In this document: one piece after another, positions 1 to 64,000 of the stretch | Layout: each line of letters starts with the position of its first letter | Position numbering within the stretch: position 1 is the first letter of the stretch | DNA from: Paraburkholderia sp. D15 | Lineage (GTDB): Bacteria; Pseudomonadota; Gammaproteobacteria; Burkholderiales; Burkholderiaceae | Direction: 5' to 3' | Length of the DNA: 64,000 bases | Assembly (NCBI RefSeq): GCF_029910215.1 | Contig: NZ_CP110395.1 | Span: 3,224,001-3,288,000 of the forward strand | Made by a program: the position numbers and the translations under genes | Notes under the pieces: generated by a model | Database searches by the model: none | Told to the model about the DNA's origin: nothing | Seen by the model: the letters and a program-made list of their open reading frames with translations, nothing else

Positions 1-303
1 AAGGGCATCGACATTTCCGCGGCGGCGGGCACGCCGGTCATCGCGGCGGCGCCCGGCACGGTCGTGTATGCCGGCAACGGCCTGCGCGGCTACGGCAACC
101 TGCTGATCCTCAAGCACAATTCCGAATACCTGACCGCTTACGCGCACAACCGCGTTCTGCTGGTGAAGGAAGGCCAGTCGGTCACGCGCGGCGAGAAAAT
201 CGCCGAAATGGGCGACACCGACACGGACCGCGTGATGCTGCACTTCGAGCTGCGCTATCAGGGCCGCTCGATCGATCCCGCGCGGGCGCTGCCGCCCCGC
301 TAA
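1..303 (+). CDS. M23/LytM-family lipoprotein, C-terminal part only (NlpD-like)
   Basis: The window opens inside this gene; 100 C-terminal residues are visible. They form the LytM (peptidase M23) fold: KGIDI near the start, the GTVVYAGNGLRGYGNLLILKH block, and a final MLHFELR. The usual HxH zinc motif of active M23 enzymes is here MLH, so one zinc ligand appears to be lost, as in NlpD/EnvC-type proteins that activate amidases instead of cutting peptidoglycan. NlpD is normally followed by rpoS; here a small lipoprotein follows, so this may be an NlpD paralogue. The N-terminal lipobox and LysM domain expected for the family lie outside the window. Confidence 0.85.
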   Translation, partial: KGIDISAAAGTPVIAAAPGTVVYAGNGLRGYGNLLILKHNSEYLTAYAHNRVLLVKEGQSVTRGEKIAEMGDTDTDRVMLHFELRYQGRSIDPARALPPR

Positions 304-461
304 GCCAGATTGCCAGATCATCCCAATCCTTCCGGATCAGGGCGGTCTGGCACGATATCTGCAACCGGGGACAGGGAACCCGGCGCGTGAAAAACCGCCC
401 AATCCGACACACGACGTGGCGTCGAGCCGCGTCATCCTCTGTTATCTGTAAGGAATCTGCC

Positions 462-788
462 ATGAAGAGCGCATTGGCGTCCGTCGCGACGGCCGCGGCG
501 ATCGGTCTCGGCCTGGTGAGCCTCGGCAGCCTCGGCGGCTGCTCCAGCACCACTACCATGACGTATCTGCCGAGCGGCGACACCGGCTTCGCGATCAACT
601 GCAGCGGCAGCGACGCGAGTTCGAGCTGGGCCGAATGCTACAAGCGCGCGGGCGAAGTCTGCGGCAACTACGGCTACGACGTCGTCTCGAAGGATGTCGA
701 CAACGGCGCGACATCGGGCGGCACGATCGGCGGCATTTTTGGCGCGAACGTGAAAAACCGGTCGATGGTGGTCCGCTGCAAACAGTAA
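462..788 (+). CDS. small predicted lipoprotein
   Basis: A 108-residue protein with a classical lipoprotein signal: positively charged start, hydrophobic stretch of Ala/Leu/Gly, then LGGC at about residue 25-28. The mature part has three further cysteines and a glycine-rich GGTIGGIFG stretch close to the C-terminus resembling a short glycine zipper. Start ATG 462 was chosen because AAGGA lies just upstream and an earlier in-frame start would bury the signal peptide. Probably anchored in the outer membrane. I do not recognise a function; similar small lipoproteins are common in Burkholderiaceae. Confidence 0.8.
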   Translation: MKSALASVATAAAIGLGLVSLGSLGGCSSTTTMTYLPSGDTGFAINCSGSDASSSWAECYKRAGEVCGNYGYDVVSKDVDNGATSGGTIGGIFGANVKNRSMVVRCKQ

Positions 789-849
789 GCCGCGCTGCAC
801 AGCCAATCCGCGATATCAATGCAATATCCAGGCGCCGCGTCGACGCAAA

Positions 850-885
850 AAAAACCCGAAAAAAAGCCCGGCACGGAGCCGGGCT
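850..885 (-). terminator. Rho-independent terminator (minus orientation)
   Basis: Perfect 8-bp stem (865-872 with 878-885, loop ACGGA). On the minus strand it is followed by two T runs. It would end minus-strand transcription arriving from the right, i.e. from the pentapeptide gene about 590 bases away, or from an unrecognised transcript in between. Confidence 0.7.
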
Positions 886-1472
886 AACGGGGGTTCGGCG
901 CATATCGGCAAAGGACCGGTTCACCATGCGCCAGAACGAAATCTATCAATCCGCCTTTATCAGTGCAATCGATTAATTGCGTAGCCAATGTGACAGGCCG
1001 CACGGATTCCGCATTCCGTGAATCGTAATTGTCGGAAATTGGCGGGATTAATTTGCGTCGATTGGCGGCGAATTGCGCGCTGATTATCGAACAGACAAAT
1101 AGACGAAGCGTGGCCAGACGTGGGCGCGCGCGCAGCAGATGCGTGCCGGCCAGGTAGCTGACGCAACGCCCATGGCCGATCGTTCCTGGCGCTTTCCGCC
1201 AAACCGCGCCTTACATGACGGCATGAGGCTTTAGTGCGCCAGCGCACTAAACGGCGCATTAAGCGGCATGCACGTCACAAATACGTGAATTTCAACGCAC
1301 GCAACAAATTCGCGAATGGCGAAAATATTAAATCACGTTAAATCCCCCGACGAATCAAATATCTCTATATTCGCAGATATTAAACGGGCGACTGTCGAAT
1401 GATATGCAGAGAAACGTAATCGTTCAAGCTGGCCGAATGGCTAATCCGGTCAGCCTGAAAACGCGCCTACGC
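886..1472. other. long convergent intergenic region with a perfect palindrome
   Basis: No convincing gene in this stretch. It is AT-richer than its surroundings, especially 1010-1090 and 1280-1400. At 1230-1251 there is a perfect inverted repeat with 10-base arms (TTTAGTGCGC / GCGCACTAAA) around a CA centre, the geometry of a dimeric-regulator operator. No gene start lies nearby on either strand, so its target is unclear. Confidence 0.6.
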
Positions 1473-2216
1473 CTACAAAACGCGCAAGCCGAGTTCCGTA
1501 ATCAGCACCGCCGCCTGCTGATGGGAGATCGTCGCACCTTTGAAGAGCGCCGCGTCGACCAGCCGCACGCCGCTCAGATCCGCATCGCGCAGATCGGCGC
1601 CGTCGAAACGCGCACCCTTCAGATTCGCGTCCTTCAGGCTGCCGCCCTCGAAGATCGCCTCGCGGAAATCGACGCCGGCCAGATCAGCGTCGGAGAAATC
1701 AAGTTGTTGCAGGGTCGCCTTGCGAAACGACAGGCCACGTAGATGCGCACCGACCAGCAAGGTTTCGACGAAGCTCAAGCCGAGCGCCGCGCACGCCTCG
1801 AAATTCGCGCCGGTCAGCTTGCAACCGCGAAACGCCGCCGATGCGAGCTTCGCGCGCCGCCAACTGGTGTTGTTTAGATCGCTGGACTGAAATGCGGCAT
1901 CGACCAGATCGGCCGAGCCGAAATCCGCCTGGCGGCCCCGGCAACGGACCCAGCGGGTATGCGAAAGCGCCGCGCCGAAAAACGAAGTCTCGACGATCGT
2001 GCAGCGATGAAACTCCGCCCCGCGCAGATCGAGCCGCGACAGATCCGCGCCCTCGAAATCGCAGTCGATGAAGTACAGCGCGGGTGCGTGGGCGCCGTCG
2101 GCGCGGGCCGCGTCGTTTGCGGCAATCAAGCGCTCCAGGTCCGGGCGCGCGAGCGTCGCGTCGCTGATCGCATGCGGCGGCGCGCCGGTGGCCGACGCCG
2201 TTGAGTCCTGTGACAT
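1473..2216 (-). CDS. pentapeptide-repeat protein
   Basis: A 247-residue protein made mostly of A(D/N)LXX-type pentapeptide repeats: FEGADLSRLDLRGAEF near residues 54-70 and DFSDADLAGVDFREAIF through DADLSGVRL at about 173-225. Such repeats build a right-handed quadrilateral beta-helix. No signal peptide or membrane segment, so probably cytosolic. Family members include Qnr/MfpA-type gyrase-protecting DNA mimics, but most have no known function and nothing here identifies this as one. Divergent from the DUF2288-MATE pair, with 109 bases between the starts. Confidence 0.85.
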   Translation of the reverse strand: MSQDSTASATGAPPHAISDATLARPDLERLIAANDAARADGAHAPALYFIDCDFEGADLSRLDLRGAEFHRCTIVETSFFGAALSHTRWVRCRGRQADFGSADLVDAAFQSSDLNNTSWRRAKLASAAFRGCKLTGANFEACAALGLSFVETLLVGAHLRGLSFRKATLQQLDFSDADLAGVDFREAIFEGGSLKDANLKGARFDGADLRDADLSGVRLVDAALFKGATISHQQAAVLITELGLRVL

Positions 2217-2325
2217 GAAGGTTCAGAATCGTTTTCGACAAACCCGACAGCGTACCGGAACGCGTGCCGCCCTGGCGGCTCGCGCCGATGGTTTATAGTA
2301 ACGGCCCCGTCAAATCGCGCTAAAA

Positions 2326-2670
2326 ATGACTTCCCAAGACACGCCCCACGGCACCTCCGGCACGCCCGACGGCAGTGCCCACAGCCCGCTCTACGCCAAG
2401 CTGCTCGGCGAAACCGCCAAGATCGGCTGGTCCGAACTCGAACGCTTTTTCGCGCGCGGCATGCTGCTGCGGGTCGCTCGCGATCTGGATCTGGTGAGCG
2501 TCGCCGAGGCCATCGCCAGCGACGACGCCACTCAGGTCACGCAATGGCTCGCGGCGGGACTCGTCGAGCGCGTGCAGTCGGAGACCGCCGCCGATTTCGC
2601 CGCACGCGACCCGGACCTGTGGGCCGTGGTCGTGTCGCCGTGGGTGTGCGTGCAGGAACGCAGCAGTTGA
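2326..2670 (+). CDS. DUF2288 family protein
   Basis: A 114-residue protein with the DUF2288 pattern: LYAKLLGETAKIGWSELERFFARG, then VSVAEAIASDDATQVTQWLAAGLV and a C-terminal DLWAVVVSPWVCVQER. Cytosolic, function unknown. A possible -10 TATAGT lies about 27 bases upstream. The stop codon overlaps the TTG start proposed for the MATE transporter, so the two genes look translationally coupled. Confidence 0.85.
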   Translation: MTSQDTPHGTSGTPDGSAHSPLYAKLLGETAKIGWSELERFFARGMLLRVARDLDLVSVAEAIASDDATQVTQWLAAGLVERVQSETAADFAARDPDLWAVVVSPWVCVQERSS

Positions 2671-4013
2671 GCGACGCCATCCACGCGCCGGCGCCCGCCG
2701 TTCCGGTGCGCTGGCATCGCCGCGTTCTGACGCTGGCGTTTCCGATCGTCCTCGCCAATCTGACCCAGCCGATTCTCGGCGCAGTCGATACCGCCGTCGC
2801 CGGCCATCTCGACGATGCGTCGTATCTCGGCGGCGTCGCCCTCGGCGGACTGTTCTTCAGCTTCGTGTTCTGGGGCTTCGGTTTTCTGCGCATGGGCACC
2901 ACGGGCCTTGTCGCGCAGGCGCACGGCGCCGACGATCGCGCCGCGTTACGCGACAACGTCGTGCGTGCGCTGTTGCTGGCGGCCGCGATCGGCGCGGTGG
3001 TGCTGACGCTGCAAGCGCCGTTGATCGACTACGCGCTGCGCGCGCTCGGCGGCAGCGACGCAGTGCAACAGCACGCGCGAATCTATTGCCACGCGCGCAT
3101 CTGGGCCGCGCCGCTCGCGCTCGCCAATTACGTGGTGCTCGGCTGGCTGCTCGGGACGCAGCAGGTGCGGCTCGCGTTGCTGTCGCAGGTGTTTATCAAT
3201 AGCGTGAACATCGGCGCCGTGCTGCTGTACGTGTATGGATTCGGCTGGGGCGTGGCCGGCATCGGCGCGGCGACCGCCACGGCGGACGCGCTCGGCTTCG
3301 TGCTCGGCGCCGCGCTGCTGTGGCACGGCAGGCCGCGCGGCGTGCCGGCACTGCACCGCGCGACGCTGTCGGACCCCGCCGCACTCAAACGTCTGATCGT
3401 CCTGAATCGCGATATTTTCGTGCGCACGCTGTGCCTGCTCACGTCGTTCGGCTGGTTTGCGCATCTCGGCGCCGGCCAGGGCGACGCGACGCTCGCCGCG
3501 AATGCGCTCCTGCTCAACTTCCAGACCTTCATGGCGTATGGCCTCGATGGTTTCGCGCACGCGGCCGAAGCGCTCGTCGGCGCCGCGATCGGCGCGCGCG
3601 ACCGCCATGCGCTCGCGCAGGCGATCAAGGTCACGGCATTGTGGTCGGCGCTGGGCGCGCTGGGGTTTTCGCTGGTGTACTGGGGCGCGGGCGGCTGGAT
3701 CGTCGAACGGCTGACCGATCAGGCGACGGTGCGTGCGGCCGCCGAGGCTTATCTGCCCTGGGCCATGTTGCTGCCGATGGTGTCGGTGTGGGGTTTCCTG
3801 CTTGACGGCGTGTTCATCGGCGCGACCCGCACGCGGGAATTGATGGTGTCGATGATGACGTCGTTCGCGGTGTTCGTCGCGGCGTCGTGGATGCTGTTGG
3901 GGCTCTACGGCAATCACGGCCTATGGGCGGCGATGCTGGTGTTCATGGCGGCGCGCGGAGTGACGCTCGCCCGTTATCTGCCGACGATGATGCGCAGTGC
4001 TGCCGGCGCTTGA
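2667..4013 (+). CDS. MATE family efflux transporter (DinF type)
   Basis: About 448 residues of a MATE (NorM/DinF) multidrug antiporter, predicted to have twelve membrane segments. Recognisable stretches are TLAFPIVLANLTQPILGAVD at the N-terminus and NALLLNFQTFMAYGLDGFAHAAEALVG in the second half, typical of the DinF branch. These proteins export cationic drugs or metabolites using an H+ or Na+ gradient. The proposed start is TTG 2667, in a TTGA overlap with the DUF2288 stop. An in-frame extension upstream would overlap that gene almost entirely and has no membrane-protein character. The stop codon is followed directly by the heptamer repeat. Confidence 0.88.
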   Translation: MSDAIHAPAPAVPVRWHRRVLTLAFPIVLANLTQPILGAVDTAVAGHLDDASYLGGVALGGLFFSFVFWGFGFLRMGTTGLVAQAHGADDRAALRDNVVRALLLAAAIGAVVLTLQAPLIDYALRALGGSDAVQQHARIYCHARIWAAPLALANYVVLGWLLGTQQVRLALLSQVFINSVNIGAVLLYVYGFGWGVAGIGAATATADALGFVLGAALLWHGRPRGVPALHRATLSDPAALKRLIVLNRDIFVRTLCLLTSFGWFAHLGAGQGDATLAANALLLNFQTFMAYGLDGFAHAAEALVGAAIGARDRHALAQAIKVTALWSALGALGFSLVYWGAGGWIVERLTDQATVRAAAEAYLPWAMLLPMVSVWGFLLDGVFIGATRTRELMVSMMTSFAVFVAASWMLLGLYGNHGLWAAMLVFMAARGVTLARYLPTMMRSAAGA

Positions 4014-4195
4014 GGCGTTTGGCGTTTGGCGTTTGGCGTTTGGCGTTTGGCGTTTGGCGTTTGGCGTTTGGCGTTTGGCGTTTGGCGTTTGGCGTTTGGC
4101 GTTTGGCATTGGGCATTGGGCGTTGGGCGTTGGGCGTTGGGCGTTGGGCGTTGGGCGTTGGGCGTTGGGCGTTGGGCGTTGGGCGTTGGGCGTTT
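4014..4195. repeat. tandem heptamer repeat, 26 copies
   Basis: Exactly 182 bases of a 7-base unit: 13 copies of GGCGTTT (4014-4104), two GGCATTG (4105-4118), ten GGCGTTG and a final GGCGTTT (4189-4195). It starts on the base after the MATE stop codon. Two blocks of near-identical units suggest separate expansions. Because 7 is not a multiple of 3, long spurious reading frames run through it on both strands; none is likely real. Expected to be hypervariable in copy number. Confidence 0.97.
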
Positions 4196-4520
4196 GATAT
4201 TACGTTCGCGATGTAGCGGTCGATGTAATCGACCCGCCTTCCGCTGTTGTCATTCACGGCGCTCGCCACCGCATCCGGTTACGGCTTGAAACAAGCGCAC
4301 ACATTTCCCGCGCGACGCTCGACCTAGAATCACTGCAGCCCGCGCTCTCCGCGCGAACAGTCTGCGCGGGTCAGAAGCGCCGGCGTGCCCGCGCCGGCGC
4401 TTCGCCTTCAATACTTCCCTTGCCTCTTTCCACGTATCACACGCGACCATCGAGCCGCGCGCGACAGTCGAGCGCGAAACCGCGCACGCCTCATTGCCTG
4501 AATCAATTGTCCGCGGCGGC
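4196..4520. other. intergenic region with two tandem hairpins, possible small RNA
   Basis: No protein gene seen. A TAGAAT -10-like box sits at about 4324-4329, followed by a 7-bp stem (4339-4345 with 4364-4370) and a perfect 12-bp GC stem (4374-4385 with 4392-4403, 6-base loop). No T run follows on either strand, so this is not a standard terminator. A structured small RNA is possible but unproven. Confidence 0.4.
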
Positions 4521-4688
4521 TTACGGCAACGGCGCGGGAATCATCGTCGGCGGGCGGGTGTCGGTCGGCACGCCGTGATAGTCCGCCGGATCTTGCGGCG
4601 GCGGACCGCCGTGGTGGGCGGACGGGTCGTTCGCGCAGCCGGCGAGGCTAGCGGCCAGCAGCAAGGCAATCATCGGAACGCGGATCAT
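4521..4688 (-). CDS. very small predicted lipoprotein
   Basis: A 55-residue ORF beginning MIRVPMIALLLAASLAGC, a textbook lipoprotein signal with cleavage before Cys18. The mature part is only 38 residues, rich in proline, histidine and acidic residues (HHGGPPPQDPADYHGVP). GAGAG lies about 10 bases before the ATG. A longer in-frame extension upstream lacks coding character. Function unknown; comparable short Pro-rich lipoproteins are common in Burkholderia. Confidence 0.7.
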   Translation of the reverse strand: MIRVPMIALLLAASLAGCANDPSAHHGGPPPQDPADYHGVPTDTRPPTMIPAPLP

Positions 4689-4888
4689 GGGGCGTAGTCT
4701 CTCGAATCGATCGGAATGAAACGGTATGAAAATAACGGCAGGCCGACATGGATGAAGCGGCTCGCCGGAGCGCCGAGAGTCTACCCGCAAAGCGCGTTCC
4801 GCGACGTCGCGCAATGCAGTCCGCGCCTGCCATTTCGCGAAGCGGTGACCTACTATGAAGTCACAGCCGCACGTCATAGGAGACTGCC

Positions 4889-5065
4889 ATGGACGCTGAA
4901 TCGATCGCGGGTCTGGTCGGACTCGCAATAGGTCTGCTCGTGCTGCTCGCGCTGTCGATTTTCGAATCGAGAACCTACCGGCGCGATCACGACGGCGAAG
5001 GCATGCTGCACCACTGGACGCATGAGCATATGCATAGGCCGGACTGGATGCGGCGCCGGCATTGA
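4889..5065 (+). CDS. small single-pass membrane protein
   Basis: A 58-residue ORF with a strong AGGAG ribosome site 5 bases before its ATG. Residues about 6-23 (IAGLVGLAIGLLVLLALS) form one membrane helix. The C-terminal half is charged and unusually rich in His, Met and Arg (MLHHWTHEHMHRPDWMRRRH), which could bind metal or acidic lipids, though that is speculation. No family recognised. Confidence 0.65.
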   Translation: MDAESIAGLVGLAIGLLVLLALSIFESRTYRRDHDGEGMLHHWTHEHMHRPDWMRRRH

Positions 5066-5241
5066 GGCGATTGTTTGCGATCTTCCTTTGATCTTCCTTG
5101 TGATCTTTTAGGCACATGGCTTGCTGAGTTCTCCGCTGCAAAGGCGCGCGATACAGCGCGTCGATTGTTCCGGCGCATCCGCGCCGAACCAACCGGACGT
5201 TGCGGCTCTGTCATATCGGGAGCCGGACAGGGAGAACTCGA

Positions 5242-5400
5242 ATGACCATCGGAACCATCCTGCTTATCGTGCTCATCCTGCTGCTGATCGGCGCGTTGCC
5301 GAGTTGGCCGTATAGCAGCGGCTGGGGTTATCGACCGACGGGGCTTGTCGGTATCGTGCTGATCGTCGTGATCGTGTTGCTGTTGATGGGACGGATATAA
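5242..5400 (+). CDS. DUF3309 family small membrane protein
   Basis: A 52-residue protein with the DUF3309 pattern: MTIGTILLIVLILLLIGALP, the conserved WPYSSGWGYRPTG turn, then a second hydrophobic helix ending LLLMGRI. Two membrane segments joined by a short aromatic/glycine loop. AGGGAGA precedes the ATG. Full length for the family; function unknown. Confidence 0.85.
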   Translation: MTIGTILLIVLILLLIGALPSWPYSSGWGYRPTGLVGIVLIVVIVLLLMGRI

Positions 5401-5487
5401 CGGCGCGGTAGCCCCTCGGCTTCCCCTTCGTTTGCCTCATCTGCTTCGCCCGTTTGCGCGCTCTGCTTCGCCCGACGCAATCCGGGA

Positions 5488-5517
5488 TTGACTCTGGCAC
5501 CCAATGCCACGTAGAAT
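5488..5517 (+). promoter_or_regulatory. sigma70 promoter of tRNA-Pro
   Basis: TTGACT (5488-5493), an 18-base spacer and TAGAAT (5512-5517), placing the start point a few bases before the tRNA at 5529. Confidence 0.75.
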
Positions 5518-5528
5518 CTCGGATTCGT

Positions 5529-5605
5529 CGGAGCGTAGCGCAGCCTGGTAGCGCATCTGATTTGGGATCAGAGGGTCGTAGGTTCGAATCCTATCGCTCC
5601 GACCA
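5529..5605 (+). tRNA. tRNA-Pro (anticodon TGG)
   Basis: A 77-base cloverleaf with acceptor stem CGGAGCG/CGCTCCG, D-arm AGCGCAGCCTGGTAGCGC, anticodon loop TTTGGGA reading TGG, T-arm GGTTCGAATCC, discriminator A and an encoded CCA. Confidence 0.97.
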
Positions 5606-5620
5606 CGAAAGCAGCACAAG

Positions 5621-5660
5621 AAGGACTTACGAGCTCACGCCGTAAGTCCTTTTTCTTTTT
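5621..5660 (+). terminator. Rho-independent terminator of tRNA-Pro
   Basis: Perfect 11-bp stem AAGGACTTACG/CGTAAGTCCTT (5621-5631 with 5641-5651) followed by TTTCTTTTT on the + strand. Confidence 0.9.
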
Positions 5661-6001
5661 CGGGCGTCGATAGCATCGATAGCGCATCCGTTACCGGAGC
5701 GAGATCGCCTGGGGTCGCCTCACGCGTTCCGTCTGCTCGAAGCCGAGACAGTGGAAAAATCGAAGACCCGATTTGTACGCCTACGCCGATGAGCTAACGA
5801 CGCCGTCGCTATCGTTAGCTCATGGGCGTGCGTTTCTAAACGCGCGCGGGCCTATGAAGTGATGCCTGCAAGTCACCCTACCTCGCACAAAAACCCATAC
5901 CCTCCATTCGCCCCACCGCCTTGCACCGCCCCACCTCCGCATGCGACAGTGCCTGAACCTCGGCGCATGACAGCGTCGCCACCAGAACCAAGGAGACACC
6001 C
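5661..6001. other. intergenic region with a 12-bp inverted repeat
   Basis: No gene found between the tRNA terminator and sixA. A perfect inverted repeat lies at 5789-5800 and 5812-5823 (ATGAGCTAACGA and its complement, 11-base loop). No T run follows on either strand. It could be an operator, an mRNA hairpin or part of a small RNA. The last 15 bases hold a good ribosome site for sixA (AAGGAGAC). Confidence 0.5.
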
Positions 6002-6460
6002 ATGGACCTGATCCTCTGGCGCCACGCCGAAGCCGAGGATGTCGCCGCAAGCGACCTCGCGCGTGCGCTCACCACGCGCGGCCGCAAGCAGGCGCAAAAC
6101 GTCGCCAAATGGCTGCGCACCCGGCTTCCGGACGACGCCGTCGTGCTCGCGAGCCCCGCCACCCGCACGATCCAGACCGCCGAAACCTTGAGCGACCAGT
6201 ATCGCGTCGTACGCGAACTCGCCCCCAACGCCAGCGCCGAACACATCCTCGAAGCCGCCGGCTGGCCGAACGGCATCGCGCAGACGGTGGTGATCGTCGG
6301 TCATCAACCGACGCTCGGCCACGTCGCTGCCCGTCTGCTCGGCAACAGCCACGCGAGTTGGCCGGTGAAGAAAGCCGGCGTCTGGTGGATCGCGAGCCGG
6401 GAGCGCGACGGTGACGCGCAAGCGGTCCTGAAGGCCGCGATTACGCCCGACCTGGTCTGA
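6002..6460 (+). CDS. sixA: phosphohistidine phosphatase SixA
   Basis: A 152-residue member of the histidine phosphatase superfamily. The catalytic RHG-type motif is LILWRHAEAED at residues 3-13 (His8 being the phospho-acceptor), and the second catalytic histidine is in VIVGHQPTLGHVA at about 99-111. SixA dephosphorylates phosphohistidine on phosphotransfer proteins such as ArcB or the nitrogen-related PTS. Length matches the family (about 155-160). AAGGAGAC precedes the ATG. It sits alone between tRNA-Pro and olsB. Confidence 0.92.
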   Translation: MDLILWRHAEAEDVAASDLARALTTRGRKQAQNVAKWLRTRLPDDAVVLASPATRTIQTAETLSDQYRVVRELAPNASAEHILEAAGWPNGIAQTVVIVGHQPTLGHVAARLLGNSHASWPVKKAGVWWIASRERDGDAQAVLKAAITPDLV

Positions 6461-6492
6461 CCGGAACACACCGGTTCCGATCGGCGCGAAAA

Positions 6493-6517
6493 GCGTCGAC
6501 GCGCAGATCGTCGACGC
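6493..6517. repeat. 9-bp hairpin downstream of sixA
   Basis: GCGTCGACG (6493-6501), 7-base loop, CGTCGACGC (6509-6517). No T run follows, so it is at best a weak terminator or mRNA 3' stabiliser. Confidence 0.4.
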
Positions 6518-6690
6518 GTTGAAGTACCCAGCACGTCAACGCCAGCGCCTGTTTTCTGCGCTGCCTACACGTCGCCGCAATGCGCCTCGCATCGACCCAA
6601 CGCTTCCCCCTTCGCGCCCATTCGCACGAAAACAACAACCCCGCCAGCAGCCCGCACGACATTACAAGCCCCACGCGCCCGGCTTACGGG

Positions 6691-6730
6691 CCGTCATCCA
6701 ATCGTCACGGCGTTGCCACGCAAGCGTCAC
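6691..6730 (+). promoter_or_regulatory. extended Pho box upstream of olsB
   Basis: Four GTCAY-like half-sites spaced exactly 11 bases apart: GTCAT at 6693, GTCAC at 6704, GCCAC at 6715, GTCAC at 6726. The first pair reads CCGTCAT-CCAA-TCGTCAC, against the known PhoB consensus CTGTCAT-N4-CTGTCAT. The array ends 58 bases before the olsB start, suitable for PhoB replacing the -35 element. Confidence 0.7.
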
Positions 6731-6788
6731 CACGCGTTACTACATTGGCGAAAAAAGCACTCTCCCTTTTTTCGACCAGGACGCCCCA

Positions 6789-7601
6789 ATGCGAGAACTG
6801 CCGACGCCCTCCCTGCCGCTGGCTTCGAGTTTCGAAACGCGCCGTCTGCCGCGCGCCGAAGAAACAGTCACTGCCCAGCATCGGCTGCAGGTTACGTGGG
6901 CCCGCAGCGACGAGGAACTGCGCGAGGCGCAGCGTCTGCGCTACCGCGTGTTCGCCGATGAAATGGGCGCACGCCTGACCGGCCCCGCGGGTCTCGACGT
7001 CGATTCGTTCGACGCCTACTGCGATCATCTGCTGGTGCGCGATCTCGACACGCTGAAGGTGGTCGGCACGTATCGCGCGCTGCCGCCGCACCAGGCCGCG
7101 CGCATCGGCCGTCTGTATGCGGAAAGCGAGTTCGACGTGTCGCGTCTGACGCACTTGCGCGCGAAGATGGTCGAGGTGGGCCGCTCGTGCGTGCACCCCG
7201 ACTATCGCAGCGGCGCGGTGATCATGTCGCTGTGGGCCGGCCTCGCCGCCTACATGAAGCACAACGGCTACGAGACCATGCTCGGCTGCGCGAGCGTCGC
7301 GATGGTCGACGGCGGCCATTACGCGGCCAACCTGTATTGCGCGCTGCGCGACGGCGCGCTGACCGCGCCGGAATATCGCGCGTTCCCGCACACGCCGCTG
7401 CCGGTCGACGAACTGCAAACCGGCGTCGATGTCGCCCCGCCGCCGCTCGTCAAAGGCTATCTGCGTCTCGGCGCGAAAATCTGCGGCGCACCGGCATGGG
7501 ATCCCGACTTCAACTGCGCGGATTTTCTGACGCTATTCCGTCTATCCGAAATCAACGCACGCTACGCGCGCCACTTCCTCGGCGATTCGCTGCCGCGTTG
7601 A
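6789..7601 (+). CDS. olsB: L-ornithine N-alpha-acyltransferase OlsB (ornithine lipid synthesis)
   Basis: A 270-residue GNAT-fold protein of the OlsB/HlyC-like group. Characteristic blocks are LREAQRLRYRVFADEMGA at about residues 43-60 and VEVGRSCVHPDYRSGAVIMSLWAGL at about 129-153. OlsB adds a 3-hydroxyacyl chain from acyl-ACP to ornithine, the first step of phosphorus-free ornithine lipids. Start ATG 6789 was chosen because the in-frame extension upstream is composition-poor and would run across the Pho box. The Pho box and the adjoining ppx-ppk-pho block fit induction by phosphate starvation. Partner olsA is not in the window. Some close relatives are annotated only as GNAT acyltransferase. 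Confidence 0.82.
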   Translation: MRELPTPSLPLASSFETRRLPRAEETVTAQHRLQVTWARSDEELREAQRLRYRVFADEMGARLTGPAGLDVDSFDAYCDHLLVRDLDTLKVVGTYRALPPHQAARIGRLYAESEFDVSRLTHLRAKMVEVGRSCVHPDYRSGAVIMSLWAGLAAYMKHNGYETMLGCASVAMVDGGHYAANLYCALRDGALTAPEYRAFPHTPLPVDELQTGVDVAPPPLVKGYLRLGAKICGAPAWDPDFNCADFLTLFRLSEINARYARHFLGDSLPR

Positions 7602-7716
7602 GCGTCGTGCTGGCTGTCGCGTCGCGCGTGCGAGCAGCGCGCGCCGCGCATGGCATCGCACGCGCGTGCGTGCGTGCTTGTTGCGATGCGATGCGCGCAA
7701 CGAATACAGCGCACGT

Positions 7717-7752
7717 AAAAAAAGCCCGGTCCTTACGTACCGGGCTTTTTTC
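7717..7752. terminator. bidirectional terminator between olsB and ppx
   Basis: Stem AAAGCCCGGT/ACCGGGCTTT (7721-7730 with 7739-7748, loop CCTTACGT) with A runs on the left and T runs on the right, so it works in both directions between two converging genes. Confidence 0.92.
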
Positions 7753-7824
7753 CACTCACACTCATGCGCACCAACACGAACATCGACCGCACAGGAACCC
7801 GCGGCACACGCGCGCCGCCATTCA

Positions 7825-9336
7825 TCACTCGTCGGTATAAACCACGCGATACGGAATCCCGACCTTCTCCCACTCGGCCGCTTCCTGAATCAGGCTGTAG
7901 TCGGTCAACGGATTGTTCGCCACCCACTCGTTGGGCAGACGCACCTCATACCCGCCATTGACCTGCGCAACCGAAATACCCGGCAAACCGACATCCGCGC
8001 GCCGGCGGCACAGCAACGCCGCGAGCCGCAGACAGAACAGCAGCGGCCACTCGACATCGCGCGTTTGCGACAGCTTGCCCAGCTTGCCCGCATGACCGAG
8101 CACCAGCGCGGCGAGTCGCGCCTGATCCGTACGAGAAAAACCCGGCATGTCCGCATTGCTGGCGATATAGGCCGAATGCTTGTGATAAGCGCTGTGCGAA
8201 ATCGACAAGCCGATCTCATGCAGCGCCGCCGCCCAATTGACGAACATGCGATTTTCCGCGCGACGCTCTTCGTCGGGCTCGGCGAACTGTTCGTAGAAAC
8301 TGCCCGCCAGATCGCCGATGCGCAACGCCTGCGCACGATCCACCGCATAGCGGCGCATGAAACCTTCCACCGTCACCGTACGCATGTCTTCGTGCTGCGA
8401 GCGGCCCAGCAGGTCGTACAGCACGCCGAGGCGCAACGCGCCGTCCGTCGTATCGACGTAATCGACGCCGAGTTCGTCGAACACCGCGATCATGATCGAC
8501 AATCCGCCCGCCAGCACCGGAATGCGATCGCCCTTCAACGCGACCAGCTTCAGGCGATTGACGTTCTCCGCCTTGATCAGCGCGCGCTTGAGCCGCTCGA
8601 GACCGCCGCGCGAAATGCCATGCGTGATGCCCGGATCGTTGAAGCCGTTCGCCTCGACCAGTTCCGCCAGCGCGCGCGCGGTGCCCGACGAGCCGATCGC
8701 CTGCTCCCAGCCGGTCTTCTTGTACTCGGCGGAAATGATCTGGATTTCGCGGCCCGCGGCGAGTTCGGCCTGGCGCATCGTGTATTCGTCGACGTTGCCC
8801 GCCGGGAAGAATGCGCGGCTATGGCTCACGCAGCCGATATACAGGCTCTCCATCTTGATCGGCGTGTAATGCGAACCGATGATGAATTCCGTCGAGCCGC
8901 CGCCGATATCGACCACGAGGCGCTTGCCCGCGCTGGCCGGCACGGAGTGTGCCGCACCGGCGTAAATCAGACGCGCTTCCTCGCGCCCGGCGATCACTTC
9001 GATCGGGAAACCGAGCGCGGCCTGTGCCTCGCCGAGAAATTCCCCGGCGTTCTTGGCGATGCGCAACGTATTGGTGGCGACCGCGCGAACGTGATCGGGA
9101 TGAAAGTCCCGCAGGCGCTCGCCGAAACGCTTGAGCGCGTCCCAGCCGCGCACCTGCGACGCGCGATCGAGCATCTTGTCGCGCGACAGGCCGGCGGCGA
9201 GCCGTACCGGTTCGCGCAACGCATCGACCTGGTAGATCTGGCTGCCCGCGTCGGTTTCCTCGACCCGGCCCACGATCAGACGAAAGCTGTTCGAGCCGAG
9301 GTCGACGGCAGCGAGGAGTTGGGGCGTATTGACCAT
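7825..9336 (-). CDS. ppx: exopolyphosphatase
   Basis: About 503 residues of the Ppx/GppA family, which removes phosphate processively from polyphosphate ends. The N-terminal actin-like domain starts LLAAVDLGSNSFRLIVGRVEE with the phosphate-binding DLGSNS loop; the second loop is LVVDIGGGSTEFIIG. The C-terminal helical domain contains the HD-like HEIGLSISHSAYHKHSAYIA. ATG 9336 places VNTPQLLAAVDLG at the start, as in homologues; ATG 9354 and ATG 9450 are possible alternatives. Divergent from ppk, sharing a 316-base control region. A strong terminator separates it from olsB. Confidence 0.93.
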   Translation of the reverse strand: MVNTPQLLAAVDLGSNSFRLIVGRVEETDAGSQIYQVDALREPVRLAAGLSRDKMLDRASQVRGWDALKRFGERLRDFHPDHVRAVATNTLRIAKNAGEFLGEAQAALGFPIEVIAGREEARLIYAGAAHSVPASAGKRLVVDIGGGSTEFIIGSHYTPIKMESLYIGCVSHSRAFFPAGNVDEYTMRQAELAAGREIQIISAEYKKTGWEQAIGSSGTARALAELVEANGFNDPGITHGISRGGLERLKRALIKAENVNRLKLVALKGDRIPVLAGGLSIMIAVFDELGVDYVDTTDGALRLGVLYDLLGRSQHEDMRTVTVEGFMRRYAVDRAQALRIGDLAGSFYEQFAEPDEERRAENRMFVNWAAALHEIGLSISHSAYHKHSAYIASNADMPGFSRTDQARLAALVLGHAGKLGKLSQTRDVEWPLLFCLRLAALLCRRRADVGLPGISVAQVNGGYEVRLPNEWVANNPLTDYSLIQEAAEWEKVGIPYRVVYTDE

Positions 9337-9571
9337 CGAGTAAGCGGACTCCATGCGCGCGAGCGCGGCTGCGGCGGACGCCGACGACGGCGTATGTCCA
9401 CCCGGTGCCTTGGGCGCCTTATGACCGGCCGCGCTGTTCAAAGACGCCATTCTAAGCGTACCGGACCTCACGATGTCACCTCGCGGCAATGGGGGTGCCG
9501 CATGGTCCCACATACTCTGCGTCAATTTGACGACAGCCGGAGAATCCAGCGTAGAATTTATAACATCGCGA

Positions 9572-9589
9572 ATGTCATAACAACGTCAT
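9572..9589 (+). promoter_or_regulatory. Pho box upstream of ppk
   Basis: ATGTCAT-AACA-ACGTCAT, with GTCAT cores at 9574 and 9585, 11 bases apart, matching the PhoB consensus at 11 of 14 positions. Followed by CATACTGT, a possible -10. It lies 63 bases before the proposed ppk start. The rest of the 9337-9652 gap shows no other clear feature. Confidence 0.7.
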
Positions 9590-9652
9590 CATACTGTGAG
9601 AATTTCCGAGCGACTTTCCGCCTCTCTTCCTGACATTCCATTCTCGCTGCCG

Positions 9653-11716
9653 ATGTCCATCCGCTATCCCCTTCTGAATCGCGAACTGGGCATTCTGGGT
9701 TTCAACGAGCGCGTGTTGGCGCAAGCCGCCGACCCCGCCGTTCCCCTGCTCGAACGCCTGCGTTTCATCTGCATCACCAGCAGCAATCTCGACGAGTTCT
9801 TCGAAGTCCGCATGGCCGGGCTGCAGGAACAGATGCGCGACAATCCCGGCGCGCTGTCGCCCGACGGCATGTCGCTGCAACACGTGTATGACCTCGTCGT
9901 CGAGCGCGCGCAGAAGCTGGTGCATCGTCAATACACGATGCTGCACGACACCGTATTGACCGCGCTCGAACAGGAAGGCATCTACTTCCACGGCACCGAA
10001 GCGTGGAGCGAAGCGCAGACCGAATGGGCGCGCAACTACTTCTTCGACGAACTGCTGCCGGTGCTCACGCCGATCGGTCTCGATCCCGCGCATCCGTTTC
10101 CGCGTGTGCTCAACAAGAGCCTGAACTTCGTCGTCGAACTCGAGGGCAAGGACGCGTTCGGCCGTCAGGCGATGATGGGCATCGTGCAGGCGCCGCGCGC
10201 GCTGCCGCGCCTCGTGCGCATGCCGCAGGACCTGTCCGGCTATCCGCATGGCTTCGTGCTGCTGAGCTCGCTGTTGCAACGCTTTGTCGGCGAGCTGTTT
10301 CCGAACCTCGTGGTGCGCAGTTGCAATCAGTTTCGCATCACCCGCAACAGCGAACTGTTCGTCGACGAAGACGAAATCACCAATCTGCGCGTCGCGCTGC
10401 AGGGCGAATTGCCGGCACGCCATCTGGGTAATGCGGTGCGACTCGAAGTGTCGGCGGAAACGCCCGCGCATGTGGTGCGCCGCCTGCTCGACGAAAGCAG
10501 CCTGTCCGATAAAGACTGTTACTACGCGAACGGCCCCGTCAACCTGGTCCGGCTGATGCAACTGCCGGAGATGGTGGACCGGCCCGACCTGAAATTCGTC
10601 CCGCACATCCCCGCGATTCCGTCGCAGATCGCCAACAGCGCGAGCATGTTCGACGTGATCGATCAGGGCGACGTGCTGCTGCATCATCCGTACGAGAGCT
10701 TCCAGCCGGTGCTCGAACTGCTGCTGCAGGCCGCCAAGGACCCGAACGTGGTGGCGATCAAGCAGACCATCTATCGGACCGGCACCGACTCGCCGTTGAT
10801 GGACGCACTGATGCAAGCCGCGCGCAACGGCAAGGAAGTCACCGTGGTGGTGGAACTGCTGGCGCGTTTCGACGAAGAGACCAACATCAACTGGGCGTCG
10901 CAGCTCGAAGCGGTGGGCGCGCACGTGGTGTACGGCGTGGTGGGTCACAAGTGCCACGCGAAGATGATGCTGATCGTGCGGCGCGTGTCCGCGGGCGGCA
11001 AGACCACGCTCAAGCGTTACGTGCATCTGGGCACCGGCAACTATCATCCGCGCACCGCACGTCTGTACACCGACTTCGCCTTGATGACCGCCGATCAGAA
11101 GATCTGCGAGGACGTGCATCACGTATTCCAGCAACTGACGGGCATCGGCGGCGAATTGAAGCTGCATGAGTTGTGGCAATCGCCGTTCACGCTGCATCCC
11201 AAACTGGTCGAGGCGATCCGCGCGGAAGCCGAGCATGCGCGCGCCGGCAAGAAAGCGCGCATCGTCGCGAAGATGAACGCACTGCTCGAACCGACCGTGA
11301 TCGCGGAATTGTATGAAGCGTCCCAGGCGGGCGTGAAGATCGATCTGATCGTGCGTGGCGTGTGTTCGTTGCAGCCGGGCGTGCCGGGTTTGTCGGAGAA
11401 CATCACGGTGCGTTCGATCGTTGGGCGCTTTCTCGAACATCACCGTATCTTCTACTTCTACGACGACGGCAAGGAGCAGGTGTATCTGTCGAGCGCCGAC
11501 TGGATGGACCGCAACTTCTTCCGGCGTGTCGAGGTCGCGTTCCCGGTCAACAATCGTCGCCTGAAGCGGCGCGTGATCGCGGAAGGGCTGTCGGCATTTC
11601 TCGGCGACAACCAGTCCGCGTGGCTGATGCAAAGCGACGGGCACTATCGTCGCCGTCGGCCCGGCAAGTCCTCGCGCAACGCGCAGATGAGCCTGCTCGG
11701 CAAGTTCTGTCCATGA
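9653..11716 (+). CDS. ppk1: polyphosphate kinase 1
   Basis: A 687-residue protein, essentially the length of E. coli Ppk (688). It makes polyphosphate reversibly from ATP. The N domain starts YPLLNRELGILGFNERVL; the phospholipase-D-like catalytic domains hold GHKCHAKMMLIV with the autophosphorylated histidine, and RFLEHHRIFYFYDDG with the second active-site histidine. Start ATG 9653 gives the canonical N-terminus; an in-frame GTG at 9596 would start inside the likely promoter. Divergent from ppx, so synthesis and breakdown genes share one control region that holds a Pho box. Confidence 0.96.
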   Translation: MSIRYPLLNRELGILGFNERVLAQAADPAVPLLERLRFICITSSNLDEFFEVRMAGLQEQMRDNPGALSPDGMSLQHVYDLVVERAQKLVHRQYTMLHDTVLTALEQEGIYFHGTEAWSEAQTEWARNYFFDELLPVLTPIGLDPAHPFPRVLNKSLNFVVELEGKDAFGRQAMMGIVQAPRALPRLVRMPQDLSGYPHGFVLLSSLLQRFVGELFPNLVVRSCNQFRITRNSELFVDEDEITNLRVALQGELPARHLGNAVRLEVSAETPAHVVRRLLDESSLSDKDCYYANGPVNLVRLMQLPEMVDRPDLKFVPHIPAIPSQIANSASMFDVIDQGDVLLHHPYESFQPVLELLLQAAKDPNVVAIKQTIYRTGTDSPLMDALMQAARNGKEVTVVVELLARFDEETNINWASQLEAVGAHVVYGVVGHKCHAKMMLIVRRVSAGGKTTLKRYVHLGTGNYHPRTARLYTDFALMTADQKICEDVHHVFQQLTGIGGELKLHELWQSPFTLHPKLVEAIRAEAEHARAGKKARIVAKMNALLEPTVIAELYEASQAGVKIDLIVRGVCSLQPGVPGLSENITVRSIVGRFLEHHRIFYFYDDGKEQVYLSSADWMDRNFFRRVEVAFPVNNRRLKRRVIAEGLSAFLGDNQSAWLMQSDGHYRRRRPGKSSRNAQMSLLGKFCP

Positions 11717-11784
11717 CGTGACATGACGTGACGGCGAAGGCGGGCTTGCTACGGCAAGCCCCCCATCGCCTTTCTTCCGGGTAC

Positions 11785-11816
11785 AAAAAAACCGCCTCAT
11801 CGAAGGCGGTTTTTTA
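11785..11816. terminator. bidirectional terminator between ppk and phoR
   Basis: Stem ACCGCCT/AGGCGGT (loop CATCGA) flanked by seven A on the left and six T on the right; serves two converging genes. Confidence 0.92.
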
Positions 11817-11875
11817 TTTCAGTCTCTACCCGGCAACGCAGCGCGCGCGCCGCGACCTACGCCAATCGACCAACC

Positions 11876-13189
11876 TCAAGCCGGCGCCGGCTGACGACGC
11901 GCGGTGCGAAACACCGGGAAGCGCACCGTGAACGTGCTGCCGCGCCCTTCTTCGCTCTTCACGTCGAGTTGCGCATCGTGCCGTTGCAGCACGTGCTTGA
12001 CGATCGCGAGGCCGAGGCCCGTGCCGCCCGTGTCGCGCGAACGGCTGCGGTCGACGCGATAGAAGCGCTCCGTGAGCCGCGGAATATCGGCCGCGGGAAT
12101 GCCCAGACCGCTATCCACCACGCAGAACACCGCGCAGCCCGCCACGGCCTGCCAGCTCACCTTGATCGCGCCGCCGTCCGGCGTATAGCGGATCGCGTTC
12201 GTCACGAGGTTGCCGAGCGCGCTGAGAATTTCCGTTTCGACGCCCGTGACCGTCAGGCCCTCGTCGATATCGAACGTGAACTTGTGATGGTCGCTCGACA
12301 GACTCTGCGCATCGTCCCGTACATGGCGGATCACCGCGCGCATGTCGATCATCTGATCGCTTGGCGGTTTGTTGTCGCCTTCGAGTTTGGCGAGCACCAG
12401 CAGGTCGTTGACGATATGCCGCATGCGCGACGCCTGCTGCTCCATCAGTTCGAGATAGCGCGCGCGTTCGCCTTCGCTCAGCGGCAACTCGCGCATCGTC
12501 TCCAGAAAACCCGACAGCACGGTCAGCGGCGTCTTCAGTTCATGCGAGACGTTCGCGACGAAATCGCGCCGCATCGCATCGGTGCGCTCCAGCTCCGTGA
12601 TGTCCTGCGACAGCACCAGCTTGCGGTTTTCGCCGTACGGAAACACCTGCACGCTCAGCACGTTCTGACGCTTCTCGCCCATGCCGCGCATGATCAGCAT
12701 CTGCTCGTAACGCTGCGAATTCAGATAGCGGACGAAGTCGGGCTGACGCACCAGATGCGTGATGTGCTGACGCAGATCGCGCTTCGCGTCGAGACCGAAA
12801 TGGATTTCGGAGATCGCGTTGCACCACTCGATCTGATCGTGATCGTCGAGCATCGCGACACCGTTCGGCGACGCCTGAATGGCCTGAATGAAACGCGAGT
12901 GCTGCTGCTCGACCTGGCGGACCTGGGCGTGCCAGCGCTTCGCGAGCTTATGCAGCCGATAGTAGATTTCGCCCCAGATGCCGGGGGCGCTTGGCACCTC
13001 GCCGTAGACCGGCGCATCGAGCAGGCGCCACAGACGCTGTTTGTGGAAAGTGCTGAAGCCGCTCTGCGCGAGCAGCATGACGATCGCGAGGATGAGCGCT
13101 GCCTTGACGTTCACGAGCGCGCCGACCACCGCGCACAGAACAGCCAGCAGCACGACCGACACGATGGAGCGCGCCCAGATGATGTTCAT
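11876..13189 (-). CDS. phoR: phosphate sensor histidine kinase PhoR
   Basis: A 437-residue sensor kinase. Two N-terminal membrane helices (about residues 9-45) are joined by almost no periplasmic loop, as in PhoR, which senses phosphate through PstSCAB/PhoU and not directly. A PAS domain spans about 96-200, the HisKA motif is VSHELKTPLTVL with phospho-accepting His216, and the ATPase domain has the N-box LGNLVTNAIRYTPDGG and the G-boxes VDSGLGIP and GGTGLGLAIVKHVL. Last gene of the pst-pho operon, 77 bases after phoB. All catalytic motifs are intact. Confidence 0.96.
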   Translation of the reverse strand: MNIIWARSIVSVVLLAVLCAVVGALVNVKAALILAIVMLLAQSGFSTFHKQRLWRLLDAPVYGEVPSAPGIWGEIYYRLHKLAKRWHAQVRQVEQQHSRFIQAIQASPNGVAMLDDHDQIEWCNAISEIHFGLDAKRDLRQHITHLVRQPDFVRYLNSQRYEQMLIMRGMGEKRQNVLSVQVFPYGENRKLVLSQDITELERTDAMRRDFVANVSHELKTPLTVLSGFLETMRELPLSEGERARYLELMEQQASRMRHIVNDLLVLAKLEGDNKPPSDQMIDMRAVIRHVRDDAQSLSSDHHKFTFDIDEGLTVTGVETEILSALGNLVTNAIRYTPDGGAIKVSWQAVAGCAVFCVVDSGLGIPAADIPRLTERFYRVDRSRSRDTGGTGLGLAIVKHVLQRHDAQLDVKSEEGRGSTFTVRFPVFRTARRQPAPA

Positions 13190-13266
13190 GGTCTAGCGAA
13201 GATCGAGGAGAAAACGTAGGCGCCACACTACCAGAATACCCACCGCGTACCACCCGCGGCGACCGG

Positions 13267-13968
13267 TCACGCGCTCTTCGCGAGCCGGTAGCCGCTGCCG
13301 CGGACCGTTTCGATCATAGCATCGCAACCTGCCGGCTTCAGTGCCGCGCGCAGGCGCTTGATATGCACGTCCACCGTGCGTTCCTCGACGAACACGTGAT
13401 CGCCCCACACCTGGTCGAGCAGTTGCGTACGGCTGTGCACGCGCTCCGGATGCGTCATGAAGAAGTGCAGCAGACGGAATTCCGTCGGGCCGAGATCGAG
13501 CTTGATCTCGCTGCCTTCGGCATGCGCGGCGACGCGGTGCGTGGCCGGATCGAGCTTCAGACCGTTGATCGCGACGAGATCTTCCGTGAGCTGCGGCGCA
13601 CGGCGGCGCAACACCGCCTTGATGCGCGCCATCAGTTCCTTCGGCGAAAACGGCTTGGTGACGTAGTCGTCCGCGCCGATTTCGAGGCCGAGCACCTTGT
13701 CCTGTTCATCGCCACGCGCGGTCAGCATGATGATCGGAATGTGCTTGGTGCGTTCGTTGTTGCGCAGATCGCGCGCGAACGCAATGCCGGACTTGCCCGG
13801 CAACATCCAGTCGAGCAGGACGAGGTCGGGCAACACGTCGCTGATCAGGTTCTGCGCCTGTTCCGCGTTGTACGCGCGAATCGGGCAGTGTCCGGCGTGT
13901 TGAAGATTGACCGAAATCAGTTCGGAAATTGCGGGCTCATCTTCAATGACGAGAATGCTGCTGGGCAT
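13267..13968 (-). CDS. phoB: phosphate regulon response regulator PhoB
   Basis: A 233-residue OmpR-type regulator. The receiver domain has acidic residues in VIEDEPA, phospho-acceptor Asp53 in LLDWMLPG and the conserved Lys in YVTKPFSPKEL. The C-terminal winged helix contains DQVWGDHVFVEERTVDVHIKRLRAALKP, the PhoB recognition region. Phosphorylated by PhoR, it should bind the Pho boxes before olsB, ppk and pstS. ATG 13968 has AGAGG a few bases upstream; a GTG two codons earlier is the only close alternative. Located 26 bases after phoU. Confidence 0.97.
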   Translation of the reverse strand: MPSSILVIEDEPAISELISVNLQHAGHCPIRAYNAEQAQNLISDVLPDLVLLDWMLPGKSGIAFARDLRNNERTKHIPIIMLTARGDEQDKVLGLEIGADDYVTKPFSPKELMARIKAVLRRRAPQLTEDLVAINGLKLDPATHRVAAHAEGSEIKLDLGPTEFRLLHFFMTHPERVHSRTQLLDQVWGDHVFVEERTVDVHIKRLRAALKPAGCDAMIETVRGSGYRLAKSA

Positions 13969-13994
13969 CGGCACCTCTGTTCCTTATGGCTGGA

Positions 13995-14699
13995 TTAGCT
14001 GAGTGCTTCGCGTTCGAGCGCGTCGCGCGACTTGTGCCGCACGTCGGTGCCCTTCACGATGTAAATGATGAATTCGGCGATGTTCTTCGCGTGGTCGCCG
14101 ATCCGTTCGATCGCCTTCGCGATGAACAGGAAGTCGAGGCCGACGGAAATGGAACGCGGATCTTCGGTCATGTACGAAATCAGCTTGCGCACGAACGCGC
14201 GGAATTCCTCGTCGATCGCCTTGTCGTCGCGCACGATCTGCGCGGCGGCCACCGTGTCCAGACGCGCGAACGCGTCCAGCGCGCGGCGCAGGATCGACAC
14301 CGCCATTTCGCCCGACAGCTTGATCTCGGCGATATTGATGGTGCGCGACGCGCCGTCTTCCATCAGACGCTTGGTGCGCTTGGCGATCTTTTCCGCCTCG
14401 TCGCCCGCGCGCTCGAGGTTCGTGATGGTCTTCGAAATCGCGATCAGCAGACGCAGGTCACGCGCGGCCGGCTGACGGCGCGCGATGATGTTGCTGCACT
14501 CTTCGTCGATGTCGACTTCCATCTTGTTCAGGCGGTCTTCCGCGGCGATCACCTGCTCGGCGATGTCGAGGTTGAATTCGTTGAGCGCCTGCATCGCGTT
14601 GACGATCTGCGATTCGACGAGGCCGCCCATTTCGAGCACCTTCGAGGAAACCAGATTCAGATCGGCATCGAACTGGCTGGACAGGTGTTTGTCGGACAT
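13995..14699 (-). CDS. phoU: phosphate signalling complex protein PhoU
   Basis: A 234-residue all-helical protein with two PhoU repeats. The metal-binding pattern E/DxxxD recurs (ERAGDEAEKIAKRTKRL in the first repeat, ERIGDHAKNIAEFIIYIVKG in the second). PhoU links the PstSCAB transporter to PhoR and keeps the regulon off when phosphate is plentiful. Start ATG 14699 gives MSDKHLSSQFDADLNLVSSK, the normal N-terminus; the frame stays open further upstream inside pstB but that part is a shadow. Intergenic distances on both sides are 26 bases. Confidence 0.97.
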   Translation of the reverse strand: MSDKHLSSQFDADLNLVSSKVLEMGGLVESQIVNAMQALNEFNLDIAEQVIAAEDRLNKMEVDIDEECSNIIARRQPAARDLRLLIAISKTITNLERAGDEAEKIAKRTKRLMEDGASRTINIAEIKLSGEMAVSILRRALDAFARLDTVAAAQIVRDDKAIDEEFRAFVRKLISYMTEDPRSISVGLDFLFIAKAIERIGDHAKNIAEFIIYIVKGTDVRHKSRDALEREALS

Positions 14700-14725
14700 G
14701 TCGTACTCCGTTGTTGTTCGGCGGC

Positions 14726-15574
14726 TTAGCCGAAGCGGCCAGTGATGTAATCCTCGGTTTCCTTGCGGACCGGCTTGATGAAGATCTTTTCGGTGTCGCC
14801 GAATTCGATCAACTCGCCGAGATACATGTACGCAGTGTAGTCCGAACAGCGAGCCGCCTGTTGCATGTTGTGCGTGACGATCACGACCGTGTAGTCGCTC
14901 TTCAATTCGGCGATCAGCTCCTCGATACGGCCGGTCGAAATCGGGTCGAGCGCCGAGCACGGTTCGTCGAGCAACAGCACTTCCGGACGGATCGCGATGC
15001 CGCGCGCGATGCACAGACGCTGCTGCTGACCGCCGGACAAACCGTAGCCGCTCTGACCGAGCTTGTCCTTCACTTCGTTCCACAATGCCGCTTTCGTCAG
15101 CGCCCATTCGACGCGATCGTCCATCTCCGAGCGCGGCAGCGTTTCGAACATCTTCACACCGAACGCGATGTTGTCGTAGATCGACATCGGGAACGGCGTC
15201 GGCTTCTGGAACACCATGCCGATGCGCGCGCGCAGCAACGAGATGTCGCGCTTCGAGGTCAGCAGGTTTTCACCGTCCATCAGGATCTCGCCTTCGGCGC
15301 GTTGTTCCGGATAGAGCGCGTACATCTTGTTCAGCGTGCGCAACAAGGTCGACTTGCCGCAACCCGACGGGCCGATGAACGCCGTCACCTTGCCTTCGGG
15401 AATCGCCAGGTTGATGTTCTTCAGCGCGTGATACTTGCCGTAGAAGAAGTTCAGGTCGTTGATCTCGATCTTCGGGCGGTTCGACGCCTGATTCTGGCCG
15501 CTCTGGGCGGGATCGAAACCGGCGGGCGCAGTCGGACGCACGGTCGGATTGAGTTGAGTTTCTGCCATATTCAT
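14726..15574 (-). CDS. pstB: phosphate ABC transporter ATP-binding protein PstB
   Basis: A 282-residue ATPase with Walker [11 protein letters not shown]-loop [19 protein letters not shown], signature [19 protein letters not shown], Walker [14 protein letters not shown] and the His switch in VTHNMQQ. The CSALDP and TPFPMSI spellings are characteristic of PstB. About 30 poorly conserved residues precede the ABC domain. It powers phosphate import through PstA/PstC and is 17 bases downstream of pstA. Confidence 0.98.
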
Positions 15575-15591
15575 CGGATTACACTCCGCCC

Positions 15592-16488
15592 TTACTTATT
15601 CGAGAAGATCGTGCGCGCGAGGATGTTCAGTCCCAGTACCGCGAGCGTGATCAGGAAGACGCCGGCCCACGCGAGCGATTGCCACTGCGCGAACGGACTC
15701 ATCGCAAACTTGTAGATCGTGACCGGCAAGTTCGCGACCGGCTGGCCCATGTCCATCGAGAAGAACTGATTCGACAGCGCCGTGAACAGCAGCGGCGCGG
15801 TTTCGCCGGCAATCCGCGCGACGCCGAGCAGCACGCCGGTGACGATCCCGGCGATCGAGGCCTTCAGCGTGATCGACAGCACCATCTTCCACTTCGGCGT
15901 GCCGAGTGCGAAGGCGGCTTCACGCAGTGCGTTCGGCACCAGCTTCAGCATGTTTTCGGTGGTGCGGATCACGATCGGAATCTGCAGCAGCGCGAGCGCG
16001 AATACCCCGGCCCAGCCGCTGAAGTGGCCCATCTTCGCGACCACCAGTGCGTACACGAACAGACCGACCACGATCGACGGCGCCGACAGCAGAATGTCGT
16101 TGATGAAGCGCGTGAGGCTCGCGAGCCAACCCTTCTGGCCGTATTCGGCGAGATAGACGCCGGCCAGAATGCCGATCGGCGTGCCGACGAAGGTGGCGAG
16201 CCCAACCAGCATCAAGCTGCCGACGATCGCGTTGGCGAGACCACCGCCGTCGGTGTTCGGCGGCGGCGTCGATTGCGTGAACAGTTCGACGGACAAACCG
16301 CCGACGCCCAGGCGCAACGTCGTGTACAGAATCCACACGAGCCACAGCAGACCGAACGCCATCGCCGCGAGCGACATGGTCAGCGCGACGGCATTCTTCG
16401 TGCGGCGGCGTCCCTGCAGACGCACGCGCATCGCTTCGAGCGCGGCGGCGTCGTGGGAACCCGGCATATTCAAGGTAGGCTGGCTCAT
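15592..16488 (-). CDS. pstA: phosphate ABC transporter permease PstA
   Basis: A 298-residue inner-membrane permease with about six helices. The EAA-type loop is [33 protein letters not shown], which contacts Pst[41 protein letters not shown] is the typical first core segment. Its ATG overlaps the pstC stop as ATGA, indicating coupled translation. Confidence 0.96.
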
Positions 16489-17486
16489 CGCGCGCCCTCC
16501 CCTTTTTCGAGGCGCAGCAGCATGATTTTCGAAATCGCCAGCACGATGAAAGTAATCACGAAGAGAATCAGGCCAAGTTCCATCAGCGCCGACGTATGCA
16601 GGCCCGGATCCGCTTCGGCGAATTCGTTGGCGAGTGCCGACGTGATGCTGTTGCCCGGCGAAAACAGCGAGACGTTATCGAGCAGATTGGTGTTGCCGAT
16701 CACGAAGGTGACCGCCATGGTCTCGCCAAGCGCGCGGCCGAGGCCGAGCATCACGCCGCCGATCACGCCGCTCTTGGTGAAGGGCAGCACGATCTTCCAC
16801 ATCACTTCCCACGTCGTGCAGCCGATGCCGTACGCCGATTCCTTCAGCAGCACCGGCGTGACTTCGAACACGTCGCGCATCACCGAGGCGATGTACGGAA
16901 TGATCATGATCGCGAGAATCACGCCCGCGCACAGAATGCCGATGCCGATCGGCGCGCCCTGAAACAGCGCGCCCACGAACGGAATGCCGCCGAGCACGGC
17001 GCCGAGCGGCTTTTCGAACCACTGCGCGAAGATCGGCGCGAACACCAGCAGACCCCACATGCCGTACACGATCGACGGAATCGCGGCGAGCAGTTCGATC
17101 GCGATGCCGAGCGGACGGCGCAGCCATGCCGGGGCAAGTTCGGTGAGAAAGAGCGCGATGCCGAAGCTGACGGGCACCGCGATGACGAGTGCGATGATGG
17201 ATGTGGCGATCGTGCCGTAGATCGGGACGAGTGCGCCGAATTGCTTGCTGGGTGGATCCCAGTCGGCGGTCCACAGGAAGCTGAGACCGAACTGCTTGAT
17301 CGACGGCAGGGACGCGACGATCAGCGAAACGATGATGCCGCCGAGCAGCAACAGCGTGATGATGGCGGCGAGGCGCGCGAGGCCGCCGAAGATCACGTCG
17401 CCGGCGCGGCTGGGCGCTTTCTGCTGCGAAGCGCTACCGGGCGGGGTCGAGCGCGCGGAGCCGGACGCTAATTGGATATCGGACAT
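16485..17486 (-). CDS. pstC: phosphate ABC transporter permease PstC
   Basis: A 333-residue permease. About 30 hydrophilic residues precede the first helix ([23 protein letters not shown]). The EAA loop is [33 protein letters not shown] and the core helix region [17 protein letters not shown] is strongly conserved in PstC. Forms the channel with PstA. Separated from pstS by 176 bases that hold a strong stem-loop. Confidence 0.96.
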
Positions 17487-17588
17487 GAGAGCCTGATGGA
17501 CCTGTTTCCAGTTGCCGTCGACATGTGTCGCGCGGCGGTGATGCCGTTATGCGGGGGTGAAACCTTGGGCTAATGCCCGGGGTAATGC

Positions 17589-17621
17589 CATTGGCCGTCC
17601 CCAACCGGGGGACGGCCAATG
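17589..17621 (-). other. 14-bp stem-loop between pstS and pstC
   Basis: CATTGGCCGTCCCC (17589-17602) pairs perfectly with 17608-17621 around a 5-base loop. No T run follows on the minus strand, so it is better read as an mRNA-stabilising or partial-termination element that lets the binding-protein gene be expressed above the transporter genes. Confidence 0.7.
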
Positions 17622-17662
17622 TGTCGCGACAGTCGGTGCGAGTCGCTTCGTGCTGCTATCGC

Positions 17663-18694
17663 TTACTCGGCGATGGCCTTGCCCGAAGCATCCTTCACCT
17701 TCGACTTCCATTGCGAGCGGATTTCAGCCGTCACCGAATCCGGCAGCGAGATGTAGTCCAGATCGTTTGCAGCCTGCGTGCCGTTCTTGAACGCCCAGTC
17801 GAAGAACTTCAGCGTTTCCGTGCCTTGCGCCGGCTTTTCCTGCGCCGTGTGCAGCAGCACGAAGGTCGCGCCGACGATCGGCCATGCGTCCTTGCCCGGC
17901 TCGTTCGTCAGGATCTGGTAGAACGACTTCGACCAGTCCGCGCCCGCTGCCGCTGCCTTGAACGTTTCCGTCTTCGGCTCGACCACGGCGCCCGTCGAGT
18001 TCTTCATCGCGACGTACGTCATGTGGTTCTGCTTCGCGTACGCCCATTCCACGTAGCCGATTGCGCCCGGCAGACGTTGCACGAATGCGGCGACGCCGTC
18101 GTTGCCCTTGCCGCCCGTACCCGTCGGCCAGTTGACCGTTGCGCCTTCACCGACCTTCGACTTCCAGTCTGCGTTGACCTTCGACAGGTAGTTCGTCCAG
18201 ATGAAGCTGGTGCCCGAACCGTCGGCGCGGCGAACCACGGCAACGTCGGTATCCGGCAGCTTGACCTTCGGGTTCAGCGCGGCGATAGCCGGGTCATTCC
18301 ACTTCTTGATCTTGCCCAGGTAGATGTCGCCGAGCACTTCGCCCGACAGCGTCAGATCGCCAGCCTTCACGCCCGGCACGTTGACCACCGGCACCACGCC
18401 GCCGACCACCGTCGGGAACTGGAACAGACCTGCCTTCGCGAGTTCGTCGTCCTTCAGCGGCGCGTCCGAGCCGGCGAAATCGACCGTCTTCGCTTCGATC
18501 TGCTTGATACCGCCCGACGAGCCGATGCCCTGGTAGTTAACCTTGCCGCCGCCGGACTTCTGATACGCGTCGGCCCACTTCGTGTAGATCGGTGCTGCGA
18601 AGGTGCTGCCCGCGCCGGTGATGTCTGCGGCTTGCGCTGCGATCGCGAAAAGCGCGCCAGCGACGCCAGCGAACACGGTTTGCATCAATTTCAT
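17663..18694 (-). CDS. pstS: periplasmic phosphate-binding protein PstS
   Basis: A 343-residue protein with signal peptide [22 protein letters not shown] and mature start [18 protein letters not shown]. Phosphate-ligand segments are the GAGSTFAAP loop, [24 protein letters not shown], and [21 protein letters not shown]. It binds phosphate in the periplasm and hands it to PstCA. Start ATG 18694 puts the signal peptide first; an in-frame extension to 18823 would cross the Pho boxes. First gene of the seven-gene pst-pho operon. Confidence 0.97.
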
Positions 18695-19013
18695 GAGACT
18701 CTCCAAGGTGTGAGCGGTGTGAGCGAGGAAGACGAACACCGCGAAGCTTAGGGTCTCTTTGTGACAGTAACGTGACTTATCGTGAAACAGATGTGACAGT
18801 GGGATTACGCTAGTGAAAGGCACTGCGGCGGAAATTTCGCCGATTTGACGGAGTTATCGGGGTTCTTGAGGAGAATAGGCGAAAAAGATGGGGCGCGAAC
18901 GTTTGCTTCGTGGTTTGGCTTGCGTTTGGGTGGCGGGTGCCGGGGGTTGTTTGGCGATTGTGAGGTGGCCACGCCGAATTGCGTGCGGCGCCTGTTAGCG
19001 GTCTGTAAATGGG
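18695..19013. other. pst upstream region, divergent intergenic
   Basis: Holds the pstS leader, the Pho boxes (18761-18799) and about 200 bases to their right with no convincing gene. An open frame from 18845 runs through the terminator at 19014-19054 and has no ribosome site, so I do not call it. A short + strand transcript ending at that terminator is possible. Confidence 0.5.
18761..18799 (-). promoter_or_regulatory. two Pho boxes upstream of pstS
   Basis: On the minus strand the first box reads CTGTCAC-ATCT-GTTTCAC (18799 to 18782) and the second AAGTCAC-GTTA-CTGTCAC (18778 to 18761). Half-sites are 11 bases apart within each box and 10 between them. They lie 67-105 bases before the pstS start. 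Confidence 0.85.
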
Positions 19014-19054
19014 AAGCGGCGGGACGATCTTTGGGATCGTCCCGCCGCTTTTTT
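19014..19054 (+). terminator. strong terminator, + orientation
   Basis: Perfect 15-bp stem (19014-19028 with 19036-19050, loop CTTTGGG) ending in six T on the + strand. On the minus strand there is no comparable T run, yet both flanking genes (pstS, glmM) read on the minus strand. It therefore points to an unrecognised + transcript, or acts only imperfectly for glmM. Confidence 0.8.
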
Positions 19055-19189
19055 GCTGTTTCGTTTAATGGTGTCGGCCAGGCAGGTGCTAAATGGGTAC
19101 TTTAGCGCTGGTCGTGTTGTCGACCCGACCAGCCCGCACCGTGGATGCGGCCAGCGGGCCCGTTGCCTGTTATCTGTTCAGACGTCTGT

Positions 19190-20548
<1,359 letters not shown>

Positions 20549-20578
20549 GTTTTATCTTCCTCCTTGGCTTTTTCGGGT

Positions 20579-21475
20579 TCAACGATGCGTGCGGCTCATC
20601 GCCGCATCGCGCATCGCTGCCCACACTTTCAATGCATCCACTGTTTGCGCGACGTCATGCACACGTACGATCGCGGCGCCGCGTTCGGCGGCGCAGACCG
20701 CCGCCGCGAGACTGCCCGCGACACGCTCCGGCGCCGGCCGCCCCACCACCGCGCCGACCATCGACTTGCGCGACATACCCGCGAGTATCGGAAACGGCCG
20801 TTCCGCTCGCGGCGCGCTGTCCGGCAGATGCGCGAGCAACGCGTAGTTATGCTCGATCACCGCCTTACCGAAGCCGAACCCCGGATCCACGCTGATACGA
20901 GCCCGTGCGACGCCCGCTTGCGTCAACGCCGTCACGCGCTCTTCGAGAAACTCGCGGACTTCGCTCACTACATCATCATAGACAGGCTCGCGGACCTGCA
21001 TGGTCTGAGGTTCGCCGAGCATATGCATCACACATAGACCGCAATGGCTGTCGCGTATCGCGTCGATCGCGCCGGGCATCCGGAAGCCCCAGATGTCGTT
21101 GATCAGATCGGCGCCGGCGCTCAACGCATGACGCATCACCTCCGGCTTGTAGGTATCGATCGACAACGGCACATTTGCACCGCGCAATTGCTCGATGAGC
21201 GGAATCACACGCTCCAGTTCTTCGTCGAGCGGCACGGGCGGCGCACCAGGCCGCGTCGATTCGCCGCCGATGTCGATGATGTCCGCGCCGTCAAGCAACA
21301 TCCGCTCGGCCTGGCGCAGCGCGTCGCCGCGCATCGCGTATTGACCGCCATCGGAAAACGAATCGGGCGTGACGTTCAGGATGCCCATGACCAGCGGGCG
21401 CTCGAAGGTCAAGGTGAAGCGACCGCATTGCAGCGGCTCGGGCAACGGAGTGTGAGAAAGATCGACAGTCGGCAC
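20579..21475 (-). CDS. folP: dihydropteroate synthase
   Basis: About 298 residues. The pterin/pABA-binding loops are present: MGILNVTPDSFSDGG, DIIDIGGESTRPGAPPV, LINDIWGFR, ISVDPGFGFGK and GMSRKSMVGAVVG. The enzyme joins pABA to the pterin diphosphate in folate synthesis and is the sulfonamide target. The likely start is GTG 21475; an in-frame ATG at 21532 would place the start inside the ftsH terminator hairpin, and a TTG at 21487 is another option. No strong ribosome site is visible, so the start is uncertain; the rest is clear. Confidence 0.93.
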   Translation of the reverse strand: MPTVDLSHTPLPEPLQCGRFTLTFERPLVMGILNVTPDSFSDGGQYAMRGDALRQAERMLLDGADIIDIGGESTRPGAPPVPLDEELERVIPLIEQLRGANVPLSIDTYKPEVMRHALSAGADLINDIWGFRMPGAIDAIRDSHCGLCVMHMLGEPQTMQVREPVYDDVVSEVREFLEERVTALTQAGVARARISVDPGFGFGKAVIEHNYALLAHLPDSAPRAERPFPILAGMSRKSMVGAVVGRPAPERVAGSLAAAVCAAERGAAIVRVHDVAQTVDALKVWAAMRDAAMSRTHR

Positions 21476-21506
21476 GTCGTGATGCAATAAATAAACGGGA
21501 TAAATG

Positions 21507-21539
21507 CAAAACGGGCCGGTGTGATGACACACCGGCCCG
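21507..21539 (-). terminator. terminator of ftsH
   Basis: Perfect 12-bp stem CGGGCCGGTGTG/CACACCGGCCCG (21512-21523 with 21528-21539, loop ATGA), followed on the minus strand by TTTTGCATTT. It separates rlmE-ftsH from folP-glmM, which must then rely on their own promoter or on readthrough. Confidence 0.85.
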
Positions 21540-21559
21540 CACTTTCTAGCAATGATTCA

Positions 21560-23449
21560 TCAAGCCGGCGCGGTCGCGCTACCCGGCTTCACCTCGGTGC
21601 CGGGGCTGCCACCCGACGAGGCGTCGCTTGCCGACGGCGGCGAGCTCTTCGGCGAGCGCGGCGGACGGCCAGCCATGATGTCGTTGATCTGATCGGCGTC
21701 GATCGTTTCCCACTCCATCAGCGCCGCGGTCATCGCTTCGACCTTGTCGCGGTTCTCATCCAGCAGGCGCTTGGCCAGCGTGTACTGCTCATCCAGCACG
21801 CGACGGATTTCCGCATCGACCTTCTGCTGCGTCGCTTCCGAAATGGTCCGCGTGAAGCCGCGGCCGAACGGCGTAGCGTCGTTTTCGTCGTCGACGTAGA
21901 CCATCGGTCCGAGCGCGTCCGTCATGCCGAAGCGAGCCACCATGGCGCGCGCGGTTTGCGTGGCCTTGTTGAAGTCGTCCGACGCGCCGGTGCTGATCAG
22001 GTTCAGGAACAGCTCTTCCGCGACGCGGCCACCGAACAGGATCGCGAGACGATCCAGCAGGTAGTCCTTCGAATACGTTTCGTTGTCATGCTCCGGCAAC
22101 TGCCACGTGACACCCAGTGCGCGACCGCGCGGAATGATCGTAACCTTGTGCACCGGATCGGCCTTCGGCAACAGCTTGGCGATCACCGCGTGGCCCGACT
22201 CGTGGTAAGCGGTGGCGCGCTTCGATTCCTCGCGGATCACGGCCGACTTGCGCTCCGGACCCATGAAGATCTTGTCCTTCGCGTCTTCGAAATCCGTCAT
22301 TTCGACGATGCGCTTGCCGCGGCGCGCCGCGAACAAGGCCGCCTCGTTCACGAGGTTCGCGAGATCGGCGCCGGAGAAGCCCGGCGTGCCGCGCGCGATG
22401 ACCGCTGCGTCGACGTCGTTCGAAATCGGCACCTTGCGCAGATGCACCTTCATGATGTGTTCGCGACCGCGAATGTCCGGCAGACCCACATACACCTGAC
22501 GGTCGAAACGACCCGGACGCAGCAGCGCCTTGTCGAGCACGTCCGAACGGTTGGTCGCGGCAATCACGATCACACCGGAATTAGCCTCGAAACCGTCCAT
22601 CTCGACCAGCATCTGATTCAGCGTCTGTTCGCGCTCGTCGTTGCCGCCGCCCATGCCGGCGCCGCGATGACGACCGACCGCGTCGATTTCGTCGATGAAC
22701 ACGATACACGGCGCATGCTTCTTGGCCTGTTCGAACATGTCGCGCACACGAGCCGCGCCGACACCGACGAACATTTCGACGAAGTCCGAACCCGAGATGC
22801 TGAAGAACGGCACCTTCGCTTCACCGGCGATGGCACGTGCGAGCAGCGTCTTACCGGTTCCCGGCGGGCCGACCAGCAACACGCCGCGCGGAATACGGCC
22901 GCCCAGCTTCTGGAATTTCTGCGGATCGCGCAGGAAGTCGACCAGTTCGGAGACTTCCTCCTTCGCTTCGTCGCAGCCGGCGACGTCGGTGAAATTGATA
23001 GCGTTGTTGTTTTCGTCGATCAGACGCGCACGGGATTTGCCGAACGAGAACGCCCCGCCTTTCCCGCCGCCCTGCATCTGTCGCATCATGTAGAACCAGA
23101 ATCCGATGATCAGGATGGTCGGTCCGAGGTAATACAGCGCCGAAACCAGCGCATTGGGTTCGTCATCCGCCTTGCCGCTCACCTGAACGCCATACTTCAT
23201 CAGATCGCCGACCATCCAGATGTCGCCGGGCGACACGATCTGGTATTTCTGGCCGTCTGCTGGAGTGACCGTGAGGTTCCGCCCCTGGACAATGACGTTC
23301 TTGACTTTGCCGTTCTTCGCGTCGTCCATGAACTGCGAATAGGAAACGCCTTCCTGGACACGGGGCTTGTCGAACTGCTTGAACACCGTAAACAGCACCA
23401 GTGCGATAACCAGCCACACTGCTGCTTTCGAAAACATATTGTTGTTCAA
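21560..23449 (-). CDS. ftsH: ATP-dependent zinc metalloprotease FtsH
   Basis: A 629-residue membrane-anchored AAA+ protease. Helix 1 ([15 protein letters not shown]) and helix 2 ([22 protein letters not shown]) bracket a periplasmic domain. The AAA domain has Walker A GPPGTGKT, Walker [12 protein letters not shown] and the second region of homology with arginine fingers ([10 protein letters not shown]). The zinc site is HESGH. It degrades misfolded membrane proteins and, in other bacteria, LpxC. TTG 23449 is taken as start because AAGGAG lies 7 bases before it; ATG 23437 is the alternative. Follows rlmE as in E. coli. Confidence 0.97.
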
Positions 23450-23638
23450 AGCACCACTCCTTCACTTAGACGGGCGCCTACATTTGCCTTGCGGCACCAC
23501 GAAAGCATTCTAATCCAGTCCGCAGACCCCTGCCATAAGGTTTCACTACCACAGAAATAGCGTAGCGGGCATTCATCGCGCCAATTTCCGGCGCCATGCA
23601 GCCATTATCGGCAAAGGCGGAACCGTTCTGCAGCGTCC

Positions 23639-24301
23639 CTATGCGGGTCGCTTGAGATGCTTACCCAAAATAAACGTTTCTGACGACTTGTCCCGCGACG
23701 CTTTCGGCTTGCGGGCCGCCACCACCTTGAACTGGCGCTTGAACTTTTCGACAATCTGGCTATAACCGCTGCCGTGAAAGCATTTGACTAAAAGGGCGCC
23801 ATCTGGCTTCAGATGATTCTGCGAAAACTCCAGCGCGAGATCGCACAGATGCTCGATTCGCGCCGCATCAGCCAGCGCAACTCCGGACAGGTTGGGTGCC
23901 ATATCCGAAATTACAAGATCGACCTGACGCTCTCCGACCAATTCTTCCAGTTGCAGCAGCACCGAGTCTTCCCGAAAGTCGCCCTGAATGAAGTGGACGT
24001 CGGCGACCGGCTCCATGGGCAGCACGTCCAGCGCGATGATGGTGCCGTCGATGCCGCCTTCGCGCTCCGCGTCGCGCCGTGCACCCTTGGCGAGCTTGTT
24101 GCGCGCGTACTGACTCCAGCTACCCGGCGTGGAGCCCAGATCGACGATCACCTGCCCCGGCCGGATCAGCTTGTCCTGCTCGTCGATTTCCTTGAGCTTG
24201 TACGCGGCGCGGGCGCGATAGCCCTCCCGCTGCGCCATTTTTACGTAGGGATCGTTGATGTGGTCGTGCAGCCACGCGGTGTTGAACTTGTTTTTTGCCA
24301 T
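23639..24301 (-). CDS. rlmE: 23S rRNA (uridine-2'-O-)-methyltransferase RlmE (FtsJ/RrmJ)
   Basis: A 220-residue SAM-dependent enzyme that methylates U2552 of 23S rRNA. The SAM loop is [16 protein letters not shown], and the K-D-K-E catalytic set is visible: Lys before the loop, Asp in [12 protein letters not shown], Lys in [12 protein letters not shown] and Glu in SSETFILGK. Length and motifs are standard. First gene of the rlmE-ftsH unit, divergent from yhbY across 200 bases. Confidence 0.97.
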
Positions 24302-24501
24302 TAAACGTTGAACTCTTGCTGCGTCATGTCGCGCTTTAGCGGATAATACGCGGTTAATTCGCGCGGACGCCGCCCAAACTGGCGGTCATCCGCGATTCTG
24401 ATGTCCTGACGCGCGCCCTGCCGAACTGCCCTCATCGAGTCGATCGAACGACCGGATCGGGAACGCAGGTGCCGCCATTTTAGTCGAGTCTCACACTTTC
24501 C

Positions 24502-25035
24502 ATGCCCGCCCTCAAAGTCTCTTCCGACCAACGCGCCGAGTTGCGCTCCCAGGCACATGCGCTCAAACCGGTCGTGCTCGTCGGCGCCGAAGGTTTGACC
24601 GACGCCGTGCTCGCCGAAATCAAGGTTCACCTCGGCGCGCATCAACTGATCAAGATCCGCGTGTTCGGTGACGAGCGCGAAGACCGCATCGCTATCTACG
24701 AAGAAATCTGCGACAAGCTGAATGCCGCGCCGATCCAGCATATCGGCAAGCTGCTGGTGATCTGGAAACCGGAAGCGGACACGAAGCCTGCTGCGGCGAA
24801 AGGCAAGCGCGGCGCGTTGCCGAGCGCTCGCGAAGCTGCTGTCGAAGCCAATCCGGCCAAGGGCCGCGCACCGCGCGTCGTCAAGGTCGTCAAGCCCAGC
24901 GAAATCCCAATGCGCAAGCCGAAGGCCAAGGCAGTGCTCGTGCGCGGTAACGAGCGCGTGACGCAAGGCGGCAACATCAAGCGCGCGAAGAAGCGTCAAA
25001 CCAGCGCGAAGCGCGCACATCAGTCGTCGAAATAA
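24502..25035 (+). CDS. yhbY: CRS1/YhbY-domain RNA-binding protein
   Basis: A 177-residue protein. Residues 1-95 are a YhbY domain (LRSQAHALKPVVLVGAEGLTDAVLAEI, with the GxxG-like loop and LIKIRVFGDERE), known to associate with large-subunit precursors. A basic Lys/Arg/Ala-rich tail of about 80 residues follows, absent from the 97-residue E. coli protein and probably disordered and RNA-binding. Divergent from rlmE, which also acts on the 50S subunit, as in E. coli. Confidence 0.92.
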   Translation: MPALKVSSDQRAELRSQAHALKPVVLVGAEGLTDAVLAEIKVHLGAHQLIKIRVFGDEREDRIAIYEEICDKLNAAPIQHIGKLLVIWKPEADTKPAAAKGKRGALPSAREAAVEANPAKGRAPRVVKVVKPSEIPMRKPKAKAVLVRGNERVTQGGNIKRAKKRQTSAKRAHQSSK

Positions 25036-25047
25036 GCAGGTGGTGAG

Positions 25048-25070
25048 AGGTGCGGGCAACGTCCGCACCT
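25048..25070 (+). terminator. weak hairpin after yhbY
   Basis: AGGTGCGG (25048-25055) pairs with CCGCACCT (25063-25070) around a 7-base loop, followed only by TTGG. Could be a weak terminator. Confidence 0.35.
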
Positions 25071-25144
25071 TGGGGCCGTGCAGGCATGCGGCCTGTCATT
25101 GCATCGCTCGACAACGAGCAGATCACGGCGGCCAACCCAACCGG

Positions 25145-25672
25145 TCAGCCAGCAACCTTCCCGTCCGCGTCGCGAACGTTTTGCCCGGCGGCGGCGAAAC
25201 CGATACCCGCCGGCAGCTTCCACACCAGCGCGACGCCCAGCAGGCTCTCGATCAGATAGAACAGACTCGACACGCCGTGCAGAATGCCGAAGCGCGTCGC
25301 ATACGCCGAGTGCCCCACATCCGTACCCGCTTGCAATGCCGCAACGCGTATCGCATTCATAAAAGGCTGCAGCGCGAAATAACCGACCAGCACGCACACC
25401 AGCATGCCGACGATCAACCAGCGCAAGCGCCGGTACGCATCGCCGCCGCGCCGGACCAGCACGTTCGCCAGCCCCAGCAGCAAAATACCGCACACGGCAC
25501 CCAGCACGCCTTCAATGCGGAACAGTTGCGCCGCCACCGCACCCGCCGTCATCCGGTCGAGCGAGGTGAACAACACCGGCGCGACGGCGTAGCCGATAGT
25601 CAGCAGACTGCCGACCCACACCACCGTCAGCAGGCGGAACAAACGATGCGGCATCAAGGACACCGGCGCCAT
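25145..25672 (-). CDS. DUF4149 membrane protein
   Basis: A 175-residue protein with about four membrane helices (LLTVVWVGSLLTIGYAVAPVLF, GVLGAVCGILLLGLANVL, LIVGMLVCVLVGYFALQPF, FGILHGVSSLFYLIESLLGVALVW). The spacing and the ALQPFMNAIR / FGILHGVSSLFYLIES blocks match DUF4149. Function unknown. ATG 25672 is two bases after the greA stop, so the two are very likely co-translated; that association is common in betaproteobacteria. Confidence 0.85.
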   Translation of the reverse strand: MAPVSLMPHRLFRLLTVVWVGSLLTIGYAVAPVLFTSLDRMTAGAVAAQLFRIEGVLGAVCGILLLGLANVLVRRGGDAYRRLRWLIVGMLVCVLVGYFALQPFMNAIRVAALQAGTDVGHSAYATRFGILHGVSSLFYLIESLLGVALVWKLPAGIGFAAAGQNVRDADGKVAG

Positions 25673-25674
25673 GT

Positions 25675-26151
25675 TCAAACGTAGCTCACCGCGATGATTT
25701 CATATTCGCGCACGCCGCCGGGCGCCTGAACAGACGCCACGTCGCCTTCCGACTTGCCGATCAATGCGCGCGCGATCGGCGAGCTGATCGAGATCAGGCC
25801 GTGATCGATATCCGCTTCGTCGTCGCCGACGATCTGATACTTGACCGACGCGCCCGAATCCAGATCTTCCAGTTCGACGGTCGCGCCGAACACCACGCGG
25901 CCATCCGCTTCGACCGCGGCCGGGTCGATCACCTGCGCGCCGGCCAGCTTCGATTCGATCTCGGCGATGCGGCCTTCGATAAAGCCCTGCTTTTCCTTCG
26001 CCGCGTCGTATTCCGCGTTTTCCGATAGATCGCCCTGGGCGCGCGCTTCCGCGATCGAGTTGATCACCGAGGGACGTTCAACCGATTTCAGGCGCTGCAA
26101 TTCATCGCGCAACATTTCCGCGCCGCGCTTCGTCAATGGAATAGTGCTCAT
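25675..26151 (-). CDS. greA: transcription elongation factor GreA
   Basis: A 158-residue protein, the same length as E. coli GreA. The N-terminal coiled coil carries the acidic tip [15 protein letters not shown] that reaches the RNA polymerase active site to stimulate transcript cleavage; the C-terminal FKBP-like domain starts near [15 protein letters not shown]. Start ATG 26151 gives [18 protein letters not shown]; a longer open frame upstream is not coding. Followed directly by the DUF4149 gene. Confidence 0.97.
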
Positions 26152-26247
26152 AAACAACTCTCGAGAAAACGTCAGGCCGTTCCAGTATGGCGCGCGCCGC
26201 GTGCATCCGACGCTCAGGACGGCAGGTTCGGGAATGCGCGCTGGGAC

Positions 26248-26354
26248 AAAAAAACGGCCGTAAAAAAAATCACCGCGGTTAAGTGCATTCCGCGGGAGCC
26301 GCGACCCGGGCAAAACCCGGGCCACTGCACCTGCGGAACGCCGCTTAACCGCGG
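26248..26354 (-). terminator. large structured terminator region after carB
   Basis: Minus-strand RNA would fold with an 11-bp outer stem (26273-26283 with 26344-26354), a 6-bp second stem (26288-26293 with 26333-26338) and an inner CCCGGG/CCCGGG hairpin with a CAAAA loop (26305-26321). After the outer stem comes a run of eight T, a short GGCCG and seven more T. It lies between the carB stop and greA, so it most simply ends carAB; the elaborate fold is unusual. Confidence 0.7.
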
Positions 26355-26384
26355 CACTTACATCTTGGACAGGTAGTCGAAGCC

Positions 26385-29639
<3,255 letters not shown>

Positions 29640-29799
29640 AACGCTCTCGCTAATGTATTCCTGAATTCTTTCCGTCGACGCGCGCCGCGTTGGCGTTGCG
29701 CGCGTTTCTACTCTGTCCGGGGCGGGCCGCCTGCTCGATGCGGCGGCGGCGCCAGAAGCGGCGCGGCCTGGGCCGCGCGCTGCCGGACCATGCGGCGCG

Positions 29800-30954
29800 T
29801 CAGGCCGCCGATGCCTTGCCGCCCTTCTTCGTGTCCATCAACGCGGTGAAGCGATCGAACAGATAGGCGATGTCGTGCGGACCCGGCGACGCTTCCGGGT
29901 GACCCTGGAAGCAGAACGCCGGCTTGTCGGTCAGCGCGAAGCCTTGCAGCGTGCCGTCGAACAGCGACACGTGGGTCGCGCGGGCGTTGGCCGGCAGCGT
30001 GTTCGCGTCGACCGCGAAGCCATGGTTCTGCGACGTGATGACCACGCGACCGTCTTCCAGATCCTTCACCGGATGGTTCGCGCCGTGGTGGCCGGTCTTC
30101 ATCTTGATGGTCTTCGCGCCGACCGCGAGGCCCATGATCTGATGGCCGAGGCAGATGCCGAAGGTCGGAATGCCGCTCGCGATCAGTTCCTGCGTCGCGC
30201 GGATCGCGTAGTCGCACGGCTCCGGGTCGCCGGGGCCGTTCGACAGGAAGATGCCGTCCGGGTTGAGCGCGAGCGCGTCGGCGGCGCTGGCTTGCGCCGG
30301 CAGCACGGTGACGTGACAGCCACGCTCGGCGAGCATGCGCAGAATGTTGTACTTGACACCGTAGTCGAACGCGACGACGCGGTACTTAGGCGCGTTCTGC
30401 GTGCCGTAGCCGCTGCCCAGGCGCCACTCGGTCTGCGACCATTCGTAGCGCTCCTTCGTCGACACGACCTTGGCGAGATCCATGCCCGCGAGGCCCGGGA
30501 ACGAGCGCGCGAGTTCGATGGCTTTCGCTTCGTCGTCCGAGCCGGCGAGGATCGCGCCGTTCTGCGCGCCCTTGTCGCGCAGCACGCGCGTCAGCTTGCG
30601 GGTGTCGAGACCGGCGATGGCGACCACGCCTTCGTCCTGGAGATATTGCGGGAGCGTGCGCTCCATGCGGAAGTTCGATGCGAGAACCGGCAGATCGCGA
30701 ATGATCAGCCCGGCGGCATGGACTTTCGTGGCTTCGACGTCTTCGGCGTTCACACCGACGTTACCGATATGCGGATACGTGAGGGTCACGATCTGGCGCG
30801 CGTAGCTCGGGTCAGTCAGGATTTCCTGATAGCCGGTGATAGCGGTGTTGAACACGACTTCGCCGATGGTATGCCCGGGGGCGCCGATCGAGTAACCACG
30901 AAAGACCGTGCCGTCGGCGAGCGCGAGCAGAGCGGAAGAAAATGACGGCAACAC
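29800..30954 (-). CDS. carA: carbamoyl-phosphate synthase small subunit (glutaminase)
   Basis: A 384-residue subunit that hydrolyses glutamine and channels ammonia to CarB. The N-terminal domain starts [19 protein letters not shown]; the C-terminal class I amidotransferase domain has the nucleophile in [13 protein letters not shown] and the His/Glu pair in [13 protein letters not shown] 30954 is chosen because AAGGAG lies 6 bases upstream; the frame is open further but that part is not conserved. First gene of carAB, preceded by a leader of about 250 bases. Confidence 0.97.
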
Positions 30955-31419
30955 GGGGGACTCCTTGGGGGAACACCCTGTTGCCGACCTGTCTATCCGA
31001 CTGCGAGCCGCAGCGGAACGCACCCAGCGGATGCACGCGCAGACTCGCTCGCGTAACTGCCGTGGACGTTGCAAGGGGCGCGATGGGTCCATTGTGTGGA
31101 CGGATCTGCAGGGTGCGGGGCCCTTCTTGCTACGCCGGAGGCGCGCGGCGGATGAACGGTATGGGAGAGGTAGGCGCTAGGGTGCGGGTTGATAAGCTCA
31201 AACCTTGGAATTATAGCCGGAAACTACCCTCGCGTCCAAATCCGAGATAGCGCAGCCCCTCGTTCCGGCACCCCCAAGCCCCACGCAAAGCCTTACTGGG
31301 ACGGGTTTTGCGCCCATTGACAAAATTTATGCCGGGCGAATCGAGATAACAGCGCCACCCGGCGGCGACATGGCTGACCAGGCTGCACGCAGGCCCGTTG
31401 CGCGCAGGCGTCGCGACGC
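30955..31419. other. carAB leader and intergenic region
   Basis: About 250 bases of predicted untranslated carAB leader (30955-31203), the promoter, then about 180 bases up to the MFS stop codon. No further gene. The leader is GC-rich with several possible stems, but I could not identify a definite attenuator or leader peptide. Confidence 0.45.
31210..31239 (-). promoter_or_regulatory. sigma70 promoter of carAB
   Basis: On the minus strand TTGGAC (31239-31234), an 18-base spacer and a perfect TATAAT (31215-31210). Transcription would start near 31203. Confidence 0.8.
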
Positions 31420-32661
31420 TTACGCGTCCTGCGCTTCGTGGGCGCCGATCGTTTTGGCGATCTTTCTGTCGGGCAGCACGAACCAGATCGCGCTCGCAAT
31501 CTGCATCGCGATGAGAATGCCCCACGCGGTCAAATGCGCGGACGCCGGATAATGGCCGCCACTGGCCGGCCAATGCGACAACACCGCCCCGACGCCGATC
31601 TGAAAACCGAAAATCAGCAGAAAGATGATCAGGTTCAACGTGGTGTTGACCCGGCCGGTCATCTGCGGCGGAAAGTGCCGCGCCATCACCGCGTAGATCA
31701 GGATGCCGGTGCCGCCGAACGCGCCGTACGCCGCCCACAGCAGACCCGCGGGCAACGGCGCCTTGAACACGATCAGCAACTGCGTGATCACGAACAGCGT
31801 CATGCCGATCCCGCAGAACGCGTACAGCGACACGCCGCGCCGCTCGAGACTGCGCGCCGCCGCGCCGAAGCCGACGCAGCCGGCCATCATCGCGAATCCG
31901 AGGATCGATACCAGCGCCGCCGCGTCGCGCGGCTCGAGGCCCTGCACGTCGCGCAGCCAGGCGCCGACCCACAGCGACTGCATCGCGTAGAACACGCCCT
32001 GCGTGACCACCGAGAACGACGCGATCTTCCAGAACGCGCCGCTGCTCAGGATATGCAGCGTGCCCTTGAACTGCGTCGCGATGCTCGCCTGACGATGGGT
32101 TTCCTTCGTGTCCGGCGCGAGCGTCCACAGCGCCAGCGCGACGACCACCGTCATCAACCCCAATCCGATACAAACCGTGCGCCAGGTGGCGAAACCCAGC
32201 ACCCACGTGAGCGGCGTGCCGACCATCACGCCACCGAGTCCGCCGACCGCCATCACGAGGCCGTTCATCAACGGCAGGCGTGCGGTCGCGAAGTGCTGCG
32301 CGAGCGCTTTAAACGCGCCGCCGAGGCACACCGAGACGCCCATGCCGATCAGCAGACGCCCGACCATCATCATGCCGACGCTCTGCGCCGCACCAAATAC
32401 CCAGATGCCGAGCGCGGCGAACAGCAAGGTGCCGGCCGTGACACGGCGCGCGCCGAAGTGATCGAGCAGCACGCCGGCGGGAATCTGCGCGCCCGCGAAG
32501 CCGAGGAAATACAGACTGGTCAGCAAACCCAGGTCAGTCGCCGACAAACCGAGGTCGTGCGTGATGAACGGCGCGAAACCGAGATTGACGCCGCGGAATA
32601 CATAGGAAACGAAATAGCCCGCGGAAAACAGGACGAAAACGCGCAATTGGGTCGACGACAT
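31420..32661 (-). CDS. MFS transporter
   Basis: A 413-residue major facilitator superfamily protein with about 12 membrane helices. The helix 2-3 motif A is AGVLLDHFGARRV; VGRLLIGMGVSVCLGGAFKAL and VMAVGGLGGVMVGTPL follow in the first half. Substrate cannot be told from sequence. Start ATG 32661 gives MSSTQLRVFVLFSAGYFVSYVFRG, leading directly into helix 1; an upstream in-frame extension is arginine/serine-rich and unlikely. It follows the mltD terminator, so it probably has its own promoter. Confidence 0.9.
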   Translation of the reverse strand: MSSTQLRVFVLFSAGYFVSYVFRGVNLGFAPFITHDLGLSATDLGLLTSLYFLGFAGAQIPAGVLLDHFGARRVTAGTLLFAALGIWVFGAAQSVGMMMVGRLLIGMGVSVCLGGAFKALAQHFATARLPLMNGLVMAVGGLGGVMVGTPLTWVLGFATWRTVCIGLGLMTVVVALALWTLAPDTKETHRQASIATQFKGTLHILSSGAFWKIASFSVVTQGVFYAMQSLWVGAWLRDVQGLEPRDAAALVSILGFAMMAGCVGFGAAARSLERRGVSLYAFCGIGMTLFVITQLLIVFKAPLPAGLLWAAYGAFGGTGILIYAVMARHFPPQMTGRVNTTLNLIIFLLIFGFQIGVGAVLSHWPASGGHYPASAHLTAWGILIAMQIASAIWFVLPDRKIAKTIGAHEAQDA

Positions 32662-32772
32662 GAGCTTTGAATGGATTGGCGTGGCGAAACGCGTTGAAGC
32701 GAAACGGGGCGAAATGAAGCACGAAAGATAAAGCAAATCGGCGCGCCTTGCCGCCAGACACGCGCGCCAATG

Positions 32773-32801
32773 AAAAACGCCGTCACCACGAGGTGACGGC
32801 G
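32773..32801 (-). terminator. terminator of mltD
   Basis: Perfect 10-bp stem CGCCGTCACC/GGTGACGGCG (32778-32787 with 32792-32801, loop ACGA), followed on the minus strand by TTTTTCA. Confidence 0.88.
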
Positions 32802-32889
32802 CTGGAAATAACACGGTGCGTGATCGGAGCGCAATTCATGCGCTGCCCCCGCAACGCATGTGGTCACTACCGTGGAAGCCGCTGTTGGT

Positions 32890-34584
32890 CTACTTACCCT
32901 TCTTCGCGTTGGCCGCGGTCTTCGGGCGGCTATCCGCCGCGGCCTTCGACGCCTTGCTGGACGTGGAAGCCGATACCTTCGTCACCTTGCCCTTGCTGGC
33001 GGCGGACGCAGTCGGCTTGCTGACCTTCCCTACCGGCTCGGACACTTTCACCACCGCCGAGCGGCCACGACCTCTTTTCTTATCGTAGCGCGATTCACCC
33101 TTGGTGTCTGCGACGCGGGTGCCGATCTTCTCGACGCCGCCGCCCTGGACGTTGGTCGCGATGGCTTCGGGCCCCGGCTCGCTCGGCATCGCCTTGCCGA
33201 CCGGCACGTGCAGCACGATCACCTGGCCGCGCGACACGCTATCACGATGGGTGCGGTTCCACGCCTTCACCTGGCCGACCGATACGCCGTAGCGCAACGC
33301 GATGGCCGCCATCGACTGGTTACGGCGCACGCGGATCAGCATCTTGCGGGTATCGGGGACGTCCGGCTCCATGGCCAGTACCGCGCTTTCGGCGACGTCG
33401 GCGCTGATGTCCTCGTCGTCGTCCGAACCGCGCGGCACGACGATCGTCGAGCCCGGCTTCAGACGCATGCCGGCCGGAATCTTGTTCACCTCCATCAGCG
33501 TGTCGGCATCCACGCCGATCTTCTGCGCGATCGCCGCGGGCGCCGCGCGCTCGGTGACGGTGTACGTGGTCCACGACGACAGCGAGCCGCTATACGCCTT
33601 CAGGTTGCGCTCGAAGGCGCTGGCGTTGTCGAACGGCAGCAGGATCTGCGGCTGCGTGGCGCCGAGGATCACCGGCTTCCTGAACGACGGATTCAGCGAG
33701 CGGAACTCGTCCGTGGAGAGATTGGCGAGCTTCGCGGCCATGTCCACGTCGATGTCGTGCGAGGTGGTCACCGTCACGAAATACGGATGGTTCGGAATCG
33801 ACGGCAGCGTGAGCCCGTACATCTGTGGGTTCATCACGATGTTCTTGACCGCCTGCAGCTTCGGCACGTAGTTGCGCGTCTCGTTCGGCATGCGCAGGCT
33901 GAGGTAGTCGGTCGGCAGACCGGCCGCCTCGTTGCGGGCGATCGCGCGCTGCACGTTGCCCTCGCCCCAGTTGTACGCGGCCAGCGCCAGTTGCCAGTCG
34001 CCGAACATGTCGTGCAGGTTCGACAGATAGTCGAGCGCGGCGCTGGTCGAGGCCAGCACGTCGCGGCGCTCGTCCTGCCACATGTTCTGCTTGAGGTTGT
34101 AGGTGCGGCCGGTGCCCGGCATGAACTGCCACATGCCGGCCGCCTTCGCGACCGACAACGCCTGCGGGCTATACGCGGATTCGATGAACGGCAGCAGCGC
34201 GAGCTCGGTCGGCATATGGCGCGCCTCGAGCTCTTCGACGATGTGATACAGGTACTTCTGCGAACGCTCGGTCATGCGCTGCACGTAGTCGGGCCGCTGC
34301 GCGTACCAGTTGACCTGCATGTCGACGAGGTCCGTCTGCAGATCGGGCATCTGGAAACCACGGCGAATACGGCCCCACAGATCGGCGTCCTGGCTCGTCA
34401 ACTGCGTGACCGAGCCTTGATCGACGTTGATCGTCTCTTTGGCGGTGGCTGTCTTGCGAAGGGCGTCTGAGACTGCTTGCTGACTGGCGGGATTGGTGGC
34501 GGTGTTGGCGCTGCTCGTTGCTGGTCCCTGGCTCGCGCAGGCGGCGAGCGTGAGGACCAATAACGCACTGAAGATAAATCGCAT
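32890..34584 (-). CDS. mltD: membrane-bound lytic murein transglycosylase D-like lipoprotein
   Basis: A 564-residue lipoprotein, signal MRFIFSALLVLTLAAC. The SLT domain (about residues 100-220) has the catalytic glutamate in LLPFIESAYSPQALS, then AAGMWQFMPGTGRTY and ALAAYNWGEGNVQRAI. Two LysM-type peptidoglycan-binding modules follow, one starting TTYTVTERAAPAAIAQKIGV and a second starting MLIRVRRNQSMAAIALRYGVSVGQV. The C-terminus is a long Lys/Ser/Ala-rich tail, probably disordered. It cleaves glycan strands to 1,6-anhydro ends. In E. coli mltD also lies next to gloB, and that order is kept here. Confidence 0.95.
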   Translation of the reverse strand: MRFIFSALLVLTLAACASQGPATSSANTATNPASQQAVSDALRKTATAKETINVDQGSVTQLTSQDADLWGRIRRGFQMPDLQTDLVDMQVNWYAQRPDYVQRMTERSQKYLYHIVEELEARHMPTELALLPFIESAYSPQALSVAKAAGMWQFMPGTGRTYNLKQNMWQDERRDVLASTSAALDYLSNLHDMFGDWQLALAAYNWGEGNVQRAIARNEAAGLPTDYLSLRMPNETRNYVPKLQAVKNIVMNPQMYGLTLPSIPNHPYFVTVTTSHDIDVDMAAKLANLSTDEFRSLNPSFRKPVILGATQPQILLPFDNASAFERNLKAYSGSLSSWTTYTVTERAAPAAIAQKIGVDADTLMEVNKIPAGMRLKPGSTIVVPRGSDDDEDISADVAESAVLAMEPDVPDTRKMLIRVRRNQSMAAIALRYGVSVGQVKAWNRTHRDSVSRGQVIVLHVPVGKAMPSEPGPEAIATNVQGGGVEKIGTRVADTKGESRYDKKRGRGRSAVVKVSEPVGKVSKPTASAASKGKVTKVSASTSSKASKAAADSRPKTAANAKKGK

Positions 34585-34623
34585 GAACGTCTCGGCTTCC
34601 ACAAGGGCTGGAATTTGCAGCCG

Positions 34624-34652
34624 ATAGTACGAAACGGCAACGTTTACGTCAA
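34624..34652 (-). promoter_or_regulatory. sigma70 promoter of mltD
   Basis: On the minus strand TTGACG (34652-34647), a 17-base spacer and TACTAT (34629-34624). The start point would be about 30 bases before the ATG. Confidence 0.8.
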
Positions 34653-34740
34653 TCTAAAAATACCGAAAAAATCAAGCAAATCTTGGGCTTGGCGAATTTT
34701 TCCGATTCATCGCGTGAGGAATACCCTGATGCGCGCGCGG

Positions 34741-35532
34741 TCAACGGAAGCGGTTTTTCCATTCGCGCAGCAGCGTAAACGCCGTCAGACGATCGGGCAC
34801 CGTTTCGTGCAATTCGTCGCGCAGCGTCGTCTGGACCGCCGGTTCGCTGGCGCGCAAAAACGGATTCACCGCGCGTTCGTGAGCGATGGTGGTCGGCAGC
34901 GTGGGCACGTGACGCGCCCGCAGGTCGGTCGCCTTGTCGCGCCACGCCTGCAACTCGACATTGCCCGGCTCGCAGGCGAGCGCGAAGCGGATGTTCGACA
35001 GCGTGTACTCGTGCGCGCAATGGACTTCGGTCGCGCCGGGCAACGCGGCGAGCGCGTCGAGCGACTTCAGCATCTGCGCCGGCGTGCCTTCGAACAGCCG
35101 GCCGCAACCGCAGGCGAACAGCGTGTCGCCGCAGAACACGTGCGGCGTGCCGGCCGGATCGGCCGCCTGGAAATAGGCGATGTGGCCGCTCGTGTGGCCA
35201 GGCACGTCGAGCACGGTGAAATCGAGCGCGGGCGCCGCGATCGTCACGCGATCGCCATTTTCGAGACGCTGCGTGAGATGCTGGATCGCCTCACCAGCCG
35301 GGCCGTACACGGGTACGGCCTGGTCGCTCAGCAGATCGGCGACCCCGCCGACATGGTCTTGATGATGGTGGGTGAGTAAAATAGCGCTCAGCCGCCAACC
35401 CCGTTTCGCCAGATACGCGCGCACGGGGGCGGCCTCGCCCGGATCGACGACTACCGCGTGCTGTCCGTCGGCAACGACCCAGATGTAATTGTCCTCAAAC
35501 GCCGGGACCGGTACGTACTCGAGCGCATTCAT
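34741..35532 (-). CDS. gloB: hydroxyacylglutathione hydrolase (glyoxalase II)
   Basis: A 263-residue metallo-beta-lactamase-fold enzyme that hydrolyses S-lactoylglutathione in methylglyoxal detoxification. The metal site is [10 protein letters not shown], with the later HTSGHIAYF and [17 protein letters not shown], and [14 protein letters not shown] for substrate binding. The length is family-typical. Divergent from the methyltransferase, with only 19 bases between the starts, so their promoters must overlap the opposing coding regions. Confidence 0.96.
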
Positions 35533-35551
35533 AGGCGACGCATTCTTAGAT

Positions 35552-36511
35552 ATGACTGACCGAGCGATTATAGACTGGCCCGCCTGGACCGATTCACCGC
35601 CCGGCCGCTACGTGCTCGAGTGGGAACAGACCCAGCTCGACCGTGTGGTGTCGGACGTGTTCGGCTATCACGCGCTGCAACTCGGCCTGCCGCAGCTCGA
35701 CGCGTTGCGCGAGAACCGCATGCCCTGCCGTGGGCTCGTGCTCGATGCGGCGAGCGGTGCAAGCGCGCCGTATTCGTATCCGCGCGCGCCGCGGCTGGAT
35801 GGTGGCGGCCATGGGCATGGCAACCCGGCAGACAATGGCGCGCTCGACGGCGCCGCGGGTGTCGTGGGCCATGCCGGCTTCGGCGGCCAGCGTCAAGGCG
35901 CCGGCAACGGCGCCGCGTCCATCCATCCGGCCGCACCCAACGGGCTCATCGGCCTGCCCGCGCCGGCCGGCCGCAGCGCGCTCTGGTGCGACCTGCTTGA
36001 TCTGCCGTTCGAGGCGCAAAGCGTCGACCTGATCGTGATGCCGCACACGCTCGAATTCACCAGCGACCCGCATCGTCTGCTGCGTGAAGCGGAACGCGTG
36101 CTGATGCCCGAGGGGCAGTTGATCATCCTCGGCTTCAACTCGCTGTCGCTGTGGGGCGCGCGGCAATCGGTCGGCAAGATGACCGGCCGGCCGTTCGTGC
36201 CGGCCGCCGTCGATCTGATCGCCTTCACGCGCCTGAAAGACTGGATCAAGCTGTTGGGCTTCGACCTTGAACGCGGACGCTTCGGCTGCTATCGTCCGCC
36301 GCTCGGCAGCGATCAATGGCTGTCGCGCTACGGTTTCATGGAAGCCGCCGGCGACCGCTGGTGGCCGATCTTCGGCGCCACCTACATGATCAAGGCGATC
36401 AAGCGCGTGCGCGGCATGCGCCTCGTCGGTCCGCTGAAAGTGAAGAAACCCGTCCTCGCCGCGGGCCTCGCGCCCGCCGCCACTCCGAATACACGCAACC
36501 ACACGCAATGA
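35552..36511 (+). CDS. SAM-dependent methyltransferase (YafS-like)
   Basis: A 319-residue class I methyltransferase. [27 protein letters not shown] starts the domain, and the post-strand motifs [44 protein letters not shown] are typical of the YafS group next to gloB and rnhA in E. coli. The usual glycine-rich motif I is hard to see: after GLVLDAASG comes a Gly/His/Ala-rich segment of roughly 55-60 residues not expected in the family. The substrate is unknown. The stop overlaps the rnhA start as ATGA. Confidence 0.85.
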
Positions 36512-36957
36512 CCTCCTCCGATCTCATCGACATTTATACCGACGGCGCCTGCAAGGGCAATCCCGGCCCAGGCGGCTGGGGCGCGCTGCTGCGCTTCGGC
36601 ACGCAGGAAAAAGAACTGTTCGGCGGCGAAGCCAACACCACCAACAACCGCATGGAACTGATGGGCGTGATCGGCGCGCTCGAAGCGCTGAAGCGTCCGT
36701 GCAAGGCGGTCGTGCATACCGACTCGCAGTACGTGCAGAAAGGCATCAGCGAATGGATTCACGGCTGGAAGAAGAAAGGCTGGATCACCGCCGCCAAACA
36801 GCCGGTGAAGAATGCGGATCTGTGGAAACGGCTCGACGCGCTCGTCGCGCAACACGAGATCGAATGGCGCTGGGTGCGCGGGCATAACGGGCATCCGGAA
36901 AACGAGCGCGCCGATCAGTTGGCCAATCGCGGCGTCGCGTCGCTGACGCAGGGCTAG
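36508..36957 (+). CDS. rnhA: ribonuclease HI
   Basis: A 149-residue enzyme that degrades RNA in RNA:DNA hybrids. The DEDD active site is visible: Asp in [18 protein letters not shown], Glu in [10 protein letters not shown], Asp in [12 protein letters not shown] and Asp in NERADQLAN, with the flexible-loop His in [10 protein letters not shown]. Start ATG 36508 overlaps the methyltransferase stop (ATGA). Followed 90 bases later by dnaQ; in E. coli rnhA and dnaQ are divergent neighbours, here they are in tandem. Confidence 0.97.
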
Positions 36958-37047
36958 CGGCGACGGCAACGACGAGATTTTTTTCGCTCGCTTGCGCGCT
37001 TTTCGCTTCAATTTTTGCTGCATTTTTTTAAAGCAGGCTAATCCGAC

Positions 37048-37782
37048 ATGCGTCAACTCATCCTCGATACCGAAACCACCGGCCTGAATGCACGCACCGG
37101 CGACCGGATCCTCGAACTCGGCTGCGTCGAAATGGTGAACCGCCGGTTGACGGGCAACAACCTGCACTTCTACATCAACCCGGAACGCGACAGCGACCCC
37201 GGCGCGCTGGCCGTGCACGGGCTGACCACCGAGTTCCTCAGCGACAAGCCGAAGTTCGCCGAGATCGCCGACCAGTTTCGCGACTTCATCCAGGACGCCG
37301 AGCTGATCATTCACAACGCGCCGTTCGACATCGGCTTTCTCGATGCCGAATTCGCGCTACTCGGTCTGCCGCCGGTGAGCACCTACTGCGGCGAAATCAT
37401 CGACACGCTCGCGCGCGCCAAGCAGATGTTCCCCGGCAAACGTAATTCGCTCGATGCGCTGTGCGACCGCTTCGGCATCAGCAACGCGCACCGCACGCTG
37501 CACGGCGCGCTGCTCGACTCGGAGCTGCTCGCCGAGGTCTATCTGGCGATGACGCGCGGCCAGGAGAGCCTCGTCATCGACATGCTCGGCGATTCGCATG
37601 CGGGTGGCGACGCGCACGCGCCGCGCATCGCGCTCGACTCGCTGGATCTGATCGTGATCGCCGCCGCCGACGACGAAGTCGCCGCGCACAACGCCGTGCT
37701 CGATGGCCTCGACAAGGCGGTCAAAGGCACGAGCGTCTGGCGTCTCGAACCCGCGCCGGCCGCGGATGAGCAGAACGCTTAA
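37048..37782 (+). CDS. dnaQ: DNA polymerase III epsilon subunit (proofreading exonuclease)
   Basis: A 244-residue DEDDh 3'-5' exonuclease. Exo I is LILDTETTGL (Asp7, Glu9), Exo II is IIHNAPFDIGFLDAEF and Exo III is RTLHGALLDSELLAEVYL with the catalytic His and Asp. About 60 C-terminal residues form the linker and tail that bind the polymerase alpha subunit. The upstream 90 bases are T-rich with several T runs and may hold the promoter. Confidence 0.97.
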   Translation: MRQLILDTETTGLNARTGDRILELGCVEMVNRRLTGNNLHFYINPERDSDPGALAVHGLTTEFLSDKPKFAEIADQFRDFIQDAELIIHNAPFDIGFLDAEFALLGLPPVSTYCGEIIDTLARAKQMFPGKRNSLDALCDRFGISNAHRTLHGALLDSELLAEVYLAMTRGQESLVIDMLGDSHAGGDAHAPRIALDSLDLIVIAAADDEVAAHNAVLDGLDKAVKGTSVWRLEPAPAADEQNA

Positions 37783-37789
37783 AAAGTAC

Positions 37790-37818
37790 TGGACGAGTCG
37801 AAAAATCCCTGACATAAT
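37790..37818 (+). promoter_or_regulatory. sigma70 promoter of tRNA-Val
   Basis: TGGACG (37790-37795), a 17-base spacer and CATAAT (37813-37818), 12 bases before the tRNA. Confidence 0.65.
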
Positions 37819-37830
37819 TCGGCTCTCTTC

Positions 37831-37905
37831 GGGTGGTTAGCTCAGCGGTAGAGCACTGCCTTCACACGGCAGGGGTCACTGGTTCGATCCCAGTACTACC
37901 CACCA
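37831..37905 (+). tRNA. tRNA-Val (anticodon CAC)
   Basis: A 75-base cloverleaf: acceptor GGGTGGT/ACTACCC (one G-T pair), D-arm GCTCAGCGGTAGAGC, anticodon stem CTGCC/GGCAG with loop TTCACAC, T-arm CTGGTTCGATCCCAG, encoded CCA. Reads GTG codons. Confidence 0.96.
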
Positions 37906-37934
37906 GAATTTTGGTGTGTCGATCACCGAAGACT

Positions 37935-37968
37935 AAAGGGCTCACGCAGCAATGCGTGAGCCCTTTTT
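37935..37968 (+). terminator. terminator of tRNA-Val
   Basis: Perfect stem GGGCTCACGCA/TGCGTGAGCCC (loop GCAA) flanked by AAA and TTTTT, so it may work in both directions. Confidence 0.92.
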
Positions 37969-38122
37969 CAGTTGGTGTCGTTGAACTGTGCGCACGTTGT
38001 TTGTGGCTGTCGTTGCCTGGCATCCTTGTCGCGTCGCTTGCGATCCGCTTGCGATCTTTTGCATGCCGCGGTGGCGCAATCGCATCACCCGATCCGGCGG
38101 TCAACACCGAATCTTCGTACGA

Positions 38123-38151
38123 TTGCGACGACCCTACACTGCTGATATAGT
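38123..38151 (+). promoter_or_regulatory. sigma70 promoter of the ABC transporter leader
   Basis: TTGCGA (38123-38128), a 17-base spacer and TATAGT (38146-38151). The start point near 38158 gives a leader of about 280 bases before the transporter gene. Confidence 0.75.
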
Positions 38152-38212
38152 TGGCTTTCGGGCTCTCGCCCGCTCCACTTTCTCCACCTCATCAACCTCA
38201 GGGAGGCGTCAT

Positions 38213-38272
38213 ATGTTCGCAATGCATTTCGCTCTCCCTGGTATGGTCTCGCGATCGTTCATGCGACCGTAA
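38213..38272 (+). CDS. upstream ORF, 19-residue leader peptide (candidate)
   Basis: ATG 38213 is preceded at 6 bases by AGGGAGG (38200-38206), the strongest ribosome site in this part of the window. It encodes MFAMHFALPGMVSRSFMRP and stops at TAA 38270-38272. The stop codon is exactly the 3-base loop of a perfect 7-bp stem (GCGACCG/CGGTCGC, 38263-38279), so a terminating ribosome would disrupt that stem. No similarity to a known leader peptide recognised. It probably senses translation state or a small ligand to control the ABC transporter 166 bases downstream. Confidence 0.6.
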   Translation: MFAMHFALPGMVSRSFMRP

Positions 38273-38381
38273 CGGTCGCCTCGACATCGCTCACGCGGTC
38301 TGGTCTTCGAGGCCACATCGCGTACTTTCCAGACAGTCCGTAGTCCCGTCGCCGGTTCGTTCCGGCTTGCATCGACTGTCT
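38263..38381 (+). promoter_or_regulatory. attenuator-like leader RNA structure
   Basis: Mutually exclusive pairings are visible. GTCTGG (38298-38303) can pair with CCAGAC (38329-38334). The alternative 8-bp stem AGACAGTC/GACTGTCT (38331-38338 with 38374-38381) encloses a GCCGG/CCGGC hairpin (38351-38366) and shares bases with the first. The second stem is followed by TCGTCCTTTCG, only weakly T-rich, so control could be Rho-dependent or at translation. Confidence 0.5.
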
Positions 38382-38438
38382 CGTCCTTTCGCTTCTGACT
38401 GGAACCTCGGTGCGCTTTCGCGCCATCGGGTCGTGGCA

Positions 38439-40310
38439 ATGACAAAAAAGAAACTCGACTTTCGCGGACAAGCCTTCAAGGATGTCCTCGGCTTCACCTT
38501 CCTGCACTGGGGGCAGCAGCCCTGGCGCGTCTGCGTGATCACGCTGCTGGTGCTGCTCGCGGCGATTGCGGACGTGCTCACGCCGCTGTTCGCCGGGCGC
38601 CTCGTCGATGCGATCGCCTTGGGCTCGGCCGGCGACGCCGTCGCGTGGCACGCGGCCGTCACGGCGTTCTGCGTGCTCGCCGGACTCGGACTCGGCGCGA
38701 CGCTGCTCCGCCAGGGCGTGTACTTCAACATCATCCGGCTCACGCTGAAGATGATGAGCGAAATCACGGCCAGCGCATTTCATCGCGTGCAGCGTTTTTC
38801 GACCGACTGGCACGCGAACAGCTTCGCCGGTTCGACCGTGCGCAAGATCACGCGCGGCATGTGGGCACTCGACATTCTCAACGACACGCTGCTGATCGCG
38901 CTGCTGCCGTCCGTGGTGATGCTGATGGGCGCCACCTTCCTGCTCGGCTGGCGCTGGCCGATGATGGGCGCGGTGGTCGGCGTGGGCTCGGTGCTGTACA
39001 TCGTCGTGACGATGGTGATGTCGCTCGGCTTCGTGGCGCCGGCCGCGCGCCTCGCCAATGCGTGGGACACGCGCATGGGCGGCGCGCTCGCCGACGCGGT
39101 CAGCTGCAACGGCGTGGTGAAAGCGTTCGGCGCCGAGGAGCGCGAGGAAGCGCTGCTCGCGCGCGTGATCGGCAAGTGGCGTCATCGCACGCGCCGCACG
39201 TGGATGCGCGGCACGATTCACGGCGGCGTCCAGGGCGGCATGCTGGTGGCGATCCAGGCGGCGATTCTCGGTGCCGCCCTGCTGTTGTGGGCGCGCGGCG
39301 AGGCGGGCGTCGGCGACATCACGTTCGCGCTGACCATGTTCTTCATGTTGCAGGGGTATCTGCGCGACATCGGCATGCATATCCGCAACCTGCAGCGCTC
39401 GGTCAACGACATGGAAGAACTGGTGTCGCTGCAAAGCCAGCCCTTCGGTATCGAGGACCGCCCCGGCGCGGGTCCGATCGCGATCGGCAAAGGCGAGATC
39501 CGCTTCGAGCACGTGAGCTTCCACTACGGCTCGAGCGCCCGGCCGCTGTACGACAACTTCTCCGTGCGCATCGCGCCGGGCGAACGCGTCGGGCTGGTCG
39601 GACATTCGGGCTCGGGGAAGACGACCTTCATCAAGCTGATCCAGCGCCTCTACGACATTTCGGGCGGCCGGATCACGATCGACGGTCAGGACATCGCCGG
39701 GGTGAAGCAGGCGTCGCTGCGCGCCCAGATCGCGATCGTGCAGCAGGAGCCAGTGCTCTTCCACCGCTCGCTCGCCGAGAACATCGCGTATGCACGGCCG
39801 GGTGCGAGCCGCGCCGACATCGAGCGGGCCGCGCGGCTCGCCAGCGCGCACGATTTCATCGCGACGTTGCCGGACGGTTACGACACGCTGGTGGGCGAAC
39901 GCGGCGTCAAGCTGTCGGGCGGCGAGCGTCAGCGGGTGGCGATTGCCCGTGCGTTTCTCGCGGACGCGCCGATCCTGATTCTCGACGAAGCGACCTCGAG
40001 TCTCGACAGCGAGAGCGAAGTGCTGATCCAGCGCGCGATGGAGCGGTTGATGGTGGGCCGCACGACCCTCGTGGTCGCGCATCGACTGTCGACCGTGCGG
40101 GCGCTGGACCGGCTGCTGGTGCTCGATAAAGGCAAGGTCATCGAGGAAGGCAGCCATGAGAAGCTGATCTCGCTCGAGAACGGGTTGTACCGGCGGTTGT
40201 TCGAACGTCAGGCGCTGGAGTTGATCAAGGGCCTCGGCGAATCGGAGATCATGCCGGGCAGCGCCAGGATGAGCCGGGCCGACGATGCGAGTCTGCTGGT
40301 CGGAAAGTAA
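38439..40310 (+). CDS. ABC half-transporter, fused membrane and ATPase domains
   Basis: A 623-residue exporter-type half-transporter. Six helices occupy about residues 25-320; the ATPase domain has Walker A GHSGSGKTT, Q-loop IVQQEPVLFHRSLAENIAYA, signature LSGGERQRVAIARAFL, Walker B ILILDEATSSLD and the His switch VVAHRLST. Probably dimerises to export a lipid, peptide or drug; the substrate is unknown. Start ATG 38439 (a GTG two codons earlier is possible) is preferred to the open frame reaching back to 38151, which covers the leader. Clearly paralogous to the transporter at 43888. Confidence 0.88.
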   Translation: MTKKKLDFRGQAFKDVLGFTFLHWGQQPWRVCVITLLVLLAAIADVLTPLFAGRLVDAIALGSAGDAVAWHAAVTAFCVLAGLGLGATLLRQGVYFNIIRLTLKMMSEITASAFHRVQRFSTDWHANSFAGSTVRKITRGMWALDILNDTLLIALLPSVVMLMGATFLLGWRWPMMGAVVGVGSVLYIVVTMVMSLGFVAPAARLANAWDTRMGGALADAVSCNGVVKAFGAEEREEALLARVIGKWRHRTRRTWMRGTIHGGVQGGMLVAIQAAILGAALLLWARGEAGVGDITFALTMFFMLQGYLRDIGMHIRNLQRSVNDMEELVSLQSQPFGIEDRPGAGPIAIGKGEIRFEHVSFHYGSSARPLYDNFSVRIAPGERVGLVGHSGSGKTTFIKLIQRLYDISGGRITIDGQDIAGVKQASLRAQIAIVQQEPVLFHRSLAENIAYARPGASRADIERAARLASAHDFIATLPDGYDTLVGERGVKLSGGERQRVAIARAFLADAPILILDEATSSLDSESEVLIQRAMERLMVGRTTLVVAHRLSTVRALDRLLVLDKGKVIEEGSHEKLISLENGLYRRLFERQALELIKGLGESEIMPGSARMSRADDASLLVGK

Positions 40311-40417
40311 ATCGATGACGACCTGATGGTGCGTCATGGGGAACCGGCGGGTATCGGTATCGGTATCAGCATCGGCCGCATCCGCCGGCCCGCGCGATAC
40401 CCACGCCGCCCATCACA

Positions 40418-40882
40418 TCACACCACGCCGGCCGGCAAGCCGATCCCGCGCGCCATGCCGGTCGCGGCAAACACCATCAACACCAGCAGCACCGTCTGAA
40501 TCACGCTGTAGCGCGCATACGAACGCGCCTTGCTCAGATCCGGCACAAGGCCTTTTCTGACCGCCGCGCGCCAACGTATCAACGCGAGCATGGACGGCAC
40601 TTCAAGAATCAGGATCAACACGAGCAACGTCATCTTGACGTGAAAAAGCGGTTCGTGAAGATAGTAGTCGGCGCCCTTTTCATATCCGCCGAACGCGCGC
40701 ATCAAGCCAGTCACGACCAGCACCAGCGCGGCCAGACCCCAGCGGGTGTCAGCGCGAAACACGGAACGCAACGCGGCCGGGACAGCGGCGCGGCGTAACG
40801 CCCAGGTGCGTCGCAGAATCGACGCAAAAGCGAGACCGAAAGCAAGCAGATGGAGAGCGGCAAGTAACCAGCGAACCAGCAT
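40418..40882 (-). CDS. DUF2214 family membrane protein
   Basis: A 154-residue protein with four membrane helices. It starts MLVRWLLAALHLLAFGLAFASILRR and contains ADTRWGLAALVLVVTGLMRAFGGYEKGADYYLHEPLFHVKM, the hallmark of DUF2214, followed by LEVPSMLALIRWR. Two histidines lie in or near helices. Function unknown. Convergent with the ABC transporter; the upstream frame extension is discarded. Confidence 0.85.
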   Translation of the reverse strand: MLVRWLLAALHLLAFGLAFASILRRTWALRRAAVPAALRSVFRADTRWGLAALVLVVTGLMRAFGGYEKGADYYLHEPLFHVKMTLLVLILILEVPSMLALIRWRAAVRKGLVPDLSKARSYARYSVIQTVLLVLMVFAATGMARGIGLPAGVV

Positions 40883-41108
40883 GGCGACTCCTGGAAAGGA
40901 CGCAATACGATCGTTGTACGTCTGACTCGCCCTTCGCTCGACGCCTGGCACCTGATTCGTGAAACCCGGTGCTTGAGACACGGTGCTTAAGAGCCGGTCC
41001 TTGAAACCCGGCGCTCGGGGCGGCATGACTGCATTATCGGCGACTGCTCACACTTTACGATGCACGTGCCGGCCATGGGGTGTGACCGACTGCACAAAGC
41101 TTACGGGA

Positions 41109-41963
41109 TCAAACCTGTTGCAGGGAAGTATCGAGCGCGCGGGCGGCGACGCGATCGCCCTCGGTCGTCAGCGCGGCGCGGAATACGGTCTGGCGGTTGT
41201 GACCCGCCGCGGCCGGCGAATCCCACAGCAGCTCGATCTTCTGACGCCGGCCGAAGAGGCTCCGCGTCATGACCATCCCGGGTGCGACCGACGGATTGAG
41301 CGCCGACGCCGCGCCACCGTCGCCGGCCGCGCCGAACGCGACCGCGGGCGTCGATTGCGCCGACGGCATGCCCTGTCCAAGCGCCCAGCGCACGGACAAC
41401 TCGCGTGCATCGTACTGACCGACCTTGCGACGCTCGGCCCACACGACCACCGTGCGCGTGACCGGATCGAGCGCAATCGCATAGCGGCCGATCGCGAAGC
41501 GCCGCGCCGCGACATTGGTACGCCACAACGCACGCGGCCGGCAGATCCACACCACCGCCGCGTACAGCGCCGGCGCCGCGAGCAGCCAGCCGTTGGTGGC
41601 GGCCACGGTCTGCGCGGCGCGACGCCATCCGGCGCTGGCCGCAAACGCGCCGACCGACCAGACCGCGAACAGCAAACCGAGGAAAGCAAACAGACGCACG
41701 GCCTGCCGCAGCCATTGCGGCAGCGGATGCAACGGCCGCTCGGCCACGGCGCGCGCGCCGGGCAGGAAAATCAGCAGGAACAGGAAGACCAGATTGATAC
41801 AGGCCCAAGGCGACGACACCATCGCCGACAGCGACGCCATGAGATCCATCTGCGACATGGAAAACAGCCAGCGGGCGAGCAGCACGAGACCAATGGCGCG
41901 CAACGCGAAAATCACGCCGGCGCCGGGCGCCGTGTTCGCACGCGTGTCTTTCGTTCTCGCCAA
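41109..41963 (-). CDS. hypothetical membrane protein
   Basis: About 284 residues. Four hydrophobic segments lie in the first 130 residues (GVIFALRAIGLVLLARWLF, CINLVFLFLLIFLPGARAV, LFAFLGLLFAVWSVGAFAA, GWLLAAPALYAAVVWICR), then a soluble basic domain of about 150 residues with beta-rich patches (FAIGRYAIALDPVTRTVVVWAERR) that might be PH-like. TTG 41963 is taken as start because AGGAGG lies 5 bases upstream, better than the ATG 17 codons earlier. No family recognised. Another long frame on the same strand overlaps it but lacks this ribosome site. Confidence 0.65.
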   Translation of the reverse strand: MARTKDTRANTAPGAGVIFALRAIGLVLLARWLFSMSQMDLMASLSAMVSSPWACINLVFLFLLIFLPGARAVAERPLHPLPQWLRQAVRLFAFLGLLFAVWSVGAFAASAGWRRAAQTVAATNGWLLAAPALYAAVVWICRPRALWRTNVAARRFAIGRYAIALDPVTRTVVVWAERRKVGQYDARELSVRWALGQGMPSAQSTPAVAFGAAGDGGAASALNPSVAPGMVMTRSLFGRRQKIELLWDSPAAAGHNRQTVFRAALTTEGDRVAARALDTSLQQV

Positions 41964-42183
41964 GGGATCCTCCTGTCGTCGGCTGCGCCGCAGCCAGATT
42001 TGCGGCACGGCCATTATAGGGATATTGCGCAGCGCGGCTCATTCTTACAGACCGAAACCTTCACTTTCCGCCGGCCCGTCGCAAAAAACGCGGCGCGCAT
42101 GCAACAACGCCCCGCGGGCGAGATGCACGCGAGGCGTTGGGGATGATTGCGACTGCGAATACGACTGCAGCTATGCCGCGGTC

Positions 42184-43248
42184 TTAGCTGGCGTTGACTT
42201 CGCGCAGCACGGTGCGGTGTTTCTGACGCAGCAGTTCTTCGTACGTGGCGACGTAGTTCTGCGCCATCACCTTCGACGAGAAACGCGATTCGAATGCTTT
42301 GCGCACGTTGGCGCGCGGCAGCGTGTGCAGACGCTTGACCGCCGCGACCGCGCTGATTTCGTCTTCGACGACGAAGCCCGACACGCCGTTCTCGATCACT
42401 TCCGGCACCGAACCGCGATTGAATGCGATCACCGGCGTGCCGCAGGCCATGGCTTCGATCATCACCAGACCGAAGGGCTCCGGCCAGTCGATCGGGAACA
42501 CCAGTCCATGCGCATTGCCGAGGAACTCACGCTTTTCGCTCTCGCCGATTTCGCCGATGTACTCGACGTGCGGGAGCGCCATCAGCGGCTTGATGACTTC
42601 TTCGTAATAGGCACGGTCGGCCTTGTCGATCTTGGCGGCGACCTTGAGCTTCATGCCTGCCTGGCCGGCGATGCGGATCGCGCGGTCGAGACCCTTCTCC
42701 GGCGACACGCGGCCGAGGAAGGCGAGGTAGCCCGGTTCGACATCGGGGATCGGCGTGAGGACGTTTTCCGGCAGACCGTGATACACGGTTTGCAGCCAGT
42801 TCGCCTGCTGCAGCGGAATGCGCTGGTTGTCCGAAATCGACACGACCGGCACGTCGCTAAATGTATTGAAGATGGGTTGCAGTTCCGGCAGGTCCAGGCG
42901 GCCGTGCAGCGTGGTCAGGAACGGCACCGGCTGACGCGCGAACAGCGAGAACGGGTAGTAGTCGATGTGGAAATGCAGCACGTCGAATTCGTCCGCGCGG
43001 CGGCGCACTTCTTCCAGCAGCAGCATGTGCGGGGCCATCACGTCGCGGATCGTCGGGTCGAGGCGCAGCGCCTGCGGCCAGAAGGCTTCGAGTTTCGCCG
43101 AGGTGATCGAATCGCCGCTCGCAAAGAGCGTGACGTCGTGGCCCTGCTCGACCAGCGCTTCAGTCAGGTAGGACACCACGCGTTCCGTCCCGCCGTACAG
43201 CTTGGGAGGAACCGCCTCGTGCAACGGAGCGATTTGAGCGATTCGCAT
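42184..43248 (-). CDS. GT4-family glycosyltransferase
   Basis: A 354-residue GT-B fold enzyme. The acceptor domain begins MRIAQIAPLHEAVPPKLYGGTERVVSYL; the donor domain contains LAFLGRVSPEKGLDRAIRIA and the EX7E motif in EPFGLVMIEAMACGTPVIAFNRGSVPEVI. It transfers sugar from a nucleotide-sugar donor; the acceptor is unknown. Many Burkholderia homologues are annotated simply as glycosyltransferase family 4. AGGAA precedes the ATG. Divergent from the second ABC transporter. Confidence 0.88.
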   Translation of the reverse strand: MRIAQIAPLHEAVPPKLYGGTERVVSYLTEALVEQGHDVTLFASGDSITSAKLEAFWPQALRLDPTIRDVMAPHMLLLEEVRRRADEFDVLHFHIDYYPFSLFARQPVPFLTTLHGRLDLPELQPIFNTFSDVPVVSISDNQRIPLQQANWLQTVYHGLPENVLTPIPDVEPGYLAFLGRVSPEKGLDRAIRIAGQAGMKLKVAAKIDKADRAYYEEVIKPLMALPHVEYIGEIGESEKREFLGNAHGLVFPIDWPEPFGLVMIEAMACGTPVIAFNRGSVPEVIENGVSGFVVEDEISAVAAVKRLHTLPRANVRKAFESRFSSKVMAQNYVATYEELLRQKHRTVLREVNAS

Positions 43249-43887
43249 AATGAAATTCCTCTAAAAAATCAGGCAAAAATACAGCGTTTGATAAAAGCGA
43301 CTCGCTTGCTCGCCAGGGCAGTCTGGCCGGTCTTGCCGGCGCGGGCCTGATTCTTTCGAGAAATCCCGCGATGGATCGCTTGGGTAGTGAGCCCAGATCA
43401 GTGGGTCACCGTCTGCGCATGTGCCGGTAAACGCATGCGCCTCTGCTACGTTGACAAACTGTCAGATATTTCCACGGGCCAACGAAGCATGCATTATCGA
43501 TGCCGGGCATCTCGCTGCACCACAACATTTCAAAGTCTTTACGTTGTTACACACGCGAAACACTTTGCAAACCCTTGTTTTCTAAGACAGTTCTACAGTG
43601 ACGACTGGCTTGCGGAACGAGCCGGTCATGCGTCGCCGAACGCAGGTGCGTCAACCTTGCCGGTAAGCATTGAAGAAATGCCGCACCGCAGTTGAATGCA
43701 ATTTGTAATTATATCTCGAAATTTTCCGTAACCTGCGTGAACCACCGGCCCGTCAACGGGTCGAGCAGCAGTAGGTAGCGGACGTCTATCGCGAATTGAG
43801 TCGCGCCAAGGCCCGGATACACAGGGCGCAATCGCTTTTGCATGTTTACAATGCGAAGCATCGGCTTCGCGGCGAAACCTTTTCCAC
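43249..43887. other. long divergent intergenic region
   Basis: About 640 bases between the glycosyltransferase and ABC transporter starts, noticeably AT-richer from 43450 to 43730. A 102-residue open frame at 43387-43695 has no ribosome site, no domain and biased composition, so I do not call it. TTTACAAT near 43847 is a possible -10 for the transporter. Nothing else recognised. Confidence 0.5.
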
Positions 43888-45774
43888 GTGGCCCACGCCT
43901 TGCATGCACACCCCGAACCACATCGACCTCACGATCAATTGGAACACTTAACCATTGCCCAGCGGAACGCCCAGAACGCAAAGCTCGCGAGCTATGCGCA
44001 CAGGCCGCTTGCGTTTCTCTTCCGCTTCATCCGCCGTCATCCGCTCGCGCACGCGGTCGTTCTGTGCAGCGTGTTCGCGGCTGTGGGCTGTGCGCTCGCT
44101 TCGCAGTACGCGATCAAGCATCTGATCGACGTGCTCGGCGAAGGCCGGCACCACCCGGGTCCGCTGTGGGGCGCGTTCGCCATCCTCGTTGGCCTGATCG
44201 CGGCGGACAACCTGCTGTGGCGGGTCGGCGGCTGGGTCGCCGCGCACACCTTCGTCGCCGTGACCGGCGACCTGCGGCGCGACCTCTTCCAGTATCTGAG
44301 CGGCCACTCGCCAAGCTATTACTCGGAGAAGCAGCCCGGCATGCTGGCGAGCCGCATCACCGCGACCTCGAACGCCGTCTACACGGCCGAGAACACCACC
44401 GCGTGGAACGTGCTGCCGCCTTGCATCGCGGTGCTCGGCGCGATCGTCATGATCATCGCGGTGAATCCGTTGATGGCCGCCGGCCTGATGCTGTGCTCGG
44501 CGATTCTGTCGGTGGTGCTGTACAAGCTGGCCGGGCGCGGTTCGGCCCGGCATCACCAGTTCGCGACCAAGGCGGCCTCGGTCGACGGCGAGCTCGTCGA
44601 CGTGATCAGCAACATGGGGCTGGTGCGCGCGTTCGGCATGACGTTTCGCGAGCAGCAGCGCTTCGGCGCGACGGTCAAGGCCGAGATGGACGCCCGTCAG
44701 CAAAGCCTGCTCTACCTCGAAAAGCTGCGTCTGCTGCATGCGGTGATCACCGCGCTGCTGTCGGCGGGTCTGCTCGGCTGGGCACTGTGGCTGTGGGACC
44801 AGGGTAAGGCGACCTCCGGCGACATCGTGCTGGTCAGCTCGCTCGGCTTCACGATTCTGCACGGCACGCGCGACCTCGCGGTCGCGCTGGTCGACGTCAC
44901 CCAGCACGTCGCGCGGCTCGCGGAAGCGGTGCGCACGCTGCTCGAACCGCACGGCATGCCGGATCGCGACGGTGCGTCGGAACTCGTGCCGCAAGGCGGC
45001 CGGGTCGCGTTCGAAGGCGTGACCTTCGCGTATCCGCGCCGCCGGCCGATTCTCGACCACTTCGATCTGCAGATTCAACCGGGGCAGCGCGTCGGTCTGA
45101 TCGGCAAATCGGGCGCGGGCAAATCCACCGTGCTCGCGCTGCTGCAGCGGTTCTACGAAACGCAGGGCGGCGCGATCAAGATCGACGGACAGGACATCGC
45201 CGCGATCACGCAGGACAGCCTGCGTCATGCGATCGCGCTGGTGCCGCAGGATATTTCGCTGTTCCACCGCACGGTGTACGAGAACATCGCGTACGGCCGT
45301 CCCGATGCGAGCCGCGAGGAAGTGATGGCCGCCGCGCGCGAGGCGCGTTGCTCGGACTTCATCGAAGCGATGCCGGAAGGCTACGACACGATCGTCGGCG
45401 ATCGCGGCGTGAAGCTGTCCGGCGGGCAACGGCAGCGGATCGCGATCGCGCGCGCGATTCTGAAGAATGCGCCGATCCTGCTGCTCGACGAAGCCACCTC
45501 GGCGCTCGACAGCGCGTCGGAGGAAGCGATCCAGAAGGCGCTCGACCGTCTGATGGTCGGCCGTACCGTGATCGCGATCGCGCACCGGTTGTCGACGCTG
45601 AACAACTTCGACCGCATCATCGTGATGAGCGCCGGCAAGGTGATCGACGACGGCAGCCCGGAAGAACTGCGTCAGCGTCCGGGGCTGTATCGCGATCTGC
45701 TTGCGAAGCAGTACGGCAAGCACGCGACGCTGCACATCGGCGGCAAGAAGGTCGACGAACAGCACGTGGCCTGA
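43888..45774 (+). CDS. ABC half-transporter, fused membrane and ATPase domains
   Basis: A 628-residue exporter-type half-transporter, paralogous to the protein at 38439. A His-rich start (MAHALHAHPEPHRPHDQLEH) precedes six helices. ATPase motifs: GKSGAGKST, LVPQDISLFHRTVYENIAYG, LSGGQRQRIAIARAIL, ILLLDEATSALD and IAHRLST. The likely start is GTG 43888; no strong ribosome site is visible. The substrate is unknown; proximity to a glycosyltransferase allows a role in glycan or glycolipid export. A bidirectional terminator follows. Confidence 0.87.
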   Translation: MAHALHAHPEPHRPHDQLEHLTIAQRNAQNAKLASYAHRPLAFLFRFIRRHPLAHAVVLCSVFAAVGCALASQYAIKHLIDVLGEGRHHPGPLWGAFAILVGLIAADNLLWRVGGWVAAHTFVAVTGDLRRDLFQYLSGHSPSYYSEKQPGMLASRITATSNAVYTAENTTAWNVLPPCIAVLGAIVMIIAVNPLMAAGLMLCSAILSVVLYKLAGRGSARHHQFATKAASVDGELVDVISNMGLVRAFGMTFREQQRFGATVKAEMDARQQSLLYLEKLRLLHAVITALLSAGLLGWALWLWDQGKATSGDIVLVSSLGFTILHGTRDLAVALVDVTQHVARLAEAVRTLLEPHGMPDRDGASELVPQGGRVAFEGVTFAYPRRRPILDHFDLQIQPGQRVGLIGKSGAGKSTVLALLQRFYETQGGAIKIDGQDIAAITQDSLRHAIALVPQDISLFHRTVYENIAYGRPDASREEVMAAAREARCSDFIEAMPEGYDTIVGDRGVKLSGGQRQRIAIARAILKNAPILLLDEATSALDSASEEAIQKALDRLMVGRTVIAIAHRLSTLNNFDRIIVMSAGKVIDDGSPEELRQRPGLYRDLLAKQYGKHATLHIGGKKVDEQHVA

Positions 45775-45824
45775 CGACGCGCGAAACAAGTCGCAAGTCG
45801 TTGCCGCTAGCGCGGTGTCGCTAG

Positions 45825-45862
45825 AAAACAGAAAGCCGCTCGATGAGCGGCTTTCTGTTTTT
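45825..45862. terminator. bidirectional terminator between ABC transporter and otsA
   Basis: Long stem ACAGAAAGCCGCTC/AGCGGCTTTCTGT with loop GATG, flanked by AAAA and TTTTT, between converging genes. Confidence 0.93.
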
Positions 45863-45932
45863 CGGAGGTATCCGACGAGTCTCCAGCGGCAACCCAACAC
45901 CTTCGCGAGATGCCGCGCCGCGAGCAGACGCC

Positions 45933-47399
45933 CTACTCCGCCAATGTTTCGCGCGCCGCCTTCTTCCTGGTCGCCACGCTCTTTCCCGGTGCAGCCGCGC
46001 GCTTCTTCGGCGCACGCGCAACGCCCTGCAGATCGCGCATGAAGTTGTCGCGCCACACGGACACATTGTTCTCGCGCAACTGAACCATCATGTCGCGATA
46101 ACGCGCCTGGCGCTCCGCGAGCGGCATCTCCAGCGCCCTCGCGAGCGCCTCGGCCATGCCGTCGATATCCACCGGATTCACGATCAGCGCGCCGCCCAAT
46201 TCCTGCGCGGCGCCCGCGAAACGCGACAGCACCAGCACGCCCGGATTGTCCGGATCCTGCGCCGACACATACTCCTTCGCGACGAGGTTCATGCCGTCGC
46301 GCAGCGGCGTCACGAAGCCCACATGCGCGGTGCGATACAGCGCGGCCAGCACCGAGCGCTCGTACTGCTTGTGGATATAGAGAATCGGCGTCCAGTCGAG
46401 CTCGGCGAAGCGTCCGTTGATCCGCCCCGACTCGCCTTCGAGTTGCAGACGGAGTTCCTGATACGTGTGGATGTCGGCACGCGTCGGCGGTGCGATCTGC
46501 AGGAACGACACCTTGTTGCGCTGGGCGGCCGCATGTTCGAGCAGGCGCTCGAACGCGCGGAAGCGTTCGACCAGCCCTTTCGAATAATCGAGGCGGTCCA
46601 CGCTCATGATCAGCTTGCGCGAATGCAGCGTCGCCTTCATCGTGCGGACCGGCTTGCCGCGCTCGCCCGCTTTCGCGAGGTCGGCGAGTTCGTCCGGATA
46701 CACGCCGATCGGATACGCGGACGCGCGCAGCGTGCGGCCGAACGCATGGATCGTCAGCGGACCGCTGCCTTCGGTGTCGACCGTGCCGTTCGCCTCGTTG
46801 ACGATGTAGTCGCACAGCGCGCGCAGATCGGGCGCGGTCTGGAAGCCGAGCAGATCGAACGAACACAGCGCCTCGACCAGCTCGCGATGCGGCGGAATCG
46901 TCAGCATCACCTGCGACGCCGGAAACGGGATATGCAGGAAGAAGCCGATGCGGTTCTTCACGCCGGCCGCGCGCAACGCCTGCGCGAACGGGATCAGATG
47001 ATAGTCGTGCACCCAGATCACGTCGTCGTCGCGCAGCAGCGGCACGAGTTGCTGCGCGAGCCACGCGTTGACGCGCCAATAGCCTTCGAAGTCGTGGCGG
47101 TCGTAGTGCAGCAGATCAGAGCGGTAGTGGAACGCCGGCCACAGCGTCGCGTTCGAGAAGCCGCGGTAGTACTGGTCGTAGTCGCGCCGCATCAGCGCGA
47201 TGGTCGCGAACGTCACCGGCCCGCGCTCTTCGACCTTGATCTGCGGCTGGCCCGAGCTGAGCACATCGCCGCTCCAGCCGAACCACATGCCGCCGGTTTC
47301 CTTCAGCGCGTCGTACACGCCGATCGCCAGACCGCCCGCCGCCGGGCCGCCCTCCGAGATCGGCGCAACCCGGTTCGATACGATGATCAGTCGGCCCAT
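45933..47399 (-). CDS. otsA: trehalose-6-phosphate synthase
   Basis: A 488-residue GT20 enzyme joining UDP-glucose and glucose-6-phosphate. Signature segments: [68 protein letters not shown] and [18 protein letters not shown]. The C-terminus is extended by a basic tail of about 35 residues ([19 protein letters not shown]). Downstream of otsB by 55 bases, giving an otsBA order; the product feeds OtsB. Trehalose protects against osmotic and drying stress. Confidence 0.96.
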
Positions 47400-47454
47400 G
47401 AAGCGCGCTTCCCAAAGCAGGGTGAAGTGGACGATACGCGATGCCGCACGGCCG

Positions 47455-48204
47455 TCATGCCGTGCGCGCGGCCGCGACGATCGCGGTGAGCCAGTCGAGC
47501 AGCGCGCCGACCGAGTCGATGCGCGTGTGCGCCGTGGTGTCGCCCGCGCCGACCTTGATCGACAGCCCGCCCCGTTCGTTGACGACGGCGAAGCCCTTCT
47601 CGTCGGTCAGATCGTCGCCGGCAAACACCGGACGGCGGCCGACGAACGGCGGTTCGTCGAGAAACGCGCGCAGTGCGCGGCCCTTGTCGACGTCCTTCGG
47701 TTTGATCTCGTAGACCATCTTGCCCGGCTGCAACACATAGGCGCCGGCATAGTCGGCCACCAGCCGTTCGGTCGCCTCGCGGGCGGCCGCCTCGCGATCC
47801 GGCGCGTTGCGGTAATGCAGCGCGAGCGCCGCGCCCTTGATTTCGAGCAGCATGCCGGGATGCGCGTTGACCACCTGCGCGAGCACCTGCTCCATGCGCA
47901 GCAGCCGCTCGTCGTGAAAGCCGATGCGCTGCGTGTCGCCGTTCGCGTCGCGCCGCTCGGCGCCGTGCAAACCGGCGATCGGCAGATCAGGCATGCCGAG
48001 AAAACCGTCGATGCTGTCGATGCCGCGCCCCGACACGATCGCGACCGCGCCGTTGGTCAGGTTGCGCAATTCGGCCAGCAGCGCGAGCACGCGCGGTTCG
48101 ACCCGCACGCCATCCGGCGTGGGCGCGAGTTCGACGAGCGTGCCGTCGAAGTCGAAGAAAAATGCCGTCTCGCTCGGAGACAGAACAGCCGGAAGTGCTT
48201 GCAT
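47455..48204 (-). CDS. otsB: trehalose-6-phosphate phosphatase
   Basis: A 249-residue HAD-superfamily phosphatase. The nucleophile motif is FFFDFDGTLVELAPTPDGV, motif II is AIVSGRGIDSIDGFLG and motif IV is FAGDDLTDEKGFAVVN. It removes phosphate from trehalose-6-phosphate made by OtsA. Start ATG 48204 puts the DFDGT motif about 18 residues in, as is usual; the in-frame extension upstream is not conserved. Confidence 0.95.
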   Translation of the reverse strand: MQALPAVLSPSETAFFFDFDGTLVELAPTPDGVRVEPRVLALLAELRNLTNGAVAIVSGRGIDSIDGFLGMPDLPIAGLHGAERRDANGDTQRIGFHDERLLRMEQVLAQVVNAHPGMLLEIKGAALALHYRNAPDREAAAREATERLVADYAGAYVLQPGKMVYEIKPKDVDKGRALRAFLDEPPFVGRRPVFAGDDLTDEKGFAVVNERGGLSIKVGAGDTTAHTRIDSVGALLDWLTAIVAAARTA

Positions 48205-48608
48205 CGGTTTAATTTGCCTTTCAGCCTTTTGCGGCCGGAAAAGTGTGCGCATCTTACCGCGCATCCGTCAATTTTTCGAGAAAGTAAGCCAGGACACAAG
48301 CCTGGCCGGGCGTTGTGCGGGTTAAGCCGGAGCGTGGCGTTCAAAAGCCGAACGATCCGGCTTCAGACGGCTTTCAGCCGCCTGCGTCAAATTGACTCGC
48401 AATCCGCGCGCCCGCGGGCGGCGCGCGGCGTCGCCGGAGAATTTGCGCTACAGTCGCTGCGACGCGGATCGCCGCCGCCGTGGCCCGCATGAGCTCGATG
48501 GCCCTGGCCTTGCTGGCCGCATGGGCCACATTGGACGTTCATCGGGCCGCCGAGCGGACGGTTCGACGCGCCGCACGCCGCTTCTCAATCGAGTCATTGA
48601 ACCCTGCT
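48205..48608. other. divergent intergenic region otsB/SCO1
   Basis: About 400 bases of GC-rich DNA that must hold both promoters. TACAGT at 48449-48454 could be a -10 for the SCO1 unit. No small gene recognised. The SCO1 frame stays open back to 48480, so the right end may be coding if an earlier start is used. Confidence 0.4.
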
Positions 48609-49241
48609 TTGTTCCCGACCCTCACCTCGCGCCTTCATTGCCGGCTGTCCCGATGCCTCACGCTGGGCGTCACGCTCGCCGCGCTCTCCGTGCTGACGGC
48701 CTGCACGCATCGCACCGAGCCGTGGCAGTTGACCGACGTCACCGGACACCTGCCGGATCTCGACTTCAAGCTCACCGGCGACGACGGCCGCCCCGTCACC
48801 GGCGACGCCTTCAAGGGCCGCACCTCGCTCGTCTACTTCGGCTACACGCATTGCCCGGACGTCTGCCCGGAAACGATGGGCCGTCTGATGCAGGTGCTCG
48901 CCAAACTCGGCCCCGACGCGCAGAAAGTGCGCATTCTGTTCATCACCGTCGATCCCGCGCGCGATACGCCGACAGCGCTGCGCGACTACGTCGGCGCCTT
49001 CGATGCACAGCACGCCGAAGGTCTGACCGGCACCGACTGGCAGATCGAGTCGCTCGCCAAGCGCTATCGGGTCGCGTACCAGATGGAGAAGCGCGATCCG
49101 AACGGCAACTACGAAGTGACCCACAGCTCCGCCGTCTACGTGTTCGACCCGCAGGGCCACGCACGCCTGCTCGCCACCGATCACGACACGCCCGATGCGA
49201 TCGCGCAGGACCTGCGCCGCATCGTCGACGAGCGCTCCTGA
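48609..49241 (+). CDS. SCO1/SenC-family copper chaperone (cytochrome oxidase assembly)
   Basis: About 210 residues. A signal with an arginine-rich start and LGVTLAALSVLTAC lipobox leads to a thioredoxin-like domain. The copper-binding CxxxC is in YFGYTHCPDVCPETMG and the distal histidine in VTHSSAVYVFDPQG; RILFITVDPARDTP is also typical. SCO proteins deliver copper to the CuA site of cytochrome c oxidase. Start is uncertain: TTG 48609 gives a sensible signal peptide of about 31 residues, whereas the open frame back to 48480 would make it too long. First of three copper/COX-assembly genes. Confidence 0.88.
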   Translation: MFPTLTSRLHCRLSRCLTLGVTLAALSVLTACTHRTEPWQLTDVTGHLPDLDFKLTGDDGRPVTGDAFKGRTSLVYFGYTHCPDVCPETMGRLMQVLAKLGPDAQKVRILFITVDPARDTPTALRDYVGAFDAQHAEGLTGTDWQIESLAKRYRVAYQMEKRDPNGNYEVTHSSAVYVFDPQGHARLLATDHDTPDAIAQDLRRIVDERS

Positions 49242-49276
49242 TTTCCAGGCTTCCCGACTTTTCTCCGGAATCACTC

Positions 49277-49783
49277 ATGCCGATCATCAAGCTCAACACC
49301 GTGGCCTCGCGCAGTGGCGCGCTCGCCCTGACCTTCTGCGCGTCGCTCGGCTTCGCGCTGGCCACCAGCGTCGCCGCGCAAGCGGCCGGCGCCAACGCCA
49401 ACGCCACGTCCAACGCGGTCAGCGTCAAGAATGCCTGGGTCCGCTGGCTGCCCAACAACCTGCCCGCCGCCGGCTACGCGACGCTGGTCAATGCGGGCGA
49501 CAAACCGGTGGACCTCGTCGACATTGCCAGCGCCGACTACGGCGAGGCGATGCTGCATCAAACCGTGTCGAACGGTTCGTCGCAAAAGATGGTGATGGTC
49601 GACAAGCTGACGGTGCCCGCGCACGGCCAGGTCGCGATCGCGCCCGGCGGCTATCACGTGATGCTCGAAGACGCGAAACATAAGATCGCGCCGGGCGACA
49701 CCGTGCACCTGAAGCTGAAGTTTTCCGACGGCGAAACGCTGGACACGCCGTTCGCCGTCAAGTCGCCCGCCCAGACGCAATAA
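49277..49783 (+). CDS. PCuAC-type periplasmic copper chaperone
   Basis: A 168-residue protein with a long signal peptide (to about residue 36, AAQA). The copper motif H-x10-M-x21-HxM is exact: His in AMLHQT, Met in QKMVMV, then HVM in GGYHVMLED. PCuAC passes Cu(I) to cytochrome oxidase together with SCO1, whose gene ends 35 bases upstream. The start codon ATG 49277 has no strong ribosome site, so translation may be coupled. Confidence 0.93.
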   Translation: MPIIKLNTVASRSGALALTFCASLGFALATSVAAQAAGANANATSNAVSVKNAWVRWLPNNLPAAGYATLVNAGDKPVDLVDIASADYGEAMLHQTVSNGSSQKMVMVDKLTVPAHGQVAIAPGGYHVMLEDAKHKIAPGDTVHLKLKFSDGETLDTPFAVKSPAQTQ

Positions 49784-49816
49784 ACGTCCAGATAAATATC
49801 CGATAAGCACGCCGTG

Positions 49817-50692
49817 ATGAACCTGCTCTACTGGCTCGATCCCTGGGAGTTTTCGCCGACCGTCGTGATCGCGCTGCTGATCCCGGCGATCCTGTTCGTG
49901 CGCGGCGCGCACAAGGCCAAGGTGTCGCTGCGGCGGCGCCTGTCGTTCTGGTTCGGACTGGTGGCGCTGTACGTCGCGTTGCACACGCGGCTCGATTACT
50001 TCTTCGAGCACGAATTCTTCATGCATCGCGCGCAGCATCTGGTGCTGCATCATCTCGGACCGTTCTTCATCGCGCTGTCCTATCCGGGCGCCGCATTGCG
50101 CGCGGGCATTCCGTTCGGCTGGCGCCAGCGTTTCGTGCGACCCGCGCTGGCGACGCCTCTAGTGCGCCGGGTGCTCGACGTGGTGATGCATCCGGTGGTC
50201 GCGGTGACGCTGTTCGTCGGATTGATCTACTTCTGGCTGATGTCGCCGATCCATTTCGTCGCGATGCTCGACTGGCGGCTGTATCGCGTGATGAACTGGA
50301 GCATGGTGATCGACGGGCTGCTGTTCTGGTGGCTCGTGCTCGATCCGCGTCCGGCACCGCCGGCGCGTCTGTCGCCGGGCAAGCGCATTCTCGTGGTGAT
50401 CGCCGCGATTCCGCCGCAGATCCTGCTCGGCGCCTTCATCTTCTTCACGCCGCGCGAGTTGTATCCGATCTATTCGATTTGCGGGCGCGCGTTCACATGG
50501 CTAAGCCCGGTGCGCGATCAGCAGATCGGCGGGCTACTGCTGTGGATTCCGGGATCGATGATGAGCGTGATCGGCGCGCTGATCGCGTTGCGTCACTGGA
50601 TGCGTTTGTCGGCGCGCGGGAGATTGCGTAGCGAGCGTCGCGGGAAGGCGGTGCAAGGGGTCGCGCGGGCCAAGGCGGGCGGCACGACCTAG
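49817..50692 (+). CDS. CtaG-type cytochrome c oxidase assembly membrane protein
   Basis: A 291-residue protein of the caa3_CtaG family with about seven membrane helices. Conserved features include FEHEFFMHRAQHLVLHHLGPFFIALSYPG with several potentially metal-binding histidines, and LIYFWLMSPIHFVAMLDWRLYRVMNW. Thought to help copper insertion into oxidases. Located 33 bases after PCuAC, so the three genes form one operon. GTG 49814 immediately before the ATG is an equal alternative start. No oxidase structural genes are in the window. Confidence 0.88.
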   Translation: MNLLYWLDPWEFSPTVVIALLIPAILFVRGAHKAKVSLRRRLSFWFGLVALYVALHTRLDYFFEHEFFMHRAQHLVLHHLGPFFIALSYPGAALRAGIPFGWRQRFVRPALATPLVRRVLDVVMHPVVAVTLFVGLIYFWLMSPIHFVAMLDWRLYRVMNWSMVIDGLLFWWLVLDPRPAPPARLSPGKRILVVIAAIPPQILLGAFIFFTPRELYPIYSICGRAFTWLSPVRDQQIGGLLLWIPGSMMSVIGALIALRHWMRLSARGRLRSERRGKAVQGVARAKAGGTT

Positions 50693-50723
50693 TCGAGACG
50701 GCGGCCGTCCTGGCCGCCTTGCT

Positions 50724-51245
50724 TCACACCGAACGCATCCACACGTGTGGAATGTCGTCTTCGATGTGAATATCCGATACCGGCGTAAAACCGAACGCGC
50801 CGTAAAAGCCTTGTAGATGCGCCTGTGCATGCAGACGGATCGGCGTGCCGGGCCACTGCGCGCGGATGTGCTCGAGCGTGCGCGCGAGCATCGCGTTACC
50901 CAGGCCGATGCCGCGAAACGGCGCGGTAGTCAGCACGCGGCCGATGCGGATATCCGTGTCTTCACTGTCGGGCAGCAGTACGCGCAGATAGCCCGCAAGC
51001 GGCGGACGCCCAGTGTTGTTCGCGTCATCACCCGGGCCGTAGGCCAGCAGATGCCACGCGTCCAGATCGAGCCCGTCGATGTCGCCGTACAGGCAATTCT
51101 GCTCGATGACGAACACCGCGCTACGCGCCGCCAGCATCGCATAGACTTCGATGGGATCAAGACGCTCGAATGGCTTCCAGCGCCAGTCGAGTTGGGCCAG
51201 CCGCTCGGCGGCGCCCGGCTGCGAGGATTGTTTCGATTCGGTCAT
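50724..51245 (-). CDS. GNAT acetyltransferase, ElaA-like
   Basis: A 173-residue GNAT protein with ElaA features: VYAMLAARSAVFVIEQNCLYGDIDGLDLDAWHLL, acetyl-CoA-binding RIGRVLTTAPFRGIGLGNAMLARTLEHI, and the ending QAHLQGFYGAFGFTPVSDIHIEDDIPHVWMR. ElaA's physiological substrate is unknown. Start ATG 51245 fits the conserved region; 14 further codons upstream are open but not conserved. Convergent with the CtaG gene. Confidence 0.9.
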   Translation of the reverse strand: MTESKQSSQPGAAERLAQLDWRWKPFERLDPIEVYAMLAARSAVFVIEQNCLYGDIDGLDLDAWHLLAYGPGDDANNTGRPPLAGYLRVLLPDSEDTDIRIGRVLTTAPFRGIGLGNAMLARTLEHIRAQWPGTPIRLHAQAHLQGFYGAFGFTPVSDIHIEDDIPHVWMRSV

Positions 51246-51353
51246 GACAACGCTTCGAGAAATAGCCGGCCGACGATGGCACGGCAATCCCCGATTATGC
51301 CGCGCCCGGCAGTCCCACGCGAATCGTCCGACGCCTCACGCATTCAACGACGT

Positions 51354-52337
51354 TCAGTTGCGCTGATGCGCGGCGCGCGCCTTCGATGCCTGCTTGTGGC
51401 TGTACATTGCCGCATCGGCGGCGGCCAGCAATTCGGCAATCGAAGGATGCCGTGCCGGCTCGTACTGAATCTGCCCAACGCTGTAGCGAATCTGATAGCC
51501 GCGCTTGTCGTCGGCATTGCGCGCATCGAGCAGATGCGTCAGACGCTGCGTGACTTCGTGCGTTTCGGCGCTGGTCGAGTTGGTGAGCAGCGCGACGAAT
51601 TCGTCGCCGCCCAGCCGGCCGATCACGTCGCTTTCGCGCAGCGCCGTGCGCAACACGTCGGCGAAGGCGGTCAGCGCGCGGTCGCCCTCGGCGTGACCGT
51701 GCGTGTCGTTGATCTGCTTGAAGTCGTTCAGATCGAAGAACAGCAGCGAGGCCGGTTTGTCCAGCCGCTTGCAGACGTTCAACGCATGCTGCGCGAGCGC
51801 TTCGAAACCGCGCCGGTTGGAGAGCAGCGTGAGGTCGTCGAGCGTGGCGAGCTGCACCGCCGCCAGTTCCTGTTCCGCCATGCGCGCAAGGTCGCGCAGC
51901 AGCGCCTGTTCCTCGTCGTCGAGACCGCGCGGCTTGACGTCGATCAGACAGAGCGTGCCGAGCTTGCTGCCGTTGGGCACCGTCAACGGACAGCCGGCAT
52001 AGAAGCGGATGTTCGGACTGTCCTTGACCAGCGGATTATCGTGGAAGCGCGCATCGGCAAGCGCGTCGGGCACCAGCAGGATGTCGTCGCCGAGGATCGC
52101 GTGGCCGCAAAAGGAAATGTCGCGCGACGTTTCGCTCGCCGTCAGCCCCACGCAGGACTTGAACCACTGACGGTCCGCGTCCACCAGACTCACCAGCGCG
52201 ATCGGCACGCCGAACAGCCGCTTCGCGAGCCGCGTCAGCCGGTCGAAACGCTCTTCGGGCGAAGTGTCGAGGATATGCAGCGCGCGTAAGGTGTCGAGAC
52301 GCGCGCTTTCGTTGCTGGGTATCGGCGGAACATGCAT
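51354..52337 (-). CDS. GAF-GGDEF diguanylate cyclase
   Basis: A 327-residue cytosolic protein. The GAF domain (about residues 20-155) has PIALVSLVDADRQWFKSCVGL, SFCGHAIL and FYAGCPLTVPNGSKLGTLCLID. The GGDEF domain has FFDLNDFKQINDTHGHAEGDRAL and an intact active site GRLGGDEF; RESD five residues before it forms an RxxD product-inhibition site. It should make cyclic di-GMP in response to a GAF ligand. A hexamer repeat lies about 110 bases upstream of the start, between this gene and the TraB gene. Confidence 0.93.
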   Translation of the reverse strand: MHVPPIPSNESARLDTLRALHILDTSPEERFDRLTRLAKRLFGVPIALVSLVDADRQWFKSCVGLTASETSRDISFCGHAILGDDILLVPDALADARFHDNPLVKDSPNIRFYAGCPLTVPNGSKLGTLCLIDVKPRGLDDEEQALLRDLARMAEQELAAVQLATLDDLTLLSNRRGFEALAQHALNVCKRLDKPASLLFFDLNDFKQINDTHGHAEGDRALTAFADVLRTALRESDVIGRLGGDEFVALLTNSTSAETHEVTQRLTHLLDARNADDKRGYQIRYSVGQIQYEPARHPSIAELLAAADAAMYSHKQASKARAAHQRN

Positions 52338-52445
52338 GTCGTATGTCCTTTGGCCATCACGGTGGCCTCGATGATAGGCACGTAGTTTATAGCGGCATAG
52401 CGGCAATCTTTGCAATGGGATTGAGCCTGGGGCGGGGAGTTCCGC

Positions 52446-52545
52446 TTGCGGTTGCGGTTGCGGTTGCGGTTGCGGTTGCGGTTGCGGTTGCGGTTGCGGT
52501 TGCGGTTGCGGTTGCGGTTGCGGTTGCGGTTGCGGTTGCGGTTGC
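52446..52545. repeat. tandem hexamer repeat, 16.7 copies
   Basis: Sixteen perfect copies of TTGCGG (52446-52541) plus a partial TTGC, with no interruptions. It lies between the TraB stop (52557) and the GGDEF start (52337), inside the probable promoter/leader of the cyclase gene. A multiple of three, so open frames through it read Ala-Thr or Leu-Arg repeats; these are not real genes. Confidence 0.97.
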
Positions 52546-52556
52546 CTCGCGCGTTT

Positions 52557-53318
52557 TTATGCCGCGTCGTCCGGCACCGGCTCGAACGGGTGCGCGAGGC
52601 AGTCGAGCAGGTTGTTCGGGCCGCACAGGTGCAGCGCCCCGACCACCACCAGGGTTCGCTCGGGCCGCGCGAGCAAACTTGTCAGACGCGCCGCCCATGC
52701 GCGGTTGCGGGCGTCGAGGATCGCCTCGCGGATGCCGGGCAGATTGAACATCGGCGACTCGAGCGCGATGCGGTGGATGGCCGGCAAGTCGCCTTCGAGC
52801 CATGCCGCATGCATTCGTTCGAGCGTGCGCTGTGGCTCCGCGAGATCGGTCATCAGCAAGGCCAGGGCGGCGCCGATCGCGTCGAGCGGGATCGTGTCGA
52901 GCGAAGCCGCCACTTCCTCCGCGGTTTCCAGATACTGGTACGGCTTGCCCTGCGTGAGCGCCGAGCGCAACAGACGCGGCTCGACGCCTTCGACGACCTG
53001 CTGGAACAGCGTCGGCGCGACGATCATCGCGGCCCATGGACGCAGGCCGGCGAGCGGTGCGAGTGAACCGCCGGCGGGCCAGACGGCATTCAGGTGCTGC
53101 CAGGCGTCGGGCGGCAGGAATGGGCGCAGTCGGTCTGCGCTGCCCTGCTCGTTCGCGCTCAGCAATGGCAGGATGGTCGGCGGGTCGGACTCGAAGACGA
53201 GCGTGTCCGCCCAGTCGTAGGCCTCGGCGATCCACGGCGGCGTGCGGCGGCTCGTCGTGGGAAACAGATGCATCGAGCCGAGCAGGCGGAGGTGGGTGCC
53301 GGTGAGGTGGAGGTACAT
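52557..53318 (-). CDS. TraB/GumN family protein
   Basis: About 253 residues with the two GxxH motifs that define the family: LLGSMHLF near the N-terminus and VVGALHLCG near the C-terminus, plus the conserved acidic FESD. Homologues are metal-dependent, sometimes protease-like (Tiki), but bacterial roles are undefined. There is no clear signal peptide. ATG 53318 and GTG 53348 are both possible starts; neither has a good ribosome site. The hexamer repeat follows the stop after 11 bases. Confidence 0.85.
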   Translation of the reverse strand: MYLHLTGTHLRLLGSMHLFPTTSRRTPPWIAEAYDWADTLVFESDPPTILPLLSANEQGSADRLRPFLPPDAWQHLNAVWPAGGSLAPLAGLRPWAAMIVAPTLFQQVVEGVEPRLLRSALTQGKPYQYLETAEEVAASLDTIPLDAIGAALALLMTDLAEPQRTLERMHAAWLEGDLPAIHRIALESPMFNLPGIREAILDARNRAWAARLTSLLARPERTLVVVGALHLCGPNNLLDCLAHPFEPVPDDAA

Positions 53319-53388
53319 GCGGGTTGGAGTGATGACAGACGAAGACACCGGGCGGTCAGCGATCAGCGATCAACGACACGCGTGCCGC

Positions 53389-53787
53389 TCAATCGGCGGT
53401 ACGCAACGATATGCTGGTAGCGCCGACGCCTCGCCAGGCAGTCCGGACGGTGGCCAGCACGAACACGAGAAAGACGATCTGCGAAACGAACAGGTCCATC
53501 CGGATCGGATGATGTTGCGCGAACCATGCATTGTGCGCCACATCCGTCACGATGACGGCGACGCAGAGAATCAGGCCGGTTGCGGGTGCGATGAGGAGGA
53601 GTAGCGCGGTCAGCGGGTCGATGAAGAGCAGCGAGGTCCAGTAGACGCGCGTGAGCGGCGCGGCGCCGCCGTAGTCCCATGTGAGGCCGTGGGTGAGTGC
53701 GACTTGCAGATGAGTCCAGGTGGCGCCGCACAGGCAGAGCGCGTAGATCACGCGGAGGGAGAGGGAGCGGCGGTGGATGGCTTGCAT
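53389..53787 (-). CDS. small four-helix membrane protein
   Basis: A 132-residue protein with four hydrophobic segments: SLRVIYALCLCGATWTHLQVAL, TSLLFIDPLTALLLLIAPATGLILCVAVIVTD (two) and LFVSQIVFLVFVLATVRTAW. WTHLQVALTHGLTWDYGGAAPLTRVYWTSLLFIDPLTALLL looks conserved-protein-like, but I do not recognise the family. It lies 87 bases downstream of the accessory operon and could belong to it or to the host chromosome. Confidence 0.7.
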   Translation of the reverse strand: MQAIHRRSLSLRVIYALCLCGATWTHLQVALTHGLTWDYGGAAPLTRVYWTSLLFIDPLTALLLLIAPATGLILCVAVIVTDVAHNAWFAQHHPIRMDLFVSQIVFLVFVLATVRTAWRGVGATSISLRTAD

Positions 53788-53874
53788 GGCATCACATCAT
53801 AGTAAAAGAAGGCTTCGAAGTGCAGCCCCCGCACTACGCCCCCCTCGCCGCCACTCGACATCGAACGCCGCTGG

Positions 53875-54993
53875 TCAGGGATTGACCGCGACCGGGGGCG
53901 GTTTGCCTGAGTCGAATGCCTGCTGGAATGTTGGCCATAACCCCTCTCCCCACTCCTGCATCTTTGCCAGGTAAGCCATTTTGTCCGGAAAACGCGGCGC
54001 GTTCGGCGCGTGCCAATCCGATTCACGCGCGGACAGCGCCGTGCTCGCGGTGATCCCTTCAATCTCGGGATCAAACAGATACGACACCTCGAGCACACCC
54101 CATGTTTCGGCGCGCGTGAATCGTATGTCCACGAAGTCCTGAGGATAGTCGACGCCTTTCGCGGCCAGGTCGCCGCCCGCGGCCCGGTCCAATCCGGAAA
54201 TCTTCGTCGCGCGATCGGCCCACTGCTGTAAAGGCGGCGTGAAGTAATTGCTGATCAGCCAGCATGCCTGATGTCCGTAAGGTGTGACCGAGTCAAGGAC
54301 GAGGTGATTCAGGTTGGGATTGCCGGTTGTGCACCCGGTCGCCGCAGGAAAGCCCGCCCCGGGTTGTTCGCTACTATGCAGAGCGAACAGACGGATCGCG
54401 CCGACAAGCCGCTTATGTTCGATCCGTCCGAGAAAATAAGCGACGCCGGACGCACCGCGCATCCGGATACTGCTATTGGACAGCACCGCCCATTGCCCCG
54501 GCGGGAGCGGCACGTTGAATCCATCCGCGGCGATCGACTGGCGATACGTACGCCCGACGAAAGCGCGATCCAGACCGGAAGGATCGCTGCCGCCGGCTGC
54601 GTTCGGCGTCGCCATCGAAATCTGCGCAGTCACGGGCGGCTTGACCGCCGGACCCGGCGCGGCGGCTAGCGTCGCTACGCCGCTCTTGCGCCCGCTCGCC
54701 GCCTGTTTTGGCGCGGCATTGACGGGTGCCTGATCCGGGGTTGCGGCAATCCTCTTTCCGACCGGTGCCGGGTTGGATGCCGGCATTGCCTGCGCCACGA
54801 CCGCTTTTTGCTGCGACGTGTAGCTGACGGCCTCCGGCATGGGTGGCAATGGCTGAACGGCAGGCACGCGCCACTTCGGCGGGAAGCACACGACGGCGGC
54901 CGACAGCAGAACGGCCGCCGACACCGATAGCCGCCACAATGGCGCGCGCGTCCACAGGTTCTGACCATCCGTCTCGGGGAGATTCGCGCTCAT
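53875..54993 (-). CDS. single-pass membrane protein of accessory operon, third gene
   Basis: A 372-residue protein of no recognised family. A cytosolic start of about 19 residues, one membrane helix (about 20-38, WRLSVSAAVLLSAAVVCF), a Pro/Ala/Lys-rich linker to about 135, then a compact domain predicted to lie in the periplasm. Four cysteines occur, two of them close in GCTTGNPNLNH and QACWLISNYF and possibly able to form a disulfide. Its ATG overlaps the stop of the Clp-like ATPase gene (ATGA). Likely a periplasmic partner of that ATPase; its role is unknown. Confidence 0.7.
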   Translation of the reverse strand: MSANLPETDGQNLWTRAPLWRLSVSAAVLLSAAVVCFPPKWRVPAVQPLPPMPEAVSYTSQQKAVVAQAMPASNPAPVGKRIAATPDQAPVNAAPKQAASGRKSGVATLAAAPGPAVKPPVTAQISMATPNAAGGSDPSGLDRAFVGRTYRQSIAADGFNVPLPPGQWAVLSNSSIRMRGASGVAYFLGRIEHKRLVGAIRLFALHSSEQPGAGFPAATGCTTGNPNLNHLVLDSVTPYGHQACWLISNYFTPPLQQWADRATKISGLDRAAGGDLAAKGVDYPQDFVDIRFTRAETWGVLEVSYLFDPEIEGITASTALSARESDWHAPNAPRFPDKMAYLAKMQEWGEGLWPTFQQAFDSGKPPPVAVNP

Positions 54994-56243
54994 CGTTCCG
55001 GCCTCGCGACTACGCCGCCCTCCGACGACACGAGCGTGACCTTGCTATGACCCTGCTGCCGCGCATCGATCAGCGTGTCAGCCAGCGATTCTTCGACCGC
55101 GCGCACGAGATCGCGTGACGAGGCGCCGGAGCCCATACGCTGCTGGCGCCGCATCATGTCGAGCAGAATGTCCGGGTCAATGCCTTCGTCGGCGACGTCG
55201 AGACCGTAGCTCTTGATCATCGCCTCGATTTCCAGCGCGGCGACGCGCGCGATATCGAGCCCGGAAAGCGACTTGAAGACGAAAATCCGATCGAGCCGGT
55301 TCAGGACCTCGGGCGCAAAGCCCGCTTCGCGAAGCGCATTCGTGGACGACCGCCGAAGTTCATCCGCATCGTTGGCGAACGTCACGCTCAACGTCTGCAA
55401 ATCGTCCGTTGCGGCATTCGTGGTGAGTATGAAAATGGCGCGCGTGGTTGAAATTTGCCGACCATCGGATGCTTCGGTGACGAACCCGTCATTCCAGGCG
55501 GTCAGGAAGTTCTTGTGAATCTCCGGGTGCGCTTTCTCGATTTCGTCCAGCAGAACGACGGCATCGGGCGTATCGCGCAGTGCGGCCGTGAGCTTGCCGT
55601 AGCTGTTGGAGCCGACATAACCCTTGGAGGCGCCGAACAGTTGCGTCGCGGCGTGTGCACCGCTCGAAAACTGCGTCATGTCGAAATGCAGGAGACGACG
55701 CCCCAGCTCTGCCGCGAGGCATTTGGCCAGATAGGTTTTGCCGGTACCCGGAGGACCTGCCAGAATGAAAACGCCAACCGGTTTGTTGCGCTGTCTGAGC
55801 GCCAGCCTGCGCCGGATTTGCGACGCCATGTCGTCACAGACTGCGTCCTGTCCGATGACCTTGGCTTTCAGCGCATCGGCGAGTTTCTCTGCGTCGATGA
55901 CCTGCGGCTCCGGCTCCTGAGCCAGCTTCTGTTCAAGCGCGCGCCGATTCGTGAGTCTGTCAAGTGCGTCCATTAACCACCCTTCTTTCTTGTCGCCTGA
56001 TTGTTTACTTCGCTGCCGATCATGGAAAAAACCCGCGAAGGTGATAAGCCACAACACGACCGCCCCCACGAACACACCCCACGCGTAATCGTGGAGAAAA
56101 GCCGCGACGACCCCGGTGAGACGGCCGAGATAGGCGTGATCGGGACTGTGCTGCAACAGAAACTGAGCCGCCGCCACGCAAGCCATGACGACAAAAGCCA
56201 AAGGCGCAAAACGGGCCGCGATAGAGTTCAACCAACGCATCAT
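54990..56243 (-). CDS. membrane-anchored Clp/Hsp100-type AAA+ ATPase
   Basis: A 417-residue protein. Two N-terminal helices (about 12-30 and 54-73) are followed by a single AAA+ module like the second (D2) ring of ClpA/ClpB: KVIGQDAVCDDMASQIRRRL, Walker A GPPGTGKT (163-170), pore loop KGYVG with Tyr209, Walker B VVLLDEIEKAHPEI (229-242), sensor 1 TTNAA, arginine finger in PEVLNRLDRIFVF (Arg316) and a sensor-2-like GASSRDLVRAV. No N-domain, no D1 ring and no obvious ClpP-binding loop. All ATPase residues look intact, so it should remodel or unfold a substrate at the membrane. ATG 56243 overlaps the previous stop (ATGA). Confidence 0.85.
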   Translation of the reverse strand: MMRWLNSIAARFAPLAFVVMACVAAAQFLLQHSPDHAYLGRLTGVVAAFLHDYAWGVFVGAVVLWLITFAGFFHDRQRSKQSGDKKEGWLMDALDRLTNRRALEQKLAQEPEPQVIDAEKLADALKAKVIGQDAVCDDMASQIRRRLALRQRNKPVGVFILAGPPGTGKTYLAKCLAAELGRRLLHFDMTQFSSGAHAATQLFGASKGYVGSNSYGKLTAALRDTPDAVVLLDEIEKAHPEIHKNFLTAWNDGFVTEASDGRQISTTRAIFILTTNAATDDLQTLSVTFANDADELRRSSTNALREAGFAPEVLNRLDRIFVFKSLSGLDIARVAALEIEAMIKSYGLDVADEGIDPDILLDMMRRQQRMGSGASSRDLVRAVEESLADTLIDARQQGHSKVTLVSSEGGVVARPER

Positions 56244-57016
56244 TTCGTCCTGACATTCAGCGTCAGCACCTGGCCGACGCTCATTATCGGAAGCACAGCC
56301 TGAGCCGCCCCCGAAGCGAGGCCGACGGTAATGCCCCCGCCGTCGCCATCTCTCACGCCCACGATGTGGATTTGTCCATTCGCCGGAACCGGCACCGCGA
56401 ACGTGGTGCCTCGATTGGTCAACGTCACCGTTCTCGAATAGCCTGCACTTTCGATACGAACGACATCGCCGTCTTCGACGTCCGTGTCCCACAGACGCAC
56501 CCATGCCAAAGTCAGTTGCGCGGCGTTAGCAGCCGCAGCCGGCGCCGGCATCGGTGCCGGCGATGCGGCGTGGCCGGACTGGACCGCGTGGGCCGCGACG
56601 TTGGGCAATGTCGCGGCCTTGTCGTTTTCCGCAGACGCGGCAGTTGCGCTTGCGTGCGTGTCTCCGACCGACGCGTTGCCTGAAGTGACGCCGGTTTCCG
56701 CCGCGAGCCTGGCTCGCTCAGGCGGCGCAAGATGCATGGCGTCGAGCGCGGCTGCCATGTCCTTACTATCGACGGTCGATACCTGCAATTCGTGAAGCGA
56801 ATTGAACGCCGCGATGCGCGCATTTCGATCAGACGCGCTGACCGAGTCGCCTGAGTAGGCGGCAAATAAAGGATTTCCGGAGGTATAGAACGCACCCGCC
56901 GTAATCAGGCCTGCGAACGCTACTGTTGCGAGTACAGACCTGGCGAGAGTTGAGGTGCGTTTGCTCTGTTTTTCCGCCTGCGGCCCGCTTTGAACGTCTG
57001 GTTTTTCCAAGCCCAT
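56240..57016 (-). CDS. single-pass membrane protein of accessory operon, first gene
   Basis: A 258-residue protein of no recognised family. A basic cytosolic start (EKQSKRTSTLAR), one helix at about 26-46 (SVLATVAFAGLITAGAF), a low-complexity Ala/Ser/Pro region to about 165 and a beta-rich C-terminal domain (167-258) beginning LTLAWVRLWDTDVEDGDVVRIES, possibly an immunoglobulin-like sandwich. First gene of the three-gene operon; its stop overlaps the ATPase start. Upstream lie about 280 AT-rich bases with the probable promoter and no other gene. Confidence 0.7.
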   Translation of the reverse strand: MGLEKPDVQSGPQAEKQSKRTSTLARSVLATVAFAGLITAGAFYTSGNPLFAAYSGDSVSASDRNARIAAFNSLHELQVSTVDSKDMAAALDAMHLAPPERARLAAETGVTSGNASVGDTHASATAASAENDKAATLPNVAAHAVQSGHAASPAPMPAPAAAANAAQLTLAWVRLWDTDVEDGDVVRIESAGYSRTVTLTNRGTTFAVPVPANGQIHIVGVRDGDGGGITVGLASGAAQAVLPIMSVGQVLTLNVRTK

Positions 57017-57296
57017 TTGCGAACGTGACCCCGTGAATATTTTTTACTCAGGTCCGGCGATTTTCTCTAATGCTAACCGGCCGGCTCGGCCAGAGAATAA
57101 CTTGAATTGTGAAGCGTGGGAACTTGAATCGGAATCTGCAGTGGGACTTGGCGAATGGGAAGCCGGACACATCATTGAGCGCGTAATTATCGGTAATAAA
57201 AAGCGATCCAATTGTTGAATCAAAGTCACATAGTCAGATTAATTTTTCATTACGTTTTACCAATTACGAAATCAATTCAAAGGAAAATTGAAAGCA

Positions 57297-57760
57297 TTAT
57301 TTCGCAGCACTGCACAGCAGCCTGCGCAACTGTTCCGGCGCTGGATAACTCAGGGCCGGCCCGGTAATAAGATAGGTCGACTGGTTCGATGAACTCATGA
57401 CATTCTGGGCTCCGCTGACAGTGACCGTTGCTTGTCCGTCACCAAAGTGGAAAGACCATCGCATATGGCCATTGGGAGCCGGATCGATAAGAATCCCGAA
57501 CGAATCGTTTTCGCCAGCGACGGTTTGGTCAACCCGCTCGGCGCGTGGCAATATCCCGCACGTCAAGGTGCGTCCCTGCAATCCCGCATTGGTCGCTGTT
57601 TCTGCTGCCAGAAGATAGCATCCGCTGCCGATGGAATTCGGACCTTCACCCTTTTTGTCCAGTCGCAGACTGTTTTGGTGGGTAGATCGACTACGTCAGT
57701 AATGGAAACGTTAGCGGCTGACTACGCGTCAGAGCAAGATAGCAGCCGTTGAATATTCAC
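57297..57760 (-). pseudogene. decayed gene fragment upstream of the accessory operon
   Basis: A frame open to the stop at 57297 reads protein-like (DSFGILIDPAPNGHMRWSFH, LITGPALSYPAPEQLRRLLC) but has no good start. At an AAAAA run near 57670 the protein-like sequence moves to another frame (VSITDVVDLPTKTVCDWTK), which itself meets an in-frame TAG about 20 codons further upstream. This suggests a gene broken by a frameshift and a stop. Family unknown; the Cys pairs (TVCDW, GCYLL, LTCG) suggest an exported protein. Same strand as the operon. Confidence 0.45.
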
Positions 57761-57997
57761 CGCTACCTGGAGTTCACATTTTTTGGTCGCCACAGTGAAT
57801 TGAACTGCACGTTATCGACCTGTGTAAGTTCGCCGACCACGTGTGACGAACGAGAAGTAAATAGCGCCAGCCTCCTCGTTGCCGACTGCGCTCGCATGTC
57901 AATCGATATGGCGATCGGCACGATGCGTCAGCGCTCCGGAGGTGACGCCGCAGCGGGCAGTGACGATCGATTGGACGAGTGACGCTCTCGATCCAGC
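57761..57997. other. intergenic remainder of the accessory patch
   Basis: No convincing gene. Short frames on both strands lack ribosome sites. Upstream parts of the decayed gene may extend into it. Confidence 0.4.
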
Positions 57998-58034
57998 AAA
58001 AGAAAAAGCCCCGACAAGTCGGGGCTTTTTCTTT
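57998..58034. terminator. terminator beside tRNA-Cys
   Basis: Near-perfect stem AAAGAAAAAGCCCCGACA / GTCGGGGCTTTTTCTTT with almost no loop, T-rich in both directions; it ends tRNA-Cys transcription on the minus strand. Confidence 0.93.
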
Positions 58035-58046
58035 ACATCGAACTTC

Positions 58047-58120
58047 TGGAGGCGCGAGCCGGAGTCGAACCGGCCTAAACGGCTTTGCAGGCCGCTGCAT
58101 AACCGCTTTGCTATCGCGCC
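58047..58120 (-). tRNA. tRNA-Cys (anticodon GCA)
   Basis: A 74-base cloverleaf on the minus strand: acceptor GGCGCGA/TCGCGCC, anticodon loop CTGCAAA reading GCA, T-arm CCGGTTCGACTCCGG, discriminator T typical of tRNA-Cys, encoded CCA. Its 3' end faces the accessory patch. Confidence 0.97.
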
Positions 58121-58207
58121 GCAAGCGGACTGGAATCTAGCTGCAGATTCGCAGATTTGTCGGATGGGCACTGGCCAAACCAGCGTGGCGAAAACCGCCA
58201 ACCCATC

Positions 58208-58234
58208 AAACAAAAAGGGAAGCCTGGCTTCCCC
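58208..58234 (-). terminator. terminator after the tRNA-Gly pair
   Basis: GGGAAGCC/GGCTTCCC stem, followed on the minus strand by TTTTTGTTTG. Confidence 0.8.
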
Positions 58235-58241
58235 TGATGTA

Positions 58242-58317
58242 TGGAGCGGGAGACGAGGCTCGAACTCGCGACCTCAACCTTGGCAAGGTTGCGCTCTACC
58301 AACTGAGCTACTCCCGC
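58242..58317 (-). tRNA. tRNA-Gly (anticodon GCC), copy 1
   Basis: A 76-base cloverleaf: acceptor GCGGGAG/CTCCCGC, D-arm GCTCAGTTGGTAGAGC, anticodon loop TTGCCAA reading GCC, T-arm GCGAGTTCGAGCCTCGT, encoded CCA. Identical in sequence to the second copy. Confidence 0.97.
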
Positions 58318-58381
58318 ATTGAACTGCTTCACAACGCGCTGCACTTTTACTTCGCCAAACAACGCATTGCTTCAAAAATTT

Positions 58382-58457
58382 TGGAGCGGGAGACGAGGCT
58401 CGAACTCGCGACCTCAACCTTGGCAAGGTTGCGCTCTACCAACTGAGCTACTCCCGC
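58382..58457 (-). tRNA. tRNA-Gly (anticodon GCC), copy 2
   Basis: Base-for-base identical to the copy at 58242-58317, separated from it by 64 bases. Order pgsA, tRNA-Gly, tRNA-Gly, tRNA-Cys on the minus strand parallels the E. coli pgsA-glyW-cysT cluster. Confidence 0.97.
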
Positions 58458-58695
58458 TTTGTGCTGCTAATGCCGTACTACTTATGCCCTACTGACTGCA
58501 ACACCTTCTTACTGCCGCCGACGCTTCGTACTGCGTGCATCGGAGAAACGAGATTATGGAGAAACGACTGAAACGTGTCAACCCCCTTTGCGAATCTCTT
58601 TTAACGAAAAGATTTCTCTCATCAACCGGCAACGCGCAGCATGTCGCATCGCTTGCGGGAGGAGCGCAAGGACGCTCGCGAAAAACCCAAAAGAA

Positions 58696-59289
58696 TCAGG
58701 CTACTCCGCCCCGCTCGCGAATCTGCGGCCACGCGAGCTTCATGTAGTAGAGCATCGACCAGATCGTCAGGAACGCGGCCAGATAGATGAGCCACAGGCC
58801 CCACACGCGCGTGTCGACGCTCACGCCGCCGCCGAACGGCAGCGGGCCGTAGAACAGCAGCATCGGGATCGCCACCATCTGGCACACGGTCTTGAACTTG
58901 CCGAGCGAATTCACCGCGACGCTCTTCGACGCGCCGATCTGCGCCATCCATTCGCGCAGCGCCGAAATCGCGATCTCGCGGCCGACGATCACCAGCGCAA
59001 TCGCCGAATCGATCCGCGTGAGTTGCACGAGCACGAGCAGCGCCGCCGTCACCATCAGCTTGTCGGCAACCGGATCGAGAAACGCGCCGAATGCGGAAGT
59101 CTGATTCCATTTGCGCGCGAGAAAGCCGTCGAACCAGTCGGTCAGCGCCGCCAGAATGAAGATCGTCGCGGCCGCCAGGTTGCGGTGCGCGGGGCTCATC
59201 ATCATGTCCGGCAAATAAAACACGCCGACGACGAGCGGAATCAGCACGATCCGCAGCCAGGTCAAGAAAATCGGGAAATTAAACGGCAT
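58696..59289 (-). CDS. pgsA: CDP-diacylglycerol-glycerol-3-phosphate 3-phosphatidyltransferase
   Basis: A 197-residue inner-membrane enzyme of phosphatidylglycerol synthesis. The CDP-alcohol phosphotransferase motif D-x2-DG-x2-AR-x8-G-x3-D-x3-D is exact: DWFDGFLAR, then GAFLDPVAD. About five to six membrane helices. ATG 59289 gives MPFNFPIFLTWLRIVLIPLVV, the usual N-terminus. It follows uvrC, as in E. coli. Confidence 0.97.
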   Translation of the reverse strand: MPFNFPIFLTWLRIVLIPLVVGVFYLPDMMMSPAHRNLAAATIFILAALTDWFDGFLARKWNQTSAFGAFLDPVADKLMVTAALLVLVQLTRIDSAIALVIVGREIAISALREWMAQIGASKSVAVNSLGKFKTVCQMVAIPMLLFYGPLPFGGGVSVDTRVWGLWLIYLAAFLTIWSMLYYMKLAWPQIRERGGVA

Positions 59290-59434
59290 GGGCAGGCGCA
59301 GCGTCTCTGGCAAGGGAGATGCAATTGTGCCGTGTCACAAGGCCTGCCACAAGCAAAGCGGCGCGCGGGCCTTGGCACGCGCGCCGCTGGACGCATACAG
59401 GCGACCGGTGAGCGAACCGGCGCGGCTGCCGCAA

Positions 59435-61801
59435 TCAGTGCAATTGCCGGTAGATCTGTTCGGCGAGCGCCTGCGAAATCCCCTCGACGCTCGCCAGATC
59501 CTCGACGCTCGCCGCGACCACGCCACGCAAGCCGCCGAAGCGCGCCAGCAACCGCTGACGCCGCTTCGCGCCCACGCCTTCGAGCTCTTCGAGCCGCGAT
59601 GTCTGACGCGTCTTGCCGCGTTTCGCGCGCATGCCGGTGATCGCGAAACGGTGCGCTTCGTCGCGAATCTGCGCGACCAGCATCAGCGCGGCGCTTTCCT
59701 TGCCGAGTTCGAGCGGCGTGCGATCGTCGGCGAAAATCAGCGTTTCGAGGCCGACCTTGCGGCCCTCGCCCTTCGCGACGCCGACCAGCATGCCGATGTC
59801 GAGCCCCAGTTCCGTGAAGACCTGACGCGCGATTTCGACCTGCCCCTTGCCGCCGTCGATCAGAACGATGGTCGGCAGGATCGCCCCAGGCGCGGCGGCC
59901 GGTTCGGCGGATTCGGCGGCAATGGCTGGGACATCGGCTGCATCGTCCGGCAGGTCGATCGTGCCGTCGACGGTGTCGTCAACCACGTTATCCACGGCGC
60001 CCACGTCGGCCGCGTCGGCAGCGGCGACCGGCTCGCCGCTGCCAGGCGACTCGTCGGGTGCCTCGATCGCCGGCTCGCCGCCGGCCGCATCGTCCGCACC
60101 CGCACGCCCGGCCGCCAGCGCGACCATCTTCTCGTAGCGCCGCGTGAGCACCTGGCGCATCGCCGCGTAATCGTCACCCGGCGTAATGCCGGTGATGTTG
60201 TAGCGCCGGTACTCCGACGACTGCATCTTGTGATGGTGATACACCACGCACGACGCCTGCGTCGCCTCGCCCATCGTATGACTGATGTCGAAACATTCGA
60301 TCCGCAGATGCGCGAGGTCGTCGCACTCCATGCCGAGCGTATCGGCGAGCGCGCGCGTGCGCGCCTGTTGCGAGCCCTGTTCGGACAGCAGACGCGCCAG
60401 CGCGAGCCGCGCGTTCTGCTCGGCCATCGCAAGCCAGGCGCGACGTTGCCCTTGTGGCTGGCGCAACACCGAGACCTTGTGACCCGCCTGTTCGATCAGC
60501 ACATCGACCAGCTCGCGATTGGCTGGTGCATGACTGACCACGAGCACGGGCGGCACGCGATTGCCGAGGTAGTGCTGGGCGATGAACGCTTCGAGCACTT
60601 CGGCTTCGATGCCGCCATCCGCGCGACGTTTGCGGCCTTTCGTGGGACGCGCGGCGGAGGCGCTTGCGGTGTGCGCAGCGTCGGCCGCGGCTTGCGTCGT
60701 GGTTTCCGTCGCGGCCAGGTCGTCGTCCTGCCCGTCGCTGCCACCCTGCTCGGCGTCGGCGTCGAGATCGGCTTCGTCATCCGCATCGCTCGCAACTTCG
60801 GGCGCATGCAAGGCATCCGGAGCATCAGGAGCGTCCACATCATCGGCAACCACGGCCGCCAGCAAGGCCACGTCGCCCGCGCCCTCCTCGTCGAGCCCGC
60901 CCTCATCCGCCGTCAATGCGCTTTCCACATGCGCCGGGAAATACGCCTTATCGCCCAGATGCCGTCCGCCGCGCACCATCGCGAGATTCACGCAGACCCG
61001 TCCGCCGAGCGCGACGACGGCGAGAATATCCACGTCGCTATCGCTGCCGACTTCGATCGCCTGCTGATGCAGCACCGTCGACAGCGAACTCATCTGGTTG
61101 CGCACCGCCGCGGCCTGCTCGAACTTGAGCTCGCTCGCGAACGCATGCATCTTCTCCTCGAGCTCCTTCATCACTTCGCCTTGACGGCCGAGCAGAAAAC
61201 GCGACGCATTGGAGACGTCGCGCGCGTAGTCCTCCTCGCTGATCGCCGCGACGCAAGGCGCCGTGCAACGGCCGATCTGATGCAGCAGACACGGCCGCGT
61301 GCGATTGTTGAACACGGAGTCTTCGCAGGTGCGCAACTGGAACACGCGCTGCAGGATCTGGATGCTCTCGCGCACCGCCCACGCGCTCGGAAACGGCCCG
61401 AAGTACTGATTCTTGCGATCCACCGAGCCCCGGTAATACGCCATGCGCGGAAACTTGTGCCCGGTCAGCTTCAGATAGGGATACGACTTGTCGTCGCGAA
61501 ACAGGATGTTGTAGCGCGGCGCGAGCGCCTTGATCAGATTGTTTTCGAGCAGCAGCGCCTCGGCCTCGGAGCGCGTGACGGTCGTCTCGATCCGCGCGAT
61601 GCGCGTCACCATCATCGCGATGCGCGGCGACAGCAGCGTCTTCGTGAAATAGCTCGACACGCGCTTCTTCAGATCGCGCGCCTTGCCCACGTAGAGCACT
61701 GCGCCATGCGTGTCGTAATAGCGATAGACGCCGGGCAGATGCGGCAGTTGGGCGAGCACTTTTTTCGGCTCGAAGGCGTCGGTTGCTTCGGGTTCGGTCA
61801 T
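59435..61801 (-). CDS. uvrC: excinuclease ABC subunit C with two acidic insertions
   Basis: A 788-residue UvrC, well above the 610 of E. coli. The GIY-YIG nuclease lies at about 20-100 ([23 protein letters not shown]), the Cys-rich region at about 170-185 ([13 protein letters not shown]), the UVR motif at about 213-248, the RNase H-like second nuclease in two parts (from about 400 and from about 641, [14 protein letters not shown]) and tandem helix-hairpin-helix motifs at 735-788. Extra length comes from two Asp/Ala-rich segments, about 293-398 and 566-639. Start ATG 61801 fits the family; the frame remains open upstream. It makes both cuts in nucleotide excision repair with UvrB. Confidence 0.95.
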
Positions 61802-61957
61802 GCAGGATCGATTGGATGGGACAGTCTCGCGAGGCCTCGTCTCAAGCCGCGACTGCGTGCGCGCCGGCAGGTAGCCGCGGCGCGCGGTCGTGGACGAGTG
61901 CTTTAGAATCGCCAGTTTAGAACATTCCACGCGGGCGCATTCGCGACTCGATCCACC

Positions 61958-63181
61958 ATGTCCAACGCCGCGTCTTCTCCCCCGGCCGCACCTGCGGTCG
62001 CCGCATCCGGCGAGGCCGCATCAGGCGCCGCTACTTCGATTGCCTGCGACATCTTCTGCGCGGTGATCGATAACTTCGGCGATATCGGCGTGTGCTGGCG
62101 CCTCGCACGGCAACTCGCGAGCGAGCATGGCTGGCAGGTGCGCCTGTTCGTCGACGATCTGCACGCGTTCCGGAAGCTATGTCCTTCGCTGGAAGTGGAC
62201 CGCGGCCGCCAGACGATCGACGGCATCGTCATCGAGCATTGGCACGCGCCGGCCCACGCGGGCGATACGCTCGACATCGCCGACGTCGTGATCGAAGCGT
62301 TCGCCTGCGAACTGCCACCGGTGTATGTCGCCGCAATGGCACGGCGCGAGCGCACCCCCGTCTGGTTCAACCTCGACTATCTGAGCGCCGAGGATTGGGT
62401 CGCGGATTTCCATCTGCGGCCATCGCCGCATCCACGCTATCCGCTGAACAAGACCTTCTTCTTTCCGGGGCTCGGACCGGGCACGGGCGGCGTGCTGAAG
62501 GAGCGGCATCTCGATGCCGCGCGCGCCGCCTTCGAAACATCATCGGAAGCACGGGCCGCGTGGTGGATGCAGACGGTCGGCCGCGCGCCGCCGCCCGCGA
62601 CGACCACCGTCGTCTCGCTGTTCGCGTACGAGAATCCCGCCGTCGCCAGCCTGCTCGAACAGTGGCGCGACGGCGGCACGCCGGTCGTGCTACTGGTCCC
62701 GGAGGGCCGCGTATCGGCCGACGTCGCGCGCTTTTTCGGCCTGAGCGAATTCCCTGCCGGCACGCACGCCGAGCGCGGCAACCTGAGCGCGCACGCACTC
62801 GCCTTCACCAGCCAGCCCGGCTACGACGCGCTGCTGTGGGCCAGCGACCTCAATTTCGTCCGCGGCGAAGATTCGTTCGTGCGTGCGCAATGGGCGGCCA
62901 AACCGTTCGTCTGGCACATCTACCCGCAAGCCGACGATGCCCATCTGCCCAAACTCGACGCCGCCCTCGCCCATTACGCCGGCAGGCTGCCGGCGGCGGC
63001 CCGCGCGGCGCTGGCGCGCTTCTGGCACGCATGGAACGGCGCGGGCCAGCCGGACTGGGCGGAATTCCAGCGCCACTATCCGGCCCTCAAACGCCGCGCC
63101 GAGGACTGGGCGCTCGAACTGACGGAAGTCGGCGACCTCGCCGGAAATCTGGCCTTGTTCGCAAAAAGTCAGTTAAAATAA
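61958..63181 (+). CDS. earP: EF-P arginine rhamnosyltransferase EarP
   Basis: A 407-residue GT-B enzyme that moves rhamnose from dTDP-rhamnose onto Arg32 of EF-P. The N-domain has [21 protein letters not shown] with the catalytic Asp; the C-domain has the donor-site motif [27 protein letters not shown]. About 28 Ala/Ser-rich residues precede the domain. Divergent from uvrC; efp follows 321 bases later, the normal earP-efp pairing. Confidence 0.96.
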
Positions 63182-63502
63182 GCGGTTATCCAACGGCCGA
63201 CGACGCAAGCGCGGCCCGATCGCGGCGGCGGAGTGGCATTAAACGGCACTCGGCAAGGCTTGGCAACATCAGCCCTCGGATCGGCGCCACTCGTGTACAC
63301 GCCCGAATCGGGTAAAGCAGTGACGGGCAATGCCCGCAGGCAGGTAACGGAACAAATCGGAACAAATCAGGCGTGCGCCAGCCGGGCGCGATCCGGACTC
63401 GGGCAGCACGCAGGCCGGACGCAAGGCCTCGGCATCGAAGCCGTTTGCGCCGTATGCCGTTGAGCACAAGTTGAAGCTACTCATTTCGTACAGGACAGTT
63501 TT
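63182..63502. other. intergenic region earP-efp
   Basis: About 320 bases with no gene seen. It contains a 10-base tandem duplication CGGAACAAAT at about 63348-63367. Probably holds the efp promoter and leader; I could not identify convincing -35/-10 boxes. Confidence 0.4.
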
Positions 63503-64000
63503 ATGAAGACCGCACAGGAACTCCGCACCGGCAACGTCGTGATGATCGGCGCAGACGCAATGGTCGTGCAAAAGGCCGAATACAACAAATCGGGCCGCAA
63601 CTCCGCCGTCGTCAAGATGAAGTTCAAGAACCTGCTGACCGGCGCAGGCATGGAAACCGTGTACAAGGCAGACGACAAGTTCGACGTCGTCGTGCTGGAA
63701 CGCAAGGAAGTGACCTACTCGTACTTCGCCGACCCGATGTACGTGTTCATGGACGCCGACTACAACCAGTTCGAAGTCGAAGCCGAAATGATGGGCGACG
63801 CGCTCCATTACCTCGAAGACGGCATGGCTTGCGAAGTCGTGTTCTACAACGAGAAGGCGATCTCGGTCGAACTGCCGACCACGCTGGTCCGCGAAATCAT
63901 CTACACGGAACCGGCAGTCAAGGGCGACACGTCGTCGGGCAAGGTGTTGAAGAACGCCAAGCTGACCACGGGTTTCGAACTGCAAGTGCCGCTGTTCTGC
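63503..64000 (+). CDS. efp: elongation factor P (C-terminus cut by window end)
   Basis: 166 residues visible, beginning [22 protein letters not shown]. The loop of domain I reads [10 protein letters not shown] with Arg32 at the tip, the residue rhamnosylated by EarP in this class (other bacteria have Lys34). Domains II and III follow normally to the window edge; roughly 20 residues are missing. EF-P rescues ribosomes stalled at polyproline. Confidence 0.97.

Follow-up and report, generated by a model that had tools for sequence, protein, structure and literature searches.

A candidate trans-envelope AAA+ machine built from a membrane-anchored Clp-D2-type ATPase and two nameless partner families

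Introduction

The bacterial periplasm contains no ATP. A Clp-type motor tied to periplasmic proteins would offer a route for spending cytosolic ATP there. A locus of Paraburkholderia sp. D15 may encode such a motor. The window (the whole stretch of DNA that was analysed, 64,000 nucleotides) carries three adjacent open reading frames, here called A, B and C, which were found on the minus strand where a first-pass annotation, made from the sequence alone, had placed them:

56240-57016, minus strand: gene A, open reading frame of 258 aa; predicted bitopic protein (N-in/C-out) of unrecognised family, with 301 homologues and an AlphaFold2 model
54990-56243, minus strand: gene B, 417 aa, or 416 if the second ATG is used; AAA+ ATPase of the Clp-D2 type, single-ring and membrane-anchored
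53875-54993, minus strand: gene C, open reading frame of 372 aa; predicted bitopic protein (N-in/C-out) of unrecognised family

Here, we describe the three proteins, their conservation and the recurrent loss of A in company with the active site of B, and we weigh the mechanisms that these observations suggest.

Results

Gene organization and start sites

Genes B and C overlap by 4 nt (ATGA). The A/B junction reads ATGATG and offers two possible starts for B, one at 56243 (417 aa) giving a 4-nt overlap with A (ATGA) and one at 56240 (416 aa) giving a 1-nt overlap (TGATG). Most B homologues are 416 aa long, with a start matching 56240. The ATGA overlap initially proposed for both junctions hence stands between B and C, and between A and B for the 56243 start only. 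A 504-aa open reading frame for B was discarded as an over-extended call. The overlaps are 1 nt (A-B) and 4 nt (B-C) at all six Burkholderiaceae loci; among the Acetobacteraceae loci (n=57), a 4-nt overlap joins A and B in 34 and B and C in only 8. Promoter and terminator scans returned counts at chance level.

B is a single-ring Clp-D2-type ATPase

The main features of B are the following:

56151..56207, minus strand: membrane helix 1, about residues 13-31 (sequence; hydropathy in homologues)
56025..56081, minus strand: membrane helix 2, about residues 55-73 (sequence; hydropathy in homologues)
55734..55757, minus strand: Walker A, GPPGTGKT (163-170)
55611..55622, minus strand: pore loop, GYVG (208-211); all six Acetobacteraceae that combine a broken B with the absence of A have lost this tyrosine position
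55542..55553, minus strand: Walker B, LLDE (231-234)
55296..55298, minus strand: arginine finger, R316

Pfam AAA_2 matches residues 154-319 of B (1.8e-34; 119.6 bits against a cut-off of 27), a Clp/Hsp100 D2-type AAA+ module with Walker A and B, pore tyrosine, sensor 1 Asn, arginine finger and sensor 2 Arg; the eight catalytic and pore residues that were checked, including the pore tyrosine Y209, are all kept in the window's B. Hydropathy indicates two membrane helices in B and one each in A and C, with a charge bias corresponding to an N-in/C-out orientation.

Like ClpA, ClpB, ClpC, ClpE and ClpV, B aligns as a D2 ring (best solved match ClpE, 1.3e-43) and shares with these Clp/Hsp100 proteins the Walker motifs, GYVG pore loop, sensors and arginine finger. 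Unlike them, it combines a single ring with two membrane helices and has neither N-domain nor D1 ring, and the only part of any Clp model or chain to which it aligned was the second ring of ClpA, ClpB and ClpV. Full-length Clp models confirm this: B reaches 171.8 bits against 993.15 for ClpA (TIGR02639), over model positions 449-717 of 734 only, and 163.7 bits against 1232.1 for ClpB (TIGR03346), over positions 558-848 of 853, which does not amount to two rings. An assignment to ClpV of the type VI secretion system was rejected (TIGR03345, 143.8 bits for a cut-off of 884.95), and the FtsH model gave 19.8 bits against 600 (TIGR01241). The B alignment comprises 28 of the 120 listed B proteins. 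In a tree with other Clp rings, 26 B-family members lie on one side of a branch and 34 other Clp D2 rings lie apart (100/100); the B-family profile scores its members at 266-590 bits and the other Clp rings fetched at no more than 163.

The tripeptide by which ClpP partners of the ClpA/ClpC/ClpX type dock to ClpP was sought as [LIVM]G[FLIV] in the stretch that runs from sensor 1 to the arginine finger. The window's B has no such tripeptide, and the pattern found no match in 179 of 182 B-family members; the other three carry VGF in a REVGFAPE stretch by the arginine finger, two of them (P0020 and P0021) with an additional LGV earlier. The same pattern matched in 34 of the 37 evaluable control Clp loci (of 79). 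This test is a rough one: the control took the longest Walker-bearing frame per locus. The strain's own ClpA was not evaluable; two of 184 B proteins (from the dead loci L221 and L222) were left out for having no recognisable Walker A. The initial description of B, namely two membrane helices and one complete D2-type ring with a pore tyrosine but no N-domain, D1 ring or evident ClpP loop, is thus upheld by the AAA_2 match, the eight residues, the alignment to D2 only and the negative pattern test.

A and C are predicted to reach the periplasm

The features of the two flanking proteins are the following:

56882..56959, minus strand: A, membrane helix, residues 20-45 (AlphaFold2 model helix H20-45; hydropathy and charge bias in homologues)
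56696..56836, minus strand: A, juxtamembrane helical domain, residues 61-107, predicted periplasmic (model helices 61-72, 84-93 and 98-107; conserved columns)
56243..56515, minus strand: A, beta-sandwich domain, residues 168-258, predicted periplasmic
54931..54957, minus strand: C, cytosolic juxtamembrane motif LWTRAPLWR (LWxxAxxWR), residues 13-21
54874..54930, minus strand: C, membrane helix, about residues 22-40 (sequence; hydropathy in homologues)
53899..54570, minus strand: C, domain predicted to be periplasmic (residues 142-365, approximately); it contains the GxxxPLPxGxW motif and the cysteines C221 and C244

Hydropathy and charge bias in both proteins agree with the first-pass annotation, which had given each one helix and a predicted periplasmic domain. 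Neither matched Pfam at E up to 1, and the best NCBIfam value for A was only 0.18. When all aligned homologues were searched at E up to 0.1, 16 families were matched by any of the 120 members of the A alignment (119 listed homologues plus the protein of the window) and 6 by any of the 111 members of the C alignment (composed likewise, with 110 listed homologues), none of them GspB-type. In the Foldseek list for A, which was re-inspected and in which a missing fold proves nothing, the modelled residues 168-258 show a weak likeness to carbohydrate-binding modules (CBM60-like). The homologue comparison revealed no conserved degron in the cytosolic tail of A.

In C, the GxxxPLPxGxW motif, C221 and C244 are invariant or nearly invariant alignment columns, and the two cysteines probably form a disulfide. 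The LWxxAxxWR tail is present in 62 of the 63 C proteins beside B, in all five further C proteins that adjoin a dead B or lie at the edge of a contig, and in none of 17 stand-alone C-domain proteins; among the loci examined, it is confined to B-linked proteins. The stricter form LWx[RK]AxxWR occurs in 75 of the 120 listed C homologues (28 of which make up the smaller C alignment), and some homologues, such as P0228, carry a different tail motif.

The trio is a conserved cassette

Searches retrieved 301 homologues of A, 137 of C and 2389 of B, the last possibly including other Clp proteins. Among 64 loci with B in Burkholderiaceae and Acetobacteraceae, C lies beside it at 63 and A at 54-59; the unbiased count is that of the iteration 0 profiles (A 54, C 63), since iterations 1-2 put neighbouring open reading frames into the profiles. 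The numbers of A and C homologues, together with this conserved neighbourhood, go beyond what chance would give. Neither of the two findings that the first-pass annotation named as telling against it occurred: A and C match no known family in profile searches, and the three genes are conserved together in other genomes.

Within the window's own genus the trio is rare, being present in 4 of 144 Paraburkholderia genomes. In Acetobacteraceae it is common, with 57 of the 249 genomes searched carrying it, and outside that family its distribution is sporadic. Genome and viral contig scans with B returned, among the best 80 loci of each, at least one B-family member (L011), the rest being ordinary Clp proteins. 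A mobile element was considered and rejected: none of 146 matching phage records covers 80% of B, and at E <= 1e-50 a single plasmid matched, with 43% identity. Some host names hint at a possible link to acid habitats.

Loss of A goes with loss of the B active site in Acetobacteraceae

The eight catalytic and pore residues were scored in 69 B proteins. Where A is present (n=60), B shows 0-1 changes; in six A-less Acetobacteraceae it shows 3-7, and in every one of these broken B proteins the changes take in the pore tyrosine and the T of Walker A, plus one or more Walker B residues. Sought elsewhere in the six genomes, A was absent in five, and the sixth gave only matches at E 9e-4 and 7e-3. 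A tree of 28 of the 46 syntenic loci places the losses at no fewer than three independent origins (four in the best tree) and rejects a single clade of A-less loci (p-AU 2.1e-5). C is kept beside dead B. Purifying selection was measurable for one dead pair only, G1351/G1309 (dN/dS 0.057 for the dead B and 0.070 for C), dS being saturated for G1214/G1287. The disappearance of A is thus coupled to that of B's catalytic residues, C staying with B.

Three intact B proteins were scored without A (L225, L227 and L171). L225 lies at a contig start, and its genome, G1358, is also without an A match; L227 does have A (7580-8221), overlooked owing to an over-extended B open reading frame. The third locus, L171 of a Microvirga plasmid, has an intact B, no detected A and a C cut to 82 aa, which counts against strict coupling. 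At L219, A is broken into two frames beside a B with all eight residues, so A may decay first. The joint loss might also reflect nothing more than the decay of an operon that its hosts can do without.

Discussion

The transmembrane complex initially proposed, in which a motor in the cytosol is joined to two domains in the periplasm, is supported as a prediction from sequence that is consistent with all tests run. The partner families A and C are nameless in the libraries searched and the trio is unnamed; among the titles and abstract openings that literature searches listed, none described it. That A, B and C form one membrane machine, a C-docked and ClpP-independent motor whose ATPase works through A, is in our estimate about an even bet. 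B would form a hexameric Clp-D2-type ring at the cytosolic face of the inner membrane, anchored by two helices per subunit, and would thread polypeptide without ClpP. C would be the constant partner, docking to B via its cytosolic LWxxAxxWR tail and placing its domain with two conserved cysteines in the periplasm. A would be the partner by which ATP hydrolysis takes effect, probably as a client: the pore of B would grip the flexible cytosolic tail of A (about 20-25 residues), and the pull would move or remove the beta-sandwich domain in the periplasm. Topology, hexamer, contacts, threading and the role of A as client are what we infer from the features above. A fuller version, in which the ring of an unnamed trans-envelope machine pulls the A tail for periplasmic work, C steadies the ring and several Acetobacteraceae lineages have repeatedly turned to an ATP-independent scaffold of dead ring and C, is offered tentatively.

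The coupling of A to the catalysis of B would be explained equally well if A were an activator or sensor, a periplasmic ligand on its beta-sandwich switching B on across the membrane, somewhat as LAP1 activates Torsin, so that B acts on other membrane proteins. We hold this to be rather improbable. Torsin with LAP1/LULL1 resembles the trio as a Clp-D2-like single ring with membrane-anchored partners; it is lumenal, whereas B is predicted cytosolic, and an AAA-like domain is absent from the AlphaFold2 model of A and, by Pfam, from the sequence of C. B scores 24.1 bits on the Torsin family (PF06309), below the gathering score of 27, which a relative, P0046, reaches (27.3). Should B instead be a quality-control extractor that feeds membrane proteins to a protease such as FtsH, A and C serving as adaptors for the substrates, its membrane-anchored ring and intact pore loop would fit, and FtsH-HflK/HflC, an inner-membrane AAA+ machine with periplasmic partners, would be a precedent; the missing ClpP loop pattern, and a sporadic spread outside Acetobacteraceae that is odd for a general role, make this unlikely.

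ExeA-ExeB (GspA-GspB) pairs an AAA+ membrane protein with a bitopic periplasmic partner. An assembly ATPase that works in this way but stems from another AAA+ lineage, devoted to an envelope structure that spans the peptidoglycan, would account for one operon holding an AAA+ protein and bitopic periplasmic proteins, and for the weak likeness of the A domain to carbohydrate-binding modules. However, A and C lack any match in Pfam at E up to 1, and few neighbour clusters recur outside the loci of small Acetobacteraceae genomes where the trio adjoins rimP-nusA-infB-rbfA-truB (at L220, the annotated neighbours encode transporters and proteins of translation and transcription), and we regard it as quite improbable. 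Least probable of all, to our mind, is an anti-phage system akin to Dodola or PDC-M37. DolB and PDC-M37B, ClpB-like ATPases in small operons, are the nearest PADLOC matches of B (3.3e-21), and the spread in the window's genus is accessory; yet the matches cover only the shared D2 ring (model 103-279 of 375 for DolB), A and C are without a PADLOC match at E up to 1, so that neither is recognised as a DolA partner, the neighbours annotated at L220 are housekeeping and transporter genes, and the small Acetobacteraceae genomes carry the trio by the rimP group.

If the reading of A-B-C as one machine working through A is true, cytosolic ATP would be spent on periplasmic work via a Clp-type motor with dedicated partners. 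That A and the active site of B have been lost jointly more than once turns this into a sharp hypothesis, namely that the ATPase serves A.

Gene content and family assignment

The three-gene operon analyzed here (A, B and C, together the trio) comprises the following genes:

56240-57016, minus strand: A, predicted bitopic protein with a predicted periplasmic domain
54990-56243, minus strand: B, Clp-D2-type AAA+ ring with two membrane helices
53875-54993, minus strand: C, predicted bitopic protein with a predicted periplasmic domain

ORF reading placed the genes exactly where the first-pass annotation had put them. B and C overlap by ATGA; the A/B junction, ATGATG, offers two possible B starts, one at 56243 (417 aa, 4-nt overlap with A) and one at 56240 (416 aa, 1-nt overlap), the latter being used by most homologues.

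The same annotation had described A and C as unknown proteins and B as a D2-type ring lacking an evident ClpP loop, and all three descriptions held. Profile searches of A and C matched nothing in Pfam or PADLOC with E-values up to 1, and NCBIfam gave zero matches for C and only one at 0.18 for A. Members of the A and C alignments showed scattered weak matches only, the best being Big_5 for C (5.7e-5, 1 of 111) and Dodecin for A (0.0036, 1 of 120); neither protein is covered by any curated family searched. The sole part of Clp proteins matched by B is their D2 half. B has both Walker motifs (A and B), the pore tyrosine, sensors 1 and 2 and the arginine finger, and the ClpP-docking tripeptide pattern was found neither in the window's B nor in 179 of 182 family members; on sequence, B appears to be an active ring that works without ClpP. 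Among 60 AAA+ modules placed in a tree, 26 of the B family were separated from 34 other Clp D2 rings by a 100/100 branch. The B profile gave family members 266-590 bits; the other Clp proteins fetched, mostly of 700-900 aa, reached 163 at most. Public records label B as "AAA family ATPase", "ClpA", "ClpE" or "hypothetical protein". In the alignment, some B homologues (P0046, P0117) run on for about 125 further residues at the C-terminus; this extension, taken by itself, matches nothing in Pfam in the case of P0046.

Genomic setting in Paraburkholderia

In the 8.3-Mb host genome, the trio occupies a variable stretch (53787-58046) running from tRNA-Cys to a 132-aa gene. It lies at the identical place in a second genome (G128), while in four relatives the site is filled by 2.3-2.9 kb of other DNA without the trio (ORFs listed for three). 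Third-position GC is lower in the trio (0.67-0.73) than in four neighbouring genes (0.81-0.87). Both the variable site and this lower value fit horizontal gain of the trio in Paraburkholderia.

Upstream of A, 57297-57581 holds the leftover of a small lipoprotein-like gene, of which G128 has a longer relative, also upstream of A (L205:11248-11829). A perfect tandem repeat, (TTGCGG)16.7, spans 52446-52545, within or next to a coding region.

Distribution and conservation of the trio

With the window's genome included in each count, 4 of 144 Paraburkholderia genomes have B (E <= 1e-45). Samples of the higher ranks, searched at E <= 1e-60, gave 4 of 299 genomes for the family, 1 of 399 for the order (the window's own) and 2 of 398 for the phylum. 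C, searched in 59 relatives, was found in the window's own genome only. Within Acetobacteraceae, 57 of 249 genomes carry B, representing 24 of 102 genera; one locus there (L230, contig G1328:C40) is the same sequence as PKZM01000204.1 (L011, stored reversed). The fetched stretch includes nusA at 42 of these 57 loci and at four further loci with a catalytically degraded B (L280-L283). At L220, Pfam annotation places the trio divergent from the adjoining rimP, nusA, ylxR, infB, rbfA and truB, and a transporter gene flanks its other side; these neighbour clusters reappear at seven to eight of the compared loci.

The first-pass annotation had proposed checking whether the trio forms a cassette in other genomes, and it does: with profiles built from database matches only, A adjoins B at 54 of 64 loci and C at 63, and profiles enlarged with neighbouring ORFs gave 59 and 63 of 64. 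Of the 249 Acetobacteraceae genomes, the C profile matched proteins in every one of the 57 B-positive ones and in a further 12. Four of the 12 harbor, at the rimP site, C adjoined by a very divergent B (L280-L283), another carries C at the end of a contig (L284), and in the remaining seven the C domain is found solely in stand-alone form. Three B-positive genomes likewise contain stand-alone C domains, as second copies. In these seven genomes and in the contig-end genome, the B search matched nothing but long frames of the kind usual for ordinary Clp proteins (648-1185 aa).

The C domain and its LWxxAxxWR tail

The C domain constitutes a separate, unnamed family of domains. Its stand-alone representatives (L268-L272 and L274-L279) lack the LWxxAxxWR tail, a predicted cytosolic juxtamembrane motif; many begin with a signal-peptide-like segment, and several copies lie near one another at L268, L269 and L270. 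In L273:8171-9553, the C domain is fused behind an N-terminal domain without a Pfam match, which we take to resemble a periplasmic ClpP/crotonase-fold protein. The C homologue P0141 has two C domains in tandem, and variants such as P0228 and P0237 bear an extra N-terminal domain.

The tail was found in 62 of the 63 C proteins that neighbour B, in all five C proteins of L280-L284, and in none of 17 stand-alone C-domain ORFs; the motif was derived from the alignment itself, so these counts are descriptive. A stricter pattern matched 75 of the 120 listed database homologues of C, taken without gene context, and P0228 and some others have a different sequence at this position. Its presence in B-linked C and absence from stand-alone domains point to the tail as the part binding B or B's membrane helices.

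Coupled loss of A and of the catalytic residues of B

Eight catalytic and pore positions were scored in 69 B proteins, 60 with A and nine scored without it. With A, 58 of 60 were intact at all eight, the others being L259 (pore Y to F) and L267 (a short ORF missing the sensor 2 position). Six of the nine without A, all from Acetobacteraceae (L221, L222, L280-L283), had lost three to seven positions ("dead B"); in each of them the losses take in the pore tyrosine, the threonine of Walker A and one or more Walker B residues. Among the three intact ones, B of L225 lies at a contig start and L227 has an A overlooked by the script. The third, L171 (Microvirga plasmid pMVF16-3, L171:8947-10444), is an exception to the coupling: A was not detected beside an intact B, and C is shortened to 82 aa, its N-terminal tail and helix.

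Whole-genome searches with the A profile found no A in G1351, G1309, G1287, G1222 or G1268 and only matches at E 9e-4 and 7e-3 in G1214. Six of the seven intact-B genomes included were matched (G1253 in part only); G1358, with an intact B at a contig start, gave no match.

On the tree built from nusA, rimP and infB of 28 loci, the six dead-B loci require four changes in the best topology and, going by strongly supported branches, three or more. A single clade of the six dead-B loci was rejected (p-AU 2.1e-5). L283 pairs with the intact L220 as its sister, and the sister of L221/L222 is L219 (G1253), where A is split over two frames (L219:10290-11150) beside an intact B. This sister position suggests that A was lost before B's catalysis, the split A being a possible intermediate.

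Between G1351 and G1309, dead B has a dN/dS of 0.057 (NG86, dS 0.29), within the range of eight gene pairs at the locus (0.023-0.147, among them C at 0.070) and slightly above that of eight intact B pairs (0.005-0.048). This low value indicates that at least one dead ring is maintained rather than merely decaying. Dead B of G1268 versus intact B of G1183 gave 0.132 at dS 2.8, and dS was saturated for G1214/G1287 (both NG86).

Proposed role of the trio

Torsin/LAP1 and FtsH-HflK/C come nearest as working analogues; the trio belongs to neither. A literature search, with thin coverage of subscription papers, found no description of it, and we rate the trio as a Clp-type motor in a composition without description in the sources searched.

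On the simplest reading, B would have to hydrolyse ATP and thread only where A is present, and B and C would retain a second, ATP-independent role. A may act as an activator of B. We favour A as a client, which B would pull via its flexible cytosolic tail, because the pore tyrosine, a threading residue, is lost in all six dead B; ring-wide decay would likewise remove it.
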